From: Bifidobacterium primatium
GTDB taxonomy: Bacteria > Actinomycetota > Actinomycetes > Actinomycetales > Bifidobacteriaceae
Assembly: GCF_002802875.1 (NCBI RefSeq)
Contig: NZ_PEBI01000001.1
Span: 459,830-523,829 of the forward strand
Direction: 5' to 3'
DNA: 64,000 bases
A program made the translations under genes and the position numbers. Shown here piece after piece: positions 1 to 64,000 of the stretch. How positions within the stretch are numbered: the first letter of the stretch is position 1; each line of letters opens with the position of its first letter. A model generated the notes under the pieces. That model was not told the origin of the DNA. It was given only the letters and a program-made list of their open reading frames with translations, and searched no databases.

Positions 1-212
1 GCCTCGACGCCGACGGCAAGGAAGTGCGCACCGACGAGAACAACTTCGTCGTCGACCTGCACCTGGGCCGCATCGACCACCCGCGCGAGCTGGCCGAGGA
101 TCTCATCAACACGGTCGGCGTGGTGGAGCACGGCCTGTTCCTCAACATGGTCGACACCGTGATTGTAGGCGATCCGAACGGTCCGCGCGTCATGACCAAC
201 GGCAACAAGTGA
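1..212 (+). CDS. rpiA: ribose-5-phosphate isomerase A, C-terminal fragment
   Basis: The window opens inside this gene, reading in frame from base 3. RpiA interconverts ribose 5-phosphate and ribulose 5-phosphate in the non-oxidative pentose phosphate/bifid shunt. About 69 residues are visible, including the characteristic C-terminal stretch with [10 protein letters not shown], a GVVEHGLF motif and an ending rich in G and N. The 5' part lies outside the window. A strong hairpin follows the stop codon, so it is the last gene of its unit. Confidence 0.88.
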
Positions 213-230
213 CGCAACGTCACCTATGAC

Positions 231-266
231 AAAAGCCCCGGAACCGTAAGGTTCACGGGGCTTTTT
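231..266 (+). terminator. rho-independent terminator after rpiA
   Basis: GC-rich stem (AAAGCCCCG paired with CGGGGCTTT) flanked by A and T runs, 18 bases after the rpiA stop. The flanking A run means it could also work leftward for the bS22 gene, which ends at 306. Confidence 0.85.
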
Positions 267-305
267 CCTGCGTCTGCCCGACGCTGCGCCATACGGCGCT
301 GAAGA

Positions 306-395
306 CTACTTGCGCTGGTGGCGAGTCTTACGCAGCAGTTTGCGGTGCTTCTTCTTGCTCATCCGCTTGCGGCGCTTCTTGATGACCGAACCCAT
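306..395 (-). CDS. ribosomal protein bS22 (AURKAIP1/COX24-domain miniprotein), 29 aa
   Basis: A 29-codon gene starting [19 protein letters not shown] and ending TRHQRK. More than half of its residues are Lys, Arg or His. This matches the small actinobacterial AURKAIP1/COX24-domain protein, seen as bS22 in mycobacterial 30S subunits, where it binds rRNA near the decoding region. It is short enough to be missed by ordinary gene callers. It stands alone between the rpiA terminator and a membrane protein gene. The identification is by recognising the conserved [12 protein letters not shown] start; the ribosomal role is known from mycobacteria and inferred here. Confidence 0.9.
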
Positions 396-519
396 CTCAG
401 CCTCCGTTCTATATGTATCGAAAAGATTGCAACTTGCCCAATAGTACTACGGCTTTCGGACGAACACCACCCACGGCGCCAATCCGTGCCGCGGCCCCGC
501 GCAGCCGGGCGCATGGGGA

Positions 520-1122
520 CTACATGGGGAACTTCTGGTAGAACGCCATCACCGCGTCCTTGCCGCCCGTCACCTGGAAGACCACGGTGTCGTTCTGCCA
601 GACGGCGACGGCCTTGGTGTCGTCGTCGGCGTCGGCCTTGACCACGTACGTGCCCTTGTTCGCGCCGGACACCTTCACGTTGCCGTGCGCCAGGGTGTCG
701 CCCTCCAGAGCGGCCGTCAGCTTGTCGTACTGGGTCTTCGCACCGGAGGAGTTCGACCACTGGCCGATGACCATCGCCACGTCCTTCGACTTGGCGCCGG
801 TGGAATACGTGACCGCATACTCCTCGACCGGCTTGGCGGATTCCCAGTCCTTCGTGGCCTCGACGCCGGTGCGCGCGTAGTTGGCGACGGCGTCGGGGAA
901 CGCCTTGACCAGTTCGCTGGCGTTCTTCGGCAGCGCGGACGCCTCGATGGTCGGGGTCGCCGCCGCGGACTGCGTCTGCATGCTCCGCGCATCGCCGCCG
1001 TTGTCCTTCATCGCCCAGCCGGGCCAGACGAACGCGCTGAACAGCGCGATGATGATGATCACCGCCGCGGTGACGATAACGATCAGACGACGTCGCGAGG
1101 AAGAAGAATTGGAATTTGGCAT
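520..1122 (-). CDS. membrane-anchored protein of unknown function, 200 aa
   Basis: I do not recognise a family. A short Ser/Arg-rich N-terminus (RRRLIV) leads into one hydrophobic segment at about residues 13-33, followed by an outside-facing domain of about 165 residues with no cysteines and an alanine-, valine- and aspartate-rich make-up. This is the topology of a signal-anchor protein with an extracytoplasmic globular domain. A GAGAG ribosome site precedes the ATG. It is transcribed toward bS22 with a 124-base gap. Another protein with the same single-anchor design lies on the other side of radA (2871-3530), but the two do not look homologous beyond the anchor. Confidence 0.6.
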   Translation of the reverse strand: MPNSNSSSSRRRLIVIVTAAVIIIIALFSAFVWPGWAMKDNGGDARSMQTQSAAATPTIEASALPKNASELVKAFPDAVANYARTGVEATKDWESAKPVEEYAVTYSTGAKSKDVAMVIGQWSNSSGAKTQYDKLTAALEGDTLAHGNVKVSGANKGTYVVKADADDDTKAVAVWQNDTVVFQVTGGKDAVMAFYQKFPM

Positions 1123-1305
1123 AGCGCGATTCTCTCACGCCGTTAGGACGCTGGCCGACAGGCATTGCATGCGCCGACGCCTGCAATGCCAACGGCCGCG
1201 ATGTCCCTCCCGGCGAATCGCGTCGGCGTCTCCCGCCACCGCGACGAAACAGGAGGCGAGGGCCCCGCGGGGATTTTGTCGTTCAACGCCAATAGCGTTG
1301 GCGGC

Positions 1306-2823
1306 ATGGCGAAATCCTCTACTCAGTTCCTGTGCTCCGAATGCGGATGGAGCGGCGGCAAATGGTTCGGACGCTGCCCCGAATGCGGTGAATGGGGCAC
1401 CATCGAGGAGTTCCGCGAGGCACGGCCCCGCGCCGCCGCACGGACGCGCGGCACGGCGATGGCCGCCGGTTCCGCCGGCGCGGCCGCAGGCTCGCGTTCG
1501 GGCATCGGAGCCGCCACGTCGCATACGCAGGCGGCGCATGTGCCCGATTCCATGGTCGTGCCCATCACCAAGGTGAGCGAGGCCGACGTGACGCGCGTGC
1601 CGACGGGCTTCGGCGAATTCGACCGCGTGCTCGGCGGAGGCATCGTGCCCGGTTCGGTGGTGCTGGTGGCCGGCGAGCCCGGCATCGGCAAGTCCACGCT
1701 GCTGCTGGAGACGGCCGGCCGCGTGGCCAAGGCCGCGGCCGATGCGTCGGGGACTGGCAGCGACGCCGCTGGCGGCGCCACCGCCACCGGCGGCAAGGTC
1801 CTGTACGTCTCGGGCGAGGAGTCCACGTCGCAGGTGCGCATGCGCGCCAGCCGCATCGGCGCCGTCAACGACCATCTGCTGCTCGCCTCCACCACCGACC
1901 TCGCCACCGTGCTCGGTCTTATCGAACAGGTGAATCCGGTGCTGGCCATCGTCGATTCGGCGCAGACCATCATCTCGCAGGACGTCGATGGCATCTCGGG
2001 CGGCTCCTCGCAGGTGCGCGAGGTCGCCAGCGCCCTCATCGACGTGGCCAAGACCCGCGACATCCCCGTGCTGCTGGTCGGCCATGTGACGAAGGACGGC
2101 TCCATCGCCGGCCCGCGCACGCTCGAGCATCTGGTGGATGTGGTCTGCCAGTTCGAGGGTGATTCGCAGACCGCGCTGCGCATGCTGCGTGCGGTCAAGA
2201 ACCGTTTCGGCCCGACCGACGAGGTCGGCTGCTTCGATATGAGCGGCGAGGGCATCGACGAGGTCGTCAACCCGGGGGCGCTGTTCCTTTCCGACGGCGA
2301 CGACGCCACCGAGGGCACCTGCGTGACGTTCACCGTGGACGGCCACCGCAGCCTTCCCATCGAGATTCAGGCGCTGGTGACGAATTCGGTGCTGCCGACG
2401 CCGCGCCGCGCGACCAACGGCATCGATTCGAATCGTCTGGCCATGCTGGTCGCCGTATTGTATCGGCACGGCGGCATCCCATTGCTGAACAACGACCTGT
2501 ACATCTCCACGATCGCCGGCGGATTGGCGAAGGAGCCGGCGTGCGACCTGGCCATCGCGGCCGCGTTGGCGAGCGCCGCCTTCCATGCGCCGATCGCCCG
2601 CGACTACGCGGCGATCGGCGAGATCTCGCTGACCGGCCAGATTCGTCCGGTGCCGCGTCTGGAGTATCGTCTGCGCGAGGCGGCACGTCTGGGATTCACC
2701 CATGTGGTCGCGCCCAAACGCCGTCGGGGCGCGAAGCCCATCGTCATCGACGGATTGACCGTCATCGAGGCGGATTCGGTGTCGAAGGCGCTGAGGGCGA
2801 TGGGCGTGGTGAAGCGCCGGTAG
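1306..2823 (+). CDS. radA: DNA repair protein RadA/Sms
   Basis: RadA is a RecA-like ATPase that promotes branch migration of recombination intermediates. Visible in order: a zinc finger with Cys10, Cys13, Cys24 and Cys27; Walker A GEPGIGKST at about 123-131; the RadA-specific KNRFG motif at about 298-302; and a C-terminal Lon-protease-like domain. The length of 505 residues is somewhat above the usual 450-460, because of an Ala/Gly-rich linker after the zinc finger and an insertion after Walker A. The start at MAKSSTQFLC is chosen because the family begins there; no good ribosome site is visible, and the frame is open further upstream. It is monocistronic. Confidence 0.96.
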   Translation: MAKSSTQFLCSECGWSGGKWFGRCPECGEWGTIEEFREARPRAAARTRGTAMAAGSAGAAAGSRSGIGAATSHTQAAHVPDSMVVPITKVSEADVTRVPTGFGEFDRVLGGGIVPGSVVLVAGEPGIGKSTLLLETAGRVAKAAADASGTGSDAAGGATATGGKVLYVSGEESTSQVRMRASRIGAVNDHLLLASTTDLATVLGLIEQVNPVLAIVDSAQTIISQDVDGISGGSSQVREVASALIDVAKTRDIPVLLVGHVTKDGSIAGPRTLEHLVDVVCQFEGDSQTALRMLRAVKNRFGPTDEVGCFDMSGEGIDEVVNPGALFLSDGDDATEGTCVTFTVDGHRSLPIEIQALVTNSVLPTPRRATNGIDSNRLAMLVAVLYRHGGIPLLNNDLYISTIAGGLAKEPACDLAIAAALASAAFHAPIARDYAAIGEISLTGQIRPVPRLEYRLREAARLGFTHVVAPKRRRGAKPIVIDGLTVIEADSVSKALRAMGVVKRR

Positions 2824-2875
2824 CGGCGGTCCGAGGGGGAGCTGCCGCATGGCGGTCCGAGGGGAGCTGACTACT
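2823..2875. repeat. degenerate copy of the GAGGGGAGCTG intergenic repeat
   Basis: Two direct copies of GCGGTCCGAGGGG(G)AGCTG between radA and the next gene. They look like partial forms of the CTCCCCTCA/TGAGGGGAG repeat family found complete at 7450, 11359, 11825 and 13416. Confidence 0.55.
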
Positions 2876-3530
2876 GCACGGTGATCGTCAGGGGATCGGA
2901 TTTCACGGCCTTGTTGTCGCGCAGGCTCAATACGGCCACGTAGGTGCCGGCCTCCACATGGGGTCGGGAGGCGTCGTCCTGGCAGGTGGAGCCGGTGCGG
3001 TTCGTGTTCCATGTGACGGTCTGGATGTCCTTGTCGTTGCCGTCCATGAGCAGCATGCGCGAGTCGACGTCGCATGAGTCCGATCGCCATACCGTCTCGT
3101 TGCCGGATGTGATGGCCAGCACGCGCGATGCGTTCGACGCGTCGATGAGGCAGGACGTGTTGCCGCTGTGCAGAATCGACGTCTTGAAGTTCACCGTGCC
3201 GCCGACGCCGACGGTCGTATAGTCGGCCGACAGGTTCAGCGTGATGTTGGAGTCGTCGCAGTCGGGCACGCCGGCCGTGGTCCTGGACTTCGTCGTGCCG
3301 TCCGACGACGATTCGGCACCTGACGATTTCGTGCTCTTCGAGGATTTCGACGCCTTCGCGGTCTGTGACTGGGACTGTTCGTCGCCGCCGACCAACGCCT
3401 GCACGCCCCGGACCACGCCGTAGACGAGGCCGCCGAATACGGCAAGAACGGCTATCAGCACGATGACCGCCACGATGCGACGACGACGATAGATACGCTG
3501 CTGCTGTTTGCTGATTCTCCGCTTTGCCAT
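2871..3530 (-). CDS. single-pass membrane protein with extracytoplasmic beta-rich domain, 219 aa
   Basis: No family recognised. A basic N-terminus (MAKRRISKQQQRIYRRRR) precedes one membrane helix at about residues 19-41. A low-complexity Ser/Lys/Thr linker follows at about 53-85. The C-terminal domain of about 125 residues has four spaced cysteines and alternating hydrophobic patterns like an Ig or DUF4232-type beta sandwich. The cysteine pairs suggest disulphides outside the cell. The design (cytoplasmic basic tail, anchor, flexible stalk, beta domain) suggests a surface or cell-wall-sensing protein, but that is inference. Confidence 0.6.
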   Translation of the reverse strand: MAKRRISKQQQRIYRRRRIVAVIVLIAVLAVFGGLVYGVVRGVQALVGGDEQSQSQTAKASKSSKSTKSSGAESSSDGTTKSRTTAGVPDCDDSNITLNLSADYTTVGVGGTVNFKTSILHSGNTSCLIDASNASRVLAITSGNETVWRSDSCDVDSRMLLMDGNDKDIQTVTWNTNRTGSTCQDDASRPHVEAGTYVAVLSLRDNKAVKSDPLTITVQ

Positions 3531-3679
3531 AGTTCATGAGTGTAGGAACGTTCGGCGGCGAACGATATGGGACACGGCGATTCCTAGCGGCATTTCCACA
3601 TCGGCATCGTCATGCGTGGCCGTGACGGGCCTCGTCGCCACTGACGCGGCGGACGTCATTGTGACGGACGCGGCGGACG

Positions 3680-4594
3680 TCATCGCGGCAGCGACAGCGA
3701 GCCGTCCTTGTTGATTTCGATGAGTCCGTCGTCGTCGAGCGAGGCGATGCATGCGGCGAGCTGGCCCTGGTCCGGCCACAATGATTCCGCTTCGGCGCGC
3801 GGCAGGCCGGCCGTCAGGCCGCCGTCGTGTCGCCGTCGAAGCGCGTTCAATACGATGCCGCGCACCTGACGGTCGGTGCCCTGGAACCGCTGGCGGGGCC
3901 GTGTGCGCCTCTCCCCCAGTCCCGGCCGGCCGGCGGCGAGGAACGCGCAGCATGTCGATACCGGGCAGACCTCGCACATCGGTTTCTTCGCCGTGCATAC
4001 GACGGCGCCGAGCTCCATGACCGACTGGTTCCAGATGACCGACTTCGCCGTGTCGTCCGGCAGCGCGTCGTTGGCGAGGTCGCGTTCGGCGCGTGTTGCG
4101 GAGCCTCCGCGCGATTCGACGCCGAGCAGTACGCGGGAGAGCACGCGGCGGATGTTGGTGTCGATGACGGCGACGCGGCGGCCGAACGCGAAGCTGGAGA
4201 CGGCGCTGGCCGTGTAGTCGCCGATGCCGGGCAGGGACAATAACGTGTCGTGGTCGTCGGGCAGTGCGTTGCCGTATTGGTCGGCGACGACGCGGGCGCA
4301 CTCCTGCAACCGCAGGGCGCGACGGGGATAGCCGAGGCGCCCCCACGCGGTGATGACCTCGGCGGTGGAGGCCTTGGCAAGCGCGGCGGCGTCGGGCCAG
4401 GTGCGCATCCAGTCGGTCCAATACGGCACGACGCGGCTCATCTGGGTCTGCTGGCTCATGACCTCGGAGACCAGCACGCCCCATGGGGTGGTGCGACCGA
4501 ACCGCCAGGGCAGGTCGCGGGCGTTCGCCTCCCACCATGCGGCGAGCCGCGCGCGCACCTGTTCGCGGGTTTTGTCAACGTGTTCTTCCTGCAT
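3680..4594 (-). CDS. mutY: adenine DNA glycosylase MutY
   Basis: MutY removes adenine mispaired with 8-oxoguanine. Visible: the catalytic Glu in SEVMSQQTQ, the helix-hairpin-helix LPGIGDYTASAV, the catalytic Asp in VIDTNIRRVLSR, and the iron-sulphur ligands in a C-X6-C-X2-C-X5-C pattern (CTAKKPMCEVC then CC). At about 304 residues it lacks most of the C-terminal Nudix-like 8-oxoG reader of longer homologues, as is usual in actinobacteria. The start is uncertain: ATGs at 4606, 4618 and 4651 are in frame. 4594 is preferred for a GGTGG at good distance and for family length. It is divergent from trmL. Confidence 0.93.
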   Translation of the reverse strand: MQEEHVDKTREQVRARLAAWWEANARDLPWRFGRTTPWGVLVSEVMSQQTQMSRVVPYWTDWMRTWPDAAALAKASTAEVITAWGRLGYPRRALRLQECARVVADQYGNALPDDHDTLLSLPGIGDYTASAVSSFAFGRRVAVIDTNIRRVLSRVLLGVESRGGSATRAERDLANDALPDDTAKSVIWNQSVMELGAVVCTAKKPMCEVCPVSTCCAFLAAGRPGLGERRTRPRQRFQGTDRQVRGIVLNALRRRHDGGLTAGLPRAEAESLWPDQGQLAACIASLDDDGLIEINKDGSLSLPR

Positions 4595-4690
4595 CACAGC
4601 CACCATGCCAAAAACCATACGTCCGCGCAAATTCGGACCGTCGTCCCGCATGATGCGCCGTGTCGGTTGGCGTTTCTATCCTTGACGATT

Positions 4691-5362
4691 GTGAATACGG
4701 AACAGAACCCCACGAATCCCGCCGAAAACCACGGCGCCGACCCCGAATCCAAGGTCGAGAAGATGTTCGAGTACGGCTACCGTAAGTCGAACTACGGCCC
4801 CGACGAGCTCGTGACCGACGCCCATGGCAACCCGATCAGCGTGGTGGATGCCATGCTTTCGGCCGAGAAGGCCGCCGAGGCCGAGACCGTCACCCCGCAT
4901 CTGTGCTACTACTCGCCGCGCATCCCCGGCAACACCGGTTCGGCCATCCGCCTGTGCGCGGTGACCGGCACGATCCTGCATCTGGTGGAGCCGCTGGGCT
5001 TCAACCTGCGCGATACGAAGCTGCGCCGCGCCGGCCTCGACTACCACGACATGGCGCATGTGGTGCTGCACCCGAACTTCGAGAATCTGGTGGAGTCGAT
5101 GCCGAACTCGCGCATCATCGCGTTCACCGCGCATGCCACGAAGCTGTACACCGACATCGAATACAAGCCGACCGACATTCTGCTGTTCGGCCCCGAACCG
5201 GGCAACATCCCCGATCCGATGGACATCATGGAGGGCCCGCATGTGGCCGAGCAGGTGAGGCTCCCCATGCGCCCCTCGCTGCGTTCTTTGAACCTGACGA
5301 ACTGCGCCTCCATCGCCATCTACGAAGCCTGGCGCCAGCTCGGATTCCAAGGCGGAGCGTGA
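4691..5362 (+). CDS. trmL: tRNA (cytidine/uridine-34-2'-O)-methyltransferase TrmL-like, SPOUT family
   Basis: SPOUT (trefoil-knot) methyltransferases of this group 2'-O-methylate the wobble base of tRNA-Leu. The core begins at HLCYYSPRIPGNTGSAIRLC. It carries the knot motifs LLFGPEPGNIP (usually FGPETxGLP) and RSLNLTNCASIAIYEAWRQL. About 55 extra residues precede the core compared with the E. coli enzyme. GTG at 4691 is taken as start; TTG at 4682 and ATG at 4763 are also in frame, the last giving MFEYGYRK. The stop codon lies inside a tandem palindromic repeat unit. Confidence 0.85.
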   Translation: MNTEQNPTNPAENHGADPESKVEKMFEYGYRKSNYGPDELVTDAHGNPISVVDAMLSAEKAAEAETVTPHLCYYSPRIPGNTGSAIRLCAVTGTILHLVEPLGFNLRDTKLRRAGLDYHDMAHVVLHPNFENLVESMPNSRIIAFTAHATKLYTDIEYKPTDILLFGPEPGNIPDPMDIMEGPHVAEQVRLPMRPSLRSLNLTNCASIAIYEAWRQLGFQGGA

Positions 5363-5570
5363 GCAAAACAGTCCAGTGGACTGTTTTGTAGCGACGCGAG
5401 CGGCGATTCATCGAGCCGCGAGACGGAGACACAGTGTCCGCAGGACTCCTCCAGAAAACCGGAGCGTGAGCAAAACAGTCCAGTGGACTGTTTTGTAGCG
5501 ACGCGAGCCGCGATCTCATCGAGCGGCGAGACGGGAACACAAGGTCCCTCCAACCGGGCGTGAGACAACG
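5355..5570. repeat. two tandem ~107-bp units each with a CAAAACAGTCC-AGT-GGACTGTTTTG palindrome
   Basis: Palindromes lie at 5364-5388 and 5471-5495, exactly 107 bases apart. Each is followed by TAGCGACGCGAG and a diverging tail containing GCGAGACGG and ACACA. The boundary word GGAGCGTGAGCA overlaps the trmL stop in unit 1 and recurs at 5461 in unit 2; GGGCGTGAGAC closes unit 2. A related core, AACAGTCC-GGT-GGACTGTT followed by TAGGCGATGCGAG, is at about 58370. GAAAGTCC-ACC-GGACTTTC lies at 17732-17750. The rest of the gap, 5571-5699, holds no gene that I can see apart from the ribosome site of the next gene. Confidence 0.85.
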
Positions 5571-5699
5571 CGGACACCATCCACAATCCGCGGGTAGACT
5601 GGCGAAACACGGCTTTTTCACGGACGGCCGCCGCAATCAGGCCGCCGTCCGAAGCCGGGGATGGATTCAAAAACGGTCGTTGGTCTTAAGGGAGACTTC

Positions 5700-5972
5700 A
5701 TGAACAAGGCAATCATCACCGTCGTCGGCCAGGATACGGTCGGCATCATCGCCCGCGTCTGCACGTATCTGTCGAAGCACCACGTGAACGTGCTCGACAT
5801 CTCGCAGACCATCATCGACGGCTTCTTCAACATGATGATGATCGTCGACTATTCCGAATCCGACAAGGATTTCAGCGCCATGGTCGGCAATCTCGAGGAC
5901 CTCGGCGACGACATCGGCGTGCGCATCCGCTGCCAGCGCGAGGAGATCTTCACCAAGATGCACCGCGTCTGA
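5700..5972 (+). CDS. ACT domain-containing protein (UPF0237 family), 90 aa
   Basis: A single ACT domain, the fold that binds small effectors such as amino acids in regulatory proteins. The start MNKAIITVVGQDTVGIIARV is characteristic of the UPF0237 family, and 90 residues is the family length. GGGAGACTTC precedes the ATG. It lies 32 bases upstream of a UPF0210 gene; the two are commonly paired in Gram-positive genomes, suggesting that the ACT protein senses a ligand for the partner. The function is unknown. Confidence 0.9.
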   Translation: MNKAIITVVGQDTVGIIARVCTYLSKHHVNVLDISQTIIDGFFNMMMIVDYSESDKDFSAMVGNLEDLGDDIGVRIRCQREEIFTKMHRV

Positions 5973-6004
5973 GTGTGATGCGAGCCTGCTGAAGGAGAAA
6001 TACC

Positions 6005-7369
6005 ATGCTGAATATCATGGAGGTCCACGAGACCAATCAGATGATCGAGCAGGAGAAGCTCGATGTGCGCACGATCACGATGGGCATCAGCCTGCTTGAC
6101 TGCGCGGCCGCCGACGTGGACACCGTCTGCGACAACGTCTACAACAAGATCACGTCGTATGCCAAGGACCTGGTGAGGACCGGCGAGGAGATCAGCCGCG
6201 ACTACGGCATCCCGATCGTCAACAAGCGCATCACCGTCACGCCGATCTCGCTGGTCGGCGCCAGCTCGTGCAAGACGAGCGACGACTTCGTCAAGATCGC
6301 GCATGCGCTTGACAATGCGGCGAAGAAGGTCGGCGTCGATCTGATCGGCGGCTATTCGGCGCTGGTCTCGAAGGCCATGACCCCGGCCGAGGAGCTGCTC
6401 ATCAAGTCGCTGCCCAAGGCCCTGGCCGAAACCGACCTGGTCTGCTCGTCGGTGAACGTCGGCTCCACGAAGACCGGCATCGACATGAACGCGGTCGAAC
6501 TGCTCGGCCACATCATCAAGGACACGGCCGAACTCACGAAGGACAATGATTCCTATGGCTGCGTGAAGTTCGTGGCGTTCTGCAACGTCCCGGACGACAA
6601 CCCGTTCATGGCGGGCGGCTTCCACGGCGTGACCGAGGGAGACGCCGTCATCAACGTGGGCGTCTCCGGCCCGGGCGTGGTCTCCCGCGCGCTGGATGCC
6701 GCCAAGGGCAAGGACTTCGAGTTCCTGTGCGAGACCATCAAGCGCACCGCGTTCAAGATCACGCGTGTGGGCCAGCTGGTGGCCCAGGAGGCGTCGCGTC
6801 GTCTCGGCATCCCGTTCGGCATCATCGACCTGTCGCTGGCCCCGACGCCGGCGGTGGGCGATTCGGTCGGCGAGGTGCTAGAGAAGATCGGTCTCGAACA
6901 GGTGGGTGCGCCGGGCACGACGGCCGCGCTGGCCATGCTCAACGATCAGGTGAAGAAGGGCGGCATCATGGCGTCGTCCTATGTCGGCGGCCTTTCCGGC
7001 GCGTTCATCCCCGTCTCCGAGGACAAGAACATGATCGATGCCGCCGCGTCCGGATGCCTGACGATGGAGAAGCTCGAGGCGATGACCTGCGTGTGCTCGG
7101 TCGGTCTCGACATGATCGCCATCCCCGGCGACACGTCCGCCGCAACGATCTCCGGCATGATCGCCGACGAGGCGGCCATCGGCATGGTGAACCAGAAGAC
7201 CACGGCCGTCCGTGTGATTCCGGTGGCCGGCAAGGGCGTGGGCGAGATGGCGAACTTCGGCGGCCTGATGGGCTACGCGCCGATCATGCCCGTCAACCAG
7301 ACGAGCTGCGAGGCGTTCGTGACCCGCGGCGGCCGCATCCCCGCCCCGATCCACAGCTTCAAGAACTGA
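6005..7369 (+). CDS. UPF0210/DUF711 (PFL-like) family protein, 454 aa
   Basis: A full-length member of the DUF711 family, recognised by the N-terminus [20 protein letters not shown], by [12 protein letters not shown], and by the C-terminal [13 protein letters not shown]. It is structurally related to glycyl-radical (PFL-like) barrels but has no glycyl-radical motif, and no reaction is established. A strong ribosome site (GAAGGAGAAATACC) precedes the ATG. It forms an operon with the ACT-domain gene. The following 80 bases contain no T-run terminator; the palindromic repeat at 7450 may end transcription. Confidence 0.92.
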
Positions 7370-7449
7370 TGGTTTGTGGGCCCCGCCCCGCAAACCATCA
7401 TCCCGAGCGAGGCAACGCCGAGCCGAGGGATCCTTCACCACCCCATACG

Positions 7450-7590
7450 GCATCAACTCCCCTCAGTCCGCTTCGCGGACAGCTCCCCTCATTCATGAGG
7501 GGAGCCAACGAGATAATCCGTCTCGGCAGCCCGGCTCCCCTCAAGTTTGAGGGGAGCTGTCAGGCGCAGCCTGACTGAGGGGAGTTGCCC
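7450..7590. repeat. full CTCCCCTCA/TGAGGGGAG intergenic repeat pair
   Basis: Two hairpin units back to back. The first has ACTCCCCTCAGTCCGC...GCGGACAGCTCCCCTCA and then TGAGGGGAGCC. The second has GGCTCCCCTCAAG...TGAGGGGAGCTGTCAGGC and GCCTGACTGAGGGGAGTT. A short spacer containing CGAGAT...CGTCTC separates them. The same architecture recurs at 11825 and 13416. Confidence 0.9.
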
Positions 7591-7607
7591 CGCTCCCTGT
7601 CGCACTG

Positions 7608-8948
7608 TCACCTATCGAAGAAACCGCGCCTGCGCATGTAGACGAAGTAATACGGCACCTCGAACAGCAGCATGGCGCTCCAGCCGATCGCGCAGGCGAA
7701 GCTGATGCCGTACATGCCCAGCGAACCGATGAGCAGCCACGTGAACACCGCACGCAACGACGCCTGAATGAACGTGGAGATCAGCGTAACCGACATGTTC
7801 CCCATGCCGCGGAAGAATCCCTGGATGCCGTTCGTGAACGACGGGAAGATATAGAACAGGGCCATCGTCGTCAGATACTGGCTGCCGAGATCGACCACGC
7901 GTGTCTGGTCGGCGGTGACGAACAACCGCATGATCGGCCGATGCAACAGCAGCACGACGACGCCGATGAGAATCCAATAGAGAAATTCCAGACGCAGTCC
8001 CGCACGGAATCCCGGTCGGATGCGCTCGGTCCTGCCGGCACCGCGGTTCTGCGCCACATACGTGGTGATGCCGTGCGAGATGCTCTGCTGCGGCGTAAAC
8101 GCGAAATCATCCACGCGGGTGACGGCGTTGAACGCGGCGATCACATCCACGCCCAGCGAATTGACCGCGCCTTGGATCAGCAGCTTGGCGATCGGCTGAA
8201 TCGACTGCTGCAACGCCGTGACCGAGCCATATTCCCACGTCTTGCGCAGCAGTGACGCGTCGATGCCGAATTCGCCGCGACGCAGACGGAAGTCGGGCAT
8301 CTTCACGACCATGTATACGGCGGTCATCGTCATGGCGAGCGCCTGCGCGATGACGTCGGTCGTGGCCGCCCAGTCGATGCCGAAGCCGAGGAATCCGATG
8401 CATACGACGTCGAGCAGGCCGTTGACCACCAATGCGATGCTCAGAAACACCAGCGGTGTCTTCGAATCGCCGGCGCTTTTCAGCGCGGCGGCGAGCGCGT
8501 TGTAGCAATACGTGAACGGCACGCCGATGAACGTGATGCGCAGGTAGACGAGCGTCTGCGCGAACGCCGCCACGGGAACGTTCAATACGTGCAGCAGCGG
8601 GGGCATGAACGCGAATCCCAGCGCGGCGACGGCGACCGACAGTATCAGACCGGAGAGTATCGTCGTCGACATCTCACGACGCAGCCTGCCGAGGTCGTGG
8701 GCGCCGAAGTATTCGCTCATCAGCACGCCGGCGCCCATCGTCAGGCCGGAGATGCCGAGAATCAGCAGGTTCATCACGGGGCTCGCCATGCCGGTGGCGG
8801 CGAGCGCCTCCTTGCCGATGAACCGGCCGACGATGATGGCGTCGAGGGCGTTGTACGACAGTTGGAACACGTTGGTCAGCACCAGCGGCACCGCGTAGTT
8901 CATAAGATGAGGCGTGGGCCTGCCCGTCGTCATGTCGATTGTTGCCAT
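7608..8948 (-). CDS. MATE family efflux transporter, 446 aa
   Basis: A multidrug and toxin extrusion carrier, normally expelling cationic compounds in exchange for Na+ or H+. It has about 12 hydrophobic helices, with family features such as PLVLTNVFQLSYNALDAIIVG at the start and a GxFRGMGN motif in the second half (GFFRGMGNMS). The ATG at 8948 has AGGGAAG seven bases upstream; a GTG six bases further up is less likely. It is a single gene; three tandem 16-bp repeats lie just upstream (8961-9008). Confidence 0.93.
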   Translation of the reverse strand: MATIDMTTGRPTPHLMNYAVPLVLTNVFQLSYNALDAIIVGRFIGKEALAATGMASPVMNLLILGISGLTMGAGVLMSEYFGAHDLGRLRREMSTTILSGLILSVAVAALGFAFMPPLLHVLNVPVAAFAQTLVYLRITFIGVPFTYCYNALAAALKSAGDSKTPLVFLSIALVVNGLLDVVCIGFLGFGIDWAATTDVIAQALAMTMTAVYMVVKMPDFRLRRGEFGIDASLLRKTWEYGSVTALQQSIQPIAKLLIQGAVNSLGVDVIAAFNAVTRVDDFAFTPQQSISHGITTYVAQNRGAGRTERIRPGFRAGLRLEFLYWILIGVVVLLLHRPIMRLFVTADQTRVVDLGSQYLTTMALFYIFPSFTNGIQGFFRGMGNMSVTLISTFIQASLRAVFTWLLIGSLGMYGISFACAIGWSAMLLFEVPYYFVYMRRRGFFDR

Positions 8949-8960
8949 GGTCACTTCCCT

Positions 8961-9008
8961 GTTCCGAACGCTCGGTTCTCCGGACGTTCGGCTCTCCGGA
9001 CGTTCGAC
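8961..9008. promoter_or_regulatory. three tandem 16-bp repeats upstream of the MATE gene
   Basis: Units start at 8961 (GTTCCGAACGCTCGGT), 8977 (TCTCCGGACGTTCGGC) and 8993 (TCTCCGGACGTTCGAC). They lie 13-60 bases upstream of the MATE start, a position suited to an operator. No adjacent regulator gene is present, so the binding protein is unknown. Confidence 0.5.
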
Positions 9009-9280
9009 GTTTCATCGGTATCCTATGCCCCGTCGGCCGGTGGAACGCCGAGGATTGCCGACGATTGCCACGTTTGCCTCGAAATAGTGGCATCGGACGA
9101 TTCGCGCAACGCGCCGCGTCAGGCGGCATGGCGTACAATGTTTCCTTGGCCGGGATACGGAAGAAAGCACCCGGCGTCGCTCACCATACAAGCATGATTC
9201 ATCATCGGGGCACATCCAGTCGGCCGCTTCCCTATGCGAGGAAGTATGCGGCGTTTCCGCACGCATGAGGCCGAACCATG

Positions 9281-9341
9281 TATCGCGATCGTACGTATGC
9301 TTTTGAATCGCGATAAAAGAGGCGGGAGCAGTATGCCCGCC
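9281..9341 (+). promoter_or_regulatory. structured 5' leader of the DEAD-box helicase gene
   Basis: Two hairpins lie 42-102 bases before the helicase start: TATCGCGAT/ATCGCGATA (9281-9289 with 9307-9315) and GGCGGG/CCCGCC (9321-9326 with 9336-9341). The first is followed by AAAA, not a T run, so it is not a terminator for the helicase strand. Helicase genes of this type often have long leaders that control expression. Bases 9009-9280 hold no gene that I can support. Confidence 0.45.
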
Positions 9342-9382
9342 GTGTATTCAACAACGCTTTCTTGACGTTCCGAAAGGCAATA

Positions 9383-11344
9383 GTGTCCGATATCAATATG
9401 CCCGCCGAAGGCATGACCAACGAAACCGCGACCACCGACAACAGCGAGACCCGTCAGCCCACGTTCTTCGAGCTCGGCGTGCCGAAGCCCATCGTCCGTG
9501 CGCTCGCGGATGACGACAAGACCCATGCGTTCCCGATCCAGGCCGATACGCTGCCGGATTCGCTCAACGGCCGCGACATCCTCGGCCGCGGCGCGACCGG
9601 CTCCGGCAAGACGCTCGCGTTCTCCATTCCGCTGGTCGCGCGGATTTCGGAGCGTGCCGTGCCGACGCGCCCGCGCGCGCTGGTGCTGGCCCCGACCCGC
9701 GAGCTCGTCAACCAGATCGACGAGGTGCTGATGCCGCTGGCGCACGCCCGCCATATGCGCACGACCACCATCTACGGCGGCGTGCGTCAGAACCGTCAGG
9801 TCAACGACCTGCGCCGCGGTGCCGATATCGTCGTGGCCTGCCCTGGCCGTCTGCAGGACCTCATCAACCAGCACCGCTGCCGTCTTGACGACGTGGAGGT
9901 CGTGGTGATCGACGAGGCCGACGAAATGGCCGACATGGGCTTCCTGCCCGAGGTGACCAAACTGCTCGAACAGGTGCCGGAACACTGCCAGCACATGCTG
10001 TTCTCGGCCACGCTCGACCACGACATCGACTCGCTGGTCAAGCGGTTCCTGCACGAGCCGAAGATCCACGAGATCGATTCCGCCACCGCGCAGGTGGAGA
10101 CCATGACGCAGCATGTGTTCCAGGTCTCCGCGAAGGACAAGCCGGGCGTGGTCGAGGCGCTGGCCTCGGGCAAGGGCAAGCGCATCATGTTCACCCGCAC
10201 GAAGAACTTCGCCACCGAGCTGACGGCCAAGCTCATTGCGGCGGGCATTCCGACCGCCGAGCTGCAGGGCGACCTGTCGCAGAGCCTGCGCGAACGCAAC
10301 ATGCAGGCGTTCCGTTCGGGCGAGGTGCATGTGATGGTGGCCACCGACGTGGCGGCCCGTGGCATGGACATCAGCGGCGTGGAGCTGGTCGTGCAGATCG
10401 ATCCGCCGCGCGACCCGAAGTCGTTCCTGCATCGTTCCGGCCGCACCGCGCGCGCCGGCAGGAACGGCGACGTGGTGACGCTGGTGACCTCGCATCAGCG
10501 TCGTGGCACGGCCCGCATGCTGCGCCGCGCCGGCATCGACTGCAAGTTCATCCGCGTGACGGCCGACTCCCCCGAAGTGCTCGAGCTGATGGGCGAGAAG
10601 GCGCCGCTGGTCGAAGGGTGGGAGCTGCCGATGCTGCAGCCGAAGACGCGCAAGCCCCGCCGCGAGGATTCCCGCGGCGGACGCGGCGAGCGCCGCCGTG
10701 GCGAACGTAATTTCCGGAGCGAACGTCGTGGCGAACGCAGGGACTTCAAGCGCGACCGCTTCGAACGCGATGATCGCCGTGCCGACCGCAAGGACTTCAA
10801 GCACGACAGGTTCGAGAAGTTTGACAAATTCGGGAAGTTCGAGAAGTTCGAAAAGAAGGACCGCTTCAGCAAGTCACGTTCCGAACGCAACCGTCCGGAA
10901 CGTGATTTCGAGCGTTTCGAAAACGGCGAATTCCGTCGCAACCGCTTCGAGAAGAAGAATCATTTCGATAAGCAGGACCGATTCGAGGGCAAGCGCCGTT
11001 ACGACGAGGACAACCGTTTCGAAGGCAGGCGCCGCGACAACCGCTTCGAGAAGGATGGCTACGGCAAGCATCATCGCTCCACCAAGCGCGACTACTTCGA
11101 CCGCAACGACCGTTTCGAGCGTTCGGACCGTTTCGAACGCGACAGCCGTTTCGAGGGCAAGCGCCGCAACGACCGTTTCAACAAGACCGGTCGCTCCGGC
11201 AGGCAGGACCGCTTCGGCGACAAGGACTTCGGCAGGAACGACCGCTCCAACCGCGGCAACCGTCGCGACCGCTTCGAGCGCAACGACCGTGGCAACCGTC
11301 GAGGCTCCTTCGCCGGCAAGCGCCGCCAGCACTCCTACCGCTGA
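9383..11344 (+). CDS. DEAD-box ATP-dependent RNA helicase with long basic repeat tail, 653 aa
   Basis: Unwinds structured RNA in ribosome assembly or mRNA turnover. Motifs: Q motif around FPIQADTL, GATGSGKT (about 70-77), PTREL, DEAD (about 177-180), SAT, HRSGRTAR (about 350). From about residue 421 to the end the protein is a low-complexity tail of repeated (R/K/D)RFE and DKF/EKF units, with regular Phe flanked by Arg, Lys, Asp and Glu. The GTG at 9383 has GAAAGG just upstream and is preferred over TTG at 9362. Similar basic, disordered tails bind RNA and can drive condensate formation. Confidence 0.95.
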   Translation: MSDINMPAEGMTNETATTDNSETRQPTFFELGVPKPIVRALADDDKTHAFPIQADTLPDSLNGRDILGRGATGSGKTLAFSIPLVARISERAVPTRPRALVLAPTRELVNQIDEVLMPLAHARHMRTTTIYGGVRQNRQVNDLRRGADIVVACPGRLQDLINQHRCRLDDVEVVVIDEADEMADMGFLPEVTKLLEQVPEHCQHMLFSATLDHDIDSLVKRFLHEPKIHEIDSATAQVETMTQHVFQVSAKDKPGVVEALASGKGKRIMFTRTKNFATELTAKLIAAGIPTAELQGDLSQSLRERNMQAFRSGEVHVMVATDVAARGMDISGVELVVQIDPPRDPKSFLHRSGRTARAGRNGDVVTLVTSHQRRGTARMLRRAGIDCKFIRVTADSPEVLELMGEKAPLVEGWELPMLQPKTRKPRREDSRGGRGERRRGERNFRSERRGERRDFKRDRFERDDRRADRKDFKHDRFEKFDKFGKFEKFEKKDRFSKSRSERNRPERDFERFENGEFRRNRFEKKNHFDKQDRFEGKRRYDEDNRFEGRRRDNRFEKDGYGKHHRSTKRDYFDRNDRFERSDRFERDSRFEGKRRNDRFNKTGRSGRQDRFGDKDFGRNDRSNRGNRRDRFERNDRGNRRGSFAGKRRQHSYR

Positions 11345-11358
11345 CGGCATCGTCATCG

Positions 11359-11419
11359 GCTCCCCTCATGATTGAGGGGAGCTGTCCGCGAAGCGGACTG
11401 AGGGGAGTTGACCCGCCAC
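11359..11419. repeat. left 61-bp direct repeat of the DUF559 cassette
   Basis: Identical over 61 bases to 11909-11969, 550 bases away. It contains the CTCCCCTCATGATTGAGGGG hairpin, the GTCCGCGAAGCGGAC hairpin and CTGAGGGGAGTTGACC. It also sits where the helicase terminator would be. Confidence 0.9.
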
Positions 11420-11456
11420 ACAGCATCGATGCGGCAAATGCCCTACACTCGTTTTC

Positions 11457-11816
11457 ATGCCTGCCTATGACAAACGCAATGTCGCAAAAGCCAGAAATCT
11501 TCGTAAGGCCATGACACCATGGGAACGCAAACTTTGGCATGGATATTTACGTAACCGTCCCGAACATTTTCGGAGACAAAAACCAATCGGACCTTATATC
11601 GTTGACTTCAGCTGCAACGACGCCAAGCTGATAATCGAACTTGATGGGGGCGGACATTACACGGCAGAACAACAGACGTATGACCAAGAACGAACGGCGT
11701 TTCTGAACGCCAAGGATTTTACGGTTCTGCGCTTCACCAATATAGACATCGACAGGAATTTTGAAGATGTATGCGCAGTGATTGACCGAGAACTCGAACA
11801 ACGAAGGAAACACTAG
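11457..11816 (+). CDS. DUF559 (Vsr-like PD-(D/E)XK) domain protein, 119 aa
   Basis: A compact single-domain protein with the DUF559 signature: MTPWERKLWH, then FRRQKPIGPYIVDF, then LIIELDGGGHY and a C-terminal VLRFTN. This is the very-short-patch-repair/restriction endonuclease fold; the Asp in IVDF and the Glu-Leu-Asp in IIELDGG are the expected catalytic positions. Base composition is clearly more AT-rich than its neighbours, and codon choice differs (many ATA, AAA, TTT). It lies between 61-bp direct repeats, unrelated to helicase and galK, which points to transfer. DNA target and reaction are unknown. Confidence 0.88.
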   Translation: MPAYDKRNVAKARNLRKAMTPWERKLWHGYLRNRPEHFRRQKPIGPYIVDFSCNDAKLIIELDGGGHYTAEQQTYDQERTAFLNAKDFTVLRFTNIDIDRNFEDVCAVIDRELEQRRKH

Positions 11817-11824
11817 CTGCTCCG

Positions 11825-11969
11825 GAATCAACTCCCCTCAGTCAGGCTATGCCTGACAGCTCCCCTCAATCTTGAGGGGAGCCAACGAGATGACCCGTCT
11901 CAGACACCGCTCCCCTCATGATTGAGGGGAGCTGTCCGCGAAGCGGACTGAGGGGAGTTGACCCGCCAC
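11825..11969. repeat. full CTCCCCTCA/TGAGGGGAG repeat pair, right end of DUF559 cassette
   Basis: Same two-hairpin layout as 7450-7590, with spacer CCAACGAGATGACCCGTCTC. The right half, 11909-11969, is the exact direct repeat of 11359-11419. It lies 10 bases after the galK stop in the galK direction and may serve as galK terminator. Confidence 0.9.
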
Positions 11970-11979
11970 TCAGCGCAAA

Positions 11980-13227
11980 TCAGGCGTTGCGCGATGCGGA
12001 GGAGCTTGCCACGGCCGAGAGTGCCCTCGGGGCGTGGAAGCCGCGGCGGGCGAATTCGTCGGCGATCTTCTGGGCGATCTCCTCGCTCTTTCCTTCATCG
12101 ACCAACGCGATGATGGAGCCTCCGAAGCCGCCGCCGGTCATGCGGGCGCCGTAGGCGCCGTTGCGGCGGGCCACATCCACGGCCACATCGAGCTCGGGCA
12201 CGGTGACCTCGTAGTCGACGGCCAGCGAATCATGCGAGGCGTTGAACAGGCGTCCGGCCTCCTCGATGTCGTTGTTGGCGAACGCGTGCACGAAGCTGCG
12301 CACACGCTCGATCTCGGTGACGACGTGGCGCACGCGCTTCTTCATCACTTCGTCCGGCAGTGCGTCCAGCGTCTCCTTGAGCGCCTGGAACGGGTCGCCG
12401 GCCTTCATGATGCCGTCGGCGCAGTAGCGCAGATTCGGCACCTTCAGAATCTCGGCGGCCTTCTCGCAGGTGGCGCGGCGCTCGGCATACTGGCCATCGT
12501 TGAGCTGATGCGGCGCCTGCGTGTCGAGCGCCAGCAGCTCGAGCTTGTTGGCCTTCAGGTCGAACGCCTGCTGCGAGACGTTCTCCAGCGGCGTGAGCTC
12601 GGGACGGCAGTCGAGCAGCAGAGCCTTGTTCTCCTCGCAGCGCATGGACGCGTTCTGGTCGAGACCGCCGGTGGAGGCGCCGGCCATCTCGTTCTCCGAC
12701 CTGATTGCGGCGTTGATGAGCGTCACGCGGCCGGCATCGGACTGGCCATAGCCGAGACCGTACACGTCGTCCAGCGCCAGGGCGGTGGAGCAGGTCATGG
12801 CGGCCGACGAGCTCAGACCGCTTCCGAGCGGCACGCAGGAGACGAACGCGGCGTCGAAGCCGCGCACGTTAAAGCCCTTCTCGCGCAGCGCCCAGGCCAC
12901 GCCGATCGGGTAGGCACCCCAGCCGTCGACGCCGCGGGCCTTGAGACCTTCGAGGTCGGCGGTCGTCACCTCGTCGGGGTTGATTTCGGAGACGACGCGC
13001 GCGGTCGTGTCGGTGCGCGGCTTCAGCGCGATATAGGTGCGGTGCGGCAGAGCGATGGGCAGGCACAGACCGGCGTTGTAGTCCGTATGCTCGCCGATGA
13101 GGTTCACACGGCCGGGGGCGCTCCACACGCCTTCGGGCTTTTCGCCGTATGTTTTCTCGAACAGTTCCGTAACGCGCGCAACACCCTCGTCCGCCTCGAT
13201 CGGAGCGATGAATTCTACCTGAGCCAT
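11980..13227 (-). CDS. galK: galactokinase
   Basis: Phosphorylates galactose to galactose 1-phosphate in the Leloir pathway. GHMP-kinase features in order: the galactokinase signature GRVNLIGEHTDYNAG near the N-terminus, the nucleotide loop PLGSGLSSSAA in the first half, and the C-terminal GARMTGGGFGGSIIA. Its 415 residues are normal for the family. The ATG at 13227 has AAGGAAGGAGAATC directly upstream. It follows galT on the same strand but is separated by 409 bases with its own promoter-like sequence and a repeat, so it may be expressed partly on its own. Confidence 0.96.
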   Translation of the reverse strand: MAQVEFIAPIEADEGVARVTELFEKTYGEKPEGVWSAPGRVNLIGEHTDYNAGLCLPIALPHRTYIALKPRTDTTARVVSEINPDEVTTADLEGLKARGVDGWGAYPIGVAWALREKGFNVRGFDAAFVSCVPLGSGLSSSAAMTCSTALALDDVYGLGYGQSDAGRVTLINAAIRSENEMAGASTGGLDQNASMRCEENKALLLDCRPELTPLENVSQQAFDLKANKLELLALDTQAPHQLNDGQYAERRATCEKAAEILKVPNLRYCADGIMKAGDPFQALKETLDALPDEVMKKRVRHVVTEIERVRSFVHAFANNDIEEAGRLFNASHDSLAVDYEVTVPELDVAVDVARRNGAYGARMTGGGFGGSIIALVDEGKSEEIAQKIADEFARRGFHAPRALSAVASSSASRNA

Positions 13228-13331
13228 GATTCTCCTTCCTTGCAGCATGGCCGCCATACCCGAGCATATGGTGTTCGCCGGCAATGCACCATACCGTTCT
13301 CGAACAGATTTTGTTTAGGTATGTTAAGTTT

Positions 13332-13377
13332 TGTTCGCTTAATGAACAGTATAGTCACACTCGCAGTAAAACCGCAA
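13332..13377 (-). promoter_or_regulatory. galK promoter with candidate operator
   Basis: On the minus strand, TTGCGG (13372-13377), an 18-base spacer, then TATACT (13348-13353). Immediately downstream is the imperfect palindrome TGTTCATTAAGCGAACA (13332-13348), which would cover the start of transcription. The word TGTTCATT also occurs upstream of the DeoR-type regulator gene (about 15729-15739, minus strand). Confidence 0.5.
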
Positions 13378-13415
13378 TCTGCGGCGCGTGATTCGCCAAG
13401 GGCCGGCGAAGCGTC

Positions 13416-13578
13416 GAATCAACTCCCCTCAGTCCGGTCACGCCGGACAGCTCCCCTCAATCATGAGGGGAGCCAAGAAAAAAGAGTCGAGGAGCCATCC
13501 CTTCAGTCCGCTACGCGATCGGCTCCCCTCGAAGGTCGAGGGGAGCTGTCAGGCGCAGCCTGACTGAGGGGAGTTTGA
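13416..13578. repeat. CTCCCCTCA/TGAGGGGAG repeat pair between galT and galK
   Basis: Outer ends CAACTCCCCTCAGTCCGG and CTGACTGAGGGGAGTT, with inner hairpins GCTCCCCTCAATCATGAGGGG and GGCTCCCCTCGAAGGTCGAG. The spacer differs from the copies at 7450 and 11825. It sits between galT and the galK promoter and can fold as a terminator. Confidence 0.88.
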
Positions 13579-13636
13579 CCTCATCCGCCGAACGCCCACA
13601 TCACTCAAGTGCCAGCCGGCACCCGCGGAATGGCAC

Positions 13637-14884
13637 TCAGGCGATGTCGATGTCGCCGAGCTCATGGAACCGCTTGGCGATAAGCTCCGGCGTGGTGTCG
13701 GAGATCCATGCGGCCATGCCCGATTCGGAGCCGGCGAGGTACTTGATCTTGTTCGCGGCGCGGCGGAACGAGAAGAACTGCAGGTTCAGACGGTAGTGCG
13801 CACGGCGCGGGTCGTGCACCGGGGCCTGATGCCACGCGGCGATGTACGGCAGGTCCATGCCCTTGCCGTCGCCCTTGTCGAAGAACGCGTTGCCGCGCTT
13901 GAGCAGCGTGGAGTACATCTGGGCGAGGTCCCAGCGCTCCTGGTCGTTGAGCTCGTCGAGCGTGAGCACGTCGCGTACCGGCGCCACATGCACCTCCAAC
14001 GGCCAGCGGGCGGCGGCCGGAACGTAGGCCACCCAGCTGTGGTTGCGCATGACCACGCGCTCCTCGGCGTCCAGTTCGGCGTTCATGAGGTCCTTGAGCA
14101 GGTTGCCGCCGGTCTTCTCGAAGTACGCTTCGGTGTGCTTGAGCTCCTGCTCCATCTTCGGCGCGATGAACGGGTAGCAGTACACCTGGCCGTGCGGGTG
14201 GGCCAGCGAGACGCCGATCTCGGCGCCGTGGTTCTCGAACGGGAAGATCTGCTCGATGCCGTCCATGGCGGAGATCTCGGCGGTGCGGAACGCCCACGCC
14301 TCGACGACCGTGCGCAGTCGCGAGACCGGCAGGTCGGCGGGCAGGCCGTGCTCGTTCGGGTCGAAGCAGATGACCTCGCAGCGGCCGGCGGCCATCTTCT
14401 TCTCCCACAGCGGGTTGCCGTCCACGTAGGTCACGTCCTCGGAGCGGCCGGGCACGCGCACCATGGAGGGGAAGCGGTTCTCGAACACGACGACGTTGTA
14501 GTCGGTGTCGGGAACCTCGCCGTCCTGGTACGGGTCGCCGGGTTTGCGCGCGGCCAGCGGGTTGCCCTTGGCGGTGGCGCCGGGGCCGGCGGTGATCGGC
14601 CGGTTCATGCGCGCGGTGGCCATGGGGATCCAGTCGCCGGTCAGCGGGTCGCGACGCATCTCGGGGGCGGCGTACGGCACCTCCTCGCCGGCGGCGTTCA
14701 GCTGATTGCTGAAGCGGTAGGCCAGCGGACGCGGGTCGTTGAGCTCGCGGGTCCTGGCGCCGGAGACGTATTCCGGATCGTCGTCGAGGTAGAAGAAGTC
14801 ACGTCCGTCGGCAAGCTTGGTCGGCGTGATGCGGATATGCTCCTTTGCATAGTCCCCGGGCACATACTGGGTGAATTCAGCCAT
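13637..14884 (-). CDS. galT: galactose-1-phosphate uridylyltransferase
   Basis: Transfers UMP between UDP-glucose and galactose 1-phosphate. The HIT-superfamily active site LAHPHGQVY is present, with the nucleophilic histidine in HPHGQ, plus the conserved NHSWVAYVP. 415 residues. GGAAAGAGAATAGCA precedes the ATG. Its start is only two bases from the stop of the upstream DeoR-type regulator, so the two are co-transcribed. Confidence 0.95.
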   Translation of the reverse strand: MAEFTQYVPGDYAKEHIRITPTKLADGRDFFYLDDDPEYVSGARTRELNDPRPLAYRFSNQLNAAGEEVPYAAPEMRRDPLTGDWIPMATARMNRPITAGPGATAKGNPLAARKPGDPYQDGEVPDTDYNVVVFENRFPSMVRVPGRSEDVTYVDGNPLWEKKMAAGRCEVICFDPNEHGLPADLPVSRLRTVVEAWAFRTAEISAMDGIEQIFPFENHGAEIGVSLAHPHGQVYCYPFIAPKMEQELKHTEAYFEKTGGNLLKDLMNAELDAEERVVMRNHSWVAYVPAAARWPLEVHVAPVRDVLTLDELNDQERWDLAQMYSTLLKRGNAFFDKGDGKGMDLPYIAAWHQAPVHDPRRAHYRLNLQFFSFRRAANKIKYLAGSESGMAAWISDTTPELIAKRFHELGDIDIA

Positions 14885-14886
14885 TG

Positions 14887-15690
14887 CTATTCTCTTTCCT
14901 TGTCGGTGTCGCCCTGGGAGGCCAGGACGAGTTGTTTCACCAGATCCTTCGCCTGCTCGGCGTATTCGCGGCTCAGCCCGTCATCGGTGATGAGCACGTC
15001 GATGGAATCGAAACTCGCGAACATGGAGAGCGAGGTGTTGTCCCACTTGGTGTGGTCGGCCAGCACGATCTTGCGGTCGGCGATGTTGATGAGCGCCGCG
15101 TCGGTGGCCGACTCCAGCGAGTTGGGCGTCAGGAAGCCCCTTGGCATCGAGACGGAGTGGGTGCCGAGGAACAGCGTGTTGACGCGCAGCGACGAAATCA
15201 CCTTGTCGGCGATGGGGCCGACCAGCGAGTTCGACCGGGTGAGCACGCCGCCGGTGACGATGACCTCGGCGTCCTTGTTCTCCATGGCCTGCACGAGTTC
15301 GGCCACGGGGATGGAGTTGGTGAGGATGGTGATGCCCGACGAGTTCTCGCTTTCCAGCAGATGCTGGGCGAACACGTAGGCGGTCGTGCCTCCGCCGATG
15401 GCGATCACGTCGCCCGGGGAGACGTAGTCGATGGCACTGCGCGCGATGGCGTCCTTGAGGCCGATGTCCATTTGCGATTTCACGGAGAACAGCGGTTCCG
15501 CAAGCAGCGTGCTGGTCGTCACCGCACCGCCGTGAACACGCTTGAGCAGACCTTTATCCGCCAGCTCCGCAATATCTCGACGGATCGTCATTGATGAGAC
15601 GCCGAGTTCCTTGCTCAGTGCGGTAATGCGTACGGCCCCGCGGGTGCGGAGCCTACTCAATATCACATGCTGTCGTTGTGAGGAAATCAT
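14887..15690 (-). CDS. DeoR/GlpR-family transcriptional regulator of the gal genes
   Basis: N-terminal winged helix-turn-helix typical of DeoR proteins (RQHVILSRLRTRGAVRITAL, MTIRRDIAELADKGLLKRVHGG), then a sugar-phosphate-binding domain of the ribose-isomerase-like fold with the DVIAIGGGTT loop. 267 residues from ATG at 15690; a GTG at 15708 is also in frame. Members usually repress and are relieved by a phosphorylated sugar. Coupling to galT makes galactose 1-phosphate or a related sugar phosphate a likely effector (inference). Confidence 0.9.
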   Translation of the reverse strand: MISSQRQHVILSRLRTRGAVRITALSKELGVSSMTIRRDIAELADKGLLKRVHGGAVTTSTLLAEPLFSVKSQMDIGLKDAIARSAIDYVSPGDVIAIGGGTTAYVFAQHLLESENSSGITILTNSIPVAELVQAMENKDAEVIVTGGVLTRSNSLVGPIADKVISSLRVNTLFLGTHSVSMPRGFLTPNSLESATDAALINIADRKIVLADHTKWDNTSLSMFASFDSIDVLITDDGLSREYAEQAKDLVKQLVLASQGDTDKERE

Positions 15691-15727
15691 AGTAACATTA
15701 TCGCACACAACTACTCAAAAAGTAAAA

Positions 15728-16615
15728 TCAAATGAACATACGGCGTATTCCCCATTGCGTCACGCGCACCATGGCCTCCACCACGATCGCCGAACTCATC
15801 TTCGACACCCCCCGCGCCCGCTGCACGAACGTGATGGGCAGCTCGCGAATCGTGCCGCCGGCCGCGACGACATGCCGCGTCATATCGATCTGGAACACGT
15901 ATCCGCCCGATTCGACATCGGCGAAGTCGATGCGCCGCAGCATCGACGCGTGATAGGCGCGGAATCCGGCGGTCATATCGAACACGCGGATGCCCAGCAT
16001 CGTGCGTGCATACCATGAGCCGCCGCGGGAGATGAGATCGCGGTACCACGGCCAGTTCTCCATCCTTCCGCCGGGCACGCGACGCGAGCCGATCACCAGG
16101 TCGACGTCCGGCTCGCGGCACGAAAGCGCAACGAGCCGCGCCAGGTCCTGCGGACGGTGCGAGCCGTCCATGTCCATTTCGCAGATCACGTCGTAGCCAT
16201 GGTCGAGCGCCCAGGTGAAACCGGCCAGATACGCCGGCCCGAGGCCGTTCTTCTCCCTGCGATGCAGCACATGGACGCGGCCGTCGGACTCAGCCATCGC
16301 GTCGGCCAGCCGTCCCGTGCCGTCGGGCGAATTGTCGTCGACGACCAGCACATGCACCTGCGGGCAGTGCCTGAACACCCCGCCGACGGTCGTCTCGAGA
16401 TTCTCGCGCTCGTTATAGGTCGGCATCACCACCAGAACGGACGGCGACGCCGGCCATGTCGCGGCGTCGGCCGTCATGCTCGTTTTCGTCGCCGCAGCCT
16501 TCGCGTCATTCGTCGTCACGTTCATCTTCGTCGTCACGTTCATCTTCGTCGTCACGTTCGCCTTCACCGCATTCGCCGGCGTACCCATATCCACCGTCCT
16601 GTTCGCCTCCGCCAC
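15728..16615 (-). CDS. polyprenol-phosphate mannosyltransferase-like GT2 glycosyltransferase
   Basis: A family 2 glycosyltransferase like dolichol/polyprenol-phosphate mannose synthase (Ppm1 catalytic domain), which loads mannose onto the lipid carrier for envelope glycans. Motifs: VVMPTYNERENLETTV, VVDDNSPDGTG, the metal-binding EMDMDGSHRP (DxD-like), RGGSWYARTMLG, and a C-terminal amphipathic FVQRARGVSKM. There is no membrane domain, as in the soluble class. The GTG start at 16615 has GAAAGGA eight bases upstream. Residues 15-33 or so contain a VTTKMN repeat encoded by 18-bp tandem repeats. Confidence 0.88.
   Translation of the reverse strand: MAEANRTVDMGTPANAVKANVTTKMNVTTKMNVTTNDAKAAATKTSMTADAATWPASPSVLVVMPTYNERENLETTVGGVFRHCPQVHVLVVDDNSPDGTGRLADAMAESDGRVHVLHRREKNGLGPAYLAGFTWALDHGYDVICEMDMDGSHRPQDLARLVALSCREPDVDLVIGSRRVPGGRMENWPWYRDLISRGGSWYARTMLGIRVFDMTAGFRAYHASMLRRIDFADVESGGYVFQIDMTRHVVAAGGTIRELPITFVQRARGVSKMSSAIVVEAMVRVTQWGIRRMFI
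16509..16562. repeat. three 18-bp tandem repeats inside the glycosyltransferase 5' coding region
   Basis: TTCGTCGTCACGTTCATC at 16509 and 16527, and a variant ending GCC at 16545. On the coding strand they encode VTTKMN-type hexapeptides in the variable N-terminus, in frame, so copy-number change would not break the gene. Confidence 0.85.
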
Positions 16616-16804
16616 CGTGCACGTCCTTTCATCATTCTTCGAGACCGTCCGGCATTCAAGCTTCACACATTCGCCGACGACACGACAGTGTATCGGTTTC
16701 CAAATTTTTTCGCGGCACACGCCCGTCGCCCGGCATCCGCCGTTTCCCTACGAAACAACCGGATTCACGGCACAACGCCGACGACGGCTTACGACGTCCG
16801 GCAT

Positions 16805-16869
16805 TGTGACGCTTCACATTTTCGCACGCGTATCATGAACCCCGCGCTAAACTAGACACTCTAGGTGTC
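16805..16869 (+). promoter_or_regulatory. two palindromes upstream of crp, candidate Crp/Fnr-type sites
   Basis: TGTGA-CGCT-TCACA at 16805-16818 has both halves of a Crp site, but the spacer is four bases, not the usual six. GACAC-TCTAG-GTGTC lies at 16855-16869, 44 bases before the start codon. Autoregulation of crp would fit, but the spacer mismatch leaves this open. Confidence 0.4.
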
Positions 16870-16912
16870 GATTTCTGTCCAGGGACAACGAAGCACGGAG
16901 GTGAGGACCCTA

Positions 16913-17629
16913 GTGATCCACGAAGCCAATGAGTTGGAGGATCAACGCGACGCTCTTCTGCACACCGCTCTCTTCAAGCAGGTGCGTCCTGAGGAAGCCG
17001 ACTTGCTGCTACCCCATCTTCAGCGCCGGTATTGCGTGAAGGGCGACACGATCTTCCGCGAGGGCGATACCGACCACCGTCTGTATCTGTTGGAGACCGG
17101 ACGGGTCAAGCTGATTCGCGAATCCAGCGACCATCGCATCCACCTGCTGAGCATCCACGGCCGCGGCGAAGTGCTCGGCGAGATTCCTGTGTTCGATCCG
17201 ACCGGAGGCCCGCGCACCGCATCCGCCATCGTGATGACCAACGGCACCGTCGTCTCCTCGCTGGAGCGCAGCGCCATCTTCGCATGGCTGGACGAGCATC
17301 CGCGCGTGGCCATCGACATGCTGCAGGTGATGGGCAACCGCGCCCGACTCAACAACGAACGCATCACCGACCTCGTGTTCGCCGACGTCCCCGGACGTCT
17401 CGCCAAGACGCTCATCGACCTGGCGCAGCGGTTCGGCGAACCGAGCGAGGACGGCCTCGTAGTGCCGCACGACCTGACCCAGGAGGAGATGGCCCAGCTG
17501 GTCGGCGCCTCGCGCGAGACCGTGAACAAGGCGCTGATGGAATTCACCCAGCGCGGATGGATCTCCCGCAAGGGCCGCACCATCATCATCTACCAGCCCG
17601 GAAAGCTGATTCGCAGGGCGCATCAATAA
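16913..17629 (+). CDS. crp: Crp/Fnr-family global transcriptional regulator
   Basis: N-terminal cyclic-nucleotide-binding beta barrel (about residues 15-130; GEVLGEIPVFDPTGGPRTAS corresponds to the phosphate-binding cassette), a long dimer helix, then the winged helix-turn-helix LTQEEMAQLVGASRETVNKA, almost identical in style to mycobacterial CRP. GTG at 16913 is chosen because GGAGGTGAGG lies just upstream; GTG at 16865 is also in frame. The target set cannot be seen from sequence. Its last nine codons are duplicated downstream. Confidence 0.93.
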   Translation: MIHEANELEDQRDALLHTALFKQVRPEEADLLLPHLQRRYCVKGDTIFREGDTDHRLYLLETGRVKLIRESSDHRIHLLSIHGRGEVLGEIPVFDPTGGPRTASAIVMTNGTVVSSLERSAIFAWLDEHPRVAIDMLQVMGNRARLNNERITDLVFADVPGRLAKTLIDLAQRFGEPSEDGLVVPHDLTQEEMAQLVGASRETVNKALMEFTQRGWISRKGRTIIIYQPGKLIRRAHQ

Positions 17630-17796
17630 ATGATGCGCCAGGTGGAACCCGCGACCGTCGGCATAGGAGGCTTACGCCACGATTCATTGGCTTCACCGCT
17701 CGATATATCGCGGCTCCGCCCGAGCCTACTCGAAAGTCCACCGGACTTTCTCTTCACGGCCCGGCCAGGCAAGCTGATTCGCAGGGCGCATCAATA
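17603..17796. repeat. duplicated 3' end of crp bracketing a palindromic insertion
   Basis: The 26 bases at 17603-17628, covering the last codons and most of the crp stop, recur exactly at 17771-17796, still ending in an in-frame stop (TAG). The 142 bases between hold GAAAGTCC-ACC-GGACTTTC (17732-17750) and the self-complementary CGATATATCG. This resembles an insertion that copied the gene end. Confidence 0.85.
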
Positions 17797-17834
17797 GATG
17801 CCATGCTGCGGCGACGCCCGTCTCGATGCCACGT

Positions 17835-17866
17835 TTCCATGGGATTCCCAGAGAATTCCCATGGAA
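17835..17866 (+). terminator. hairpin after the crp repeat
   Basis: TTCCATGGGA at 17835-17844 pairs with TCCCATGGAA at 17857-17866. There is no T run, so it may be a weak or rho-assisted terminator for crp or a leader structure for the PBP gene. Confidence 0.45.
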
Positions 17867-17923
17867 TGGCAGTGCTGTGGAGATTGCACGGCCAGCGGTA
17901 AAAGGTAGAGTCGGCATTTTACA

Positions 17924-20164
17924 ATGGGCAGCATGCCCGAAAAGAAACCAAAGACAGCACGTCGTGTATTCACGCTGATCCTTGCCTATATTCTGTTCTG
18001 CGTCACCGGTGGCGTGGTAGCGTCGGGATTCCTGCTTCCCGCAGTGTTCGGCGCCAACACCGTGGCCCAGAGCCTCACCGCACAGCTGAAGGCCGAAGAC
18101 ATCGACTTCGAGCTGGCCGACCTGCCGCAGCAGTCGCGTATGTACGCCCGTGACGGCAAGACCGTCATCGCCACGTTCTACGAGCAGAACCGCATCATCG
18201 TTCCGCTGAAGAACATCTCCGACTACATGCAGAAGGCGGTCGTCGCCCGTGAGGACCACCGATTCTTCGAGCATACCGGCATCGATCCGCAGGGCATCGC
18301 ACGAGCCTTCGTGCAGACGTACATCAAGAAGGGCGACACCCAGGGCGGTTCGACCCTCACCCAGCAGTACGTGAAAAACATCCTCATCGACCAGTCGCTG
18401 GAGAAGGACGACCCGATCGCCGCCTACCACGCGCAGGAGGAGACCATCGCCCGCAAGCTGCGCGAGATGCTCATCGCCGTGGAGCTGGAGAAGAACTACA
18501 GCAAGGCCGAGATCCTGCAGGGCTACCTCAACATCGCCCAGTTCGGCAAGAACACGTACGGCGTGGAGACCGCCGCGCAGCGCTACTTCTCCAAGAGCGC
18601 CAAGGACCTCAACCTCGTCGAGGCCGCGACGATCGCCGCCATCACCAAGAACCCGACGAGCTACGACCCGACCGTCAACCCGGACGAGGCCGAGAAGCAG
18701 CGCAACATCACGCTGGATCTCATGAGCGAATGGGGCTTCGTCGACAAGTCGAAGACCGACGAGGCGAAGAAGATTCCGATCGAGAAGACGCTGCACCGCA
18801 AGACCGTGGCCGTGGGCTGCCAGTCGGCCGGCAACGCCGCGTACTTCTGCGACTACGCGCTGCATCAGATCGAGAACTCCCCGAAGTTCGGCAAGACGCT
18901 GGACGACCGCAAGAAGCTCATCAAGCAGGGCGGCCTCAACATCTACACCACCCTTGACGTGAACGCCCAGAACTCGGCGTGGAAGGCCGTCACCGACAAC
19001 CTTCCCGTCAACGACCCGAGCGGCTACGAGAACATCATCGCCGCCGTGAAACCCGGCACCGGCGAGGTGCTGGCCCTGGCGCAGAACCGCATCTACGACG
19101 TCGCCGGCGCCCCGAACACCACGAAGACCTCGGTGAACTACGCCGTGGACCGCGCGGACGGCGGCGGCAGCGGCTTCCAGGTCGGCTCCACGTGGAAGCC
19201 CATCAACTTCGCGGCATGGCTCAAGGCCGGGCATTCCATGAACGAATCGCTGGCCACGTACACCAGCTACCCGGTGTCGTCGTTCCCCGGCGCGGGCCGC
19301 GCCTCCGAGGTCTGGGAGCTGCAGAACTCCGGCGGCGGCACGGTGAGCCCGGAGACCCCGCTGCAGGCGCTCAACCAGTCGCATAACACCACCCAGGCGT
19401 CCATGGCCCAAATCATCGGTCTGAACGCCATCGCCGACATGGCCAAGACGCTTGGCTACCATCGCCCCGACGGCCAGGCCATCGGCAAGCTGTCGCCGTC
19501 CATGGTGATCGGCACCATGCCGGCCTCGCCGCTGACCATGGCGAACATCTACGCCACCATCGCCGGCAACGGCGTGGAGTGCACGCCGATCGCCATCACC
19601 AAGATGACCAGCGCCTCCGGAAAGAACTACGAGGTGCCGAGCGCCAACTGCCATCAGGCCATCTCCAAGGAGATTGCGCACAGCACCGCCTACGCGATGA
19701 ACCTCAACGTCACGCAGGGCATCGCCAAGGACGCGCAGCTGAGCGACGGACGCCGCACCTACGCCAAGACCGGTACGAGCGAGCAGAACGCACTGGCCAC
19801 GTCCGGCTTCATCCCGCAGGTGGCGGCCTTCGCCATCATCACCAACGCGGAGAACTCGGGCCAGAACCTGTACGGCACCATCAACGGCGTCTACCGTTCC
19901 ACCTGGTACGGTTCCGACATCGCACTGCCGACCTGGAAGCAGTTCATGGAGGGCTACATCTCGTCGGCGAAGCTTCCGGCCGACAACAGCTACGGCCTTT
20001 CCGACGAGACCGGCGGCTCGGCGAGCTCCGGTACGTCCAGCGGCAGCGAATCGGGCACGTCGTCCGGCACATCGGGTACGACCGGCGGAACGTCGGGAAC
20101 CACCGGCTCCACCGGAACGGGCACCGGAACCGGAACCGAAGGCACGACCAACGAAGGACAGTAA
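17924..20164 (+). CDS. bifunctional class A penicillin-binding protein (transglycosylase/transpeptidase)
   Basis: Polymerises and cross-links peptidoglycan outside the membrane. A single N-terminal membrane helix (about 14-38) is followed by the GT51 domain with AVVAREDHRFFEHTGID and GGSTLTQQYVKN, then the transpeptidase domain with the nucleophile in GSTWKP (SxxK), SHN (SxN) and AKTGTSEQ (KTG). The C-terminal 60 residues are a Ser/Gly/Thr tail, likely extended in the wall. 746 residues. ATGs at 17924 and 17933 are both possible; neither has a clear ribosome site. Confidence 0.94.
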   Translation: MGSMPEKKPKTARRVFTLILAYILFCVTGGVVASGFLLPAVFGANTVAQSLTAQLKAEDIDFELADLPQQSRMYARDGKTVIATFYEQNRIIVPLKNISDYMQKAVVAREDHRFFEHTGIDPQGIARAFVQTYIKKGDTQGGSTLTQQYVKNILIDQSLEKDDPIAAYHAQEETIARKLREMLIAVELEKNYSKAEILQGYLNIAQFGKNTYGVETAAQRYFSKSAKDLNLVEAATIAAITKNPTSYDPTVNPDEAEKQRNITLDLMSEWGFVDKSKTDEAKKIPIEKTLHRKTVAVGCQSAGNAAYFCDYALHQIENSPKFGKTLDDRKKLIKQGGLNIYTTLDVNAQNSAWKAVTDNLPVNDPSGYENIIAAVKPGTGEVLALAQNRIYDVAGAPNTTKTSVNYAVDRADGGGSGFQVGSTWKPINFAAWLKAGHSMNESLATYTSYPVSSFPGAGRASEVWELQNSGGGTVSPETPLQALNQSHNTTQASMAQIIGLNAIADMAKTLGYHRPDGQAIGKLSPSMVIGTMPASPLTMANIYATIAGNGVECTPIAITKMTSASGKNYEVPSANCHQAISKEIAHSTAYAMNLNVTQGIAKDAQLSDGRRTYAKTGTSEQNALATSGFIPQVAAFAIITNAENSGQNLYGTINGVYRSTWYGSDIALPTWKQFMEGYISSAKLPADNSYGLSDETGGSASSGTSSGSESGTSSGTSGTTGGTSGTTGSTGTGTGTGTEGTTNEGQ

Positions 20165-20215
20165 GCAGGGCACGACCAAGGCATGACGACGGCCGGCAGG
20201 CCGGTGTCATGTGGT

Positions 20216-20252
20216 AGAACAGGCGTAGGGGGATAACCTCTACGCCTGTTCT
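20216..20252 (+). terminator. hairpin terminator after the PBP gene
   Basis: A 13-bp perfect stem (AGAACAGGCGTAG with CTACGCCTGTTCT) and an 11-base loop, without a clear T run. Confidence 0.65.
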
Positions 20253-20320
20253 GCGTTATGGCGTCCGTCCGCCGCGAATGCCATGAACCATCCGTATCGA
20301 CATGTGGGAGGAACATCATC

Positions 20321-21472
20321 ATGGCGAAGAAGGAACCGACTACCACCGCAACGGCCGTTGCGGCCAAGACGAAGACGGCGAAGGCCGTCAAGCCGCATCT
20401 GTTCGATCCGCTGACGCTGCGCGGCCTGGAGATCCGCAACCGCGTATGGCTGCCGCCGATGGACACGTATTCGGTGTTCGCAAGGGACGGCAAGCCCACG
20501 CCGTTCCACTACCAGCACTATGTCTCGCGTGCGCTGGGCGGCTTCGGCATGATCATCGCCGAAGCCACGGCCGTCAGCCCCGAAGGCCGCATCTCCCCCA
20601 ACGACGTCGGACTGTGGAACGACGACCAGATCGCCGCATGGAGCTGGATCGTCGACGGCATCCGCCAGGCCGGAGCGGTGCCGGCCATCCAGCTGAACCA
20701 TTCCGGACGCAAGGGCTCCACGGGCTCGTTCTCCATCGGCTACCGCGACCAGACCGTTCCGGCCGAGGCCGGCGGCTGGCGGACCGTGGCGCCGAGCGCC
20801 ATCCCGTTCGGTGACTACGCCACGCCCCACGAGTTGAACGTCGATGAGATCCACGGCATCGTCGACCAGTTCCGTGCCGCCGCCGAACGCGCCGTACGCG
20901 CGGGATTCCAGGCCATCGAGATCCATGCCGCCCACGGCTATCTGATCAGCGAGTTCCTCGATCCGCTCACCAACGAACGCACCGACGAATACGGCGGCGA
21001 CCTCGACGGCCGCATGCGCCTGCTCATCGAGGTGACCGACGCGATTCGCAGCGTCATCCCCGACACCATGCCGCTGCTGGTGCGCATCTCCGCCACGGAT
21101 TGGGCGGCCGGCGGCTGGGACCTCGACCAGACCATCGAAACCGCGCGCGTGCTGCGCGGTCATGGGGTCGACCTGATCGACGTTTCGACGGGCGGCATCA
21201 TCGCCGGCGTGACGATTCCCGTCGAGCCGGGATATCAGGTGCCGTTCGCGCAGCAGATCCGCAAGCGCGCGGACGTGCGCACCACGGCCGTCGGTCTCAT
21301 CACCAAGGCCAAGCAGGCCGATAAAATCATCCGCCGCCGCGACGCCGATGCCGTGGAGATCGGCCGCGCGGCGCTGCGGAACCCGTACTGGCCGCTGCGC
21401 GCCGCCTACAAACTCGGCATCCCCGCCGAGAACGCGCCGTATCCGGACCAGTACATCGCCGGCGCGTTCTGA
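20321..21472 (+). CDS. NADH:flavin oxidoreductase / old yellow enzyme family, 383 aa
   Basis: An FMN TIM-barrel ene-reductase of the YqjM-like class: FDPLTLRGLEIRNRVWLPPM at the start, IQLNHSGRKG (FMN contact), the catalytic EIHAAHGYLISEFLDP with GH pair, and C-terminal VGLIT and IGRAALRNPYWP. Reduces activated C=C bonds with NAD(P)H; the natural substrate is unknown. It has a 25-residue Lys/Thr/Ala-rich leader before the barrel, longer than in YqjM. GGGAGGAACATCATC precedes the ATG. Monocistronic. Confidence 0.92.
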   Translation: MAKKEPTTTATAVAAKTKTAKAVKPHLFDPLTLRGLEIRNRVWLPPMDTYSVFARDGKPTPFHYQHYVSRALGGFGMIIAEATAVSPEGRISPNDVGLWNDDQIAAWSWIVDGIRQAGAVPAIQLNHSGRKGSTGSFSIGYRDQTVPAEAGGWRTVAPSAIPFGDYATPHELNVDEIHGIVDQFRAAAERAVRAGFQAIEIHAAHGYLISEFLDPLTNERTDEYGGDLDGRMRLLIEVTDAIRSVIPDTMPLLVRISATDWAAGGWDLDQTIETARVLRGHGVDLIDVSTGGIIAGVTIPVEPGYQVPFAQQIRKRADVRTTAVGLITKAKQADKIIRRRDADAVEIGRAALRNPYWPLRAAYKLGIPAENAPYPDQYIAGAF

Positions 21473-21486
21473 CGGGCCAGCTTCGC

Positions 21487-21532
21487 AGCGGCGTGCCGGC
21501 AAGGTCTTCCCGAACCTCGCCGGCACGCCGCT
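21487..21532. terminator. bidirectional terminator between converging genes
   Basis: A perfect 14-bp stem, AGCGGCGTGCCGGC with GCCGGCACGCCGCT, extended by AAGGT/ACCT-type pairing, placed between the oxidoreductase (+) and pyrD (-) ends. Confidence 0.75.
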
Positions 21533-21545
21533 CACCGAAACATCA

Positions 21546-22697
21546 TCACCGCACGTCCACGCCGACGGCCTCGGCGACGTTGTCGAAGCCGTCCTCGTGG
21601 AGCAGCTCGACCAGTCCGCGCTTCAACGTGGTGATGTTCTGCGGCCCGCAGTACATCAGCGACGAGATGAACATGACCAGCGAGGCGCCGGCACGAATCT
21701 TCATGTACGCCTGCCTAGGCGTGAACACGCCGCCGATGCCGGCGATGGCGAACCGGTCGCCATACTCGCGGTAGGTCTGCGCCACCAGGGCGTCGCTGCG
21801 CTTGCGGCACGGCAGGCCGGAGAGTCCGCCCTTCCAGTCGGCGGGCACGTCGTCCATGCCGGTGCGGTCCTTCTGCAGGTTCGCGATGGAGACCCCCTGC
21901 ACGTTGTGTTCGGCCAGCACGTCGAGCAGCTCCTTGAATTCGGGCCACGGCTTGTTGAGCGGCAGCTTGACGAGCACCGGCTGCGGACGGTCCACCTTGT
22001 CGAGTTCGGAGAACAGACGGTCGAGGTTGTTCGGGTCGCTGGTGAACGGCTCGCCGGCCATGGTGTTCGGGCAGGAGACGTTGACCTCTATCATGTTCGT
22101 GCGGCCCACGGCGCGTTCGAACGACGTGCGGTAGTCGGCGATGCCCTCGTCGAGGTCGCCGACGAGGTTGTCGTTCGTGCGGGCGATCGACACCGACATC
22201 TTCATGGTCTTCGCGTTCGTATAGGCCTTCTCCGCGCGGGCGATGACCTTGTCGGAGCCGATGTTGGCGAGGCCGGCGTGCACGACCATCGAACCGTAGT
22301 CGGGCAGGCGGTGGAACCACGGACGCGGGTTGCCGGCGCAGGGACGGGCGGTCGTCGAGCCGACGGTCTCGAAGCCGAATCCGGCGGCGTCGAGCACGGC
22401 CGGCAGGTCGCAGTTCTTGTCGAGGCCGGCGGAAAGGCCGAACGGATTGTCGAAGCGGATGCCCATGACCTCGGTCTCCAGGGCGGGATCGGTGTAGTCG
22501 AGCATCTCGCGCAGCATCCACATCAGCGGCTTCACCCGGCCGGCGGCGGCGCATCCGGAAATCATCGCGTCGTGCGCCTTGTCCGGCGGCATGGCGAAGA
22601 ACATCTTCTTCGCCACGTTCCTGTAGGCGAAGGTGAACAGATTGGTGCTGGCCTTGTTGATGGCGTTCTGTACTGGCGACTGCGACACGTAACTCAT
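21546..22697 (-). CDS. pyrD: dihydroorotate dehydrogenase, class 2 (quinone-linked)
   Basis: Oxidises dihydroorotate to orotate in pyrimidine synthesis. Class 2 features: the N-terminal amphipathic helix region (FTFAYRNVAKKMFFAMPPDKAHD), GIRFDNPFGLSAGLDKN, VNVSCPNTMAG with the catalytic Ser class, and GGVFTPRQAYMKIRAGASLV for FMN. 383 residues. AAAAAGGGACGT precedes ATG 22697. It is a single gene away from other pyr genes. A class 2 enzyme needs a membrane quinone or equivalent acceptor, which is of note in a presumed anaerobe. Confidence 0.94.
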   Translation of the reverse strand: MSYVSQSPVQNAINKASTNLFTFAYRNVAKKMFFAMPPDKAHDAMISGCAAAGRVKPLMWMLREMLDYTDPALETEVMGIRFDNPFGLSAGLDKNCDLPAVLDAAGFGFETVGSTTARPCAGNPRPWFHRLPDYGSMVVHAGLANIGSDKVIARAEKAYTNAKTMKMSVSIARTNDNLVGDLDEGIADYRTSFERAVGRTNMIEVNVSCPNTMAGEPFTSDPNNLDRLFSELDKVDRPQPVLVKLPLNKPWPEFKELLDVLAEHNVQGVSIANLQKDRTGMDDVPADWKGGLSGLPCRKRSDALVAQTYREYGDRFAIAGIGGVFTPRQAYMKIRAGASLVMFISSLMYCGPQNITTLKRGLVELLHEDGFDNVAEAVGVDVR

Positions 22698-22787
22698 ACG
22701 TCCCTTTTTACACGCTTCCGCCGTCCGACGCCAAGGAATCCGAGAGATCCGGTCACGAAAGTTGGTTGTTCCGGTCACGAAATCCCT

Positions 22788-22851
22788 AACTTGGCCGAAC
22801 CGTTCATAAGGGCCCCATAATCGACGTCCTTATGAACGGTTCGGCCAAGTT
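22788..22851. other. 64-base hairpin with perfect 24-bp stem
   Basis: Left arm 22788-22811 and right arm 22828-22851 are perfect reverse complements (core CCGAACCGTTCATAAGG), with a 16-base loop. It lies 15 bases past the lplA stop (minus strand) and 90 bases before the pyrD start. It could end lplA transcription, but there is no T run and the stem is far longer than in other terminators here. Nearby, GGTCACGAAA is repeated at 22751 and 22772. Confidence 0.85.
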
Positions 22852-22866
22852 TCGTGGATATTCCGG

Positions 22867-24285
22867 TCAGGGGATGCGATATGTCCATTCCCGGGTTTCG
22901 TATTTGCCGACGGCCAGGGACCGCGCCTCGTCGATGACGTCGGCCGATAGGACGGACGGACGGGACGAGGGGATATCGGCGAGCGCGTGGTCTCGCATCG
23001 ATTCGACGACGGCCTCGCGGCTCAATGCCGTGAGCGTGCGCAGCGGCGTCACGCGCTTCTTTGCCGAGGATACGGCCTTATCGACGAGTTTTTCCTTGGA
23101 GATGTGCAGCACGTGGGTCATGAGTTCGGCGTCGATGTCGTAGGCCATGGTGACGTGATGGAGGATGCAGCCAAGGCCGGACGTGACAGCGGAACCTTTC
23201 TCGCCGGCCACCGGCCGCTGCAGTGAAACGGACCGGTCCGGATGTTCCATCGAATGTTCGTCGTGTCCCGGTACCTGCCGAGGTGCGGGGAACCGGCGTT
23301 GGGCGGCGCCGCCGATCTTACCGCCGTCCGATGTGGCGATGTCGTTGAGAGGCTGCGGGACGGCGGGGATGCCGATGGCGTGGAGCGCCTTGAACGCCCA
23401 GTCGTCGCAGAGCCGATAGGATTCTCCGGCGGTCAAGCCCGCCGTGAACCCGGCCGGCACGTACAGCGAGTAGGTGATGGTGTCGTCGGGGCGGACGAAC
23501 ATCGCGCCGCCGCCGGTCATGCGACGCACGACCGTGAACCCTGCCGCCGCAGCCGCATGTTCGTCGACTTCGTTGCGTACGGACTGGTAGGCACCGATGA
23601 TGACGGCCGGACTCCCCCACCGCCAGAATCTGAGCGTCGGCGGCATCCGGCCTGCGGCCACACGCCGCGCGATGACCTCGTCGAGCGCCATCTGCATGGC
23701 CGGATTGTACGGTTCGGCGTCGATGACGACGTCGACGCACGGCGTAAGCGTGGACCAGCGTTGGGTGAGGTCGTTGTGTTGTTCGCCGTGCGGATTGGGG
23801 TTGGCCGGACCGGAGTCGATGGATGTGTCGGTGCCGGAGACGCCGGCGCTGGGCTTGGTATCGGCGGGCTTGGGGTGACCAGCCGCCCCCGGACGGCGTT
23901 GCCGACAGCCCCCGCCAGCGGGGGCGATATCGGCGGAGGCATTGGCGATGGCACGCAATGCGGCCGTGACGATGGCGTCGGCCGTGGTACCGACCAACCG
24001 TGCGTTCGGATGGGCGGCAATCACGGCTTCGACGGAGGCAAGCAACATCGTCCCATCAACATCAGTACCGGCCGAGACGATGATGCGTTCGATGGCGGTG
24101 AGCAATGTCCGGTCGGATTCCGATGCACCGTGTGCATCGGTCGTATCATCCACCGTATCGATGAGGAAATCACCGTCGAGATGGGCCTCGATGATACGGT
24201 CCGGACCGGTCCCGTCTCCTTCGATTCGCACGGTCACCGCCACGAGCTTGCCACGCGGCGTCTTGCATAATCCCCTGCCGATCAC
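22867..24285 (-). CDS. lplA: two-domain lipoate-protein ligase (accessory domain fused ahead of LplA catalytic domain), 472 aa
   Basis: The catalytic BirA/LplA-fold half begins near residue 185 (AEPYNPAMQMALDEVIARR) and carries the ligase motif VVRRMTGGGAMFVRPDDT and a KIGGAAQRR lysine loop; it attaches lipoate or octanoate to a lysine of a carrier protein. The first 110 residues (GKLVAVTVRIEGDGTGPDRI, HLDGDFLI) resemble the accessory domain that is C-terminal in E. coli LplA or separate as LplB in archaea; here it comes first. A Pro/Ala/Ser linker (about 120-180) joins them. The GTG at 24285 has AGGGGGA upstream. GcvH at 35017 is its only visible substrate. Confidence 0.8.
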   Translation of the reverse strand: MIGRGLCKTPRGKLVAVTVRIEGDGTGPDRIIEAHLDGDFLIDTVDDTTDAHGASESDRTLLTAIERIIVSAGTDVDGTMLLASVEAVIAAHPNARLVGTTADAIVTAALRAIANASADIAPAGGGCRQRRPGAAGHPKPADTKPSAGVSGTDTSIDSGPANPNPHGEQHNDLTQRWSTLTPCVDVVIDAEPYNPAMQMALDEVIARRVAAGRMPPTLRFWRWGSPAVIIGAYQSVRNEVDEHAAAAAGFTVVRRMTGGGAMFVRPDDTITYSLYVPAGFTAGLTAGESYRLCDDWAFKALHAIGIPAVPQPLNDIATSDGGKIGGAAQRRFPAPRQVPGHDEHSMEHPDRSVSLQRPVAGEKGSAVTSGLGCILHHVTMAYDIDAELMTHVLHISKEKLVDKAVSSAKKRVTPLRTLTALSREAVVESMRDHALADIPSSRPSVLSADVIDEARSLAVGKYETREWTYRIP

Positions 24286-24429
24286 GATATCCCCCTATTC
24301 GATCGTTACGGATTTGGCCGTCATGTCGATTGTCCGATAACCGGCCGATCAATTGACCGTTCAGACGCCCAGCCGAACCGGTCCCTTCCTGTCTCAGTTC
24401 TGCAATTCGTATCCGTTGGCGTCCCGATG

Positions 24430-25178
24430 TCACGGCGAACCCGGCTCGGAGGCGATGATCAGGATGCCTTCGACCAGTCCCCACAGTCCGGCGACGGCCG
24501 GTCCGATCACCACGATCCAGCCGACCACCGTCAGCAGCAGCTGGGCCAACGCCTTGCCGGTGTTGCCGAGGTAGAAGTTGTGGACGCCGAAGCAACCGAG
24601 GAAGATGCCGAGCAGACCGGCCGCGATCTTCGATTTCGAGCTCAGGCCGTAGCCGTAGGCGTACTGCGGCTGGCCGTACTGGGGTTGACCATACTGGGAC
24701 TGTCCATACTGTGGCTGTCCGTACTGGGACTGGCCGTATGGCGGGAACTGCTGGCATCCGTTCTGGGCGTACCCGTTCTGCCCATAGGGGTTCTGCCCGT
24801 ATGGATTCCGGGCGTAGGGATTGTCTGCATCATGGTCACCGGCACCGGCACCGGGCTGGCCGTAGGCGCTGCCGTACGGACTGTCATACGGCGGCTGCGG
24901 TCCTTGGGCGGACGGGCCATGCTGATTCGGCACGGCACCCGCCCCGAACTGCGGTTCGGTGCCGCGGTGTACTGGGCCGCGGCCTGCTCGGCCTCGAGGA
25001 AGGCGTCCTGCGCCGACTGCGAATACGTGGGCTGCTGCGGCTGCTGGAACGACGGCTGCTACGGTCCCGGCTGCGGCTGCATGGAATCATGGTTCAACGA
25101 TTGATCGGACCGGTTCGCATCCTCCCCCAGGACGCGATTCGGAGTCTCACTATACTTCTGGGGCTCATTGTTGGTCAT
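24430..25178 (-). pseudogene. TM2-domain protein gene, 5' part disrupted by an amber stop and a frameshift
   Basis: The 3' part (24430-24933) encodes Gln/Tyr/Pro/Gly-rich repeats (YGQPQYGQ, PYGQN) and then a TM2 domain: KIAAGLLGIFLGCFGVHNFYLG plus a second membrane helix, typical of actinobacterial membrane proteins with disordered N-termini. Reading from ATG 25178 gives MTNNEPQKYSETPNRVL and similar composition, but an in-frame TAG occurs at 25059-25061 (codon 40). A one-base loss near 24946-24951 then shifts into the TM2 frame. A GTG at 24933 could still start a short functional TM2 protein. Both lesions could instead be sequencing errors. Confidence 0.75.
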
Positions 25179-25280
25179 GCCTCCACGTTACCCGAGCGCT
25201 TCAACAACTGCGCGATTCCTGTTGGATTTCGCGATGGTCGTCACCATGCGAATGCGCGGCGAAGCCACGGATTCCGAAGA

Positions 25281-25320
25281 AAAAAGACGAGCGGAGATGA
25301 AGGAAGGAGGATCTCCGCTC
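25281..25320 (-). terminator. terminator of the GH43 operon
   Basis: Stem GAGCGGAGAT (25289-25298) with ATCTCCGCTC (25311-25320), followed on the minus strand by TCTTTTTTC. Confidence 0.88.
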
Positions 25321-25350
25321 GTATGATCGACGATCGTATGAGGATAGCGA

Positions 25351-26943
25351 TCAGACGCTCACCTGATATGAAAAATCAGTGAACACTGCTTCACTGGCAT
25401 TACGCCTGCCCATATCGATCGTATCCAGTCCGATGAAGTTGCCCGTATACCCTCCGGAAAGGAAGGCGATATCGGACTCGGCCAGCGTCTGGCTGGACTG
25501 GCCGTCGTTCACGACGAACTCCGCCGAAGGACCGGAAAGTCGGATATTGAACCGGTAGCTGCCACTGTCGGAAACCGGCACAGCGGCGATCTGTTCGAAC
25601 TGACCGCGTACCGAACGTTGCAGCACTGCGTATGGACAGCCATCGTCGCCCGCGGTAATCATGAACAACACGTAGTTGGCGGTATCCAGATACAGCGTCA
25701 TACCGGCAAGTTGCATGTAGTTCCGCGGCGTGTACTGCATGGTCACTGAAGCGTCACAGTCGAAAGCCGTCTGACGTGTGGCCACCAGATGCTGATCAAA
25801 GGCGGATTGCGGCGACTGACCTCCTCGGATAACCATTCCCTCGGAAGTAAGGTCAAGCCATGACGAGTCGGGAAACTGCCTCAACGTGTTCCAACGTTCA
25901 GGATCCAACCGAGAGCCAGTCAACGGATCGGAGAATCCCAAGTTGGCAGTGACATAATCACAGTCGACTCCCGCAGCATGGTCCGTCACCGTTAGACGCG
26001 GACCCGTCGCGGTCAATGACGGGTGATGTCCTCCGCCTGCCAATCGTAGCCAACCGTTATCGGTCCATTCCACACGCTGGATCGCAGTTTCTCGGCCGAG
26101 AATGGAGAACTCGTCGCCGTTCGGGAACGGACGAGTGCACAGATACGCCATGTACCATTCGTCACCATCGGTCCTCACCAAAGAGGCGTGTCCGGCACAC
26201 TGCAGAGGCAGGGACCGGTCGTCAGCCGACGTAATCAGTGGGGTGTCCGGATCCGCCTCATACGGTCCCCAGATATTCCTGCTGCGCGCCACGGTTTCCT
26301 GATGACCTGCCTCGGTACCGCCCTCTGCGGTAAGCAGATAGTAGTATCCGTTGCGCTTGACGATCTGGGGGGCTTCGGTTTTACGGGCTTCGGTGCCACG
26401 GAAGATCACCTTCGGCTCGCCAATCAACGCGAGTGTTTCGGGATCGATACGCTGCATCACCACGCCGGCAGACTTGTTGTGGGTATCGAGACGGTAATCC
26501 CAAATTTCGTTGAGGAAATAGGCACTACCGTCGTCATCGAAGAACAGTGAGGGATCGAATCCGGAACTGTTGACATACACGGGATCGCTCCACGGTCCTT
26601 CGAGCCGTTCCGCGGTAACAATGTAGTTGTCGCAGTCCTTGTAGGGCACTTTCGTGGAGTTCACGTTGGTGTACACCACGTAGTACCGGCCGTTGCGATA
26701 GGTGGCGTATGGACCCCAGATCGAGCAACAGGTGGGATTGCCACGTAGCTCGACCATGCCGGGCTCGGAAAGCACTGAGGTTTCATAGCGCCAGCTGACC
26801 AAGTCGTCGGAGGAATAGATACGCAGTCCGGGCAACCACTCAAAGGTGGAGACGATGATGTGGTAGCACTCGTCATCACGGAAGATCACCGGATCGGGAT
26901 TGAATCCAGGGAGCACCGGATTATGGATGATCGAGGAGACCAT
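25351..26943 (-). CDS. glycoside hydrolase family 43 beta-xylosidase-type enzyme, 530 aa
   Basis: N-terminal five-bladed propeller of GH43 (subfamily 11-like): NPVLPGFNPDPVIFRDD holds the general-base Asp, SSGFDPSLFFDDDG the pKa-tuning Asp, and EARKTEAPQIVKRNGYYYLL the catalytic Glu. The C-terminal 200 residues are a beta sandwich (DPERWNTLRQFP onward) usual in xylosidases of this group. There is no signal peptide, so it acts inside the cell on imported xylo-oligosaccharides or arabinosides. It starts three bases after the stop of the sugar symporter gene and shares its operon. Confidence 0.9.
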   Translation of the reverse strand: MVSSIIHNPVLPGFNPDPVIFRDDECYHIIVSTFEWLPGLRIYSSDDLVSWRYETSVLSEPGMVELRGNPTCCSIWGPYATYRNGRYYVVYTNVNSTKVPYKDCDNYIVTAERLEGPWSDPVYVNSSGFDPSLFFDDDGSAYFLNEIWDYRLDTHNKSAGVVMQRIDPETLALIGEPKVIFRGTEARKTEAPQIVKRNGYYYLLTAEGGTEAGHQETVARSRNIWGPYEADPDTPLITSADDRSLPLQCAGHASLVRTDGDEWYMAYLCTRPFPNGDEFSILGRETAIQRVEWTDNGWLRLAGGGHHPSLTATGPRLTVTDHAAGVDCDYVTANLGFSDPLTGSRLDPERWNTLRQFPDSSWLDLTSEGMVIRGGQSPQSAFDQHLVATRQTAFDCDASVTMQYTPRNYMQLAGMTLYLDTANYVLFMITAGDDGCPYAVLQRSVRGQFEQIAAVPVSDSGSYRFNIRLSGPSAEFVVNDGQSSQTLAESDIAFLSGGYTGNFIGLDTIDMGRRNASEAVFTDFSYQVSV

Positions 26944-26946
26944 GAC

Positions 26947-28422
26947 TCACCTCTCTTCCTTGGTGGCGACGGATTCATCGGCTACGAAAACAGCCTGGGA
27001 TGCCTCACGCTCCGCCTGCGCCTCACGCTCCATCTCAGCCGCGTTGCGCTCCTTGAGTTCGGCGGAGATGCGGGCGTAGGTCTCCTTGTCGAGGTTGTAG
27101 AACTTCATGGAGAAGATGGCGATGAAATAGATGATGATCGGCACCACGGTGGTGGCAATCACGATGCCATGCAGTGCCGTATCGGTCTGTGTGGCGTTGG
27201 CCACATAGCCCGTTGCCCCGAGAATCAGTCCGGGGATCATGCCACCGAGTGCGTTGCCACATTTGAACACGAATCCGACGATGGCGTAGATCACGCCGCT
27301 CATGCGCTTGTTGGTCTTGTATTCGCCGTATTCCACACACTCGGGAATCAGCGCCCACATATAGGCAGAGATCATGCCGTTACCGATGGAAGCGATGCCA
27401 CGGAACACAAAGATCCATACGATCCAGTTCGGACGGGCGAGAAACAGGCCCGCCATACCGATGATATCGGCTGAAATGGAAAGAATGATGAGCTGGAATT
27501 TGCTCAGACGATGCGCCAGCCATGGAATCGCAGGAATGAACAGCAGGGCTGGCAGCGTACCGGCCAGCGAATACCACTTGACCAGATCGGGGCGGCCAAC
27601 ATAGTAGGTAACGTAGTAGATGCCAGTGGAGCTGACGATGGACTTGACTCCGTAGATGACGAAGAAGAACACGCACAGCACGACAAGCGGACGGTTGTTG
27701 GCCAGCTGCTCGAACACATCCTTTACCTGAATGCGGGTGTGCGAGGCAGGAACCTTCACACGTTCATGCGTGGTGGCGAAGCAGCCCCACAGCAGCAGAC
27801 CTCCGAGCGTACCCATTACAATCATCGTGAGCTGCCAGCCGGTAGCGGCACCAAAGCTCTCGGTAAGCCAATCGGAGAGGAATGGTACGAAGAACGCTAC
27901 GACGACCTGTCCGATATTGGCAAGGAAGGTACGGAAAGTGGTCAGACTCACGGATTCTTGCTGATCGTTGGTCATGGCGGCAGTGAGACTGCCATATGGC
28001 ACATTGACGCTGGTATAGCAGATGGACAGCAGAATGTAGGTCACATAGGCATAGATCAGCTTGCCGACGCCCCCGAAGCTCGGCACGGTAAAGCACAGCA
28101 CGGCGAGCACTGCGAACGGGATCGCGCCGAACAGCAGGAACGGACGGTACTTGCCCCAACGCGTGTCGACCTTGTCGATCATGAATCCGAGGAACGGATC
28201 CGTGACGGCATCCACGATACGAACGACGAAAAACAGCAGCGAGGCCGCCGCCGCGGAAAGGCCAAACACGTTTGTGTAGAAGAACAACAGATAGGTGGAC
28301 AGGCTGGCATAGATAAGATTGCAAGCAAAATCGCCCAGACCGAAGCCGATCTTCTCCCCGACTCCGATGCTGCCTATGGGCCTGATATGTGAGCCGGACG
28401 ATGTCTGTGCCGTTGATTGCAT
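26947..28422 (-). CDS. GPH-family (glycoside-pentoside-hexuronide:cation) symporter, 491 aa
   Basis: A 12-helix major-facilitator protein with the GPH opening KIGFGLGDFACNLIYASLSTYL, the cation-site region VDAVTDPFLGFMIDK and the GKYRPFLLFGAIPF loop, as in XynP, MelB and LacS. Its neighbour implies import of xylosides or xylo-oligosaccharides. AAAGAGGCAGTC precedes ATG 28422. First gene of the operon, divergent from the LacI-type regulator. Base composition is lower in GC than the rest of the window. Confidence 0.92.
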   Translation of the reverse strand: MQSTAQTSSGSHIRPIGSIGVGEKIGFGLGDFACNLIYASLSTYLLFFYTNVFGLSAAAASLLFFVVRIVDAVTDPFLGFMIDKVDTRWGKYRPFLLFGAIPFAVLAVLCFTVPSFGGVGKLIYAYVTYILLSICYTSVNVPYGSLTAAMTNDQQESVSLTTFRTFLANIGQVVVAFFVPFLSDWLTESFGAATGWQLTMIVMGTLGGLLLWGCFATTHERVKVPASHTRIQVKDVFEQLANNRPLVVLCVFFFVIYGVKSIVSSTGIYYVTYYVGRPDLVKWYSLAGTLPALLFIPAIPWLAHRLSKFQLIILSISADIIGMAGLFLARPNWIVWIFVFRGIASIGNGMISAYMWALIPECVEYGEYKTNKRMSGVIYAIVGFVFKCGNALGGMIPGLILGATGYVANATQTDTALHGIVIATTVVPIIIYFIAIFSMKFYNLDKETYARISAELKERNAAEMEREAQAEREASQAVFVADESVATKEER

Positions 28423-28707
28423 GACTGCCTCTTTCCGATAAGTAACGATAAACTTCGATGTTTAAGTATCTTTTCGTTTTTAACCGATATTTTTAAGAAA
28501 CTTTTCGTTGTTTCTAAACGTAAGATTACCATCCACCGATCGTTTGTCAATTCAAAACACTTAACGTGTCGCACGGAGGAAGACGATCGTTTCTCACAAC
28601 TTGTGTGGTTTTTAGCAAACGCTAGGATATAGGGGTGTCGTCATCGGCCGTCGAAACGGCTGCGATACCAAATACGACAGAGAAATCGACACTGCGGCAG
28701 GGAAATC
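28423..28707. promoter_or_regulatory. divergent promoter region between the symporter and LacI-type regulator
   Basis: An AT-rich stretch with several LacI-family operator-like words, including GTTTCTAAACG (about 28510), the near-palindrome ACACTTAACGTGT (28557-28569) and TTTTAGCAAACGCTAG (about 28610-28625). These positions flank both promoters, fitting shared control by the 28708 product. Exact promoters could not be fixed. Confidence 0.5.
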
Positions 28708-29745
28708 ATGGCAAAGGAATCCGAACACGGCGAACCGGCAAAGCGCAAGATTACGCTTTCCGATATCGCTCGACAGGTAAATGTTTCCACGGCAACGGTA
28801 TCAAAGGTACTCAACGGCCGCCCCGGAGTCTCCGAAGAGACACGTTCTACCATCGAGATGTTGCTGGAACGGAGCGGATACCTCAAATCCAATGCTTCCC
28901 AGCCTCCGACAAAACTCATCGAACTCGTGGTGCGTCATCTGGACAATATTTGGCTACTCGACCTGCTTCGCGGAGCCGAGGAAGCGTCACGCCAGCATGG
29001 CATCAGCATCGTAATCACCAAGGTGAAGGACGAGGACGAACTAGCGGATTCATGGATGAGCGAGGTGCTGGAACGTCGACCAATGGGCGTCATCATTCTG
29101 TTCGCCGTCCCTTCGCCTTCAGTGTCCAAACGGCTGGCTTCGCGCGGCATACCCTGCGTGTTCCTTGATCCTTGGGGAAACCCTTCCAACGACACATTGT
29201 CGATCCGCGCGGATAATTGGTCGGGCAGCCTGTTCGCCACCCGTCACCTCATCGAACTGGGGCATCGACGAATCGGCATCATCACCGGTCCCGATACCGC
29301 GATGTGTTCGGCATCCCGATTTGATGGCTACCGTGCTGCACTGACCGAAGCAGGCATTCCTGTTGACGATTCGCTGATCCGAAAAGGCATATATCAGGTG
29401 GATTCCGGCAGGGAGCAGGCATTGTCGCTGCTTGCAGACAGATCGTCGAACCAACCAACCGCCATCGTCGCAGGCAACGATCTGCAGGCCATGGGCGTAT
29501 ACGACGCTGCGCGACTGTGTGGCCTGCGCATCCCAGAGGATCTTTCCGTGGTTGGTTTCGACGACATCCAGACCGCCTCGTATATGGGACCGGCACTCAC
29601 CACCGTCCGACAGCCTCTTGAGGACATGGCCGCAAGCGCGGTACGGATGATTCTCGATCGCCGAGAAGGTCATCAAGTTCAGGAAACGATGATTTTTCCC
29701 ACTTCATTGGTGATCCGAGACAGTACGTCGAAACCTCGGGACTAG
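28708..29745 (+). CDS. LacI-family transcriptional regulator
   Basis: N-terminal HTH (ITLSDIARQVNVSTATVSKVLNGRPGVS) and hinge, then a periplasmic-binding-protein-like sensor domain (LGHRRIGIITGPDTAMCSASRFDGY; PTAIVAGNDLQAMGVYDAAR; LSVVGFDDIQTASYMGPALTTV). 345 residues. CAGGGAAATC precedes ATG 28708. Divergent from the symporter/GH43 operon, which it most likely represses until a xylo-oligosaccharide or pentose binds (inference from position). Confidence 0.93.
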   Translation: MAKESEHGEPAKRKITLSDIARQVNVSTATVSKVLNGRPGVSEETRSTIEMLLERSGYLKSNASQPPTKLIELVVRHLDNIWLLDLLRGAEEASRQHGISIVITKVKDEDELADSWMSEVLERRPMGVIILFAVPSPSVSKRLASRGIPCVFLDPWGNPSNDTLSIRADNWSGSLFATRHLIELGHRRIGIITGPDTAMCSASRFDGYRAALTEAGIPVDDSLIRKGIYQVDSGREQALSLLADRSSNQPTAIVAGNDLQAMGVYDAARLCGLRIPEDLSVVGFDDIQTASYMGPALTTVRQPLEDMAASAVRMILDRREGHQVQETMIFPTSLVIRDSTSKPRD

Positions 29746-29794
29746 TTTTTTCGGTTACCCCCCCGCCCATCGCCAAAACGCCATGAATATGCCA

Positions 29795-29828
29795 AGGGCC
29801 GGAACCGTGCGGTGACGATTCCGGCCCT
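29795..29828. terminator. bidirectional hairpin between lacI-type gene and leuB
   Basis: Perfect 10-bp stem AGGGCCGGAA/TTCCGGCCCT between converging genes. A separate run of six T residues follows the regulator stop at about 29746. Confidence 0.65.
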
Positions 29829-29899
29829 GTTGGGGAGACTGGGCGCCCGATGAGGCTCAGATGGCCGGGTAGGCGGCGGTCAGTCTCGGATCGCGGCGA

Positions 29900-30940
29900 C
29901 TACAGACGGGCGAGGATGTCCTTGCCGACCTGCTCGGTGCTGCGCTGCGTGGAGCCGAGCTCCTCGATGTCGGCCTCGACGGCGGCGTCGATACGCTCGG
30001 CGATCTCGTCGTAGCCGAAGTGACGCAGCAGCATGGCGGTGGAGAGCACGGCCGCCGTCGGGTTGGCGATGCCCTTGCCGGCGATGTCGGGGGCGGATCC
30101 GTGGATCGGCTCGAACATCGACGGGTATTCGTTGCTGGCGTTGATGCAGCCGGAGGCGGAGTAGCCCACGCCGCCGACCACGGCACCGGCCTCGTCGGTG
30201 ATGATGTCGCCGAAGAGGTTGTCGGTGAGGATCACGTCGAAGCGGCTCGGGTTGGAGACGAGGAAGATGGTGGTCGCATCGATGTGCAGGTAGTCGTGCG
30301 TGACCTCCGGGTACTCCTCGCCGACCTTGTCGACGATGCGCTGCCACATGTCGCCGGCGTTGACGAGCACGTTCTTCTTGTGCACGAGGGTGACGTGCTT
30401 CTTGCGCTTCATGGCCAGTTCGAAGGCGTAGCGCACCACGCGCTCCACACCGTAGGCGGTGTTGATGGAGACCTCGGTGGCCACCTCGTTCGGCGTGCCG
30501 ACGCGGACGGCGCCGCCGGCACCGCAGTAGAGGCCCTCGGTGCCCTCACGCACGACCACGAAGTCGATGTCGCCGGGGTTGGCGAGCGGCGAGGTGACGC
30601 CCTTGTACAGCTTGGTCGGGCGGAGGTTCACGTACTGGTCGAGCGCGAAACGCAGCTTGAGCAGCAGGCCGCGCTCCAGGATGCCGGCCTTGATGCGCGG
30701 GTCGCCGACGGCGCCGAGCAGGATGGCGTCCTGCTTCTTGATCTCCTCGAGCTCCTCGTCGGGCAGGATGGCGCCGTCGCGCAGGTAGCGCTCGGCACCG
30801 AGCTCGAAGTTGGTGTAGTTGAAGTTCACGACGCCTTCGGAGGCCTTCTCCAGCACGGCCTGGGCGACGGGCGTGACTTCCTTGCCGATGCCATCGCCGG
30901 GGATGACCGCGATGTTCAATGTCTTGATGTCATTTGCCAT
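29900..30940 (-). CDS. leuB: 3-isopropylmalate dehydrogenase
   Basis: Third enzyme of leucine synthesis: oxidative decarboxylation of 3-isopropylmalate. Recognisable by [30 protein letters not shown], and the Mg/substrate loop [12 protein letters not shown] followed by [16 protein letters not shown]. 346 residues from ATG 30940 (a TTG six bases upstream is in frame). It stands alone; leuA and leuCD are not in the window. Confidence 0.96.
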
Positions 30941-31001
30941 ACCCAACAGGGTAGGTGTCGCCGTCCGAAAACAATCCCGCCGTTCCGTCTTATGGACATA
31001 T

Positions 31002-31033
31002 GCCGGCTCCCCTTCCCGAAGAGGGAAGCCGGC
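31002..31033 (-). terminator. hairpin after the ptrB gene
   Basis: GCCGGCT...TTCCC pairs with GGGAAGCCGGC, with a small bulge, 16 bases beyond the ptrB stop. It resembles a GC-rich cousin of the CTCCCCT repeats. Confidence 0.55.
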
Positions 31034-31048
31034 AGCGACAGGGACCGA

Positions 31049-33490
31049 CTACTCCTCGATGCCCATGGCGGAGAGGCACCAGGCATTTTCGTAGGAGATC
31101 TCCTGCCAGCGCTTGTAACGGCCCGTCACGCCGCCATGGCCGGCCTCCACCTCGATCTTCGCCACGGCGTCGACCTCGGCGTCCGGCTCCTGCAGGCGGG
31201 CGATCCACTTGAGCGGTTCCACGTAGAGCACGCGCGTGTCGTTCATCGACGTGGTGACGAACATGGCAGGGAAGTGCCTCGTGCCGTACTCGCGCTCGCG
31301 CTCGTCGGCGTCCTGCACGTTCTCGTACGGCGAGTACTGCTTCATGTAGCGGTAGACCTCGGCGTTGTGCAACGGGTCGCCCCACTCGTCCCATTCGGTG
31401 ACGGTCAGCGGCAGCGACGTGTCGAGGATGGACGTAAGCGCGTCGACGAACGGCACGTCCGCCTCGATGCCCGCGTAGAGCTGCGGCGCCATGTTGGCCA
31501 CGGCGCCCATGAGCAGGCCGCCGGCCGAGCCGCCGTTGGCCACGGTGCGCTTCGGGTCGGCGATGCCGTTGCGCTGCAGGGCGGCCGTGACGTCGATGAA
31601 GTCGATGAACGTGTTCATCTTGTTGAGCTTGCGGCCCTGCTCGTACCAGCCTCGGCCGAGCTCGCCGCCGCCGCGCACGTGCGGCACGGCGTAGAGCACG
31701 CCTCGGTCGAGCAGGCTCAGACGCGGCACGGAGAAGCTCGGGTCGGAGCTGATCTCGTACGCGCCGTAGCCGGTGATGAACATCGGCGCCTCGCGGCGGT
31801 CGTAGCGCGCCGACATGTCCTCGTACGAGAGCGTCAGCTCGCGCGGCACCTCGATGACCTCGTCGGTCAGGCCCTCGCGCGCGCCCTCCAGCGCGGGGAT
31901 GAGCCCGCGGCGCCACACCAGCGAGACGGGCACATGCTCACCGTCGCGCACGCGCACCCACATGCGCTTTTCGGCGTAGTCTGCGGGGTCGAAGTCGCCG
32001 AGCACGGTGGCGCGCTTGAGCAGCACGTCGGTGTCGGTCTCGGGATCGTATTCATGCAGCTCGCCCGGCTGCGTGTAGCTCACGGTCGTGTAGCGCATGC
32101 GCGGCGCGTCATACGAGGGGTTGCCGCTCATGCCGATGGAGTACAGCTTGCCGTCCACACGCGGCACGATGCCGCCGAATCCCCACGGGCGGCCGGCGAG
32201 GAAGTCCTCCTTGGCGGCGCGCTTGGGCATGACGGCCAGCTGCGGCAGGCTGTCAGCACGATACGACAGCGCCACGAAGTGCCGGTACATGGCGATGCCC
32301 TCGATGCGCAGTCCCTGCACGCCCTGCAGGATCTCCGGATTGTCGGGGATGTCGCTCAGCGTGCTGATGGACTGGTATCGGGTGGCGCGGGTCTGCGGCG
32401 TCGGACGGCCGCCGTGCGGCGGCTCGCATCCGGCGAGCGAGCCCTGCGCCACGCATACGCCCTCGCCGAGCGTGTACGGCGGCTGGTGGGTGCGCATGTC
32501 GATGACGTCGATCTCGAAGTTCGGGTTCGACACGTTGTGGATCACGAGGGCGACGGGGATGTTGCCGGCCTCGTCCTCGAACTCGGCGAAGCTCACGTCG
32601 TATTCGACGCCTTCGGTGCGTTCGATGAACGGCTTGAACTCGCCTTCGGGGTCGTCCACCGAAAGCATCAGCACCTCGGACGTGGTCTTCGACCCGGATT
32701 CGACGATGATCTGCTGTTCGTCGAACGAGATGCCGACGCCCACCCAGAATCGCTCGTCGGGGTCGTGATACACCTGCACGTCGTCGTCGGCGCTGGTGCC
32801 GACGCGGTGACGCCAGACGCAGTAGGGGCGCCATGCGGCGTCGACCTTCGTGTAGAACACCCATTTGCCGTCGGGCGTGATGCATCCGCCGCCGGCGACC
32901 TCGTGGATGGTCTCGGGGAAGTCCTTCCCCGTTTCGAGGTCGCGGATGCGCAGGTCGTAGCGTTCGTTGCCCGTCACATCCACGCTGTATGCCATGAAAC
33001 GTCCGTCATGGCTCATGTCCATGCCGCCGATGCTGAAGAACTGGTGGCCCTCGGCCTCCTCGTTGCAGTCGAAGACGATCTCCTCGCCGACGGGCCGGTC
33101 GCCGCCGGCCGCGGCGATGGTCGGGGGATCCCAGTCGTCGGCGCCGCGGATGGGCACGCGGCACTGGATGCCGTACTGCTTGCCCTCCTGCGTGCGCGTG
33201 TAGTACCAGTAGCCGTTCATGCGCGTGGGCACCGACATGTCGGTCTGCTGCACGCGGGAGCGGATCTCCTCGAACAGCGTGCCGCGCAGCGTCTTCAATC
33301 CCGCCATGCGCTGCTCGCAGTATGCGTTCTGCGCGGCCACGTACTCCTGCACGCGGTCGGATTCCTTGTCGCGCATCCATTCGTACGGATCGCTGAACGT
33401 ATCCCCTTGAGCGCGGCGTCGGCTGGGTTCCTTCACGGCCTCCGGCGGCTTGAGCCCTGCGACGTCCGTCCATCCATTGTCCACAGTCAT
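31049..33490 (-). CDS. ptrB: S9 family prolyl oligopeptidase / oligopeptidase B, 813 aa
   Basis: A cytosolic serine peptidase that cuts short peptides, in the oligopeptidase B branch usually after Arg or Lys. N-terminal beta propeller (about 1-430) begins PPEAVKEPSRRRAQGDTF and YEWMRDKESDRVQEYV. The C-terminal alpha/beta hydrolase has catalytic Ser in VANGGSAGGLLMG, Asp in SMNDTRV and His in EVEAGHGG. An insertion relative to E. coli makes it about 120 residues longer, notably a low-conservation loop near residues 345-370 (GCEPPHGGRPTPQTRA). The true cleavage preference is inferred only. Confidence 0.9.
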   Translation of the reverse strand: MTVDNGWTDVAGLKPPEAVKEPSRRRAQGDTFSDPYEWMRDKESDRVQEYVAAQNAYCEQRMAGLKTLRGTLFEEIRSRVQQTDMSVPTRMNGYWYYTRTQEGKQYGIQCRVPIRGADDWDPPTIAAAGGDRPVGEEIVFDCNEEAEGHQFFSIGGMDMSHDGRFMAYSVDVTGNERYDLRIRDLETGKDFPETIHEVAGGGCITPDGKWVFYTKVDAAWRPYCVWRHRVGTSADDDVQVYHDPDERFWVGVGISFDEQQIIVESGSKTTSEVLMLSVDDPEGEFKPFIERTEGVEYDVSFAEFEDEAGNIPVALVIHNVSNPNFEIDVIDMRTHQPPYTLGEGVCVAQGSLAGCEPPHGGRPTPQTRATRYQSISTLSDIPDNPEILQGVQGLRIEGIAMYRHFVALSYRADSLPQLAVMPKRAAKEDFLAGRPWGFGGIVPRVDGKLYSIGMSGNPSYDAPRMRYTTVSYTQPGELHEYDPETDTDVLLKRATVLGDFDPADYAEKRMWVRVRDGEHVPVSLVWRRGLIPALEGAREGLTDEVIEVPRELTLSYEDMSARYDRREAPMFITGYGAYEISSDPSFSVPRLSLLDRGVLYAVPHVRGGGELGRGWYEQGRKLNKMNTFIDFIDVTAALQRNGIADPKRTVANGGSAGGLLMGAVANMAPQLYAGIEADVPFVDALTSILDTSLPLTVTEWDEWGDPLHNAEVYRYMKQYSPYENVQDADEREREYGTRHFPAMFVTTSMNDTRVLYVEPLKWIARLQEPDAEVDAVAKIEVEAGHGGVTGRYKRWQEISYENAWCLSAMGIEE

Positions 33491-33590
33491 ACGCTCAAGT
33501 ATCCCACGCTTTTATCGGTTTCTTATAGAATTCGGCGGTTTTTCGTCACGAAGCATATGGATTGGCGTCATTGATGACGGATAATGACGG

Positions 33591-33628
33591 CGATGGGGCC
33601 GCCGGACGATTCGTCGGCGGCCCCATCG
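33591..33628 (-). terminator. hairpin terminator of the App1-like gene
   Basis: A perfect 14-bp stem, CGATGGGGCCGCCG with CGGCGGCCCCATCG, and 10-base loop, 50 bases after the stop of the minus-strand gene. Confidence 0.75.
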
Positions 33629-33678
33629 GATGGACGGCGTGGAATCGGACAGCGATGAATCGCGATCGGGATTCCGCG

Positions 33679-34938
33679 TCAGTGGAAGAGGTTCCTGAGA
33701 TACGGCATCATCGTGTTCATGAGATTGACGCCGTTCGGACCGTAGAAGACCGGCACGTCGGGCACGGGTGCCGGCACGACCGGCCCGGTGACCCGCTGCG
33801 GCAGCGAACGGCCCATGTCGCGCGGACTGAGCTGGCGGATGCCGATGGCGATCACACGGCCCTTGTAGCGCTGTGCGATGGTGGCGTACGTGCTCGGGTC
33901 CTTCTGGCCGTCGTCGCCGAGGAGGATGAACCTCATTTCGGGGAAGTCGGCCATGAGCTGCTCGACGAACTCCAGCTTGTGCTGCACGCCGGAGGGGATG
34001 AACGTCTTCGGACGCGGGTCGAGGTCGCGCAGCAGCAGCGGGCCTTCGGGGAACCCGTGGTATTCGATGAAGTGGCGGATGGAGCTCTCCACGTTCCACG
34101 GCGAGGTCGACAGGTAGAAGAACGGGGCGTCGGGGAACAGCTCGCGCAGCTTGGAGTAGAACACCGACATCGAGGGCACCGACATGCGCTTGCGCGGGTT
34201 GAGGAACAGCATGTTGAACACGGCCCGCCACAGCGTGGGCACCTGCGTGACCATCACCGTGTCGTCGATGTCGGAGATGATGCCGACCTTCGCGTCGGCC
34301 GGGATCGTATACAGCGTGGAGTGCACCGGATGGCGGCGGTCCACCGTGTAGGAGACGTCATGCCTGCCGGGCGTCAGCTCGCGCTCGGCCACGAGGTCGA
34401 GATAGCCCTGCGAATCGGAGACAGCGAATTCGCTGCCCTGCTCGCGGGCGCTGTCGAATTTGTCGTACTGTTCGGAATCCCCCACCTGCACGGTGACCAG
34501 GGGGATGGAGTCGATGCTGATCTTCACCTGCGTCTCGGCGGCGGGGACCATGAACGCGGCGCGGATGCCGCGTGTGACCAGACCGGCGGTGCGCTGCTCG
34601 GGAGCGTATACGGTGCGGCAGATCAGCCGCGAATACGCGCCGGTGCCATAGCCCACATACGGCTCCACGCGCGGATACCATCCCAGACGCCGTGCGATGG
34701 CCGTGGAGAACAGGCTCCACAGGCCGAACGTGTGGGTCACGGCGCGGCGTGTGGCGCGCACGGCCAACGGCTTGAAGTCGATCTGCTCGCGACGGCTCGC
34801 CGTGTCGAAGTTCGACGTGGACGGCTGCGCGACGATCGGGGTCTCGGCCTCGACGGCCGTGTCGGGAGCGGAATCGGCGTCGGCCGCCGTCCCGCGACCG
34901 GAGGGAGCATGGGAATGGATGGAATGGGAATCGACCAT
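33679..34938 (-). CDS. App1-like phosphatase (DUF2183), 419 aa
   Basis: HAD-fold phosphatase domain of the App1/DUF2183 family: GIISDIDDTVMVTQVPT holds the nucleophile DxDxT motif; FFYLSTSPWNVESSIRHFI and FILLGDDGQKDPSTYATI supply the later HAD motifs. In yeast the relative is a phosphatidate phosphatase; in bacteria the substrate is not known. The first 170 residues are family-specific. There is no signal peptide or membrane span. The ATG at 34938 (CTAAGGTTGACC upstream) is preferred over an in-frame TTG six bases earlier. Confidence 0.85.
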   Translation of the reverse strand: MVDSHSIHSHAPSGRGTAADADSAPDTAVEAETPIVAQPSTSNFDTASRREQIDFKPLAVRATRRAVTHTFGLWSLFSTAIARRLGWYPRVEPYVGYGTGAYSRLICRTVYAPEQRTAGLVTRGIRAAFMVPAAETQVKISIDSIPLVTVQVGDSEQYDKFDSAREQGSEFAVSDSQGYLDLVAERELTPGRHDVSYTVDRRHPVHSTLYTIPADAKVGIISDIDDTVMVTQVPTLWRAVFNMLFLNPRKRMSVPSMSVFYSKLRELFPDAPFFYLSTSPWNVESSIRHFIEYHGFPEGPLLLRDLDPRPKTFIPSGVQHKLEFVEQLMADFPEMRFILLGDDGQKDPSTYATIAQRYKGRVIAIGIRQLSPRDMGRSLPQRVTGPVVPAPVPDVPVFYGPNGVNLMNTMMPYLRNLFH

Positions 34939-34973
34939 GGTCAACCTTAGGTAGTCTTCAATAGTCTTGTTCT

Positions 34974-35003
34974 CGCCGCGCCGCCCGAAGGCGGGGCGCG
35001 GCG
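34974..35003 (-). terminator. hairpin terminator of gcvH
   Basis: CGCCGCGCCGCC pairs with GGCGGGGCGCGGCG, loop CGAA, immediately after the gcvH stop on the minus strand. Confidence 0.75.
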
Positions 35004-35016
35004 CATGGAGGCGTCC

Positions 35017-35442
35017 TTACTTGCGCAGCAGGGCGGCGTATTCCTCGGCGTCCATCATGTCGGGTTCGTCGTCGTCAAGGGCGATCTTCAGCAGCCATCC
35101 CTCGCCGTACGGGTCGGAATCGACCACGGAGGGATCGTCGTATGCCTCGCGGTTGACGTACTTCACCTCGCCTGCGACGGGGCTGATCACCGGGGAGACG
35201 GCCTTGGAGGATTCCAGCGACACGATCTCGTCGCCGGCCTCGACGCGGGTTCCCGGCTCGGGGAAGTCGATGAACACCAGGTCGCCCAGTTCCTCGGCGG
35301 CATGCTCAGTAATGCCGATGACCACGGGGTCGACGGAATCGTCGAGCCACACGTGGTCATCGGAATACTTCAGGTGCTCGGGCACTTCGATGCTGCTGGC
35401 GGCTGCGGCCAGCTCATGGTCATAACGCTGTTCGTCAGTCAT
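35017..35442 (-). CDS. gcvH: glycine cleavage system H-like protein (lipoyl carrier)
   Basis: A lipoyl-domain protein of 141 residues. The core is YSDDHVWLDDSVDPVVIGIT, GDLVFIDFPEPGTRVEAG, then IVSLESSKAVSPVISPVAG, with the lipoylated lysine in LESSKAV. A 20-residue N-terminal extension is present. No gcvT, gcvP or lpd lies nearby, so it may be an orphan carrier. TTGGAGTC precedes the ATG. A lipoate ligase at 22867-24285 could load it. Confidence 0.9.
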   Translation of the reverse strand: MTDEQRYDHELAAAASSIEVPEHLKYSDDHVWLDDSVDPVVIGITEHAAEELGDLVFIDFPEPGTRVEAGDEIVSLESSKAVSPVISPVAGEVKYVNREAYDDPSVVDSDPYGEGWLLKIALDDDEPDMMDAEEYAALLRK

Positions 35443-35466
35443 GACTCCAAGCGTACCCGCAGGCGT

Positions 35467-37068
35467 TTACCGCACGGCGCCGCTGGGCGTGCTGCCGGTC
35501 ACTTCGACCATCGCGCCGATCGGCATGAAGTCGTAGACCCACTTGGCGTCCGCGACGTTCATGTTGGTGCAGCCGTGCGACTTGGGCGTGCCGCTGGCGA
35601 TGCCGCCGGGGTTCCACGGGGCGCCGTGGAAGCCTTCGCCCTCGTTGTAGTAGGTGACCCACGGCACGTTCGGCGTCACGTAGTCCTCGCCGCGCATCGT
35701 CTGGCTCTCGTACTTGGTGTGCACGAAGAAGGTGCCGTTGTCGGTGGGCGTGGAGGGCTTGCCGGTGGAGACGTTGAAGGTGTTCACCAGGGTGGTGCCC
35801 TTGTAGGCGTAGGCCTTCTGCTCGCTGAGGTTGATGACCATGTGCGGGTCGCCGTTCGGCACGTCGTAGCGCACCTTGCGCGACTTGGTCTCGTACTTGA
35901 CCACCTTGGCGTCGGCCTTGATGGTGCCGGAGGTGCCGTTGCGCAGCGCCGTGCACACCTGCTTGGTGGTGGCGGAGGCGTCGCTGTTGACCTCCACGCC
36001 GTTGACGCCCTTGACGTCGGTGGTGATCACGGTGCCGGCCGTGTTGACGACGTTCTGCTCGGCGACCATCTTCTGGTTCAGGGCGTCGGGCAGCGTGCTG
36101 GACAGGTAGGAGTTGATGGCGCTCTCGTCATACGAGAGGGCGATGGTGCCCTTGGTCGGGTCTTCGTTCACCTTGATCCACGTGGCGATCTGGTCGGCGG
36201 GGATGGTGAACGTCTTGGTGTCGCCGTTCGAGATGACGAGCTGGCTCGCCAGGCGCGCGTTCGCGTCGTCGGCGGCCTTCGTGGCGGTGGCGTCGCTGAT
36301 CGGGGCCTTGATGGTCTCGGTGCCGATCTCGACGGACCTGGTGTCGCCGGGCTCGGCCTTGATGGCGTTGACGGCCTGCTGGACGGGGGCGATCTTCGGC
36401 GACTCGCCGTCGCGGCTGTTGGACACGACGAACTTCTTGGCGGACGAATCGTACTTGACGGTGGCGTTGACCACGCGGGAGTCCTCGCCGATCAGCTTGT
36501 CGGAGAGGAAGGTGGTCATGGCGAGCTTGTCGCCGCTGGTCTCCAGGGAGACCGAGGTCCTGGCGAAGGGGTTGACCGTGCTGATGAAGTTCTCCTTGTT
36601 GGCGTTCATCAGGTCGTTGACGGTCTTGTCCACGTTCACGCTCACGCCGAGGTCGGTGAGCGAGGCGGTGGTCGAGGCGCCGCCCTTGACGGTCACCTTG
36701 ACGGAGGAGTTGCGCACGGCGTCGGTCACCGTGTTCTTCAGTTCGTCGGAGGTCTGGCCGGCGACGGAGATGGTGCCGAGGCGCACGCCGGGGGCGGCCT
36801 TGTCCTTGAAGTAGTACTGTCCGCCGATGATGTAGCCGGCGAATGCGGCGAGGACCACAACCAGCAGGGTAAGCGCGACGATCAGCCCGACCGGCTTCTT
36901 CTTCGTCCTCACGGTCGCGGCGCCGTTGAACACATCACCAGACGCCGATGCCGGCAGGGGGGCCATCGTTACGGTCTGCGCCTCGTCCGGCGCAGAGGCG
37001 GACGAAAGAAAATCGAAGGACGCGCCCTGTTCGGGCCTCCCGTTCTCGAAGTTCTGTTCGTTAGTCAT
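35467..37068 (-). CDS. L,D-transpeptidase (YkuD) with peptidoglycan-binding domains, 533 aa
   Basis: Cross-links peptidoglycan by 3-3 linkages or attaches wall polymers. The acidic, Ser/Ala-rich cytoplasmic N-terminus (about 1-57) and one membrane helix (VGLIVALTLLVVVLAAFAGY) are followed by two PG_binding_4-like repeats (about 90-340). The C-terminal YkuD domain has HGAPWNPGG and SHGCTNMNVADA, giving catalytic His and Cys. GAAATGGGAAGATC precedes the ATG. The gap 37069-37323 holds no gene but contains GACCTTATT repeated in tandem. Confidence 0.93.
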   Translation of the reverse strand: MTNEQNFENGRPEQGASFDFLSSASAPDEAQTVTMAPLPASASGDVFNGAATVRTKKKPVGLIVALTLLVVVLAAFAGYIIGGQYYFKDKAAPGVRLGTISVAGQTSDELKNTVTDAVRNSSVKVTVKGGASTTASLTDLGVSVNVDKTVNDLMNANKENFISTVNPFARTSVSLETSGDKLAMTTFLSDKLIGEDSRVVNATVKYDSSAKKFVVSNSRDGESPKIAPVQQAVNAIKAEPGDTRSVEIGTETIKAPISDATATKAADDANARLASQLVISNGDTKTFTIPADQIATWIKVNEDPTKGTIALSYDESAINSYLSSTLPDALNQKMVAEQNVVNTAGTVITTDVKGVNGVEVNSDASATTKQVCTALRNGTSGTIKADAKVVKYETKSRKVRYDVPNGDPHMVINLSEQKAYAYKGTTLVNTFNVSTGKPSTPTDNGTFFVHTKYESQTMRGEDYVTPNVPWVTYYNEGEGFHGAPWNPGGIASGTPKSHGCTNMNVADAKWVYDFMPIGAMVEVTGSTPSGAVR

Positions 37069-37323
37069 GATCTTCCCATTTCTCGTGTATTTTCAACGTT
37101 CCCAACTATACCCGCGCAAATGACATTTCCCGAGGGCCGCAATTGTGATTAATCCGACAACGAACGCGCGGGAGAACTGTGTCCGTCGAGGGAGACCGTG
37201 TCCATTGCAGGGCACAGTGGACGATTCGCATGGCCGCCGGACACCACGTATCGAGGGCGGGGGTGCCTCGCCCCGCGACGCGGTCCCGAAGCCGGCCGCC
37301 AGACGACAATGACCTTATTGACC

Positions 37324-38397
37324 TTATTGCAGGGGCCGGCCGTACCATTCCTCGAGCATGTACCGGGCGATGGTGGCCTTGCCGGGCACCTTGATGCGCC
37401 CCATGATCATCGCGTCGGTGAACTCGTCGCGGGTGAACCACCGGGCGTCGGCCGTCTCCTCGTGGTCCACGCGGACCTCGGTGGTCAGCGCGCGGGCCTT
37501 GAACGCCATCATCAGCGAGGCGGGGAACGGCCATGGCTGGGAGCCGAGGTACTTCACCTCGCCCAGCGTGATGCCGGTCTCCTCCTTGGCCTCGCGGCGG
37601 GCGGCGTGCTCGAGGTTCTCGCCGGCCTCCACGAATCCGGCGGAGACGGAGTAGAGGTTGTCCTTCCATGCGGCGTTGTGCTGCAGGAGCAGACGGTCCG
37701 AGGAGTCCACGATGGCGGTGATGACCGCCGGTTCGATGCGCGGGAACAGGATGCGGTTGCCGTCAGAGGCGTTGGTGCAGCGCTGCGCCCATCCGGCGAG
37801 CGCCGGCTCCACGGGCGAGCCGCAGCAGGGGCAGAAGCGCTGGCGGTTGTGCCAGATGCCGACGGTGACGGCGCTGGTGGCGAGGCCGGCGTCGCGCGAG
37901 CCGACGTGCGGCGCGAAGCCGCGCAGGTCGACCCAGTCGAAGCGGGCCGCGGCCTTGCCTATCAGGGAGTCGTCGTCTCGTCCGAAGGTGTGGTCGGCGC
38001 CGAACTGGCTGCCGGGGATGTCGGAGGCGGCGCGGGTGATGTCGAGGGCCACGTAGTGGGTCTCGGGCGCGGCGCCGAGCCGGTCGGTGCCGAGGAAGAT
38101 GGCGGTGACGCCGCGGTGCGCGCGCAGTTCGGCGCGCACATAGGGGCCGGGGACCAGTGCGGGACGGATCTTCGCCACGTCGTATTCGACCTTCGCGGCG
38201 TCGCCCTTGGGCACGGCGATGAGACCGTTGCTGATGAGCATCACCTGGGTGGCGGTCTCGCCGAGCACGGTGTCGATGAGACCCTCCTCGCCGCGCCGGT
38301 CGACCTCATAGTCGATGGTGCCCTGCGCCAGCGGCAGGAACGGCAGCGCCTGGGTGAGCGCCAGCGGCGAGAATACGGGGTCGGTGGAATCGGTCAT
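37324..38397 (-). CDS. nudC: NAD(+) diphosphatase / NAD-RNA decapping enzyme NudC-like
   Basis: A Nudix hydrolase splitting NADH into NMNH and AMP, and in known homologues removing NAD caps from RNA. The zinc ribbon is visible as CPCC plus a single downstream Cys (AQRCTN), where the usual fourth Cys appears to be replaced by N/A. The Nudix box runs GFVEAGENLEHAARREAKEE. The C-terminal SQPWPFPASLMMAF is the NudC-type SQPWPFPxS motif. 357 residues, longer than in E. coli at the N-terminus. GTAAGGATTGTC precedes the ATG. Confidence 0.94.
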   Translation of the reverse strand: MTDSTDPVFSPLALTQALPFLPLAQGTIDYEVDRRGEEGLIDTVLGETATQVMLISNGLIAVPKGDAAKVEYDVAKIRPALVPGPYVRAELRAHRGVTAIFLGTDRLGAAPETHYVALDITRAASDIPGSQFGADHTFGRDDDSLIGKAAARFDWVDLRGFAPHVGSRDAGLATSAVTVGIWHNRQRFCPCCGSPVEPALAGWAQRCTNASDGNRILFPRIEPAVITAIVDSSDRLLLQHNAAWKDNLYSVSAGFVEAGENLEHAARREAKEETGITLGEVKYLGSQPWPFPASLMMAFKARALTTEVRVDHEETADARWFTRDEFTDAMIMGRIKVPGKATIARYMLEEWYGRPLQ

Positions 38398-38461
38398 GAC
38401 AATCCTTACTGCTATGTCGGCTGTGTCGTCCGCATCGTCCGCGACGCCGACGGTCGTGGGC

Positions 38462-39340
38462 TCAGGCGCGGCGCTGGACGTCGAGGATGGCCTGCGCCAC
38501 CACGTCGGGCTTTTCCACGCAGGTGAAGTGGCCGGCGTCGTCGACCACGGTGAACACGGGGTCGGTGGCGGTCATCGCCTCGGCCATGGGGCGCATGCGG
38601 TCCGGGGCGCTGGAGGGGTCGAGCGTGCCGGAGACGAGTCCGGCGGGAACGGCGATCTTCGCGAGCTGCGGGGTCTCGTCGGGGCGTCCGGCCGCCATGC
38701 GCTGGCGCCATGCCACGCCCTTGGGATCCTGTTCGCCGATCCAGCCGCTGAACAGGTCGATGAAGCCCTGCGAGCGCTTGAGCGCGGAGTCGCCCGGCTG
38801 CGGCTTGGCGAAGTGCATGACCGGCTCGACGGTGTCGTGCGTCTCGCATTCGTCGGCGATGCGCAGGCGGTTGGCGCGGGCCTCGGGGCCGTCGCCTTCG
38901 GACTTGGTGTCGCACAGCACCACGCCGGCTACGGCTTCGGGGTGCAGGCGGTGCACCGCGAGCGTGAGGTAGCCTCCCATCGAGATGCCCACCCATACGG
39001 CCTTGTCGTAGCCCGTGGACTTGAGGGCCGCGACGAAGGATTCGGCCATGCGGTCCATGGCCTCGGGGTAGGCGCCGTCGGCGGCGACCGGCCCGGTCTG
39101 TTCGGCACCGGGGATGGGGCACTTGCCGGCGCCCGGCATCTCCAGCCCGTAGATGGCGAACGGCGCCGCGCCCTGTTCGTCGGCCATTGCGGCCAGACGG
39201 CCGGCGCATACGTCCCATACGCGATGGTCCACGGGGAACGCGTGCACCAGTACCACCGGCGTCGGCGAGCCTTCGACGGCGGGGACGTCGCGGTACACGG
39301 TGTTCAGAATCGTCATGGTCGCGGGGTTGTCGATGGTCAT
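38462..39340 (-). CDS. alpha/beta hydrolase, 292 aa
   Basis: Classic fold: PVVLVHAFPVDHRVWD with the oxyanion HAF, nucleophile in WVGISMGGYLTL (G-x-S-x-G), Asp in AGLVSGTLDPSSAPDRM, and His in VDDAGHFTCVEKPD. It most resembles small ester or enol-lactone hydrolases. The substrate is unknown. CGAGGTGATTTCTTC precedes the ATG. It forms a tight same-strand run with nudC (64-base gap) and a Nudix-like gene (31-base gap). Confidence 0.85.
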   Translation of the reverse strand: MTIDNPATMTILNTVYRDVPAVEGSPTPVVLVHAFPVDHRVWDVCAGRLAAMADEQGAAPFAIYGLEMPGAGKCPIPGAEQTGPVAADGAYPEAMDRMAESFVAALKSTGYDKAVWVGISMGGYLTLAVHRLHPEAVAGVVLCDTKSEGDGPEARANRLRIADECETHDTVEPVMHFAKPQPGDSALKRSQGFIDLFSGWIGEQDPKGVAWRQRMAAGRPDETPQLAKIAVPAGLVSGTLDPSSAPDRMRPMAEAMTATDPVFTVVDDAGHFTCVEKPDVVAQAILDVQRRA

Positions 39341-39371
39341 GAAGAAATCACCTCGGTATGTTCGGTTGCGT

Positions 39372-39995
39372 CTATTCGGCCCAGGCCAGCGCGCGGCGGA
39401 TGATGCGGTCGTGGCCGCCGGGCATCTGCGCCAGGTAGTCGGGGCGCAGCACTTCGGCGGGACTCACCCATTCCACGTCGAGCGTCTCGTCCTGCGGCTT
39501 GCAGTCGCCGGCGATCGGCACCACATAGCACAGGGCCACGGCGTGCTGACGGGGATCGTAGAACTCGGAGACGCCGGGCGTGGGGAAGAACTCGGCCACG
39601 GTGAACGGCTGCAGCGAGACCGGCAGGATGGGCAGCGCGATGTCGCCCAGGTCCTTGGCGATGTTGCGGGCCACGGCCTCGCGCAACGATTCGTGGAACA
39701 GCACGCGACCGGTGATCAGCGTGCGTTCGATGGCGCTGTCGTCGCCGGCGCGCAGCAGCGTGCCGACCTTGGATATGCGGCCGAGCTCGTCGGTGCGCAC
39801 GGGCACGATCTCCACATAGACGATCGGCAGCTGGCGGCGCGCACGGTCGATGTCGGAGGAGTCCAGCCATCCCGGCGGGTTGTCGTGCCCCGATCCGCGG
39901 ATGAAATCGTCGGGGGTGATGTCGTCGAATTCGCCGCGACGGCGCGACGCGTCGTAGTCGCCCTCGTCGGGCACTTCGTCATTCAGCACAGGCAT
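39372..39995 (-). CDS. DUF4916 Nudix-like protein, 207 aa
   Basis: An actinobacterial Nudix-superfamily protein of the DUF4916 type: PGWLDSSDIDRARRQLPIVY, RTDELGRISKVGTLLRA, and a HAVALCYVVPIAGDC strand. A degenerate Nudix box (GRVLFHESLREAVARNIAKD) lacks the usual EExG ending, so activity on nucleoside diphosphates is uncertain. ATG 39995 fits the family; 18 more codons are open upstream. Likely co-transcribed with the hydrolase and nudC. Confidence 0.75.
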   Translation of the reverse strand: MPVLNDEVPDEGDYDASRRRGEFDDITPDDFIRGSGHDNPPGWLDSSDIDRARRQLPIVYVEIVPVRTDELGRISKVGTLLRAGDDSAIERTLITGRVLFHESLREAVARNIAKDLGDIALPILPVSLQPFTVAEFFPTPGVSEFYDPRQHAVALCYVVPIAGDCKPQDETLDVEWVSPAEVLRPDYLAQMPGGHDRIIRRALAWAE

Positions 39996-40159
39996 GCCCT
40001 TATTATCAGACCGCCGTATGACCTTTGCATGTCTATGCGCCGTAAGCAATAGGGTCTTGTGTCGCGGCCACGCTATGAGATGCTTATGTACGTATGTCGT
40101 CGCCCTTGCGGCGACGCCCTTTGTTCCGTCAATCTTCCATGATCCGTTAGGGAGGCACC

Positions 40160-40492
40160 ATGGCCACGCACGAGTTGACCGCCGAGAATTTCGAAACCAC
40201 CGTCAAGGAGCACCCGCTGGTGTTCATCGACTTCTGGGCCACGTGGTGCGGCCCGTGCCGCGCATTCGGCCCGATCTACGAGAAGGCCTCCGAATCCCAT
40301 GACGACGTGTGGTTCACCAAGGTGGACATCGACCAGCAGCAGGGTCTGGCCGAGGCCGCCGGCATCTCCGCGGTGCCGACGCTCATCGTCCTCAAGAACG
40401 GCGAGGTGGTCTTCAAGCAGGCCGGCGCGCTGCGCGCGTCCGATCTGGACACGCTGATCGACAAGGTCAAGGAGGAGACTCCCGCGGCCTGA
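40160..40492 (+). CDS. trxA: thioredoxin
   Basis: A 110-residue thioredoxin fold with the active site FWATWCGPCRAF and the cis-proline in SAVPTLIVLKNGEVV. It reduces protein disulphides in the cytosol using thioredoxin reductase, which is not in the window. TTAGGGAGGCACC precedes the ATG. Monocistronic, with a terminator following. Confidence 0.93.
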   Translation: MATHELTAENFETTVKEHPLVFIDFWATWCGPCRAFGPIYEKASESHDDVWFTKVDIDQQQGLAEAAGISAVPTLIVLKNGEVVFKQAGALRASDLDTLIDKVKEETPAA

Positions 40493-40509
40493 CGGCCATG
40501 ACGATCATC

Positions 40510-40566
40510 CGTCCGACGCGGTCGCGGTCGCGACCGTCGGACGAATCGTCGAAATAATCTTTTTTA
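40510..40566 (+). terminator. terminator after trxA
   Basis: CGTCCGACG and GGTCGCG pair with CGCGACC and GTCGGACG across one bulged C; a run of T residues is at 40560-40565. Confidence 0.7.
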
Positions 40567-40681
40567 TCACATTCGGCGCGTCGTTGTCGCATACGGCGCG
40601 CTGATTTTTTTGCCGCCGTCATCATGGGTCGGTAAGATATGGATGTTGTGTGAGACTCTGTAGGTCTACGTAAGGAGATTC

Positions 40682-41758
40682 ATGGCAAGCCACCGCAAGG
40701 AAAAGGCTTTTATTCTCAAGCGCATCACCCGTCGTCAGTGGATTCGTCTGGGGGCGGGAGCCGCCGCCGCTGCGCTGCTGATCACCGGGGGTTTCGTCTC
40801 CCGTGACTTCTACACGAGCAACACGAACCGTACGAACACGTCGTCCATCACCTCGTATTCCGCCACGAAGAGCGACGAGGTCGACCAGTTCCAGGCCGCG
40901 TCCCGTGGCGACGCCCGCGCCGACATCAAGGCCGGACTGCGTGGCGCCGACGCGAACACGTCCTATGTGAAGGTCGTCATCAACGGCAACTCCCGCGTGG
41001 TGCTCGGCGAGAACTTCACCGATGTCAAGTCCGTGCTCGATCAGGGCAACATCACCCTCGAACCCGACGACTCCGTCTCCCCCAGCCTGACGACCAAGGT
41101 GAACGAGTCCACGGTCATCACCATCGACCGTGCCGGCTCCTCCATCGAGACCGTCGAGAAGGCCATCGCCTTCAACACCGTCGAGAAGAAGACGGACGCG
41201 CTGCCTTCCGGCACCAAGAAGGTGCAGGAGGAAGGCGAGAAGGGCATCATGCAGATGACCAACCTGGTCACCAAGGCCGGCGGCAAGGTCACCTCGTCGA
41301 ACACGCTGAGCGCGTGGGTCAAGAAGGCCCCGAAGTCGAAGGTCATCCTCATCGGCACCGGCAGCACGCAGGCCGATTCCTCGTCTTCGTCCTCATCGTC
41401 CTCCTCCTCGTCGTCGAGCTCCACCGGCTCCTCGAACCTGGGCACCACGGTCCCGGCCAGCGACATGCAGAAATGGGCGCACGACTACCTGCTCGCCAAC
41501 GGCTACAGCGAGGCCGACTTCTCCGCCACCGTGTACATCATCAACCACGAGTCCGGCTGGGATCCGACCGCCACGAACCCGTCCTCCGGCGCATACGGCC
41601 TGCCGCAGGCCCTGCCCGGCAGCAAGATGTCGTCCGCCGGCGCCGACTGGCAGACCAACTACCAGACGCAGCTCAAGTGGTTCCTCAGCTACTGCAACGA
41701 ACGCTACGGCAGCGTGCAGGGCGCCTACAACTACTGGCTCGCCAACCACAACTACTGA
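40682..41758 (+). CDS. secreted G5-domain/transglycosylase-like protein (Rpf/TgdA type), 358 aa
   Basis: Wall-remodelling protein. The N-terminus RRQWIRLGAGAAAAALLITGG is a signal anchor. Next come a DUF348/G5 segment (about 95-235; VKVVINGNSRVV, KVILIGTG), a run of 16 serines at about 238-253, and a C-terminal lysozyme-like domain with catalytic Glu in YIINHESGWDPTATNPSSGA and YGLPQALPG. Such proteins cut glycan strands and in relatives wake dormant cells. TAAGGAGATTC precedes the ATG. Monocistronic. Confidence 0.9.
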   Translation: MASHRKEKAFILKRITRRQWIRLGAGAAAAALLITGGFVSRDFYTSNTNRTNTSSITSYSATKSDEVDQFQAASRGDARADIKAGLRGADANTSYVKVVINGNSRVVLGENFTDVKSVLDQGNITLEPDDSVSPSLTTKVNESTVITIDRAGSSIETVEKAIAFNTVEKKTDALPSGTKKVQEEGEKGIMQMTNLVTKAGGKVTSSNTLSAWVKKAPKSKVILIGTGSTQADSSSSSSSSSSSSSSSTGSSNLGTTVPASDMQKWAHDYLLANGYSEADFSATVYIINHESGWDPTATNPSSGAYGLPQALPGSKMSSAGADWQTNYQTQLKWFLSYCNERYGSVQGAYNYWLANHNY

Positions 41759-41800
41759 TCCGCGAATCCACGCCGATTCACGGATACCGAATCTCCGCAA

Positions 41801-41840
41801 CCGAGGTCCCGGCACTTCCCACGAGGTGCCGGGACCTCGG
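41801..41840 (+). terminator. hairpin after the G5/transglycosylase gene
   Basis: A perfect 15-bp stem, CCGAGGTCCCGGCAC with GTGCCGGGACCTCGG, loop of 10 bases, 43 bases after the stop. No T run. Confidence 0.75.
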
Positions 41841-41923
41841 CGTATATCGGCGGCCTCCCCGTCGACCGATCGCCCTGTTAACCGACCTCGACGTCAACCG
41901 ACCACCCCGTCAATCCAGTCGGA

Positions 41924-42218
41924 TTTGTGGGCCTATCGCGTCATCAAACAGAATCCAATAGGAGCCCAATAGGGGTTTGTGGGTCTAATCGGTCGCCAAA
42001 ATCCAAAAGTGGGTCTATCCGTTCGCGAGGAAGGGATTTTCGGGATCCTCGCGTATGTCCTAGACCCACAAACCTCTTTATGAACGGATTGGCCCACGGT
42101 TATTGAATAGGCCAGACCCACAAATTTTCCTTGTGAACGGTCAGACCCACAAACCCGATTCGGCAGACCCACAAAATGATTGAGTAGACCCACAACATTG
42201 ATGCGATAGACCCACAAA
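41924..42218. repeat. nine-copy TTTGTGGGTCTA array in two opposing arms
   Basis: Leftward-type copies begin at 41924, 41976 and 42006 (the last AAAGTGGGTCTA). Complementary copies (TAGACCCACAAA or CAGACCCACAAA) begin at 42061, 42113, 42142, 42164, 42185 and 42207. Spacings are 52, 30, 55, 52, 29, 22, 21 and 22 bases, mostly near whole helical turns. The arms meet around CGCGAGGA...TCCTCGCG (about 42025-42055). TGAACGG precedes several copies. It lies between two converging genes with no ORF I would accept; 42251-42275 adds a short GATTC-rich palindromic run. Confidence 0.9.
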
Positions 42219-42333
42219 ACCCGACTTGTATTTCTTGGGGCATGGTGCACATTCGATTCGAATCGATTCGATTCGTTTTGCCGCCATGCACTGCGGCCGA
42301 ATACACGAATACACACCGGCCGCATATGCAAAA

Positions 42334-42363
42334 ACTCCTGTCTGCGCGAGGCAGTACAGGAGT
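42334..42363. terminator. stem-loop ACTCCTGT...ACAGGAGT in the pst-distal gap
   Basis: ACTCCTGT (42334-42341) pairs with ACAGGAGT (42356-42363), with inner CTGC/GCAG pairing. About 260 bases beyond the pstB stop, it may end read-through from pst. I see no gene between 42364 and 42620. Confidence 0.45.
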
Positions 42364-42620
42364 CTTGGTATCCCCCATCGGAGAGAAGAAACAGAACGAC
42401 AGGGGAAGAGTCGGTCCGTTGGGGGCCGTGGTCCGTCAGGCGACCGGCGCGTCATTCGGTGTTGCACTCATAGATGAATGACGGGGCCGGAACCTTCGGG
42501 GCCCGCCGTCTCCCTCCGTCACGCCGCGAGGCCGAACGCCGGGCGAACGATGTCGCCGGCGATTCGACGCCGCGTCGTGGCGGACGGGAACGACCGCGGA
42601 CGGTCCCCCAACGGTGAGGA

Positions 42621-43400
42621 TCAGCCGAAGCGGCCGGAGATGTAGCGTTCGGTGTCTTCCTCGTGCGGGTTCTCGAAGATGACCTTGGTCTCGTTCATCT
42701 CGACGAGATGACCGGGCTGGCCGATCTCCTTGAGGTTGAAGAAGGCGGTGTAGTCGGACACACGGGCGGCCTGCTGCATGTTGTGGGTCACGATGACGAT
42801 CGTGTAGTCCTTCTTCAGCTCGTTGATCAGATCCTCGACGGCGAGCGTCGAAATCGGGTCAAGGGCGGAGCAGGGCTCGTCCATGAGCAGCACCTGCGGG
42901 TGCACGGCCACGGCGCGGGCGATGCACAGACGCTGCTGCTGGCCACCGGAGAGGCCGATGCCGGGGTTGTCGAGACGGTCCTTGACCTCGTCCCACAGGT
43001 TGGCGCCACGCAGGGCCCATTCGACGAGCTCGTCGGCGTCCTTCTTGTCGACGGAACGGTTGTTGAGCTTCATGCCGGCGAGCACGTTCTCACGAATGGA
43101 CATCGTGGGGAACGGGTTCGGGCGCTGGAACACCATGCCGACGTCGCGGCGGACGGCGACGGGGTCGACGCCGGGGCCGTAGAGGTTCTTGCCTTCGAGC
43201 AGCACCTCGCCCGTGACGTGGGCGCCGGGGATGATCTCGTGCATGCGGTCGAGGGTGCGCAGCACGGTGGACTTGCCACAGCCGGAGGGGCCGATGAAGG
43301 CGGTGACCTTGTTCGGTTCGATCTTCATGTTGACGTCCTCGACGGCCAGGAAGTCGCCGTAGTAGACGTTCAGATGGTTGACATCAATTCGTTGTCCCAT
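42621..43400 (-). CDS. pstB: phosphate ABC transporter ATP-binding protein
   Basis: ATPase of the high-affinity phosphate importer. Walker [16 protein letters not shown] loop [12 protein letters not shown], signature [14 protein letters not shown], Walker [14 protein letters not shown], and the PstB-specific switch His in [17 protein letters not shown]. 259 residues, standard length. ATAAGGAAAGAAC precedes the ATG. Last gene of pstSCAB; the usual following phoU is absent here. Confidence 0.97.
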
Positions 43401-43439
43401 GTTCTTTCCTTATGTTTTCCAGTGACGGCGATTACTCGA

Positions 43440-44432
43440 TTACTTCTGCGTGCCTTCGACCGAGAACACCTTGGCCACGATGCGGCCGATGATGTTCAGC
43501 AGAAGCACGATGAGGATCAGCACGAGGGCGGCGGCCCATGCACGTTCCATACGGATGCCCGGCAGGCACGGCGGGTTGAGCTTGAGCGCGGCGGGCGTGC
43601 AGGTGGCCAGACCCTGGGAGTATTCGTTGTAGACGTACACCGGCAGCGTCGTCATACGACCGGAGAAGAGGTTGAAGTTGGTGTTGGCGATGAAGCCGGA
43701 GGCGATGAGCAGCGGGGCGGTCTCGCCGATGACTCGCGCGATGGCGAGGATCACGCCGGAGACGATGCCCGGAAGCGCGGTGCGCAGCACGATCTTGGTG
43801 ATGGTGCGCTGCTTGGTGACGCCCAGTGCGTAGGAGCATTCGCGAAGGTCGCTCGGGACGATCTTCAGCATCTCCTCGCTGGTCTTCACCACGGTCGGGA
43901 TCATGAGCAGCGACAACGCCACCGAGCCGACGAAGCCGTTGACGGTGCCGGGGCCGAGCAGGATGGTGAACAGCGAAAAGGCGAACAGACCGGCGACGAT
44001 GGACGGGATGCCGCTCATCACGTCGACCAGCAGGGAGATGGTCTTGGACAGCGGGCCCTTCTGCGCGTATTCCACGAGGTAGACGGCGCACATGAGACCG
44101 ATCGGGATGGAGATGACCATGGCGCCGAACGTGATCTCCACGGTGCCGATGATGGCGTGGAGGATGCCGCCGTACGGGTACATGCCGCCGATGACGCCGA
44201 CCATGTTGTGGCTCAGGAAGTAGCCGTCAAGGCGCTTGTAGCCTTCGGCGAGGCAGGTCCAGAGCACGGAGACGAGCGGGACCAGCGCGATGAGGAACGC
44301 GATGTAGATGAGGACACGCATGGCGATGTCCTTGTACTTGCGCGTCTGGATGGAGGAGCGGCTGGGCTTGAACTTGTCGAAGTCGGGCTGCGGTCCGCGA
44401 TGGAATTCGGGATTGGTTGCTGCGGCGGTCAT
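43440..44432 (-). CDS. pstA: phosphate ABC transporter permease PstA
   Basis: A six-helix inner-membrane subunit. The EAA-type loop contacting PstB appears around ECSYALGVTKQRTITKIVLR, and SIPIGLMCAVYLVEYA and IARVIGETAPLLIASGF are typical PstA segments. It overlaps pstC by one base (ATGA), showing translational coupling. 330 residues. Confidence 0.96.
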   Translation of the reverse strand: MTAAATNPEFHRGPQPDFDKFKPSRSSIQTRKYKDIAMRVLIYIAFLIALVPLVSVLWTCLAEGYKRLDGYFLSHNMVGVIGGMYPYGGILHAIIGTVEITFGAMVISIPIGLMCAVYLVEYAQKGPLSKTISLLVDVMSGIPSIVAGLFAFSLFTILLGPGTVNGFVGSVALSLLMIPTVVKTSEEMLKIVPSDLRECSYALGVTKQRTITKIVLRTALPGIVSGVILAIARVIGETAPLLIASGFIANTNFNLFSGRMTTLPVYVYNEYSQGLATCTPAALKLNPPCLPGIRMERAWAAALVLILIVLLLNIIGRIVAKVFSVEGTQK

Positions 44433-45391
44433 CAGGCGTCCTTCCTATCCGTGATCTTGCGTGCCGCATAGTTCACGATGAACGTGATGACGAACAGCAC
44501 GAGACCGGTGGCGATCAGGGTGCTCACGCCGAGGTCGTTGGCCTCGGGGAACTGCGCGGCGATGTTGGCTGCGATGGTCTGGCTCTGGGAGGCCTGCAGC
44601 AGCCTGAAGGAGTACAGCATGCCCGGGGACAGGATCATGAGCACGGCCATCGTCTCGCCGAGTGCGCGGCCGAGGCCGAGCATGGAGGCGGAGATCACGC
44701 CGGACTTGCCGAACGGGATGACCGCCAGCTTGATCATCTCCCACTTGGTGGCGCCGAGCGCCAGGGCGGCCTCCTGCTGGAGGGCCGGGGTCTGCAGGAA
44801 GATGTCTCGCGAGACGGAGGTGATGATCGGCAGGATCATCACGGCCAGCACGACGGCCACCGTGGCGACCGTACGCGGCGGGTTCGAGGCCGGGCCGCCG
44901 AAGATGTAGGTCCAGCCGAGGTACTTGGCGAACCAGTTCCACACGCCGACGATGTGCGGCACGAGGATCAGACCGCCCCACAGACCGTAGATGACGGAGG
45001 GGATGGCGGCCAGCAGGTCGATGACGGCCGAGAGCACGGCCGACAGCTTCGGCGAGGCGTAGTGGGAGATGAACAGTGCGATGCCCACCGCGATGAAGAA
45101 CGCGATGATCAGCGCGAGTGCGGAGACCAGAATGGTTCCGAACACGAGCGGGCCGACGTACTGCAGGAAGTTATGGGCGGCGCCACCGGAGAAGTTCTCG
45201 ATGGTCGCCTGGTTGGCGGCCTTGTCGCCGACGAGGAGCGGCAGGGCACGGACGAACAGGAAGATGAACACGGCCGCGAGTGCGACAAGAATCAGGATGC
45301 CGCAGGCGTAGGCCACTCCCTTGAACACTTTGTCGGCGGTCTTGCCGTCCTTGACGACGCCACCTACCTCCGACGTAGTTTGAGAAGTCAC
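44432..45391 (-). CDS. pstC: phosphate ABC transporter permease PstC
   Basis: Partner permease of PstA. Recognised by AIPSVIYGLWGGLILVPHI, the EAALALGATKWEMIKLAVIP loop, and GRALGETMAVLMI. 319 residues from GTG 45391, which has AGAAGGAGAATGAG immediately upstream; the reading frame extends 17 codons further but without a better start. Confidence 0.96.
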   Translation of the reverse strand: MTSQTTSEVGGVVKDGKTADKVFKGVAYACGILILVALAAVFIFLFVRALPLLVGDKAANQATIENFSGGAAHNFLQYVGPLVFGTILVSALALIIAFFIAVGIALFISHYASPKLSAVLSAVIDLLAAIPSVIYGLWGGLILVPHIVGVWNWFAKYLGWTYIFGGPASNPPRTVATVAVVLAVMILPIITSVSRDIFLQTPALQQEAALALGATKWEMIKLAVIPFGKSGVISASMLGLGRALGETMAVLMILSPGMLYSFRLLQASQSQTIAANIAAQFPEANDLGVSTLIATGLVLFVITFIVNYAARKITDRKDA

Positions 45392-45507
45392 CTCATTCTC
45401 CTTCTGATGATTTGCGTACAAACGAGAAGGCGTCCCCGCCACTTCCTGACGACATCACCGTCGTGATTTCGCGCAAATGAAGCGATGGGGACGCGAACCC
45501 GATTGGG

Positions 45508-46641
45508 TTACTTGGTCTGGATGGCGTCGATGGACTTCTGGACCTCGGCGCGCAGGGTATCGGACATCGGGGCGGAGCCGGCGTTGGTGGCGGCGGTCTG
45601 CTGACCCTCGTCGCTCACCACGTAGCTGAGCCACTGCTTGGCGAACTCGGCCTTGTTGGCGTCCTTGTAGGTGGGGCAGGCGACGTCGTAGGAGACGAGC
45701 ACGACCGGGTAGGCGCCGTCCTCGGTGGTGTTGTGGTCGAGCTTGATGACCACGCGGTTCTCGCCCTTGGCGGAGTCGTCCTTCGGGGAGGCGTCAACGA
45801 CCTTGGCTGCGGCTTCGGCCGAGTACGGCACGTACTTCTCGCCGACCTTGACGGCCACGGTGCCGAGGTCGCCGGCCTGGGAGGCGTCGGCGTAGCCGAT
45901 GGTGCCTTCGGCCTGGTTGACGGTGGAGATCACGCCGGAGGTGCCCTTGCCGCCCTGGCCGACGTTGTTCGGCCAGTTCTCGCCGACCTCGTACTTCCAG
46001 TTGGAGTCGCCGGCGGCGTCCTTGATGTAGCTCAGGAAGTTCTTGGTGGTGCCGGACTTGTCGGAGCGGTGGACCACGGTGATGTCGGTGGACGGAAGCT
46101 TGGCGTCGGGGTTCTGCTTGGCGATGGCGGGATCGTTCCACTTGGTGATCTTGCCGTCGAAGATCTTGGCCAGCGTGGCGGCGTCCATGTTCAGGTGCTT
46201 GTCGGTGCCGTTGAGGCCGGCCGACTTGAGGTTGTACACGATGGCGATCGGGGAGATGTAGACCGGAACGTCGAAGGCGGTCTTGCCTTCGCACACGCTC
46301 TTGGACTGCTCGACCTGGTCGGCCTCGAGCGGGGCGTCGGAGCCGGCCCACACGGTGGCGCCGGTCAGGAAGGTGCTCACGCCGGCGCCGGATCCGGACG
46401 GATCGTAGGCGATCTTGGCGTTGGGCTGCTTGGCGCCGAAGCCGGCGATCCAGGCGTCGACGGCGCTCTTCTGGGAGGAGGCGCCGGCGCCGGAGAACTC
46501 GCCGCTCAGCTGGGTGCCGGAGGCGCTGGAGCTGGAGGAGGAGCTACCGGCCGGGGCGTTGTCGCCGCAGGCCGCCAGAGAAGCCATCATTGCCAGGCCG
46601 GAAACCACGGCCATGGAGCGAAGCAGAAGATTCTTTCGCAT
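45508..46641 (-). CDS. pstS: phosphate-binding lipoprotein PstS
   Basis: Captures phosphate outside the membrane. A lipoprotein signal peptide ends in ASLAACGDN, giving a lipid-linked Cys. The mature domain has phosphate-binding loops GAGASSQKSAVDAW, VVHRSDKSGTTKNFL and AEGTIGYADAS. 377 residues. AGAGGGAATAAGTT precedes the ATG. First gene of the operon, with a PHO box about 145 bases upstream. Confidence 0.97.
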   Translation of the reverse strand: MRKNLLLRSMAVVSGLAMMASLAACGDNAPAGSSSSSSSASGTQLSGEFSGAGASSQKSAVDAWIAGFGAKQPNAKIAYDPSGSGAGVSTFLTGATVWAGSDAPLEADQVEQSKSVCEGKTAFDVPVYISPIAIVYNLKSAGLNGTDKHLNMDAATLAKIFDGKITKWNDPAIAKQNPDAKLPSTDITVVHRSDKSGTTKNFLSYIKDAAGDSNWKYEVGENWPNNVGQGGKGTSGVISTVNQAEGTIGYADASQAGDLGTVAVKVGEKYVPYSAEAAAKVVDASPKDDSAKGENRVVIKLDHNTTEDGAYPVVLVSYDVACPTYKDANKAEFAKQWLSYVVSDEGQQTAATNAGSAPMSDTLRAEVQKSIDAIQTK

Positions 46642-46784
46642 AACTTATTCCCTCTTGTCTGTCCGCGTCCCCGGCAGGTCCGGGGCCGCCGTGCGTGCCA
46701 CGTCTTGAAAACCATGTGGATGACGCACCTTTGTTATGACACTTAACAGATTATTGATGGTTTCGGGGGTCGAAAACCAAAATC

Positions 46785-46802
46785 GGTAAACAGTAAGTGA
46801 AC
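46785..46802 (-). promoter_or_regulatory. PHO box upstream of pstS
   Basis: On the minus strand, GTTCACT-TACT-GTTTACC: two 7-base repeats in tandem with 11-base periodicity, matching the actinobacterial PhoP box (GTTCACC N4 GTTCACC). It lies between phoP and pstS, upstream of a TAAT/TGTTAAG region that may hold the promoter. Confidence 0.7.
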
Positions 46803-46960
46803 TTGTGCTGATATCTGTTTTGTAGTATTTCCACGATGCGGAAATCACCGGCGTTCAACGCGGAAATCGTTGGAAAACCGCGATTCCCCATCGGATATCA
46901 GTATCATGCGCGCTTGTTGGTTGCCGATCGTCCTTTCGTCGAAAGAGGTAGGTACAAGAA

Positions 46961-46998
46961 AACCGTATGCAATATCTACGTAGATTTTGCATACGGTT
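46961..46998 (-). terminator. 38-base near-perfect palindrome ending the phoRP unit
   Basis: AACCGTATGCAA (46961-46972) pairs with TTGCATACGGTT (46987-46998); the centre, ATCTACGTAGAT, is itself palindromic, leaving one T-T mismatch per side. On the minus strand it is followed by TTCTTG after GGTTT, fitting a terminator after the response regulator. Confidence 0.75.
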
Positions 46999-47066
46999 AT
47001 GAATGTACTACATGGCCGGCACCGCGGCGCGCCGGTCGCGCGGAACGCCGCGCGCCGCGTCCGCCG

Positions 47067-47771
47067 TCAGTCGGACGGCTCGTCGATCTTGTAGCCGAGG
47101 CCGCGCACCGTGGTGATGTAGTGCGGATGGGCGGAGTCCTCCTCGATCTTCGAGCGCACGCGCTTGATGTGCACGTCGAGCGTCTTCGTGTCGCCGACGT
47201 AGTCGGAGCCCCACACACGGTCGATGAGCTGGTGGCGGGTGAGCACGCGGCCCTTGTTCTGCATGAGGTATTCCAGCAGCTCGAACTCCTTGAGCGGGAA
47301 GAACACGCTTTCGCCGTGCACGGTGACGGCATGCTGTCCCACCAGCATGCGGATGGGCCCGCACACCAGCGGCACGTCGTCTCCGGAGACGTCGCCGGTG
47401 TCGACGCTCGCCTGGTTGCGGCGCAGCACGGCGCGCACGCGGGCGAGCAGCTCGCGGAAGGAGTACGGCTTGGTCACGTAGTCGTCGGCGCCGATCTCCA
47501 GACCGACGACCTTGTCGATCTCCGAGCTCTTGGCCGTGAGCATGATGATGGGCACACGGCTCTGCTCGCGGATGCGGCGGCACAGCGAGGTGCCGTCGAG
47601 GCCGGGAAGCATGAGGTCGAGCAGCACCAGGTCGATGCCACCCTTGGTGAACAGCTCAAGCCCCTCCTCGCCCGTGGCGGCGGCGATCACGTCGTAGCCC
47701 TCGTGCGTGAACTGGTAGACCAGCGGCTCGCGATAGGATTCCTCATCCTCGACGATAAGTATGCGCGTCAT
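47067..47771 (-). CDS. phoP: OmpR/PhoB-family response regulator (PhoP/RegX3-like)
   Basis: Receiver domain with ILIVEDEESYREPLVY (acidic pocket), phospho-acceptor Asp in DLVLLDLMLPGLDG (about 52) and IIMLTAKSSEIDKVVGLEIG, then a winged helix (FPLKEFELLEYLMQNKGRVLTRHQLIDRVWG; DVHIKRVRSKIEEDSAHP; TVRGLGYKID). 234 residues. Next to pstS and a PHO box, so the phosphate-starvation activator is the natural reading. GGGAAG lies ten bases upstream of the ATG. Confidence 0.9.
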   Translation of the reverse strand: MTRILIVEDEESYREPLVYQFTHEGYDVIAAATGEEGLELFTKGGIDLVLLDLMLPGLDGTSLCRRIREQSRVPIIMLTAKSSEIDKVVGLEIGADDYVTKPYSFRELLARVRAVLRRNQASVDTGDVSGDDVPLVCGPIRMLVGQHAVTVHGESVFFPLKEFELLEYLMQNKGRVLTRHQLIDRVWGSDYVGDTKTLDVHIKRVRSKIEEDSAHPHYITTVRGLGYKIDEPSD

Positions 47772-47874
47772 ATACGTTGACTTCCCTTGATTTTTCGAGA
47801 CTTACCCAGGCCGGCGAAGACTCCCCCGCCCTTACACAGACATGAACAGTGTACCCACATATCTTGCGCACAGG

Positions 47875-49293
47875 TTAATCGTTGGAGTGATTTTCCCCAC
47901 TCGCGACCGGCAGCGTGATGGTGAACGTGGAGCCCTCTCCGGGACGGGACCACACGTCAATCGTTCCACCCGCCTCCTGCACGATGTGCTTGGTGATGGC
48001 GAGGCCGAGGCCGGTGCCGCCGGTCTCGCGCGAGCGGGCCGGATCGACCCGGTAGAACCGTTCGAAGATGCGGCTCTGCGCCTCGACGGGGATGCCGATG
48101 CCCTGGTCGATCACGCGGATGCGGACGAAACCGCCCTCCTGCTTGACGCTCACGCCCACATGCGTGCCCTTGGGCGAGTAGTGCACGGCGTTCTCCACGA
48201 GGTTCTTCACGGCGGTCTTGATGGCGTCGGCGTCGCCCTCCACGATCATCGGCTCATATGCCGGCTCCGCGGTGCCGTCGGCCGCGTCGCCGTCCATACC
48301 GCCCGACCTGCCGGCACGGTCGGCCTCGGTTCCGTCGGCCGTGTCGTTGGCCTCGTTGGTCTGAACGCCGACGGTGTCGTCGCCCACGTACATGCGCAGT
48401 TCGATGTTCGCCGCATCGGCCTGCACCGCGTTCTCGTCAAGCGCCTCGCGCACGACCTGCGGCACGTCGACCGGCCGGCGGTCGGCGGCCGCGAGGCCTT
48501 CGTCGTTCTGCACCTTCTGCAGCGCGATGAGCTTCTGCACGAGCTCGGTCAGGCGCTCGGACTCCTTCGAGATGCGGCCGGAGAAGTAGCGCACGGCGTC
48601 GGGGTCCTCGGCCGCGTCCGACACCGTCTCGGCGAGCAGCGAGATGGCGCCGGCCGGGGTCTTGAGCTCGTGGGATACGTTGGTCACGAAGTCGCGGCGC
48701 ATGCGCTCGAAGTTGCGGCGCTCGCTCACGTTCTCGAGGAAGACGGCGTACAGTTCGTCGGCGCCGCCCGAAACGGCGATGTCGTCGACGTCGTCGTCGG
48801 GCATGATGTCGCTGTGTATCCGCGCGATGCGGCCGATGCGCACGCGCAGGTACATCGGCACGCGGTCGGTGATCCGGCCGGATTCGGGCTCGACGTGCAG
48901 TTCGATCTCGCGGTCGCGAATCTTGCCGTCGGAGACCACCTGGGCGAGGATATCGCGAATCTCGTCGTATTCGAGATGGTCGTCGGCCACGACGTCCAGC
49001 TGCTCGGCCAGCGGACTGACGTATCGCGTGTTGCCGAGTCCGTCGACGAGGATGACGGCGCTGCGCATCACGTCAAGCAGATTGTGGGCCGCGTTCTGCG
49101 CATTGACCCCCCTGCCGAACACCGAGGAGGCCGGCGGCTCGTTGTCCTGCGCGATCTTCCTCACCATCCGCAGGGCGCCGGCGTCGACGCCCTTGCGATA
49201 CGACTGCCAGATGAGCAGCGCCGCGGCCGCCACCACGATGATGAGGATGATGAGGAAGAAGGAGGATTCCGTCGTGGAAAGTGAGATTGCCAT
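47875..49293 (-). CDS. phoR: sensor histidine kinase (PhoR/SenX3-like)
   Basis: One N-terminal membrane helix (FFLIILIIVVAAAALLIW), a PAS-like domain (about 70-190), the dimerisation helix with phospho-acceptor His in FVTNVSHELKTPAGAI (about 210), then the ATPase domain with N box VKNLVENAVHYSP, G1 IDQGIGIP and G2 GGTGLGLAITKHI. Only one helix and no large outer loop, like SenX3, suggests that it senses Pst activity. A 60-residue insertion rich in Asp/Thr/Ala lies in the ATPase domain (TADGTEADRAGR). 103 bases separate it from phoP. Confidence 0.9.
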   Translation of the reverse strand: MAISLSTTESSFFLIILIIVVAAAALLIWQSYRKGVDAGALRMVRKIAQDNEPPASSVFGRGVNAQNAAHNLLDVMRSAVILVDGLGNTRYVSPLAEQLDVVADDHLEYDEIRDILAQVVSDGKIRDREIELHVEPESGRITDRVPMYLRVRIGRIARIHSDIMPDDDVDDIAVSGGADELYAVFLENVSERRNFERMRRDFVTNVSHELKTPAGAISLLAETVSDAAEDPDAVRYFSGRISKESERLTELVQKLIALQKVQNDEGLAAADRRPVDVPQVVREALDENAVQADAANIELRMYVGDDTVGVQTNEANDTADGTEADRAGRSGGMDGDAADGTAEPAYEPMIVEGDADAIKTAVKNLVENAVHYSPKGTHVGVSVKQEGGFVRIRVIDQGIGIPVEAQSRIFERFYRVDPARSRETGGTGLGLAITKHIVQEAGGTIDVWSRPGEGSTFTITLPVASGENHSND

Positions 49294-49421
49294 TGTGCTC
49301 GACCGACCGTTCCGCCGGGCCGCGCGGGCCCGACTGTGTGCATACGCGACCGATGTGATTCGCGTGACTTCGGATTCGTCACCCACGATATGCCATCGTG
49401 GCAACAATGGCGGCCGTCAGG

Positions 49422-50816
49422 TCAATCCTGCCCGGCGAGCGTCAGCACGACGAGCACCACGTTGAGGGCCACGATCAGGGCGGCGACGAGGATGAAGACG
49501 ACGTGCTTGACCGGTCCGTCCGCCCACTTGCCCATCAGCGTCCGATCATGCGTGTACCGCATGAGCGGGATGATGGCGAACGGTATGCCGATGGAGAGGA
49601 TGACCTGTCCGACGACCAGCGCGAACGTGGGGTTGGTGCTGAACCACAAGACCACGAGCGCGGGCACGAGCGTGATGATGCGGCATGCCCACATGGGGGC
49701 GTCCACATGCAGCAGTCCATGCATGATCTCCTGGCCGGCGTAGGTGCCGACCGACGTGCTCGACAGGCTGGAGGCGAGCAGGCCGATGGAGAATATGGTG
49801 CCGATGACCGGCCCGAGCACCTGCACGACGGCGTGCTGGGCGCCTTCGATGGTGTCGGTGCCGGCCATGCCGTGCAGGGAGTTGGCGGCGAGCAGCAGCA
49901 GCGCGAGGTTCACGGTGCCGGCGAGCAGCAGCGCCCACACCACGTCGATCTTGGCGCCGAACAGTTCGCGCTTGATGCCCGGGCGGTCGGTGCGTCCGGC
50001 GAAGTGGTCGTTGACGAGCGTGGAATGCAGGTAGATGGCGTGGGGCATGACGGTAGCGCCGAGCATGGAGCTGGCCATGAGCACGGAATCGGTGGTGGTG
50101 AATCGCGGGACGAGACCGCCCAGCACCGATCCGGGGGCCGGCGGCGCAATGAACAGTCCGGCGATGAAGCCGAACGTGATGACGAGCAGCAGCGCGATGA
50201 TCATCTTCTCGAACGCGCCCTGCGTATGGCCGCCCTGGAAGCGCAGCAGCACCGTGGAGACGGCGCCGATGATGCATCCGCCGACGAACAGCGGCAGCCC
50301 GAACAGGAGGTTCAGGGCGATGGCGCCGCCGATGACCTCGGCGAGGTCGGTGGCGATGGCGATGACTTCGGCCTGGGCGAAGAACAGCAGCCTGCCGCCC
50401 GGATTCATGCGGTTGCCCAGCAGCGCCGGTAGCGACTGGCCGGTGACGATGCCGAGCTTGGCGCTCTGGTATTGGATGAGCACGCTCATGGCGTTGGCAA
50501 GCACGAGCACCCATACCAGCAGATAGCCGTATCGGGCGCCCGACGTGATGTTGGCCGCCACGTTGCCCGGATCCACATAGGCGACGGCGGCCACGAACGC
50601 CGGTCCGAGCAGTGCGCTGAGCTTGGATTTGGCGTCGGTGTGCGGCGCGCCCAGCTTCGGCACGCTGTGCATGTGCTCGGTGTGCGGATGCCCGCTCGCC
50701 TCAAGCGCCTTCTCCTCGTCGGGATCGACATGATGGCGCCTCGCCGGTCTTGTGGACCGTACCGACGTCGCGGATTCCGCGGATTCTGTGGATTTCATGG
50801 ATTCTGATTCGTCCAT
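49422..50816 (-). CDS. Nramp-family divalent metal transporter (MntH-like)
   Basis: Proton-coupled Mn2+/Fe2+ import. About 11 membrane helices, with the metal-site motif in the first (VAYVDPGNVAANIT) and in the sixth (GATVMPHAIYLHS), both intact. A 60-residue Ser/Glu/His-rich N-terminus (HPHTEHMHSVP) precedes the core and could bind metal. GGGGAGGCCAGGA precedes the ATG. Monocistronic; no MntR-type regulator is adjacent. Confidence 0.93.
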   Translation of the reverse strand: MDESESMKSTESAESATSVRSTRPARRHHVDPDEEKALEASGHPHTEHMHSVPKLGAPHTDAKSKLSALLGPAFVAAVAYVDPGNVAANITSGARYGYLLVWVLVLANAMSVLIQYQSAKLGIVTGQSLPALLGNRMNPGGRLLFFAQAEVIAIATDLAEVIGGAIALNLLFGLPLFVGGCIIGAVSTVLLRFQGGHTQGAFEKMIIALLLVITFGFIAGLFIAPPAPGSVLGGLVPRFTTTDSVLMASSMLGATVMPHAIYLHSTLVNDHFAGRTDRPGIKRELFGAKIDVVWALLLAGTVNLALLLLAANSLHGMAGTDTIEGAQHAVVQVLGPVIGTIFSIGLLASSLSSTSVGTYAGQEIMHGLLHVDAPMWACRIITLVPALVVLWFSTNPTFALVVGQVILSIGIPFAIIPLMRYTHDRTLMGKWADGPVKHVVFILVAALIVALNVVLVVLTLAGQD

Positions 50817-50875
50817 TCCTGGCCTCCCCGCCTATTGGTATAGCACCTCGGCGGACTTCCCACGTTTCCGCGCCT

Positions 50876-51607
50876 CTACTGACCCGGCACCGCCTGCCCG
50901 GGGCAGTCGTGGAGCACGCCGAGCATGGCCCGCTTCTCGGTGCCGGTCACGCTCAGCCCGTACTTCGCCTTCACGCCGATCTGCCGTGCCACGTAGTCGC
51001 ATCGGTATGCGGTGTTCGGCGGCAGCCATACGGAGGCGTCGGCGTCGCCCTTGTCCTCGTTGGCGGGACCGTCCACGGCGAGCAGATTGTAGGGGTCGTT
51101 GCTGAACTCGTAGCGTTTCTTCGTGCTCCACTGGTCGGCGCCGGACTTCCATGCGTTGTTGAGCGCGACCACATGGTCGATCTGCACCTTGGCGCTGGTG
51201 GCCTGTCCGCGCACGAAATCAATGGTTTTGCCGGTATACGGGTCGTCGAGCGTCCCCGACTGCACCTTGCACCGTTCGGCGTTCGCATACCGCACGTCTT
51301 TGAGGTCGCGGGCGAGCACGTCGTTGCGCGAATCGCAGCCGTTGCCGTCCGGATCGTACTGCCGAAAGCCGAAGGCGTCACGCTTGTATACGGATGTCGG
51401 CCTGCGGCCGTCGACGACCGCAAGCGTGTTCAGCGTGTCGGCGGCGTTCCCCCGCGCCGTGTATTCGCCGGTGAGCCTCCCTGCGGTCTCGCTCACCCGA
51501 GGCAGCACGAGACCGGCCGTGACCCCGATGGCCACGGCCATCACCAGCAGAACCAGGAACCGCCCGAAGGCGGTTGTTCCGCGGAATCGCCTGCGACGAT
51601 GCGCCAT
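50876..51607 (-). CDS. secreted HNH-type nuclease (DUF1524-like), 243 aa
   Basis: N-terminal membrane/signal segment (RFLVLLVMAVAIGVTAGLVL) then an outside domain with the HNH core: GCDSRNDVLARDL, VQIDHVVALNNAWKSGADQW, and NDPYNLLAVDGPANEDKGD. This pattern is shared with small secreted actinobacterial nucleases. Two spaced cysteine pairs suggest disulphides. It may digest extracellular DNA for nucleotides or competition; no immunity partner is visible. It lies downstream of an aldo/keto reductase on the same strand. Confidence 0.85.
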   Translation of the reverse strand: MAHRRRRFRGTTAFGRFLVLLVMAVAIGVTAGLVLPRVSETAGRLTGEYTARGNAADTLNTLAVVDGRRPTSVYKRDAFGFRQYDPDGNGCDSRNDVLARDLKDVRYANAERCKVQSGTLDDPYTGKTIDFVRGQATSAKVQIDHVVALNNAWKSGADQWSTKKRYEFSNDPYNLLAVDGPANEDKGDADASVWLPPNTAYRCDYVARQIGVKAKYGLSVTGTEKRAMLGVLHDCPGQAVPGQ

Positions 51608-51641
51608 GAATCAGCCCTGATCGGATAAATCGAACCGACGG

Positions 51642-52496
51642 TCAGCTGTAGGAGAAGGTGCGCGGGTCGTGGCCGGCGCGCGTGGGGCCGTCGAGCGCGT
51701 CGATGGCGGCGTGCTCCTCGTCCGTCAGCGCGAAGTCGAACAGCGAGGCGTTCTCGATCTGACGCTCCGTATGCGTGGACTTGGGGATGATGATGGTCCC
51801 GTTTTCGATATGCCAGCGCAGAATCACCTGCGCATGGCTGACGCCGTGCGCCTCGGCGATACGGCCGATGACGCCGTCGCCGGCGTCGAGGTCGGCGCCG
51901 CGCGCCATGGGCGAGTAGGCCTCGACGGCGATGCCGTGCTCCTTGCAGTAGGCGACGACCTCACGCTGCTGCCATGTGGGATGCAGCTCAATCTGGTTGA
52001 CCGTCGGGTATTCGCCGGTCTCCTCGTGCAGACGGTCGAGGTTCTCGGGCAGGAAGTTGCACACGCCGAGCGTGCGGACCCGGCCTTCGTCGCGCAGGCG
52101 CACGAACGCGCGCCACACCTCGTCGCTGCGCCAGTCGAACGGCGTGGGCCAGTGGATCATGTACATGTCCACGTAATCGGTGCGCAGCAGACCGATCTGA
52201 CGGTCGAACGCCTTGAGCGCGGAATCGTAGCCCTGCTCGGAGTCGCGCAGCTTGGTGGTCACCCAGATCTCCCCGCGCTTCTCGCCAGTGGCGTAGCCGC
52301 TGTCGGAGAGCGCCTTGCCGACGCCGCCCTCGTTGTTGTAGCCGGCGGCGGTGTCGATGTGACGGTAGCCGGCGGCGATCGCCGATTCGACGACCGGCGC
52401 GGTGTGCTCGTCGTCGATGCGCAGCACGCCGAGGCCGATCTGCGGAATGCGGCTGCCGTCCGCCAGGGTGATGTCGGGGATGGGTCCAAACGTCAT
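51642..52496 (-). CDS. aldo/keto reductase, 284 aa
   Basis: NADPH-dependent TIM-barrel reductase. Catalytic tetrad positions: Asp in HIDTAAGYNNE with Tyr, Lys in EIWVTTKL, His in YMIHWPTPF. The C-terminal IIIPKSTHTERQIENASLF binds the cofactor phosphate. The 2,5-diketogluconate reductase-like subgroup is most similar by eye. The substrate is unknown. GGTAAGGAGACACG precedes the ATG. Confidence 0.93.
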   Translation of the reverse strand: MTFGPIPDITLADGSRIPQIGLGVLRIDDEHTAPVVESAIAAGYRHIDTAAGYNNEGGVGKALSDSGYATGEKRGEIWVTTKLRDSEQGYDSALKAFDRQIGLLRTDYVDMYMIHWPTPFDWRSDEVWRAFVRLRDEGRVRTLGVCNFLPENLDRLHEETGEYPTVNQIELHPTWQQREVVAYCKEHGIAVEAYSPMARGADLDAGDGVIGRIAEAHGVSHAQVILRWHIENGTIIIPKSTHTERQIENASLFDFALTDEEHAAIDALDGPTRAGHDPRTFSYS

Positions 52497-52530
52497 CGTG
52501 TCTCCTTACCGATGTTCGTCATGTCTTCGA

Positions 52531-55500
52531 TCAGCATGTCCTTCCATCAGCGTAGTCGACATCGTCCGCATGGAGCACATGGTCGGCGATGCGCATGGCG
52601 GACTCCCGATGCGAGACCAGTACGATCGCCGGCGCGGCATGCCGCGTGGCGGGGATATCCCCAGACTTATCGACGTCGTCCACAGCGCCGTGCGCATTGC
52701 CGGACGCCGCGGCGCCGTCGGCGTCACCGACGTCACCGACGGCCAGCGTGCGGATGGACCGCAGGATCACGGCCTCGTTGAACGCGTCCAGTCGGCTCGT
52801 CGGCTCGTCGAACAGTACCAGATCGGCACGCCGTAGGAACATGCGGGCCAGCCCGATACGCTGGCGCTCGCCTTCGGAGAGGCGGTCTCCGAGCTCGCCC
52901 ACCTGCGTGTCGAGGCCGTCGGGCAGCGACGCGATGAGGTCGTCGACGGAGGCCTTGCGGCAGGCGTCGAGCAGTCGGGCGTCGACGGATGCGGAGCCGT
53001 CGACGCCAGAGGCCGCATCGCCACCGTCCGCTTCGACGTCGGGCACGGCGATGAGCAGGTTCTCGCGTATCGTGCCGTCGAACAGATAGGTCTCCTGCGT
53101 CATCATGGTCTGGATGCGACGACGATGATGCGGCTCGACATCGCGGATGTCGACGCCGGACAGTGCGACGGCGCCGGACTGCGGGTCCCAATAATGCAGC
53201 AGCAGCTTGAGCATCGTCGACTTTCCGGCACCGGAACGGCCCTGGATGCCGAGCACGCCGGTCTTCGGCACCGAAATCGACACGTCGTTGAGCACCGGCC
53301 GGGCTTTCGCCGGCCCGAAGCCGGACTGTGGGTAGGCGAAGGTGACGTGGCTCATCGCCATGCCGTCGTAGCGCGGCGTCTCGGCACCGTTTTCGACGAC
53401 GGCGGGAGCCTCGTCCATCAGAGAGAACAGGCGGCGCGCGGCGGCGAAGGTCTGCGTCAGGTTCGCCGGCAGTGCGCTCAATGCGAGCGTGGGGCCGAAG
53501 GAGCTGGCGATGAGCACCACGGCGATGGCCGATTCGGGGATGGACAGCGGCGTGCCGACGGACGCCCACCAGGCGACGGCCACGGCGGCCGCCACGAAGA
53601 ATTCGACCAGCACGCCGCCGATCGCGGCGAACGAGCCGTTGGCCCGGCTGAGCCTGCCGCGCTCGGCCCACAGCGACTTCGTGCGCGAGGTGATGCCGTC
53701 GACGCGACGGTCTCCCTGACGGAAGCGGATGATCTCGTCGATGCCGCGCATGCCGTCGAGCACGTAGTCGTCAAGCTGCGAGGATTCGCGGCGGATGCGC
53801 TCGCCCATGGGCTTCACGCGGGCGGCGAACGCCTTGGGCAGGGCGGCGCCGACGACCAGATGGGCCACGACGAGCAGCAGGGCGTACCACGGGTCGAGCG
53901 CGGCCAATGCCACGGCGAACACGAGGGAGGTGACGGTGGCGATGGCGACCGGCGAGATGGTGTGGGCGAAGAAGATCTCGAGCAGCTCCACGTCGGTGGT
54001 GATCAATGCGATGAGGTCGCCCCTGCCGCGTCCCGCGAGTTTGGCGGGGGCCAGACGGCGCAGCGCGCCGAAGGCCTTGTCGCGGAAGAGCGCCAGCAGG
54101 CGGAATGCCACGTTGTGGTTCATGTACTGCTCGACGTATCGCATGGCGCCGCGCAATACCGCGCTGACGACCATCACGGCGACGGATGCGCCGAAGCCGA
54201 GCCCCCAGACGGGGTGGCCGGCGAGCGTGAGCACGGCGAAGACGCCGAATACGGGGATGGCCGCGGCGGCGAGGTGGCCGATCGTGCCGCAGACGACGGC
54301 GAGCGTCATGAATCCGCGCAGCGGCGACGCCACGCGCAGGAGACGCGCGATGAGCCTGCCGGTCGAGGAGGTATCCGCAGCGGCCGGGGCGGTGCGTCCG
54401 GCATCGTCCGATGTCGCGGTGCCGGTTCGTTCCGCAACGTCGGCCGGTATGGCAGCGGCATCCGCAGAGGCGGCCGCCACGTCATCCGAAGCAGCGGCGA
54501 TCGCCGCGCCGTGGCCGGCCCCATCGAGGTCTTCCACCGCGCTCTGCGTACGGAACATGCGGGCGTAGACGCCGTCGGCATCGGCCATGAGCGCGGCATG
54601 CGGCCCGGTCTGTACCACGGCGCCGTGGTCGAACACCACGACAGTGTCGGCATCGACGGCGTTGGCCATGCGATGGGTGATCATGATGACCGTCTTATGC
54701 GCGGCGAGTTCGTGGATGGCTTCGAGGATCAGCCGCTCGCTCTCGACGTCCACGTTGCTGGTGGCCTCGTCGAATACGTATACGGCGGAGTCGTGGAGCA
54801 GGCCGCGGGCCAGGGCGATGCGCTGGCGCTGCCCGCCGGAGAGGTTGCCGCCGTCGTCGGCGATGGGCATGTCGAGTCCGTCGGCGCCATTGCGGACGAT
54901 GTCGTCGATGCGGGCCGCATGCAGGGCGGCCATGAGCTCGTCGTCGCCGGCGTCGGGGCGGGCCATGAGCAGGTTCTCGCGCAGCGTGCCGCGGAACAGG
55001 TGGCTGGTGGCGGAGACGATGGTCACGTCCTGCAGCAGGGCGTCGAGCGTGAGATCACGCAGTTCGACGCCGCCCAACGTCAGCGAGCCTTCGTATCCGG
55101 TGAGGCGGCCGCTGATCAGACCGGCCGCAGTGGACTTGCCCGATCCGCTCGCGCCCACGACGGCGGTGAGCGTGCGAGGCCTGGCCGTGAACGTCGCGCC
55201 GTGCAGGGCGTAGGTCCCGGCGGGATCGTCATCGGAGGCCGTATCGGCGCCGTAGGCGAACGATACGCCATCGAACGTCACCTCGACGTCGCCGGCCGGC
55301 AGCGGGCGGCCGCCGTGCTCGGGTTCGGGGAGATCGAGCAGCGCGAAGATCTTCCGGCTCGACGTCATGCCGTTCATGGCCACATGGAAGTAGGAGCCGA
55401 GCTGACGCAGCGGGATGAAGAAGTCCGCGGAGAGCAGCACGACCAGCAGGAATCCGGTCAGCGGCAGCGCGACATCGGGCGAGAGATACTGCCAGAGCGC

Positions 55501-56379
55501 CACGATGATGCCGGCGGCGCTGCCGCCGTATGCCACGAGGTCCATCACCGACAGCGAGCGCAGCTGGATCTGCAGCACGTTCATGGTCATCACGCGGAAT
55601 TCCTCGGCGCGACGGTTCATGACGGCGTGCGCGCGCTCGTCGGCGTCGAAGATCTTCAATGTTTCGAGCCCCTGGAGGTCGTCGAGGAAGGTGGAGCCGA
55701 GGTCGGTGTATTTGCCCCAGTATTTCTTGAAGACGCGGGCGGCGCTCATCGCCACGAGACCCACGATCAGCACGATCAGCGGCGCGCAGACGAGCAGCGT
55801 CGCCGCCGCGGGGATATTGACGGGCAGCAGCACGACGAACAGGGTGACCGGTGCAAGGATGCTGAAGAACAGCTGCGGCAGGAACAGTTCGAAGAAGGTC
55901 TGCACCTGTTCGATGCCCTCGCCGGCGAGCTGCACCACGTCGGCGGTTCGCGTGACGTTGGGATATGAGGGACCGAGCGTGAGCATCTTGCGCATGAGCT
56001 TCTGCCGCAGCGCCAGTTTGACGCGTTCCGCGGCGAGGAAGCCGAAGTGCGTGGCGGCGCGGGTGGCGGCGTAGCGCACGGCGGCGATGACGACGAACGC
56101 GGCGGCATACACGGCGATGGCATGGCCGTCGGGCGCGGGCACGAAGGCGGCGAGCCGTTCGAGCGGCGTCGGCGTGACGCAGCCGCCGTTCGGGTCGACC
56201 TGACAGACCGCCGCGACCGGCGCATTGCGGTCGACGGCACGCAACAGATCGGCGAGCGCGAGCACCACGGTGACGGCGAACGCGATGTTGGCGATCAGCA
56301 TCACCCACAACGCCGCGACCTTCGCCGCCACGAGCCGGCCGATGCCGGGGGCCACCGAGAACAATCGTTTGTCGAACAT
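52531..56379 (-). CDS. fused CydDC-type thiol exporter ABC protein, 1282 aa
   Basis: Two half-transporters in one chain. First half: six helices, then Walker A VVGASGSGKSTAAG (about 408) and LSGGQRQRIALARGL. A linker of about 55 Ala/Asp/Thr residues (about 610-665) follows. Second half: six helices, Walker A IQGRSGAGKSTML (about 1050), the altered signature LSEGERQRIGLARMF, and VLFDEPTSRLDAFNEAV. In E. coli CydDC exports cysteine and glutathione and is needed for cytochrome bd; there it is two proteins. ATG 56379 has GGAAGGGACTGC upstream. No cydAB is nearby. Confidence 0.85.
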   Translation of the reverse strand: MFDKRLFSVAPGIGRLVAAKVAALWVMLIANIAFAVTVVLALADLLRAVDRNAPVAAVCQVDPNGGCVTPTPLERLAAFVPAPDGHAIAVYAAAFVVIAAVRYAATRAATHFGFLAAERVKLALRQKLMRKMLTLGPSYPNVTRTADVVQLAGEGIEQVQTFFELFLPQLFFSILAPVTLFVVLLPVNIPAAATLLVCAPLIVLIVGLVAMSAARVFKKYWGKYTDLGSTFLDDLQGLETLKIFDADERAHAVMNRRAEEFRVMTMNVLQIQLRSLSVMDLVAYGGSAAGIIVALWQYLSPDVALPLTGFLLVVLLSADFFIPLRQLGSYFHVAMNGMTSSRKIFALLDLPEPEHGGRPLPAGDVEVTFDGVSFAYGADTASDDDPAGTYALHGATFTARPRTLTAVVGASGSGKSTAAGLISGRLTGYEGSLTLGGVELRDLTLDALLQDVTIVSATSHLFRGTLRENLLMARPDAGDDELMAALHAARIDDIVRNGADGLDMPIADDGGNLSGGQRQRIALARGLLHDSAVYVFDEATSNVDVESERLILEAIHELAAHKTVIMITHRMANAVDADTVVVFDHGAVVQTGPHAALMADADGVYARMFRTQSAVEDLDGAGHGAAIAAASDDVAAASADAAAIPADVAERTGTATSDDAGRTAPAAADTSSTGRLIARLLRVASPLRGFMTLAVVCGTIGHLAAAAIPVFGVFAVLTLAGHPVWGLGFGASVAVMVVSAVLRGAMRYVEQYMNHNVAFRLLALFRDKAFGALRRLAPAKLAGRGRGDLIALITTDVELLEIFFAHTISPVAIATVTSLVFAVALAALDPWYALLLVVAHLVVGAALPKAFAARVKPMGERIRRESSQLDDYVLDGMRGIDEIIRFRQGDRRVDGITSRTKSLWAERGRLSRANGSFAAIGGVLVEFFVAAAVAVAWWASVGTPLSIPESAIAVVLIASSFGPTLALSALPANLTQTFAAARRLFSLMDEAPAVVENGAETPRYDGMAMSHVTFAYPQSGFGPAKARPVLNDVSISVPKTGVLGIQGRSGAGKSTMLKLLLHYWDPQSGAVALSGVDIRDVEPHHRRRIQTMMTQETYLFDGTIRENLLIAVPDVEADGGDAASGVDGSASVDARLLDACRKASVDDLIASLPDGLDTQVGELGDRLSEGERQRIGLARMFLRRADLVLFDEPTSRLDAFNEAVILRSIRTLAVGDVGDADGAAASGNAHGAVDDVDKSGDIPATRHAAPAIVLVSHRESAMRIADHVLHADDVDYADGRTC

Positions 56380-56641
56380 GCAGTCCCTTCCATATTGGAA
56401 CATCCCCGCCGGGAAATATCCCGCTTGAAAATATCCCCACCACGGTAGCGTGATTCGCCGGTCTTGGGAAGGGTCGATTTGGTCACATTCGGTTTTGCCG
56501 GCGTCCCGACGTCTTTCGGCGGCGGGCCGCGATGCCCTTGCCGACGGTCGGGGTTCACAGTGGACACGTCACAGATGCCGCATGTTTGACAAAAGACAAT
56601 CGCTGATATTTCAGGCGTGTCGCCAGTTTTACAAATTATAT

Positions 56642-56670
56642 TTGCAAAAGTCTTTTCTATAAGCTATAGT
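56642..56670 (+). promoter_or_regulatory. promoter upstream of the short ORF and polyol dehydrogenase
   Basis: TTGCAA (56642-56647), a 17-base spacer, then TATAGT (56665-56670). This is the strongest sigma-70-like site seen in the window. The AT-rich stretch 56580-56640 just upstream contains TTTGACAAAAGACAA and may hold operators. I see no gene in 56380-56753. Confidence 0.7.
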
Positions 56671-56753
56671 CAGTATCAACAACGCAACGAAGCAGCCGCC
56701 GCACAGGCGACGAAAACCAACCGCCATTCAACGACGACAGGAGGTGAACCACC

Positions 56754-56843
56754 ATGATGAACTTCTTTGCCGATTCGGCCCTCGCGGAAGTGCAGTTCCG
56801 TCACCGCAGGGAACGTCTGGTCGGCCGCCTCACCCACATGTAA
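56754..56843 (+). CDS. 29-codon ORF with ideal ribosome site, possible leader peptide
   Basis: MMNFFADSALAEVQFRHRRE then RLVGRLTHM and TAA. ACAGGAGGTGAACCACC places a full-length Shine-Dalgarno eight bases before the ATG, stronger than that of any enzyme gene here. It follows the 56642 promoter by about 80 bases and ends 137 bases before the dehydrogenase ATG. The basic RHRRER stretch contains five arginines and histidines, as in attenuation peptides, but no clear terminator/antiterminator pair was found downstream. It may instead be a small protein. I do not recognise a family. Confidence 0.6.
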   Translation: MMNFFADSALAEVQFRHRRERLVGRLTHM

Positions 56844-56980
56844 AGACCTTCGGCATACAGCCCTTCTGCGACACGGCCGTCGCCCGACATCCCCTTCCGG
56901 ATTCATCACCCCGGATTCAACGAAGAATTCAAATACCAAACCACTTATCTCACGGACTTTTACATAAGAAGGAAATCATC

Positions 56981-57985
56981 ATGAAGGCTCTTGTCCTCAC
57001 CGGCGTCAAGCAGTTCGAAATCCAGAACCTGCCCACCCCCGAAATCGCACCGAACGAAGTGCTCATCAACACCGCATACGCCGGCGTATGCGGCACCGAC
57101 CACGACCTGTACGCCGGCCGCCCAGGCTCCGCCGCCGCCGTCCCGCCGATCGTGCTCGGCCACGAGAACTCCGGCATCGTCGAAGCCGTCGGTGCCGAGG
57201 TCACCAACGTCAAGCCCGGCGACCGCGTGGCCGTCGACCCGAACATCTACTGCGGCCAGTGCGAGTACTGCCTCACCCAGCGCCCCGAACTGTGCGACCA
57301 CCTCAGCGCCGTCGGCGTGACCCGCGACGGCGGCCTCGCCGAACAGTTCACCGCCCCCGCCTCCGTGGTCTACCAGCTGCCCGACAACGTGAGCCTGCGC
57401 GACGCCGCCGCCATCGAGCCCGTCTCCTGCGGCGTGCACGGCCTCGACCTGCTCGACCTCCACCCCTACCAGAAGGCCCTCGTGATCGGCGACGGCTTCA
57501 TGGGCCAGATCTTCGCCCAGCTGCTCCAGGCCTACGGCGTGCATCAGGTGGACCTCGCCGGCATCTTCGACGACAAACTCGCCCGCAACAAGGAGAAGTT
57601 CGGCGTCACCGAAACGTTCAACACCACCCGCGAGCCGATTCCCGCCGACGCCTACGATGTCGTCATCGAGGCCGTCGGACTGCCCGCCACCCAGGCCCAG
57701 GCCGTTGCCGCCACCAAGAAGGGCGCCCAGGTGCTCATGTTCGGCGTCGGACCGCAGGAGGCCCACTTCGAGATGAACACCTACGAGATCTACAAGAAGC
57801 AGCTGACCATCCAGGGCTCCTTCATCAACCCGCTGACCTTCAAGGACGCCATCGCCCTCGTCTCCACCGGCAAGATGAACATCGGCGGCCTCATCAGCCA
57901 CGAGCTCGAACTCGAAGAGGTGCAGGACTTCCTCGACGGCAAGATCAAGGGCGTCTCCAAGGCGGTCGTCAAGGTCGGCAAGTAA
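56981..57985 (+). CDS. zinc-dependent alcohol/polyol dehydrogenase, 334 aa
   Basis: MDR-superfamily enzyme. Catalytic zinc ligands Cys in YAGVCGTDHDLYAG and His-Glu in VLGHENSG; structural zinc cysteines in IYCGQCEYCLTQRPELC; a nucleotide-binding region GDGFMGQIFAQLL in place of the usual GxGxxG. It most resembles sorbitol, arabitol or threonine dehydrogenases. It is followed by an RbtT-type carrier and VOC gene on the same strand. AAGAAGGAAATCATC precedes the ATG. Confidence 0.9.
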   Translation: MKALVLTGVKQFEIQNLPTPEIAPNEVLINTAYAGVCGTDHDLYAGRPGSAAAVPPIVLGHENSGIVEAVGAEVTNVKPGDRVAVDPNIYCGQCEYCLTQRPELCDHLSAVGVTRDGGLAEQFTAPASVVYQLPDNVSLRDAAAIEPVSCGVHGLDLLDLHPYQKALVIGDGFMGQIFAQLLQAYGVHQVDLAGIFDDKLARNKEKFGVTETFNTTREPIPADAYDVVIEAVGLPATQAQAVAATKKGAQVLMFGVGPQEAHFEMNTYEIYKKQLTIQGSFINPLTFKDAIALVSTGKMNIGGLISHELELEEVQDFLDGKIKGVSKAVVKVGK

Positions 57986-58031
57986 GCCTCGCTTCACTGC
58001 TGGGATGAGCGGGAGGGGTGTGCCCTTCGCT

Positions 58032-58453
58032 ACACACTCAAGGCCGTTCGGCCTCGCTCCGGGGTTTGTTTGCAAAGCATAACAAACCCCTCCGCTGCCT
58101 ACGGTTGCGAAGGGCGCACCCCTCCCTCCACCACGGTGGCGCGAGTACTTGGCCTCAAGGGTGTGGGAGCGGTAGCGCTCCATGCCTCTGGCTCCCCCTG
58201 AAGCTCAGGGGGAGCTGTCAGCCGCAAGGCTGACTGAGGGGGTTTGCCCCTCACGATACGAACCAATCCTCCAAGGTCCGATACGCATTCTGCGATCGTA
58301 GGCTAGTGAAGGGGTGCGCTGGGCTCTGCCAAGCCACACCTCGGAGCGAGGCCGCTGAGCCGTTAAAAGAACAGTCCGGTGGACTGTTCTTAGGCGATGC
58401 GAGCAGCCACCAAGGCTGCGAGGGCCAGCATCAGCTGGCTGCCTTGAGTGTGT
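58032..58453. mobile_element. 422-base composite repeat element bounded by 13-bp inverted repeats
   Basis: ACACACTCAAGGC at 58032-58044 is the exact inverse of GCCTTGAGTGTGT at 58441-58453. Inside are a GGGGTTTG/CAAACCCC hairpin (about 58060-58092), a CTCCCCCTGA/TCAGGGGGAG and GTCAG/CTGAC repeat (58190-58248), and AGAACAGTCC-GGT-GGACTGTTCT followed by TAGGCGATGCGAG (about 58368-58400). No ORF is credible. It resembles a MITE or a nest of small repeats. It separates the dehydrogenase from its carrier. Confidence 0.6.
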
Positions 58454-58549
58454 CGAGCATCATACATCGGCACGTGGCGCGGCACAGCATTCACGCACAC
58501 ATTCGAAAAATTCCGCAATGAGGCGGGACACAGATTAGGAGAGACGACA

Positions 58550-59941
58550 ATGATCAGGCTTTTTGAGAAATTCGGTATTCCACGGACCCTGCTGCTCGGA
58601 TTCCTTGCCGTGGCCATCTTCATGACCGGCGATGGATTCGAGCTCACCTTCCTCTCCAAATACATGGTCGACCAGGGCTTCACCGCCTCGCAGGCGTCCC
58701 TGCTCGTCACCGTCTACGGTCTGTTCGCCGCACTCGGCGGCTGGACGGCCGGCGTGCTCGCCGAGATGTTCGGTGCCCGCCGCGTCATGATGTTCGGCGC
58801 ATGCTGGTGGATCGGCGTGCATCTCGTCTTCCTCGGTCTCGCCCTGCCGAGCGGCATCTACCCGTTCATCCTGGGCATCTACGCGGTGCGTGGCATCGGC
58901 TACCCGCTGTTCATCTACTCGTTCGTCGTGCTCATGGCGCAGTACATCCCGCCGGCCCGACTCGCCTCCGCCACCGGCTTCTTCTGGACCTGCTTCTCGC
59001 TGGGCATCGGCGTGTTCGGCGCCTATCTGCCGAGCTACATCATGCCGCACTTCGGCGAGTACCGCACCTTCTGGTTCGCCCTGCCGTTCTCGATTATCGG
59101 CACCATCATGTGCTTCTTCTGCGTGCCGAAGAACAAGGTGCTCAAGGGCGACGGCCTGAGCACCACCGAAAAGCTGAAGGAGCTCACCGACGGCGCCACC
59201 ATCCTGTTCACCAACCGCAAGATCGCCATCTGCGCCGTCATCCGCATCATCAACAACCTGCTGCTCTACGGCTTCCCAGTCATCATGCCGCTGTACCTGT
59301 GCACCACGAAATACGGCGGCATCAACATCTTCAGGACCGAGGAATGGATGCGCATCTGGGGCTTCGTGTTCGTCGTCACGCTGATCTTCAACACCTTCTG
59401 GGGCTGGTTCATGGACCGCTTCGGCTGGATCTGGCCCATGCGCTGGTTCGGCTGCGGCGTGCTGGCCGTCGGCTCCGTGCTCTTCTACTACATGCCCCGC
59501 TGGTTCGGACCGAACGCACTGATGATGATCGTCGCCTCCATCGTGGTCGGCATCGGCACCTGCGCGTTCTCCTGCCTGCCCACGGTCATGACGCTCGAGG
59601 CCCCCGACAAGCAGGGCGCGGCGCTCTCCGCCTACAATCTCGCCGCCGGCCTGACCACGTTCGTCGGCCCCGGCATCGCCACGGTGCTGCTGCCCGTCAT
59701 CGGCATCGAAGGCATCTGCTGGACGTACGCGGCGCTGTACGTGGTGGCGCTGCTGCTCACGTTCACCCTGCATCCGAAGCAGCCCGGCTTCGACGAGAAG
59801 GGCCATCGCATCCCCGGCGCCAGGACCATCGGCGACGAGCTGGTCGAAGAGGCCGAGCAGGACATCACCCTCGTGGCCGCTTCCACCGCCAGCACCGGAA
59901 GCCCCGACGCCAAGACCACCAAGGTCATGGCCACCGCCTGA
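58550..59941 (+). CDS. RbtT/DalT-family MFS polyol transporter, 463 aa
   Basis: Twelve-helix carrier of the alpha-polyol group that includes ribitol and D-arabitol importers: IPRTLLLGFLAVAIFMTGDG, VDQGFTASQASLLVTVYGL, FGARRVMMFGACWW, RGIGYPLFIYSFVV and a mid-loop LSTTEKLKELTDGATILF. AGGAGAGACGACA precedes ATG 58550. Together with the upstream dehydrogenase it suggests uptake and oxidation of a sugar alcohol. A paralogue is at 63069-64000. Confidence 0.9.
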   Translation: MIRLFEKFGIPRTLLLGFLAVAIFMTGDGFELTFLSKYMVDQGFTASQASLLVTVYGLFAALGGWTAGVLAEMFGARRVMMFGACWWIGVHLVFLGLALPSGIYPFILGIYAVRGIGYPLFIYSFVVLMAQYIPPARLASATGFFWTCFSLGIGVFGAYLPSYIMPHFGEYRTFWFALPFSIIGTIMCFFCVPKNKVLKGDGLSTTEKLKELTDGATILFTNRKIAICAVIRIINNLLLYGFPVIMPLYLCTTKYGGINIFRTEEWMRIWGFVFVVTLIFNTFWGWFMDRFGWIWPMRWFGCGVLAVGSVLFYYMPRWFGPNALMMIVASIVVGIGTCAFSCLPTVMTLEAPDKQGAALSAYNLAAGLTTFVGPGIATVLLPVIGIEGICWTYAALYVVALLLTFTLHPKQPGFDEKGHRIPGARTIGDELVEEAEQDITLVAASTASTGSPDAKTTKVMATA

Positions 59942-59956
59942 CCACGGCTACCTTCC

Positions 59957-60013
59957 GGCTCCCCCTGCCTTGCAAGGGGAGCTGTCAGCCTCCAGGCGTG
60001 ACTGATGGATTCG
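59957..60013. repeat. degenerate GGCTCCCCCT/AGGGGAGCTGTCAG repeat
   Basis: GGCTCCCCCTGCCTTGCAAG, then GGGGAGCTGTCAGCC and GGCGTGACTGATGG: the CTCCCCT family with several mismatches, 15 bases after the carrier stop. Confidence 0.7.
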
Positions 60014-60203
60014 CCGGTCACGCCTCGGATTCCGAGCTTCACGCATCATCCTCCCCTGAACATCACCGTCGTACATCAATCGACGATTGCATCAAAGTAT
60101 CATCATTCGGCAAATGGCGCGGCATTGCGGCGACGCCAGACACGACACGACTCCATACACTGAAATCACTCAAATCACCAACCCTCGCAAAGGAGCATCG
60201 ACC

Positions 60204-60608
60204 ATGGCCGATCCCAAGCCCATGACCGCATTCACCACCGATTTCCAACATTCCGGCATGCCCGCCAAAAACCTCGACGAAACCATCGAGTTCTACACGA
60301 AGAAGCTCGGCTTCGAGCTGGCCGGCCTGTTCCACAACGGCGAGAACCGCTGCGCGTTCCTACGCTACGGCCATCTGACCATCGAGACGTGGGAAGGCGA
60401 CCCGGCGCCGATGGAGACCGGCGCCATCAACCACTGGGCGTTCGACACCCCGGATATCGAGGCCGCGTTCGAGAACGCCAAGGCGCTCGGCCTGCGCTTC
60501 AAGGACACCGAGATCCAGTCCATCCCCTCGTTCTGGAGCAACGGCATCCGCTTCTTCAACGTCTACGGCCCGAACAACGAGACCATCGAGTTCTGCCAGA
60601 TCGTGTGA
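60204..60608 (+). CDS. VOC-family (glyoxalase-fold) protein, 134 aa
   Basis: Paired beta-alpha-beta-beta-beta modules: DFQHSGMPAKNLDETIEFYT, KLGFELAGLFHNGENRCAFL, then GAINHWAFDTPDIEAAFENA and GIRFFNVYGPNNETIEFCQI. Metal-ligand positions (His in DFQHSG, Glu in LTIETWEG, His in INHWAF, Glu in TIEFC) are all present, so a metal-dependent isomerase, lyase or epimerase is plausible. CAAAGGAGCATCGACC precedes the ATG. Placed after a polyol carrier, it may process a ketose derived from it (inference). Confidence 0.88.
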   Translation: MADPKPMTAFTTDFQHSGMPAKNLDETIEFYTKKLGFELAGLFHNGENRCAFLRYGHLTIETWEGDPAPMETGAINHWAFDTPDIEAAFENAKALGLRFKDTEIQSIPSFWSNGIRFFNVYGPNNETIEFCQIV

Positions 60609-60624
60609 GGAAAAAAACACGACG

Positions 60625-60677
60625 AAAAGTGGCACGGGGTACGGGATTCCAGAGAATTCGTACTCCGTGCCACTTTT
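60625..60677 (+). terminator. strong terminator after the VOC gene
   Basis: AAAAGTGGCACGG (60625-60637) with CCGTGCCACTTTT (60665-60677), extended by GTACG/CGTAC pairing, then TTCTT. Confidence 0.9.
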
Positions 60678-60741
60678 CTTAGCCGTATGCCCTTCGGAAT
60701 CGTTGAAAAATCAACGATTCACATATCTCTGCGTACGTGAA

Positions 60742-60857
60742 TTCCGGCACGGAACGAACAAAGCAATCGTTCTGTCGTTCCCTGCCAGGAAATTCCGCCA
60801 CGGAACGACAGAACTCGTCATATCGACATTCCCCGCCAAGATAACCAGCCACGGAAC
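60742..60857. repeat. tandem 51-bp repeat with TTCCGNCACGGAAC core
   Basis: Cores lie at 60742-60755 and 60793-60806; CAGCCACGGAAC in 60846-60857 is the third, again 51 bases on. The core TTCCG-NNA-CGGAA is palindromic. 51 is divisible by three, so both strands stay open and encode 17-residue repeats, but no ribosome site or family supports a protein. It sits between converging genes. Confidence 0.8.
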
Positions 60858-60925
60858 GTGAGCCAAAACCCCTGCCATGGAATTGTTCTTCGGCAGTATC
60901 CCGTACGACGCTGGCGACCACCCAC

Positions 60926-61846
60926 TCACCGGCCGGCATGGGCCTTGCGATACTTGGACGGTGTCATACCGGTCCGGGCCAGGAACCGACGGTTGAAATT
61001 GGAGGCATTGGCATAGCCGCTCAGTCGCCGGATTCTGGCGATGGGCATCGTCGTGGTGGTCAGCAGTCGGCATGCACGGCCGATTCTCAGCTGGCAGACG
61101 AAATCGGAGAACCCGATGCCGGCCACGTTCTTGAAGAACCGGGAAAACGTCGACGTACTCATCGATGCGGACCTCGCCGCCTGTTCGAGACTGACATCAT
61201 CGAGATTCGCCGATATATAGGCGATCGTCGAGTTTATGGCGGCCTCGGCGCCGACCGCGGTATCGGGATTGTAATCCGGCGTGACCACCGTGCGGGATTC
61301 CTCTGCCGGAGCCTGTTCAAACACCGAAAGCAGAGCGACGAGATCGGCGACCCTCCATGACGGCGTATGACCGCCCATGGCCACCAGCAGATCGCCCGCG
61401 ACCTTGGCCGACTCGCCGGAAAGCACGATGGCCTGCTGCGAGCGCCGCAGCACCCGTTCGAAACCAGCGGCCTCGGGGAAGATGCCCATCAGTCTGCGAA
61501 CGGTCTGGGGACGGACGTGGCAGAGCACATCCCGCTGCGGCAACCGCTCCCCCGGGATGATGTCGGACAGCCAATTATGCGGCAGGTTTGACCCGACCAT
61601 CGCCACATGACCGGCTTCGAACGGCATCAGCCCATCCCCTGCCATGAACTGTCCGCTGCCTTCACGAATGAGATGGAATTCGATTTGCGGATGGTAATGC
61701 CACTTGGCCAGCGAACTCGGGTATCCGTGGCATGCCCATCTGATCGAGGCGTCGGACTCGGGGACGATCACCTCAAGCGTTCCCGAACCGGAATGCGCAT
61801 CGGCGTCGAATCCCCCGACCACCGTGCTTATCGGCCATGCATTCAT
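60926..61846 (-). CDS. AraC-family transcriptional regulator
   Basis: N-terminal cupin-like sensor domain (about 30-130; YHPQIEFHLIREGSGQFMAG) and a C-terminal double HTH (LEQAARSASMSTSTFSRFFK; RIRRLSGYANASNFNRRFLA, ending GMTPSKYRKAHAGR). 306 residues. CAAGGGGCATTGAC precedes the ATG. Lying downstream of the second polyol operon on the same strand, it is the only local candidate to control either or both polyol units. Confidence 0.92.
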   Translation of the reverse strand: MNAWPISTVVGGFDADAHSGSGTLEVIVPESDASIRWACHGYPSSLAKWHYHPQIEFHLIREGSGQFMAGDGLMPFEAGHVAMVGSNLPHNWLSDIIPGERLPQRDVLCHVRPQTVRRLMGIFPEAAGFERVLRRSQQAIVLSGESAKVAGDLLVAMGGHTPSWRVADLVALLSVFEQAPAEESRTVVTPDYNPDTAVGAEAAINSTIAYISANLDDVSLEQAARSASMSTSTFSRFFKNVAGIGFSDFVCQLRIGRACRLLTTTTMPIARIRRLSGYANASNFNRRFLARTGMTPSKYRKAHAGR

Positions 61847-61924
61847 GTCAATGCCCCTTGCCTATATTGCCGTGCCCCGTATCGTAAAGATGATGACGAT
61901 GCTGTCGTTCCGTATCATACGACG

Positions 61925-61955
61925 GGAGGCCATCGACAGAACATCGATGGCCTCC
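61925..61955 (-). terminator. hairpin between the xylitol/sorbitol-type dehydrogenase gene and araC-type gene
   Basis: A perfect 12-bp stem, GGAGGCCATCGA with TCGATGGCCTCC, seven-base loop, 48 bases after the dehydrogenase stop. No T run. Confidence 0.65.
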
Positions 61956-62002
61956 CCATGTTCATACCCGAAATGTCACGGGACGGAGCGAGGCATCGGG
62001 AA

Positions 62003-63043
62003 TCAGTCCCTGTCCACGGTGATTTGCAGCTTGATGTCGCCCGGGCGACCCTCGTCCATACGGTCGAAGGCGGCCTTGGCGTCCTTCATGGCGAACGTGT
62101 CGGTGATGAACGGCTTGAGGTTGAGCTTGCCGCTGGCGACCAGGTCGATGGCCTTCTGATACACGTTGGCGTAGCGGAACACGTTTTCGATGCGGACCTC
62201 GGTGGCCTGCAGCTCGGTGATGTCGATGGACACCGGGTTCACGGGGATGCCGACGAGCACTGCGCAGCCGCCGGGGGCGATGAGCTTCCAGAAGGTCTCG
62301 AACGCCTTGGGGGCGCCGGAGCATTCGAACGCCACGTCGGCGCCCCAGCCGCCGGTCTCCTCGCGCACGCGCTCGACCAAGTCCTCCTTGGTGAGGTCGA
62401 CGGGGATGATGCCCGGAATCTGGCCGATGATGCCGAGCTTGACGTCGGAGACGTCGGAGATGATGACCTTGGAGGCGCCGCCGGCGAGCGCGGCGGAGGC
62501 GGTGAGCATGCCCACCGTGCCGGAGCCGGTGACCACGCACACGTCGCCGGGCCTGATGCGCGCCTTGGTGGCGGCCCACATGCCCACGGCGGTGGGTTCG
62601 AGCAGCGCGCCCTCGCCGAAGCTCATGTTGTCGGGCAGATGGTAGGTGAAGGCGGCCGGGTGGATGACCTCCTCGCACAGGCAGCCGTCGACCGGCGGGG
62701 TGGCGAAGAAGCGGACGGCCGGGTCGACGTTGTACATGCCGAGGCGGCTGGCGCGGGAGGTCATGTCGGGGATGCCGGGTTCGAGGGCCACGCGGTCGCC
62801 GGGCTTGAAGCCGGTGACGCCCTCGCCCACTTCGATCACGGTGCCGGCGGCCTCATGACCGAGGATCATCGGCTGCTCGACCACGTACTTGCCGACGCGG
62901 CCATGCGTGTAGTAGTGCAGGTCGGATCCGCAGACGCCCACGGTGTGCGGGGCGATACGCAGCTCGCCGGGGCCGGGGGCCGGAACGTCTGGGACCTCGC
63001 GCACATTGATGACGCCCTGCTTCTCGAGAACTACTGCCTTCAT
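62003..63043 (-). CDS. sorbitol/xylitol dehydrogenase-type zinc enzyme, 346 aa
   Basis: MDR enzyme of the polyol dehydrogenase branch: [17 protein letters not shown] with catalytic Cys, [16 protein letters not shown] with His-Glu, [22 protein letters not shown], and [13 protein letters not shown]. The four structural zinc cysteines present in the 56981 enzyme are missing ([10 protein letters not shown] in their place), as in mammalian sorbitol dehydrogenase. It oxidises a polyol such as xylitol, sorbitol or arabitol to a ketose with NAD+. CAAAGGAGTATCACC precedes the ATG. It lies 25 bases downstream of the second carrier gene. Confidence 0.92.
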
Positions 63044-63068
63044 GGTGATACTCCTTTGTTGTTGGGGT

Positions 63069-64000
63069 TTATAGGGTTGGTTTGTTGTTGTTGAGGTTCG
63101 GGTCTATCGGGTCTGCCGGGGTCGCCGGATTCGCCGGAACACGGCCGAACGATCGTCGGTCATTCGGCCGGCCGGTTTCACTGCCAAGCCGGGTCAGGCC
63201 CGCCGCCGCGGTGATGACGGACTCGGCGCCGCCATCGATGGCTGCGACACGACCACGCTGTTCGCCCGGCTTATCAGTCGAATCGTCGGCAGTCTGCGCC
63301 ACGGCGAGGCAACGACCATGCTCGTCGAATCCGGGCTGCTTCGGTCGGATGAAGAGCGAGATGGCGGAGCCGCCGATGTAGCAGATTGCGTAGGCCCAGC
63401 ACACGCCGGCGAAGCCGACCGTCTCCAGCAGGATCGTCGCGATGAACGGACCGCAGAACGTGGTCAGTCCGGAGGCGAGGTTGTGTGCCGAGACCGCCGC
63501 ACCCTTGTGCTCGGGCTCCAAGGCGGGGAAGATGGCGCCCATCGGCACGAATGCGGAGATGCCCATGCCCAGCACCACGGCGCACACATACATGACCGGC
63601 AGATTATGGCCGAGGAACTGCGGCACGTAGTACATGGCGAGCGTGCCGATGGCGGAGAGCCAGCAGCCCCACCAGCGCATCTGGCGCATCCAGCCGAAAC
63701 GGTCGCCCATACGGCCCCAGAACACGTTGCCGAACACGGTGACGACGAAGAGCAGCCCCCAGATGGTGGACCATTCGGTGACCCGGAACCATGCACCGCC
63801 GCCGTTGTTGTGCGTGGCGAGGTACAGCGGCATGATGACCGGGAAGCCGTACAGCGTGAGGTTGCAGATGACGCGCAGCACCGCCGCGAGGGCGATCTGC
63901 CGGTTCTGTCCGAGGATGGTCACGCCGCGGGAAAGCTCCTGCAGCTTCTCCGTGGTGCTCATGGTATCGAGATTCTCATTGGTGGTCTTCGGCACGAAGA
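63069..64000 (-). CDS. RbtT/DalT-family MFS polyol transporter, C-terminal two thirds
   Basis: Paralogue of the 58550-59941 carrier: LDTMSTTEKLQELSRGVTIL, YGFPVIMPLYLATHNN, GRMGDRFGWMRQMRWWGCWL and SAHNLASGLTTFCGPFIATI align segment by segment. The tail after RPKQPGFDEHGRC is a long hydrophilic extension. The 5' part lies beyond the window; reading continues through ...FVPKTTNEN at the edge. It is first in an operon with the dehydrogenase at 62003. Confidence 0.9.
   Translation of the reverse strand, partial: FVPKTTNENLDTMSTTEKLQELSRGVTILGQNRQIALAAVLRVICNLTLYGFPVIMPLYLATHNNGGGAWFRVTEWSTIWGLLFVVTVFGNVFWGRMGDRFGWMRQMRWWGCWLSAIGTLAMYYVPQFLGHNLPVMYVCAVVLGMGISAFVPMGAIFPALEPEHKGAAVSAHNLASGLTTFCGPFIATILLETVGFAGVCWAYAICYIGGSAISLFIRPKQPGFDEHGRCLAVAQTADDSTDKPGEQRGRVAAIDGGAESVITAAAGLTRLGSETGRPNDRRSFGRVPANPATPADPIDPNLNNNKPTL

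Follow-up and report, generated by a model that had tools for sequence, protein, structure and literature searches.

Between two converging genes of Bifidobacterium primatium lies an array of short repeats set in two opposing arms, which raises the question of what so regular a piece of non-coding DNA is for. We analyzed it within a stretch of 64,000 nucleotides (hereafter the window; contig NZ_PEBI01000001.1, positions 459,830 to 523,829) and compared it with other genomes of the family. The original prediction held that a cooperative protein binds one face of the DNA there, as at a replication, segregation or nucleoid-organizing site or a large operator.

Structure of the array

The array is built from a TTTGTGGGTCTR-type 12-mer, with three copies on the plus strand followed by six on the minus strand at spacings of 52, 30, 55, 52, 29, 22, 21 and 22 bp (Table 1); the copy number, the orientations and the spacings had all been predicted correctly. 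Of the nine copies, eight differ from the 12-mer at no more than one position. In the remaining one, at 42006, the first letters are replaced by AAA, which is the consensus at this place in 43 cores of offset 54 (see below). A tenth, degenerate site lies 30 bp past the copy at 42061; its module, a marker of one side of the core, is seen again in other arrays. When up to two mismatches are allowed, the window contains nine matches, eight of them in the array, as compared to a mean of 1.37 and a maximum of 4 in 100 shuffles. The arms had been described as centered on CGCGAGGA/TCCTCGCG. This pair, CGCGAGGA...TCCTCGCG, belongs to a longer, 67-bp palindromic core.

Table 1. Positions of the array, its sites and related features (window coordinates unless a locus is named).
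Feature	Position	Strand	Remark
G5, DUF348, transglycosylase-like domain gene	40682..41758	+	converges on the array; from domain matches
Window array	41924..42218	3 copies +, then 6 copies -	nine-copy TTTGTGGGTCTR-type 12-mer array, B. primatium
Left-arm site TTTGTGGGCCTA	41924..41935	+	1 mismatch to the 12-mer
Left-arm site	41976..41987	+	exact 12-mer
Core-flanking site L1, AAAGTGGGTCTA	42006..42017	+	last nine letters of the 12-mer only
Palindromic core, 67 bp	42006..42072	+	asymmetric center ATTTTCG; window row in the core alignment
Core-flanking site R1	42061..42072	-	exact 12-mer
Degenerate site R2 (+30), GGCCCACGGTTA	42091..42102	-	overlaps module CCCACGGTTATTGAAT (42093-42108)
Right-arm site (+52)	42113..42124	-	1 mismatch
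Right-arm site	42142..42153	-	1 mismatch
Right-arm site	42164..42175	-	1 mismatch
Right-arm site	42185..42196	-	1 mismatch
Right-arm site	42207..42218	-	exact 12-mer
ABC-transporter ATPase gene (PF00005)	42621..43400	-	converges on the array; pstB-like by sequence and neighbors
Type Q core, AACTTGGCCGAACCGTTCATAAGG	22788..22851		24-bp inverted repeat around a 16-bp center; upstream of a dihydroorotate dehydrogenase gene (PF01180)
77-bp Q-core stretches	L298 1976-2052 and 6972-7048 (B. primatium C1, 529-534 kb)	direct	around a GH127 gene
CTCGACGTAC-GTACGCCTTCG-like hairpins	L031 ~3156-3270, L302 ~1720-1960, L081 ~3200-3300		see last section

The array belongs to a dispersed class

In the B. primatium genome (2.70 Mb in 8 contigs), TTTGTGGGTCTR occurs exactly 37 times and its reversed control not at all. 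Allowing one mismatch yields 61 matches (7 for the control), of which 52 fall into 13 clusters of at least two copies and 9 are single. Exact copies were counted in nine Bifidobacterium genomes: 153 in B. pluvialisilvae (G004), 37 in B. primatium (G000), 23 in B. saimiriisciurei (G005), one in G003, and none in the other five, which include G002. When 189 genomes of the family were searched for GTGGGTCTRNNGCATAC, four gave matches: these three array-bearing species and, with one single match, a genome of another genus. The motif is therefore neither scattered evenly nor absent from all close relatives, either of which would have spoken against the original prediction: most of its matches are clustered, and two relatives carry arrays. 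The window array is thus confirmed, and it belongs to a class that extends through the genome. Because the 13 clusters are spread over several contigs, the proposal of one replication or segregation site is not supported.

A phage or plasmid origin was considered and set aside, as the 861-bp region of the array has no match among 50,697 phage and 72,556 plasmid records. Four viral-contig matches and one Bradyrhizobium match to the core patterns contain no exact 12-mer and were taken as chance.

Inward arms and helical phasing

In the B. primatium clusters, the plus copies lie to the left of the minus copies, and the arms thus point inward; some B. pluvialisilvae arrays consist of two such units side by side. 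Same-strand distances in selected genome stretches of the three array-bearing species, the source also of the phasing, gap-setting and core data below, fall into bands of 20-23, 28-33, 40-44, 49-55 and 60-66 bp. The spacings between neighboring TTGTGGGTC copies follow a 10.4-bp period with a phase near zero, which supports the inferred placement of the sites along one helix face. In B. pluvialisilvae the phasing is strong, with an R of 0.69 over 203 spacings and a largest null value of 0.24 (2000 draws of uniform spacings); in B. primatium alone it is only suggestive, as 24 spacings give an R of 0.66, below the null maximum of 0.67.

We also compared eight arrays shared by the sister species B. 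primatium and B. saimiriisciurei. In these, 13 of 212 motif positions and 93 of 721 spacer positions differ (p 0.006), which means that the motif changes at roughly half the rate of the spacers, in a comparison that masks by motif similarity and so favors slower change of the motif. Together with the absence of significant co-variation in the core (see below), this slower change would be in keeping with protein sites on one face.

A polar palindromic core

The core type found in the window array, here called T, measures 66-68 bp. Selected stretches of B. primatium, B. pluvialisilvae and B. saimiriisciurei yielded 64 candidate rows, of which 61 aligned with one consensus after three had been removed by eye as non-cores; two further rows, of offset 53, were taken out before the pairing count on 59 rows. 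A T-type core is present in 12 of the 15 B. primatium stretches scanned. For the 43 rows of offset 54, the consensus reads aAAGTGGGTCtAtccGTTCRCGAGGAnGggRTTTTCGgCgTCCTCRTGTATGYcnYAGACCCACAAA, with RTTTTCG at its center and inner boxes that take two forms, CGTTC and CATAC. The central TTTTC is exact in 37 of the 64 rows and is thus not a feature of all. The core is polar: 21 of 53 placed cores are accompanied, at a distance of up to 45 bp, by a GGTTATTG-type module, and in all 21 it stands on the TTTTC-forward side.

Over 59 rows, the two halves pair slightly more often than in the mean of the shuffles at 11 of the 13 positions (k=2, 45 against 41.1; k=0, 52 against 49.7) and less often at k=5 (25 against 26.8) and k=6 (25 against 27.4). 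For the offset-54 rows, the in-register z values sum to 1.66 (n=43), or to 1.73 for the 20 rows with less than 80% identity, both of which lie inside the range of the slid controls (-6.67 to +2.79). Therefore, the core halves show no significant co-variation. As RNA, the window core folds well, with a strong hairpin possible (z -4.76), while Rfam returned no matches for window positions 40000-44000.

Other core types occupy the same loci

A scan with the core profile revealed a second core type, Q, with a CTTGGYCAA-like outer box, present in the window and in four relatives (G002, G006, B. pluvialisilvae and B. saimiriisciurei). Each Q core consists of an inverted repeat, which is free of mismatches across 24 bp in the window copy but imperfect in other copies. 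With up to two mismatches, the Q half-site pattern has 13 matches in B. primatium, 11 in G002, 13 in B. pluvialisilvae, 5 in B. saimiriisciurei and 18 in G006, several of those in the three array-bearing species being T half-sites; in the remaining 184 of the 189 genomes the count is 0 to 2, as in the control. In selected stretches, we counted 7 cores with both halves of type Q in B. primatium, 8 in G002, 1 each in B. pluvialisilvae and B. saimiriisciurei, and 6 in G006.

Five of the seven B. primatium Q cores (loci A to E) were compared across species. Locus A carries Q also in G002, a third type in G006, and no core in B. saimiriisciurei or B. pluvialisilvae. At locus B, T stands in both B. 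saimiriisciurei and B. pluvialisilvae and the third type in G006, with none seen in G002. Locus C has a T half-site in B. saimiriisciurei and none seen elsewhere. At locus D, Q is present in B. saimiriisciurei and decayed in B. pluvialisilvae and G006, with none seen in G002; at locus E, it is found in B. saimiriisciurei and G002, with a T array in B. pluvialisilvae and the third type in G006. Thus, B. pluvialisilvae has a T array at two of the five loci, one of which holds it in B. saimiriisciurei as well, and one and the same locus can hold Q in one species and T in another. The third type, seen in G006 at loci A, B and E (L331, L340 and L344), has outer boxes that resemble TTGGTCAA or TTGGCAAA, and its inner boxes are CCAAGC/GCTTGG.

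Hybrid cores, in which a Q half faces a T half, were found at L036 in B. primatium and L195 in B. pluvialisilvae. These are the only two counted among 13 automatic T/Q hybrids, as the halves of the rest are ambiguous and resemble GTGGGTC[GA]A; an irregular hybrid at L299 of B. pluvialisilvae was chosen by eye.

The remaining two Q cores of B. primatium lie in 77-bp stretches that differ by one mismatch and flank a GH127 gene in direct orientation. G002 has the GH127 gene at the same place without cores (the best Q half-site on either side has 8 mismatches), and the cores are therefore not needed for the presence of the gene. In B. saimiriisciurei, the flanking genes are ~256 bp apart with neither gene nor core between them, while in B. 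pluvialisilvae they are ~435 bp apart, with a T array between them and the GH127 gene missing.

Gain and loss of arrays

A tree of eight genomes (2,180 columns) groups B. primatium with B. saimiriisciurei (0.978) and G002 with B. pluvialisilvae (0.997), apart from G006 and (G007,(G001,G008)). An array of B. pluvialisilvae is present at 9 of 13 B. primatium loci (L031, L032, L036, L039, L040, L048, L049, pst and leuA) and missing at four (L033, L042, L043 and L046), among which L042 is a single copy in B. primatium. Between B. primatium and B. saimiriisciurei, arrays both shorten and lengthen, and the L036 array, located between jag-like and gidB-like genes, is wholly absent in the latter. Comparison of presence and absence at locus A and at L036 gave no readable target duplication.

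Orthologous gaps of other species hold arrays of other motifs, with spacings of 31/22 in G001 (by eye), 29/23 in G006, 52 in G007 and 31/31 in G008. G002 has four GGGTTATAGGCC-like copies there, two of them exact, facing one inverted copy. A de novo scan detected candidate arrays of many kinds, 27 in 400 kb of G001 and 26 in 371 kb of G054, a genome from another genus of the family.

Genomic setting

Beyond the ABC-transporter ATPase gene next to the window array lie genes for two permeases, a phosphate-binding-like protein, a response regulator and a histidine kinase. The original prediction noted the location beside pstB; this neighborhood seems incidental, because arrays adjoin many unrelated genes. 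The position between converging genes, which it also noted, is borne out (Table 1). Among 43 arrays (12 in B. primatium, 31 in B. pluvialisilvae), 17 lie in convergent, 23 in tandem and 3 in divergent gaps, according to approximate gene calls from a codon-usage script trained on 11 ORFs of the window. Convergent gaps are favored over divergent ones (17 versus 3, p 0.003), but the tandem gaps can hold promoters. This distribution speaks to some extent against a large operator. A promoter and terminator scan of the window array found none, which says little since only 0.4 promoters were expected by chance.

Interpretation

We consider it probable that the array is one of the dispersed copies of a non-coding element with multiple protein-binding sites, which behaves like a non-autonomous repeat. 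A dimeric or larger DNA-binding protein would occupy the palindromic core, one subunit per half-site, where each half-site consists of an outer box GTGGGTCTA and an inner box CGTTCRCGAGGA or CATACAYGAGGA and the halves span the asymmetric center. Further molecules would align along the inward-pointing arm sites on one helix face, giving a compact, polar complex. Gain, loss, lengthening and exchange in place of the elements recall a non-autonomous repeat family of REP/BIME-like or MITE-like habit, for which the gene of the acting protein presumably lies elsewhere. The motif itself differs between related species. The layout, phasing and polarity of the elements, their shared loci, their turnover, the type exchange at fixed loci and the hybrid cores are observed, whereas we infer protein binding, the oligomeric state of the protein and the need for an enzyme in their spread.

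The class resembles several known systems in part. According to the accessible parts of two papers, REP/BIME sequences and REPINs are short, intergenic and present in many copies, with inverted units, mosaic arrays and reported protein binding (PMC2817692, PMC3733652), and a REP unit is a 20-40 bp palindromic repeat with a GTAG or CGTC tag (PMC3733652). A term search of the latter finds no Bifidobacterium, Actinobacteria or actinomycetes. The Bifidobacterium arrays share with the REP/BIME sequences described there the short, intergenic, many-copy habit, the inverted units and the mosaic build; in contrast to them, they have non-palindromic 12-mer arm repeats, helical phasing and a polar 66-68-bp core. 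A RAYT-type REP system is excluded: Y1_Tnp (PF01797), the sole protein family sought, has no match in the three array-bearing species, and among the nine genomes of the genus it occurs only in G003, which holds a single copy of the motif.

Like MITEs, the elements are short, non-coding inverted repeats that are present or absent between close species, and the Q cores recall MITE terminal inverted repeats. Unlike MITEs, they have long arm arrays, and T copies share architecture and motifs but not their whole sequence. Sites of the attP type, as in lambda and L5, have inverted core sites around an asymmetric center and flanking arm-type repeats. The Bifidobacterium core likewise has inverted halves around an asymmetric center in addition to arm sites; however, its elements occur in tens of copies per genome with arms of variable length. 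In sum, the class combines a REP/BIME and MITE habit and an att layout with phased polar arms, and it fails the RAYT test. Among the titles and abstract beginnings listed for repeats, REP, MITE and phased repeats, which mostly leave out subscription papers, we found no description of such a class in Bifidobacterium, and the exact 12-mer appeared in the literature text of one unrelated paper only.

Among the other readings, we think site-specific recombination or transposition somewhat unlikely. Here, a recombinase would bind the two inverted half-sites, arm-type sites would hold the complex, and exchange at the center would leave hybrid cores and type swaps at fixed loci. The core, the inward arms and the polarity are all present, as are the hybrids at L036 and L195 and the less regular one at L299, which give no more than a hint of such exchange, the different types held by loci B and E in different species, and the direct repeats around the GH127 gene. 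Against it, arms with at least ten sites are longer than typical att sites, and G002 has the GH127 gene at the same place without an adjoining core. Nucleoid-organizing or chromosome-anchoring sites, read by a lineage-specific architectural protein of drifting specificity and kept away from promoters by selection, would fit the helical phasing, the dispersion, the shared loci, the slower change of motif letters and the scarcity of divergent settings. We hold this explanation to be unlikely, given that exact copies vary widely among close relatives (37 in B. primatium, 23 in B. saimiriisciurei, 153 in B. pluvialisilvae and 0 in G002) and that arrays come and go quickly.

Loading sites for an FtsK/TraB-like DNA translocase are an improbable alternative. 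The accessible parts of two papers describe chromosomal clt-like clusters of TraB recognition sequences in Streptomyces, including the coelicolor chromosome (PMC5133688, PMC4170104). As in those clusters, a short directional motif is repeated along an actinobacterial chromosome, and the motifs GACCCACA of B. primatium and GACCCAGA of G001 look alike. However, palindromic cores with two-part half-sites and inner boxes, and cores that stand alone without long arms, are absent from the clt descriptions in these parts. An operator or terminator of transcription, or else a structured RNA, is likewise improbable. The RNA fold of the window core and the frequent location of arrays near gene ends speak for it; the distribution of the settings (17 convergent, 23 tandem, 3 divergent), the lack of significant co-variation and of an Rfam match, and the position of the B. 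primatium core at loci A, B and C beyond a GC-rich hairpin that by eye looks like a terminator speak against it. The operator, RAYT-REP and RNA readings are weaker than a recombination site, a nucleoid anchor or a TraB-like loading site.

A wider reading, which we put forward tentatively and regard as possible though doubtful, extends the multi-site protein-binding element to a bifidobacterial superfamily of core-and-arm sites that are polar, phased with the helix and located at fixed intergenic loci. These would be read by a fast-evolving recombinase or architectural protein, with sites and half-sites exchanged in place between specificity types and a site code for each species; the layouts of other motifs in G001, G006, G007 and G008 would then reflect the same machine with other specificities. 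In any case, the data point to a class of regular, non-coding candidate docking sites in a well-studied gut genus, whose turnover between sister species is fast enough to catch type switches at single loci. Should the protein be found, it could reveal a new chromosome-organizing system or a new bifidobacterial system of site-specific exchange, or offer a clear example of a protein that co-evolves with its DNA sites.

Other repeats and an assembly feature

Contig C1 of B. saimiriisciurei (331.8 kb; L095) has the look of an inverted duplicate centered on an array, with 19.9 kb being 99.7% identical to its own reverse complement at sampled positions and with matches to it in mirrored pairs. It is probably an assembly artefact at a palindrome and a possible source of the 9% contamination value of this assembly.

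Several further repeats were observed. G054 contains tandem palindromes with CCTGACCAG/CTGGTCAGG centers at ~53-bp spacing in several gaps (L248, L245, L241, L242 and L246). In a separate element of G001, repeats of the AGTTCTGA type surround a palindromic center at distances of 42 / 84-94 / 42 bp; four copies were seen (L230 14819, L231 15728, L227 2183 and L218 5466). Within the window, two TCCCCTCA clusters lie at 7458-7583 and 11833-11956; they may be relatives of the CTCATCAGTC...AGCTTCCCC palindromes that G001 and G008 carry at leuA. Last, CTCGACGTAC-GTACGCCTTCG-like hairpins form another dispersed repeat, found at several loci in B. primatium, B. pluvialisilvae, B. saimiriisciurei and G002 (Table 1).
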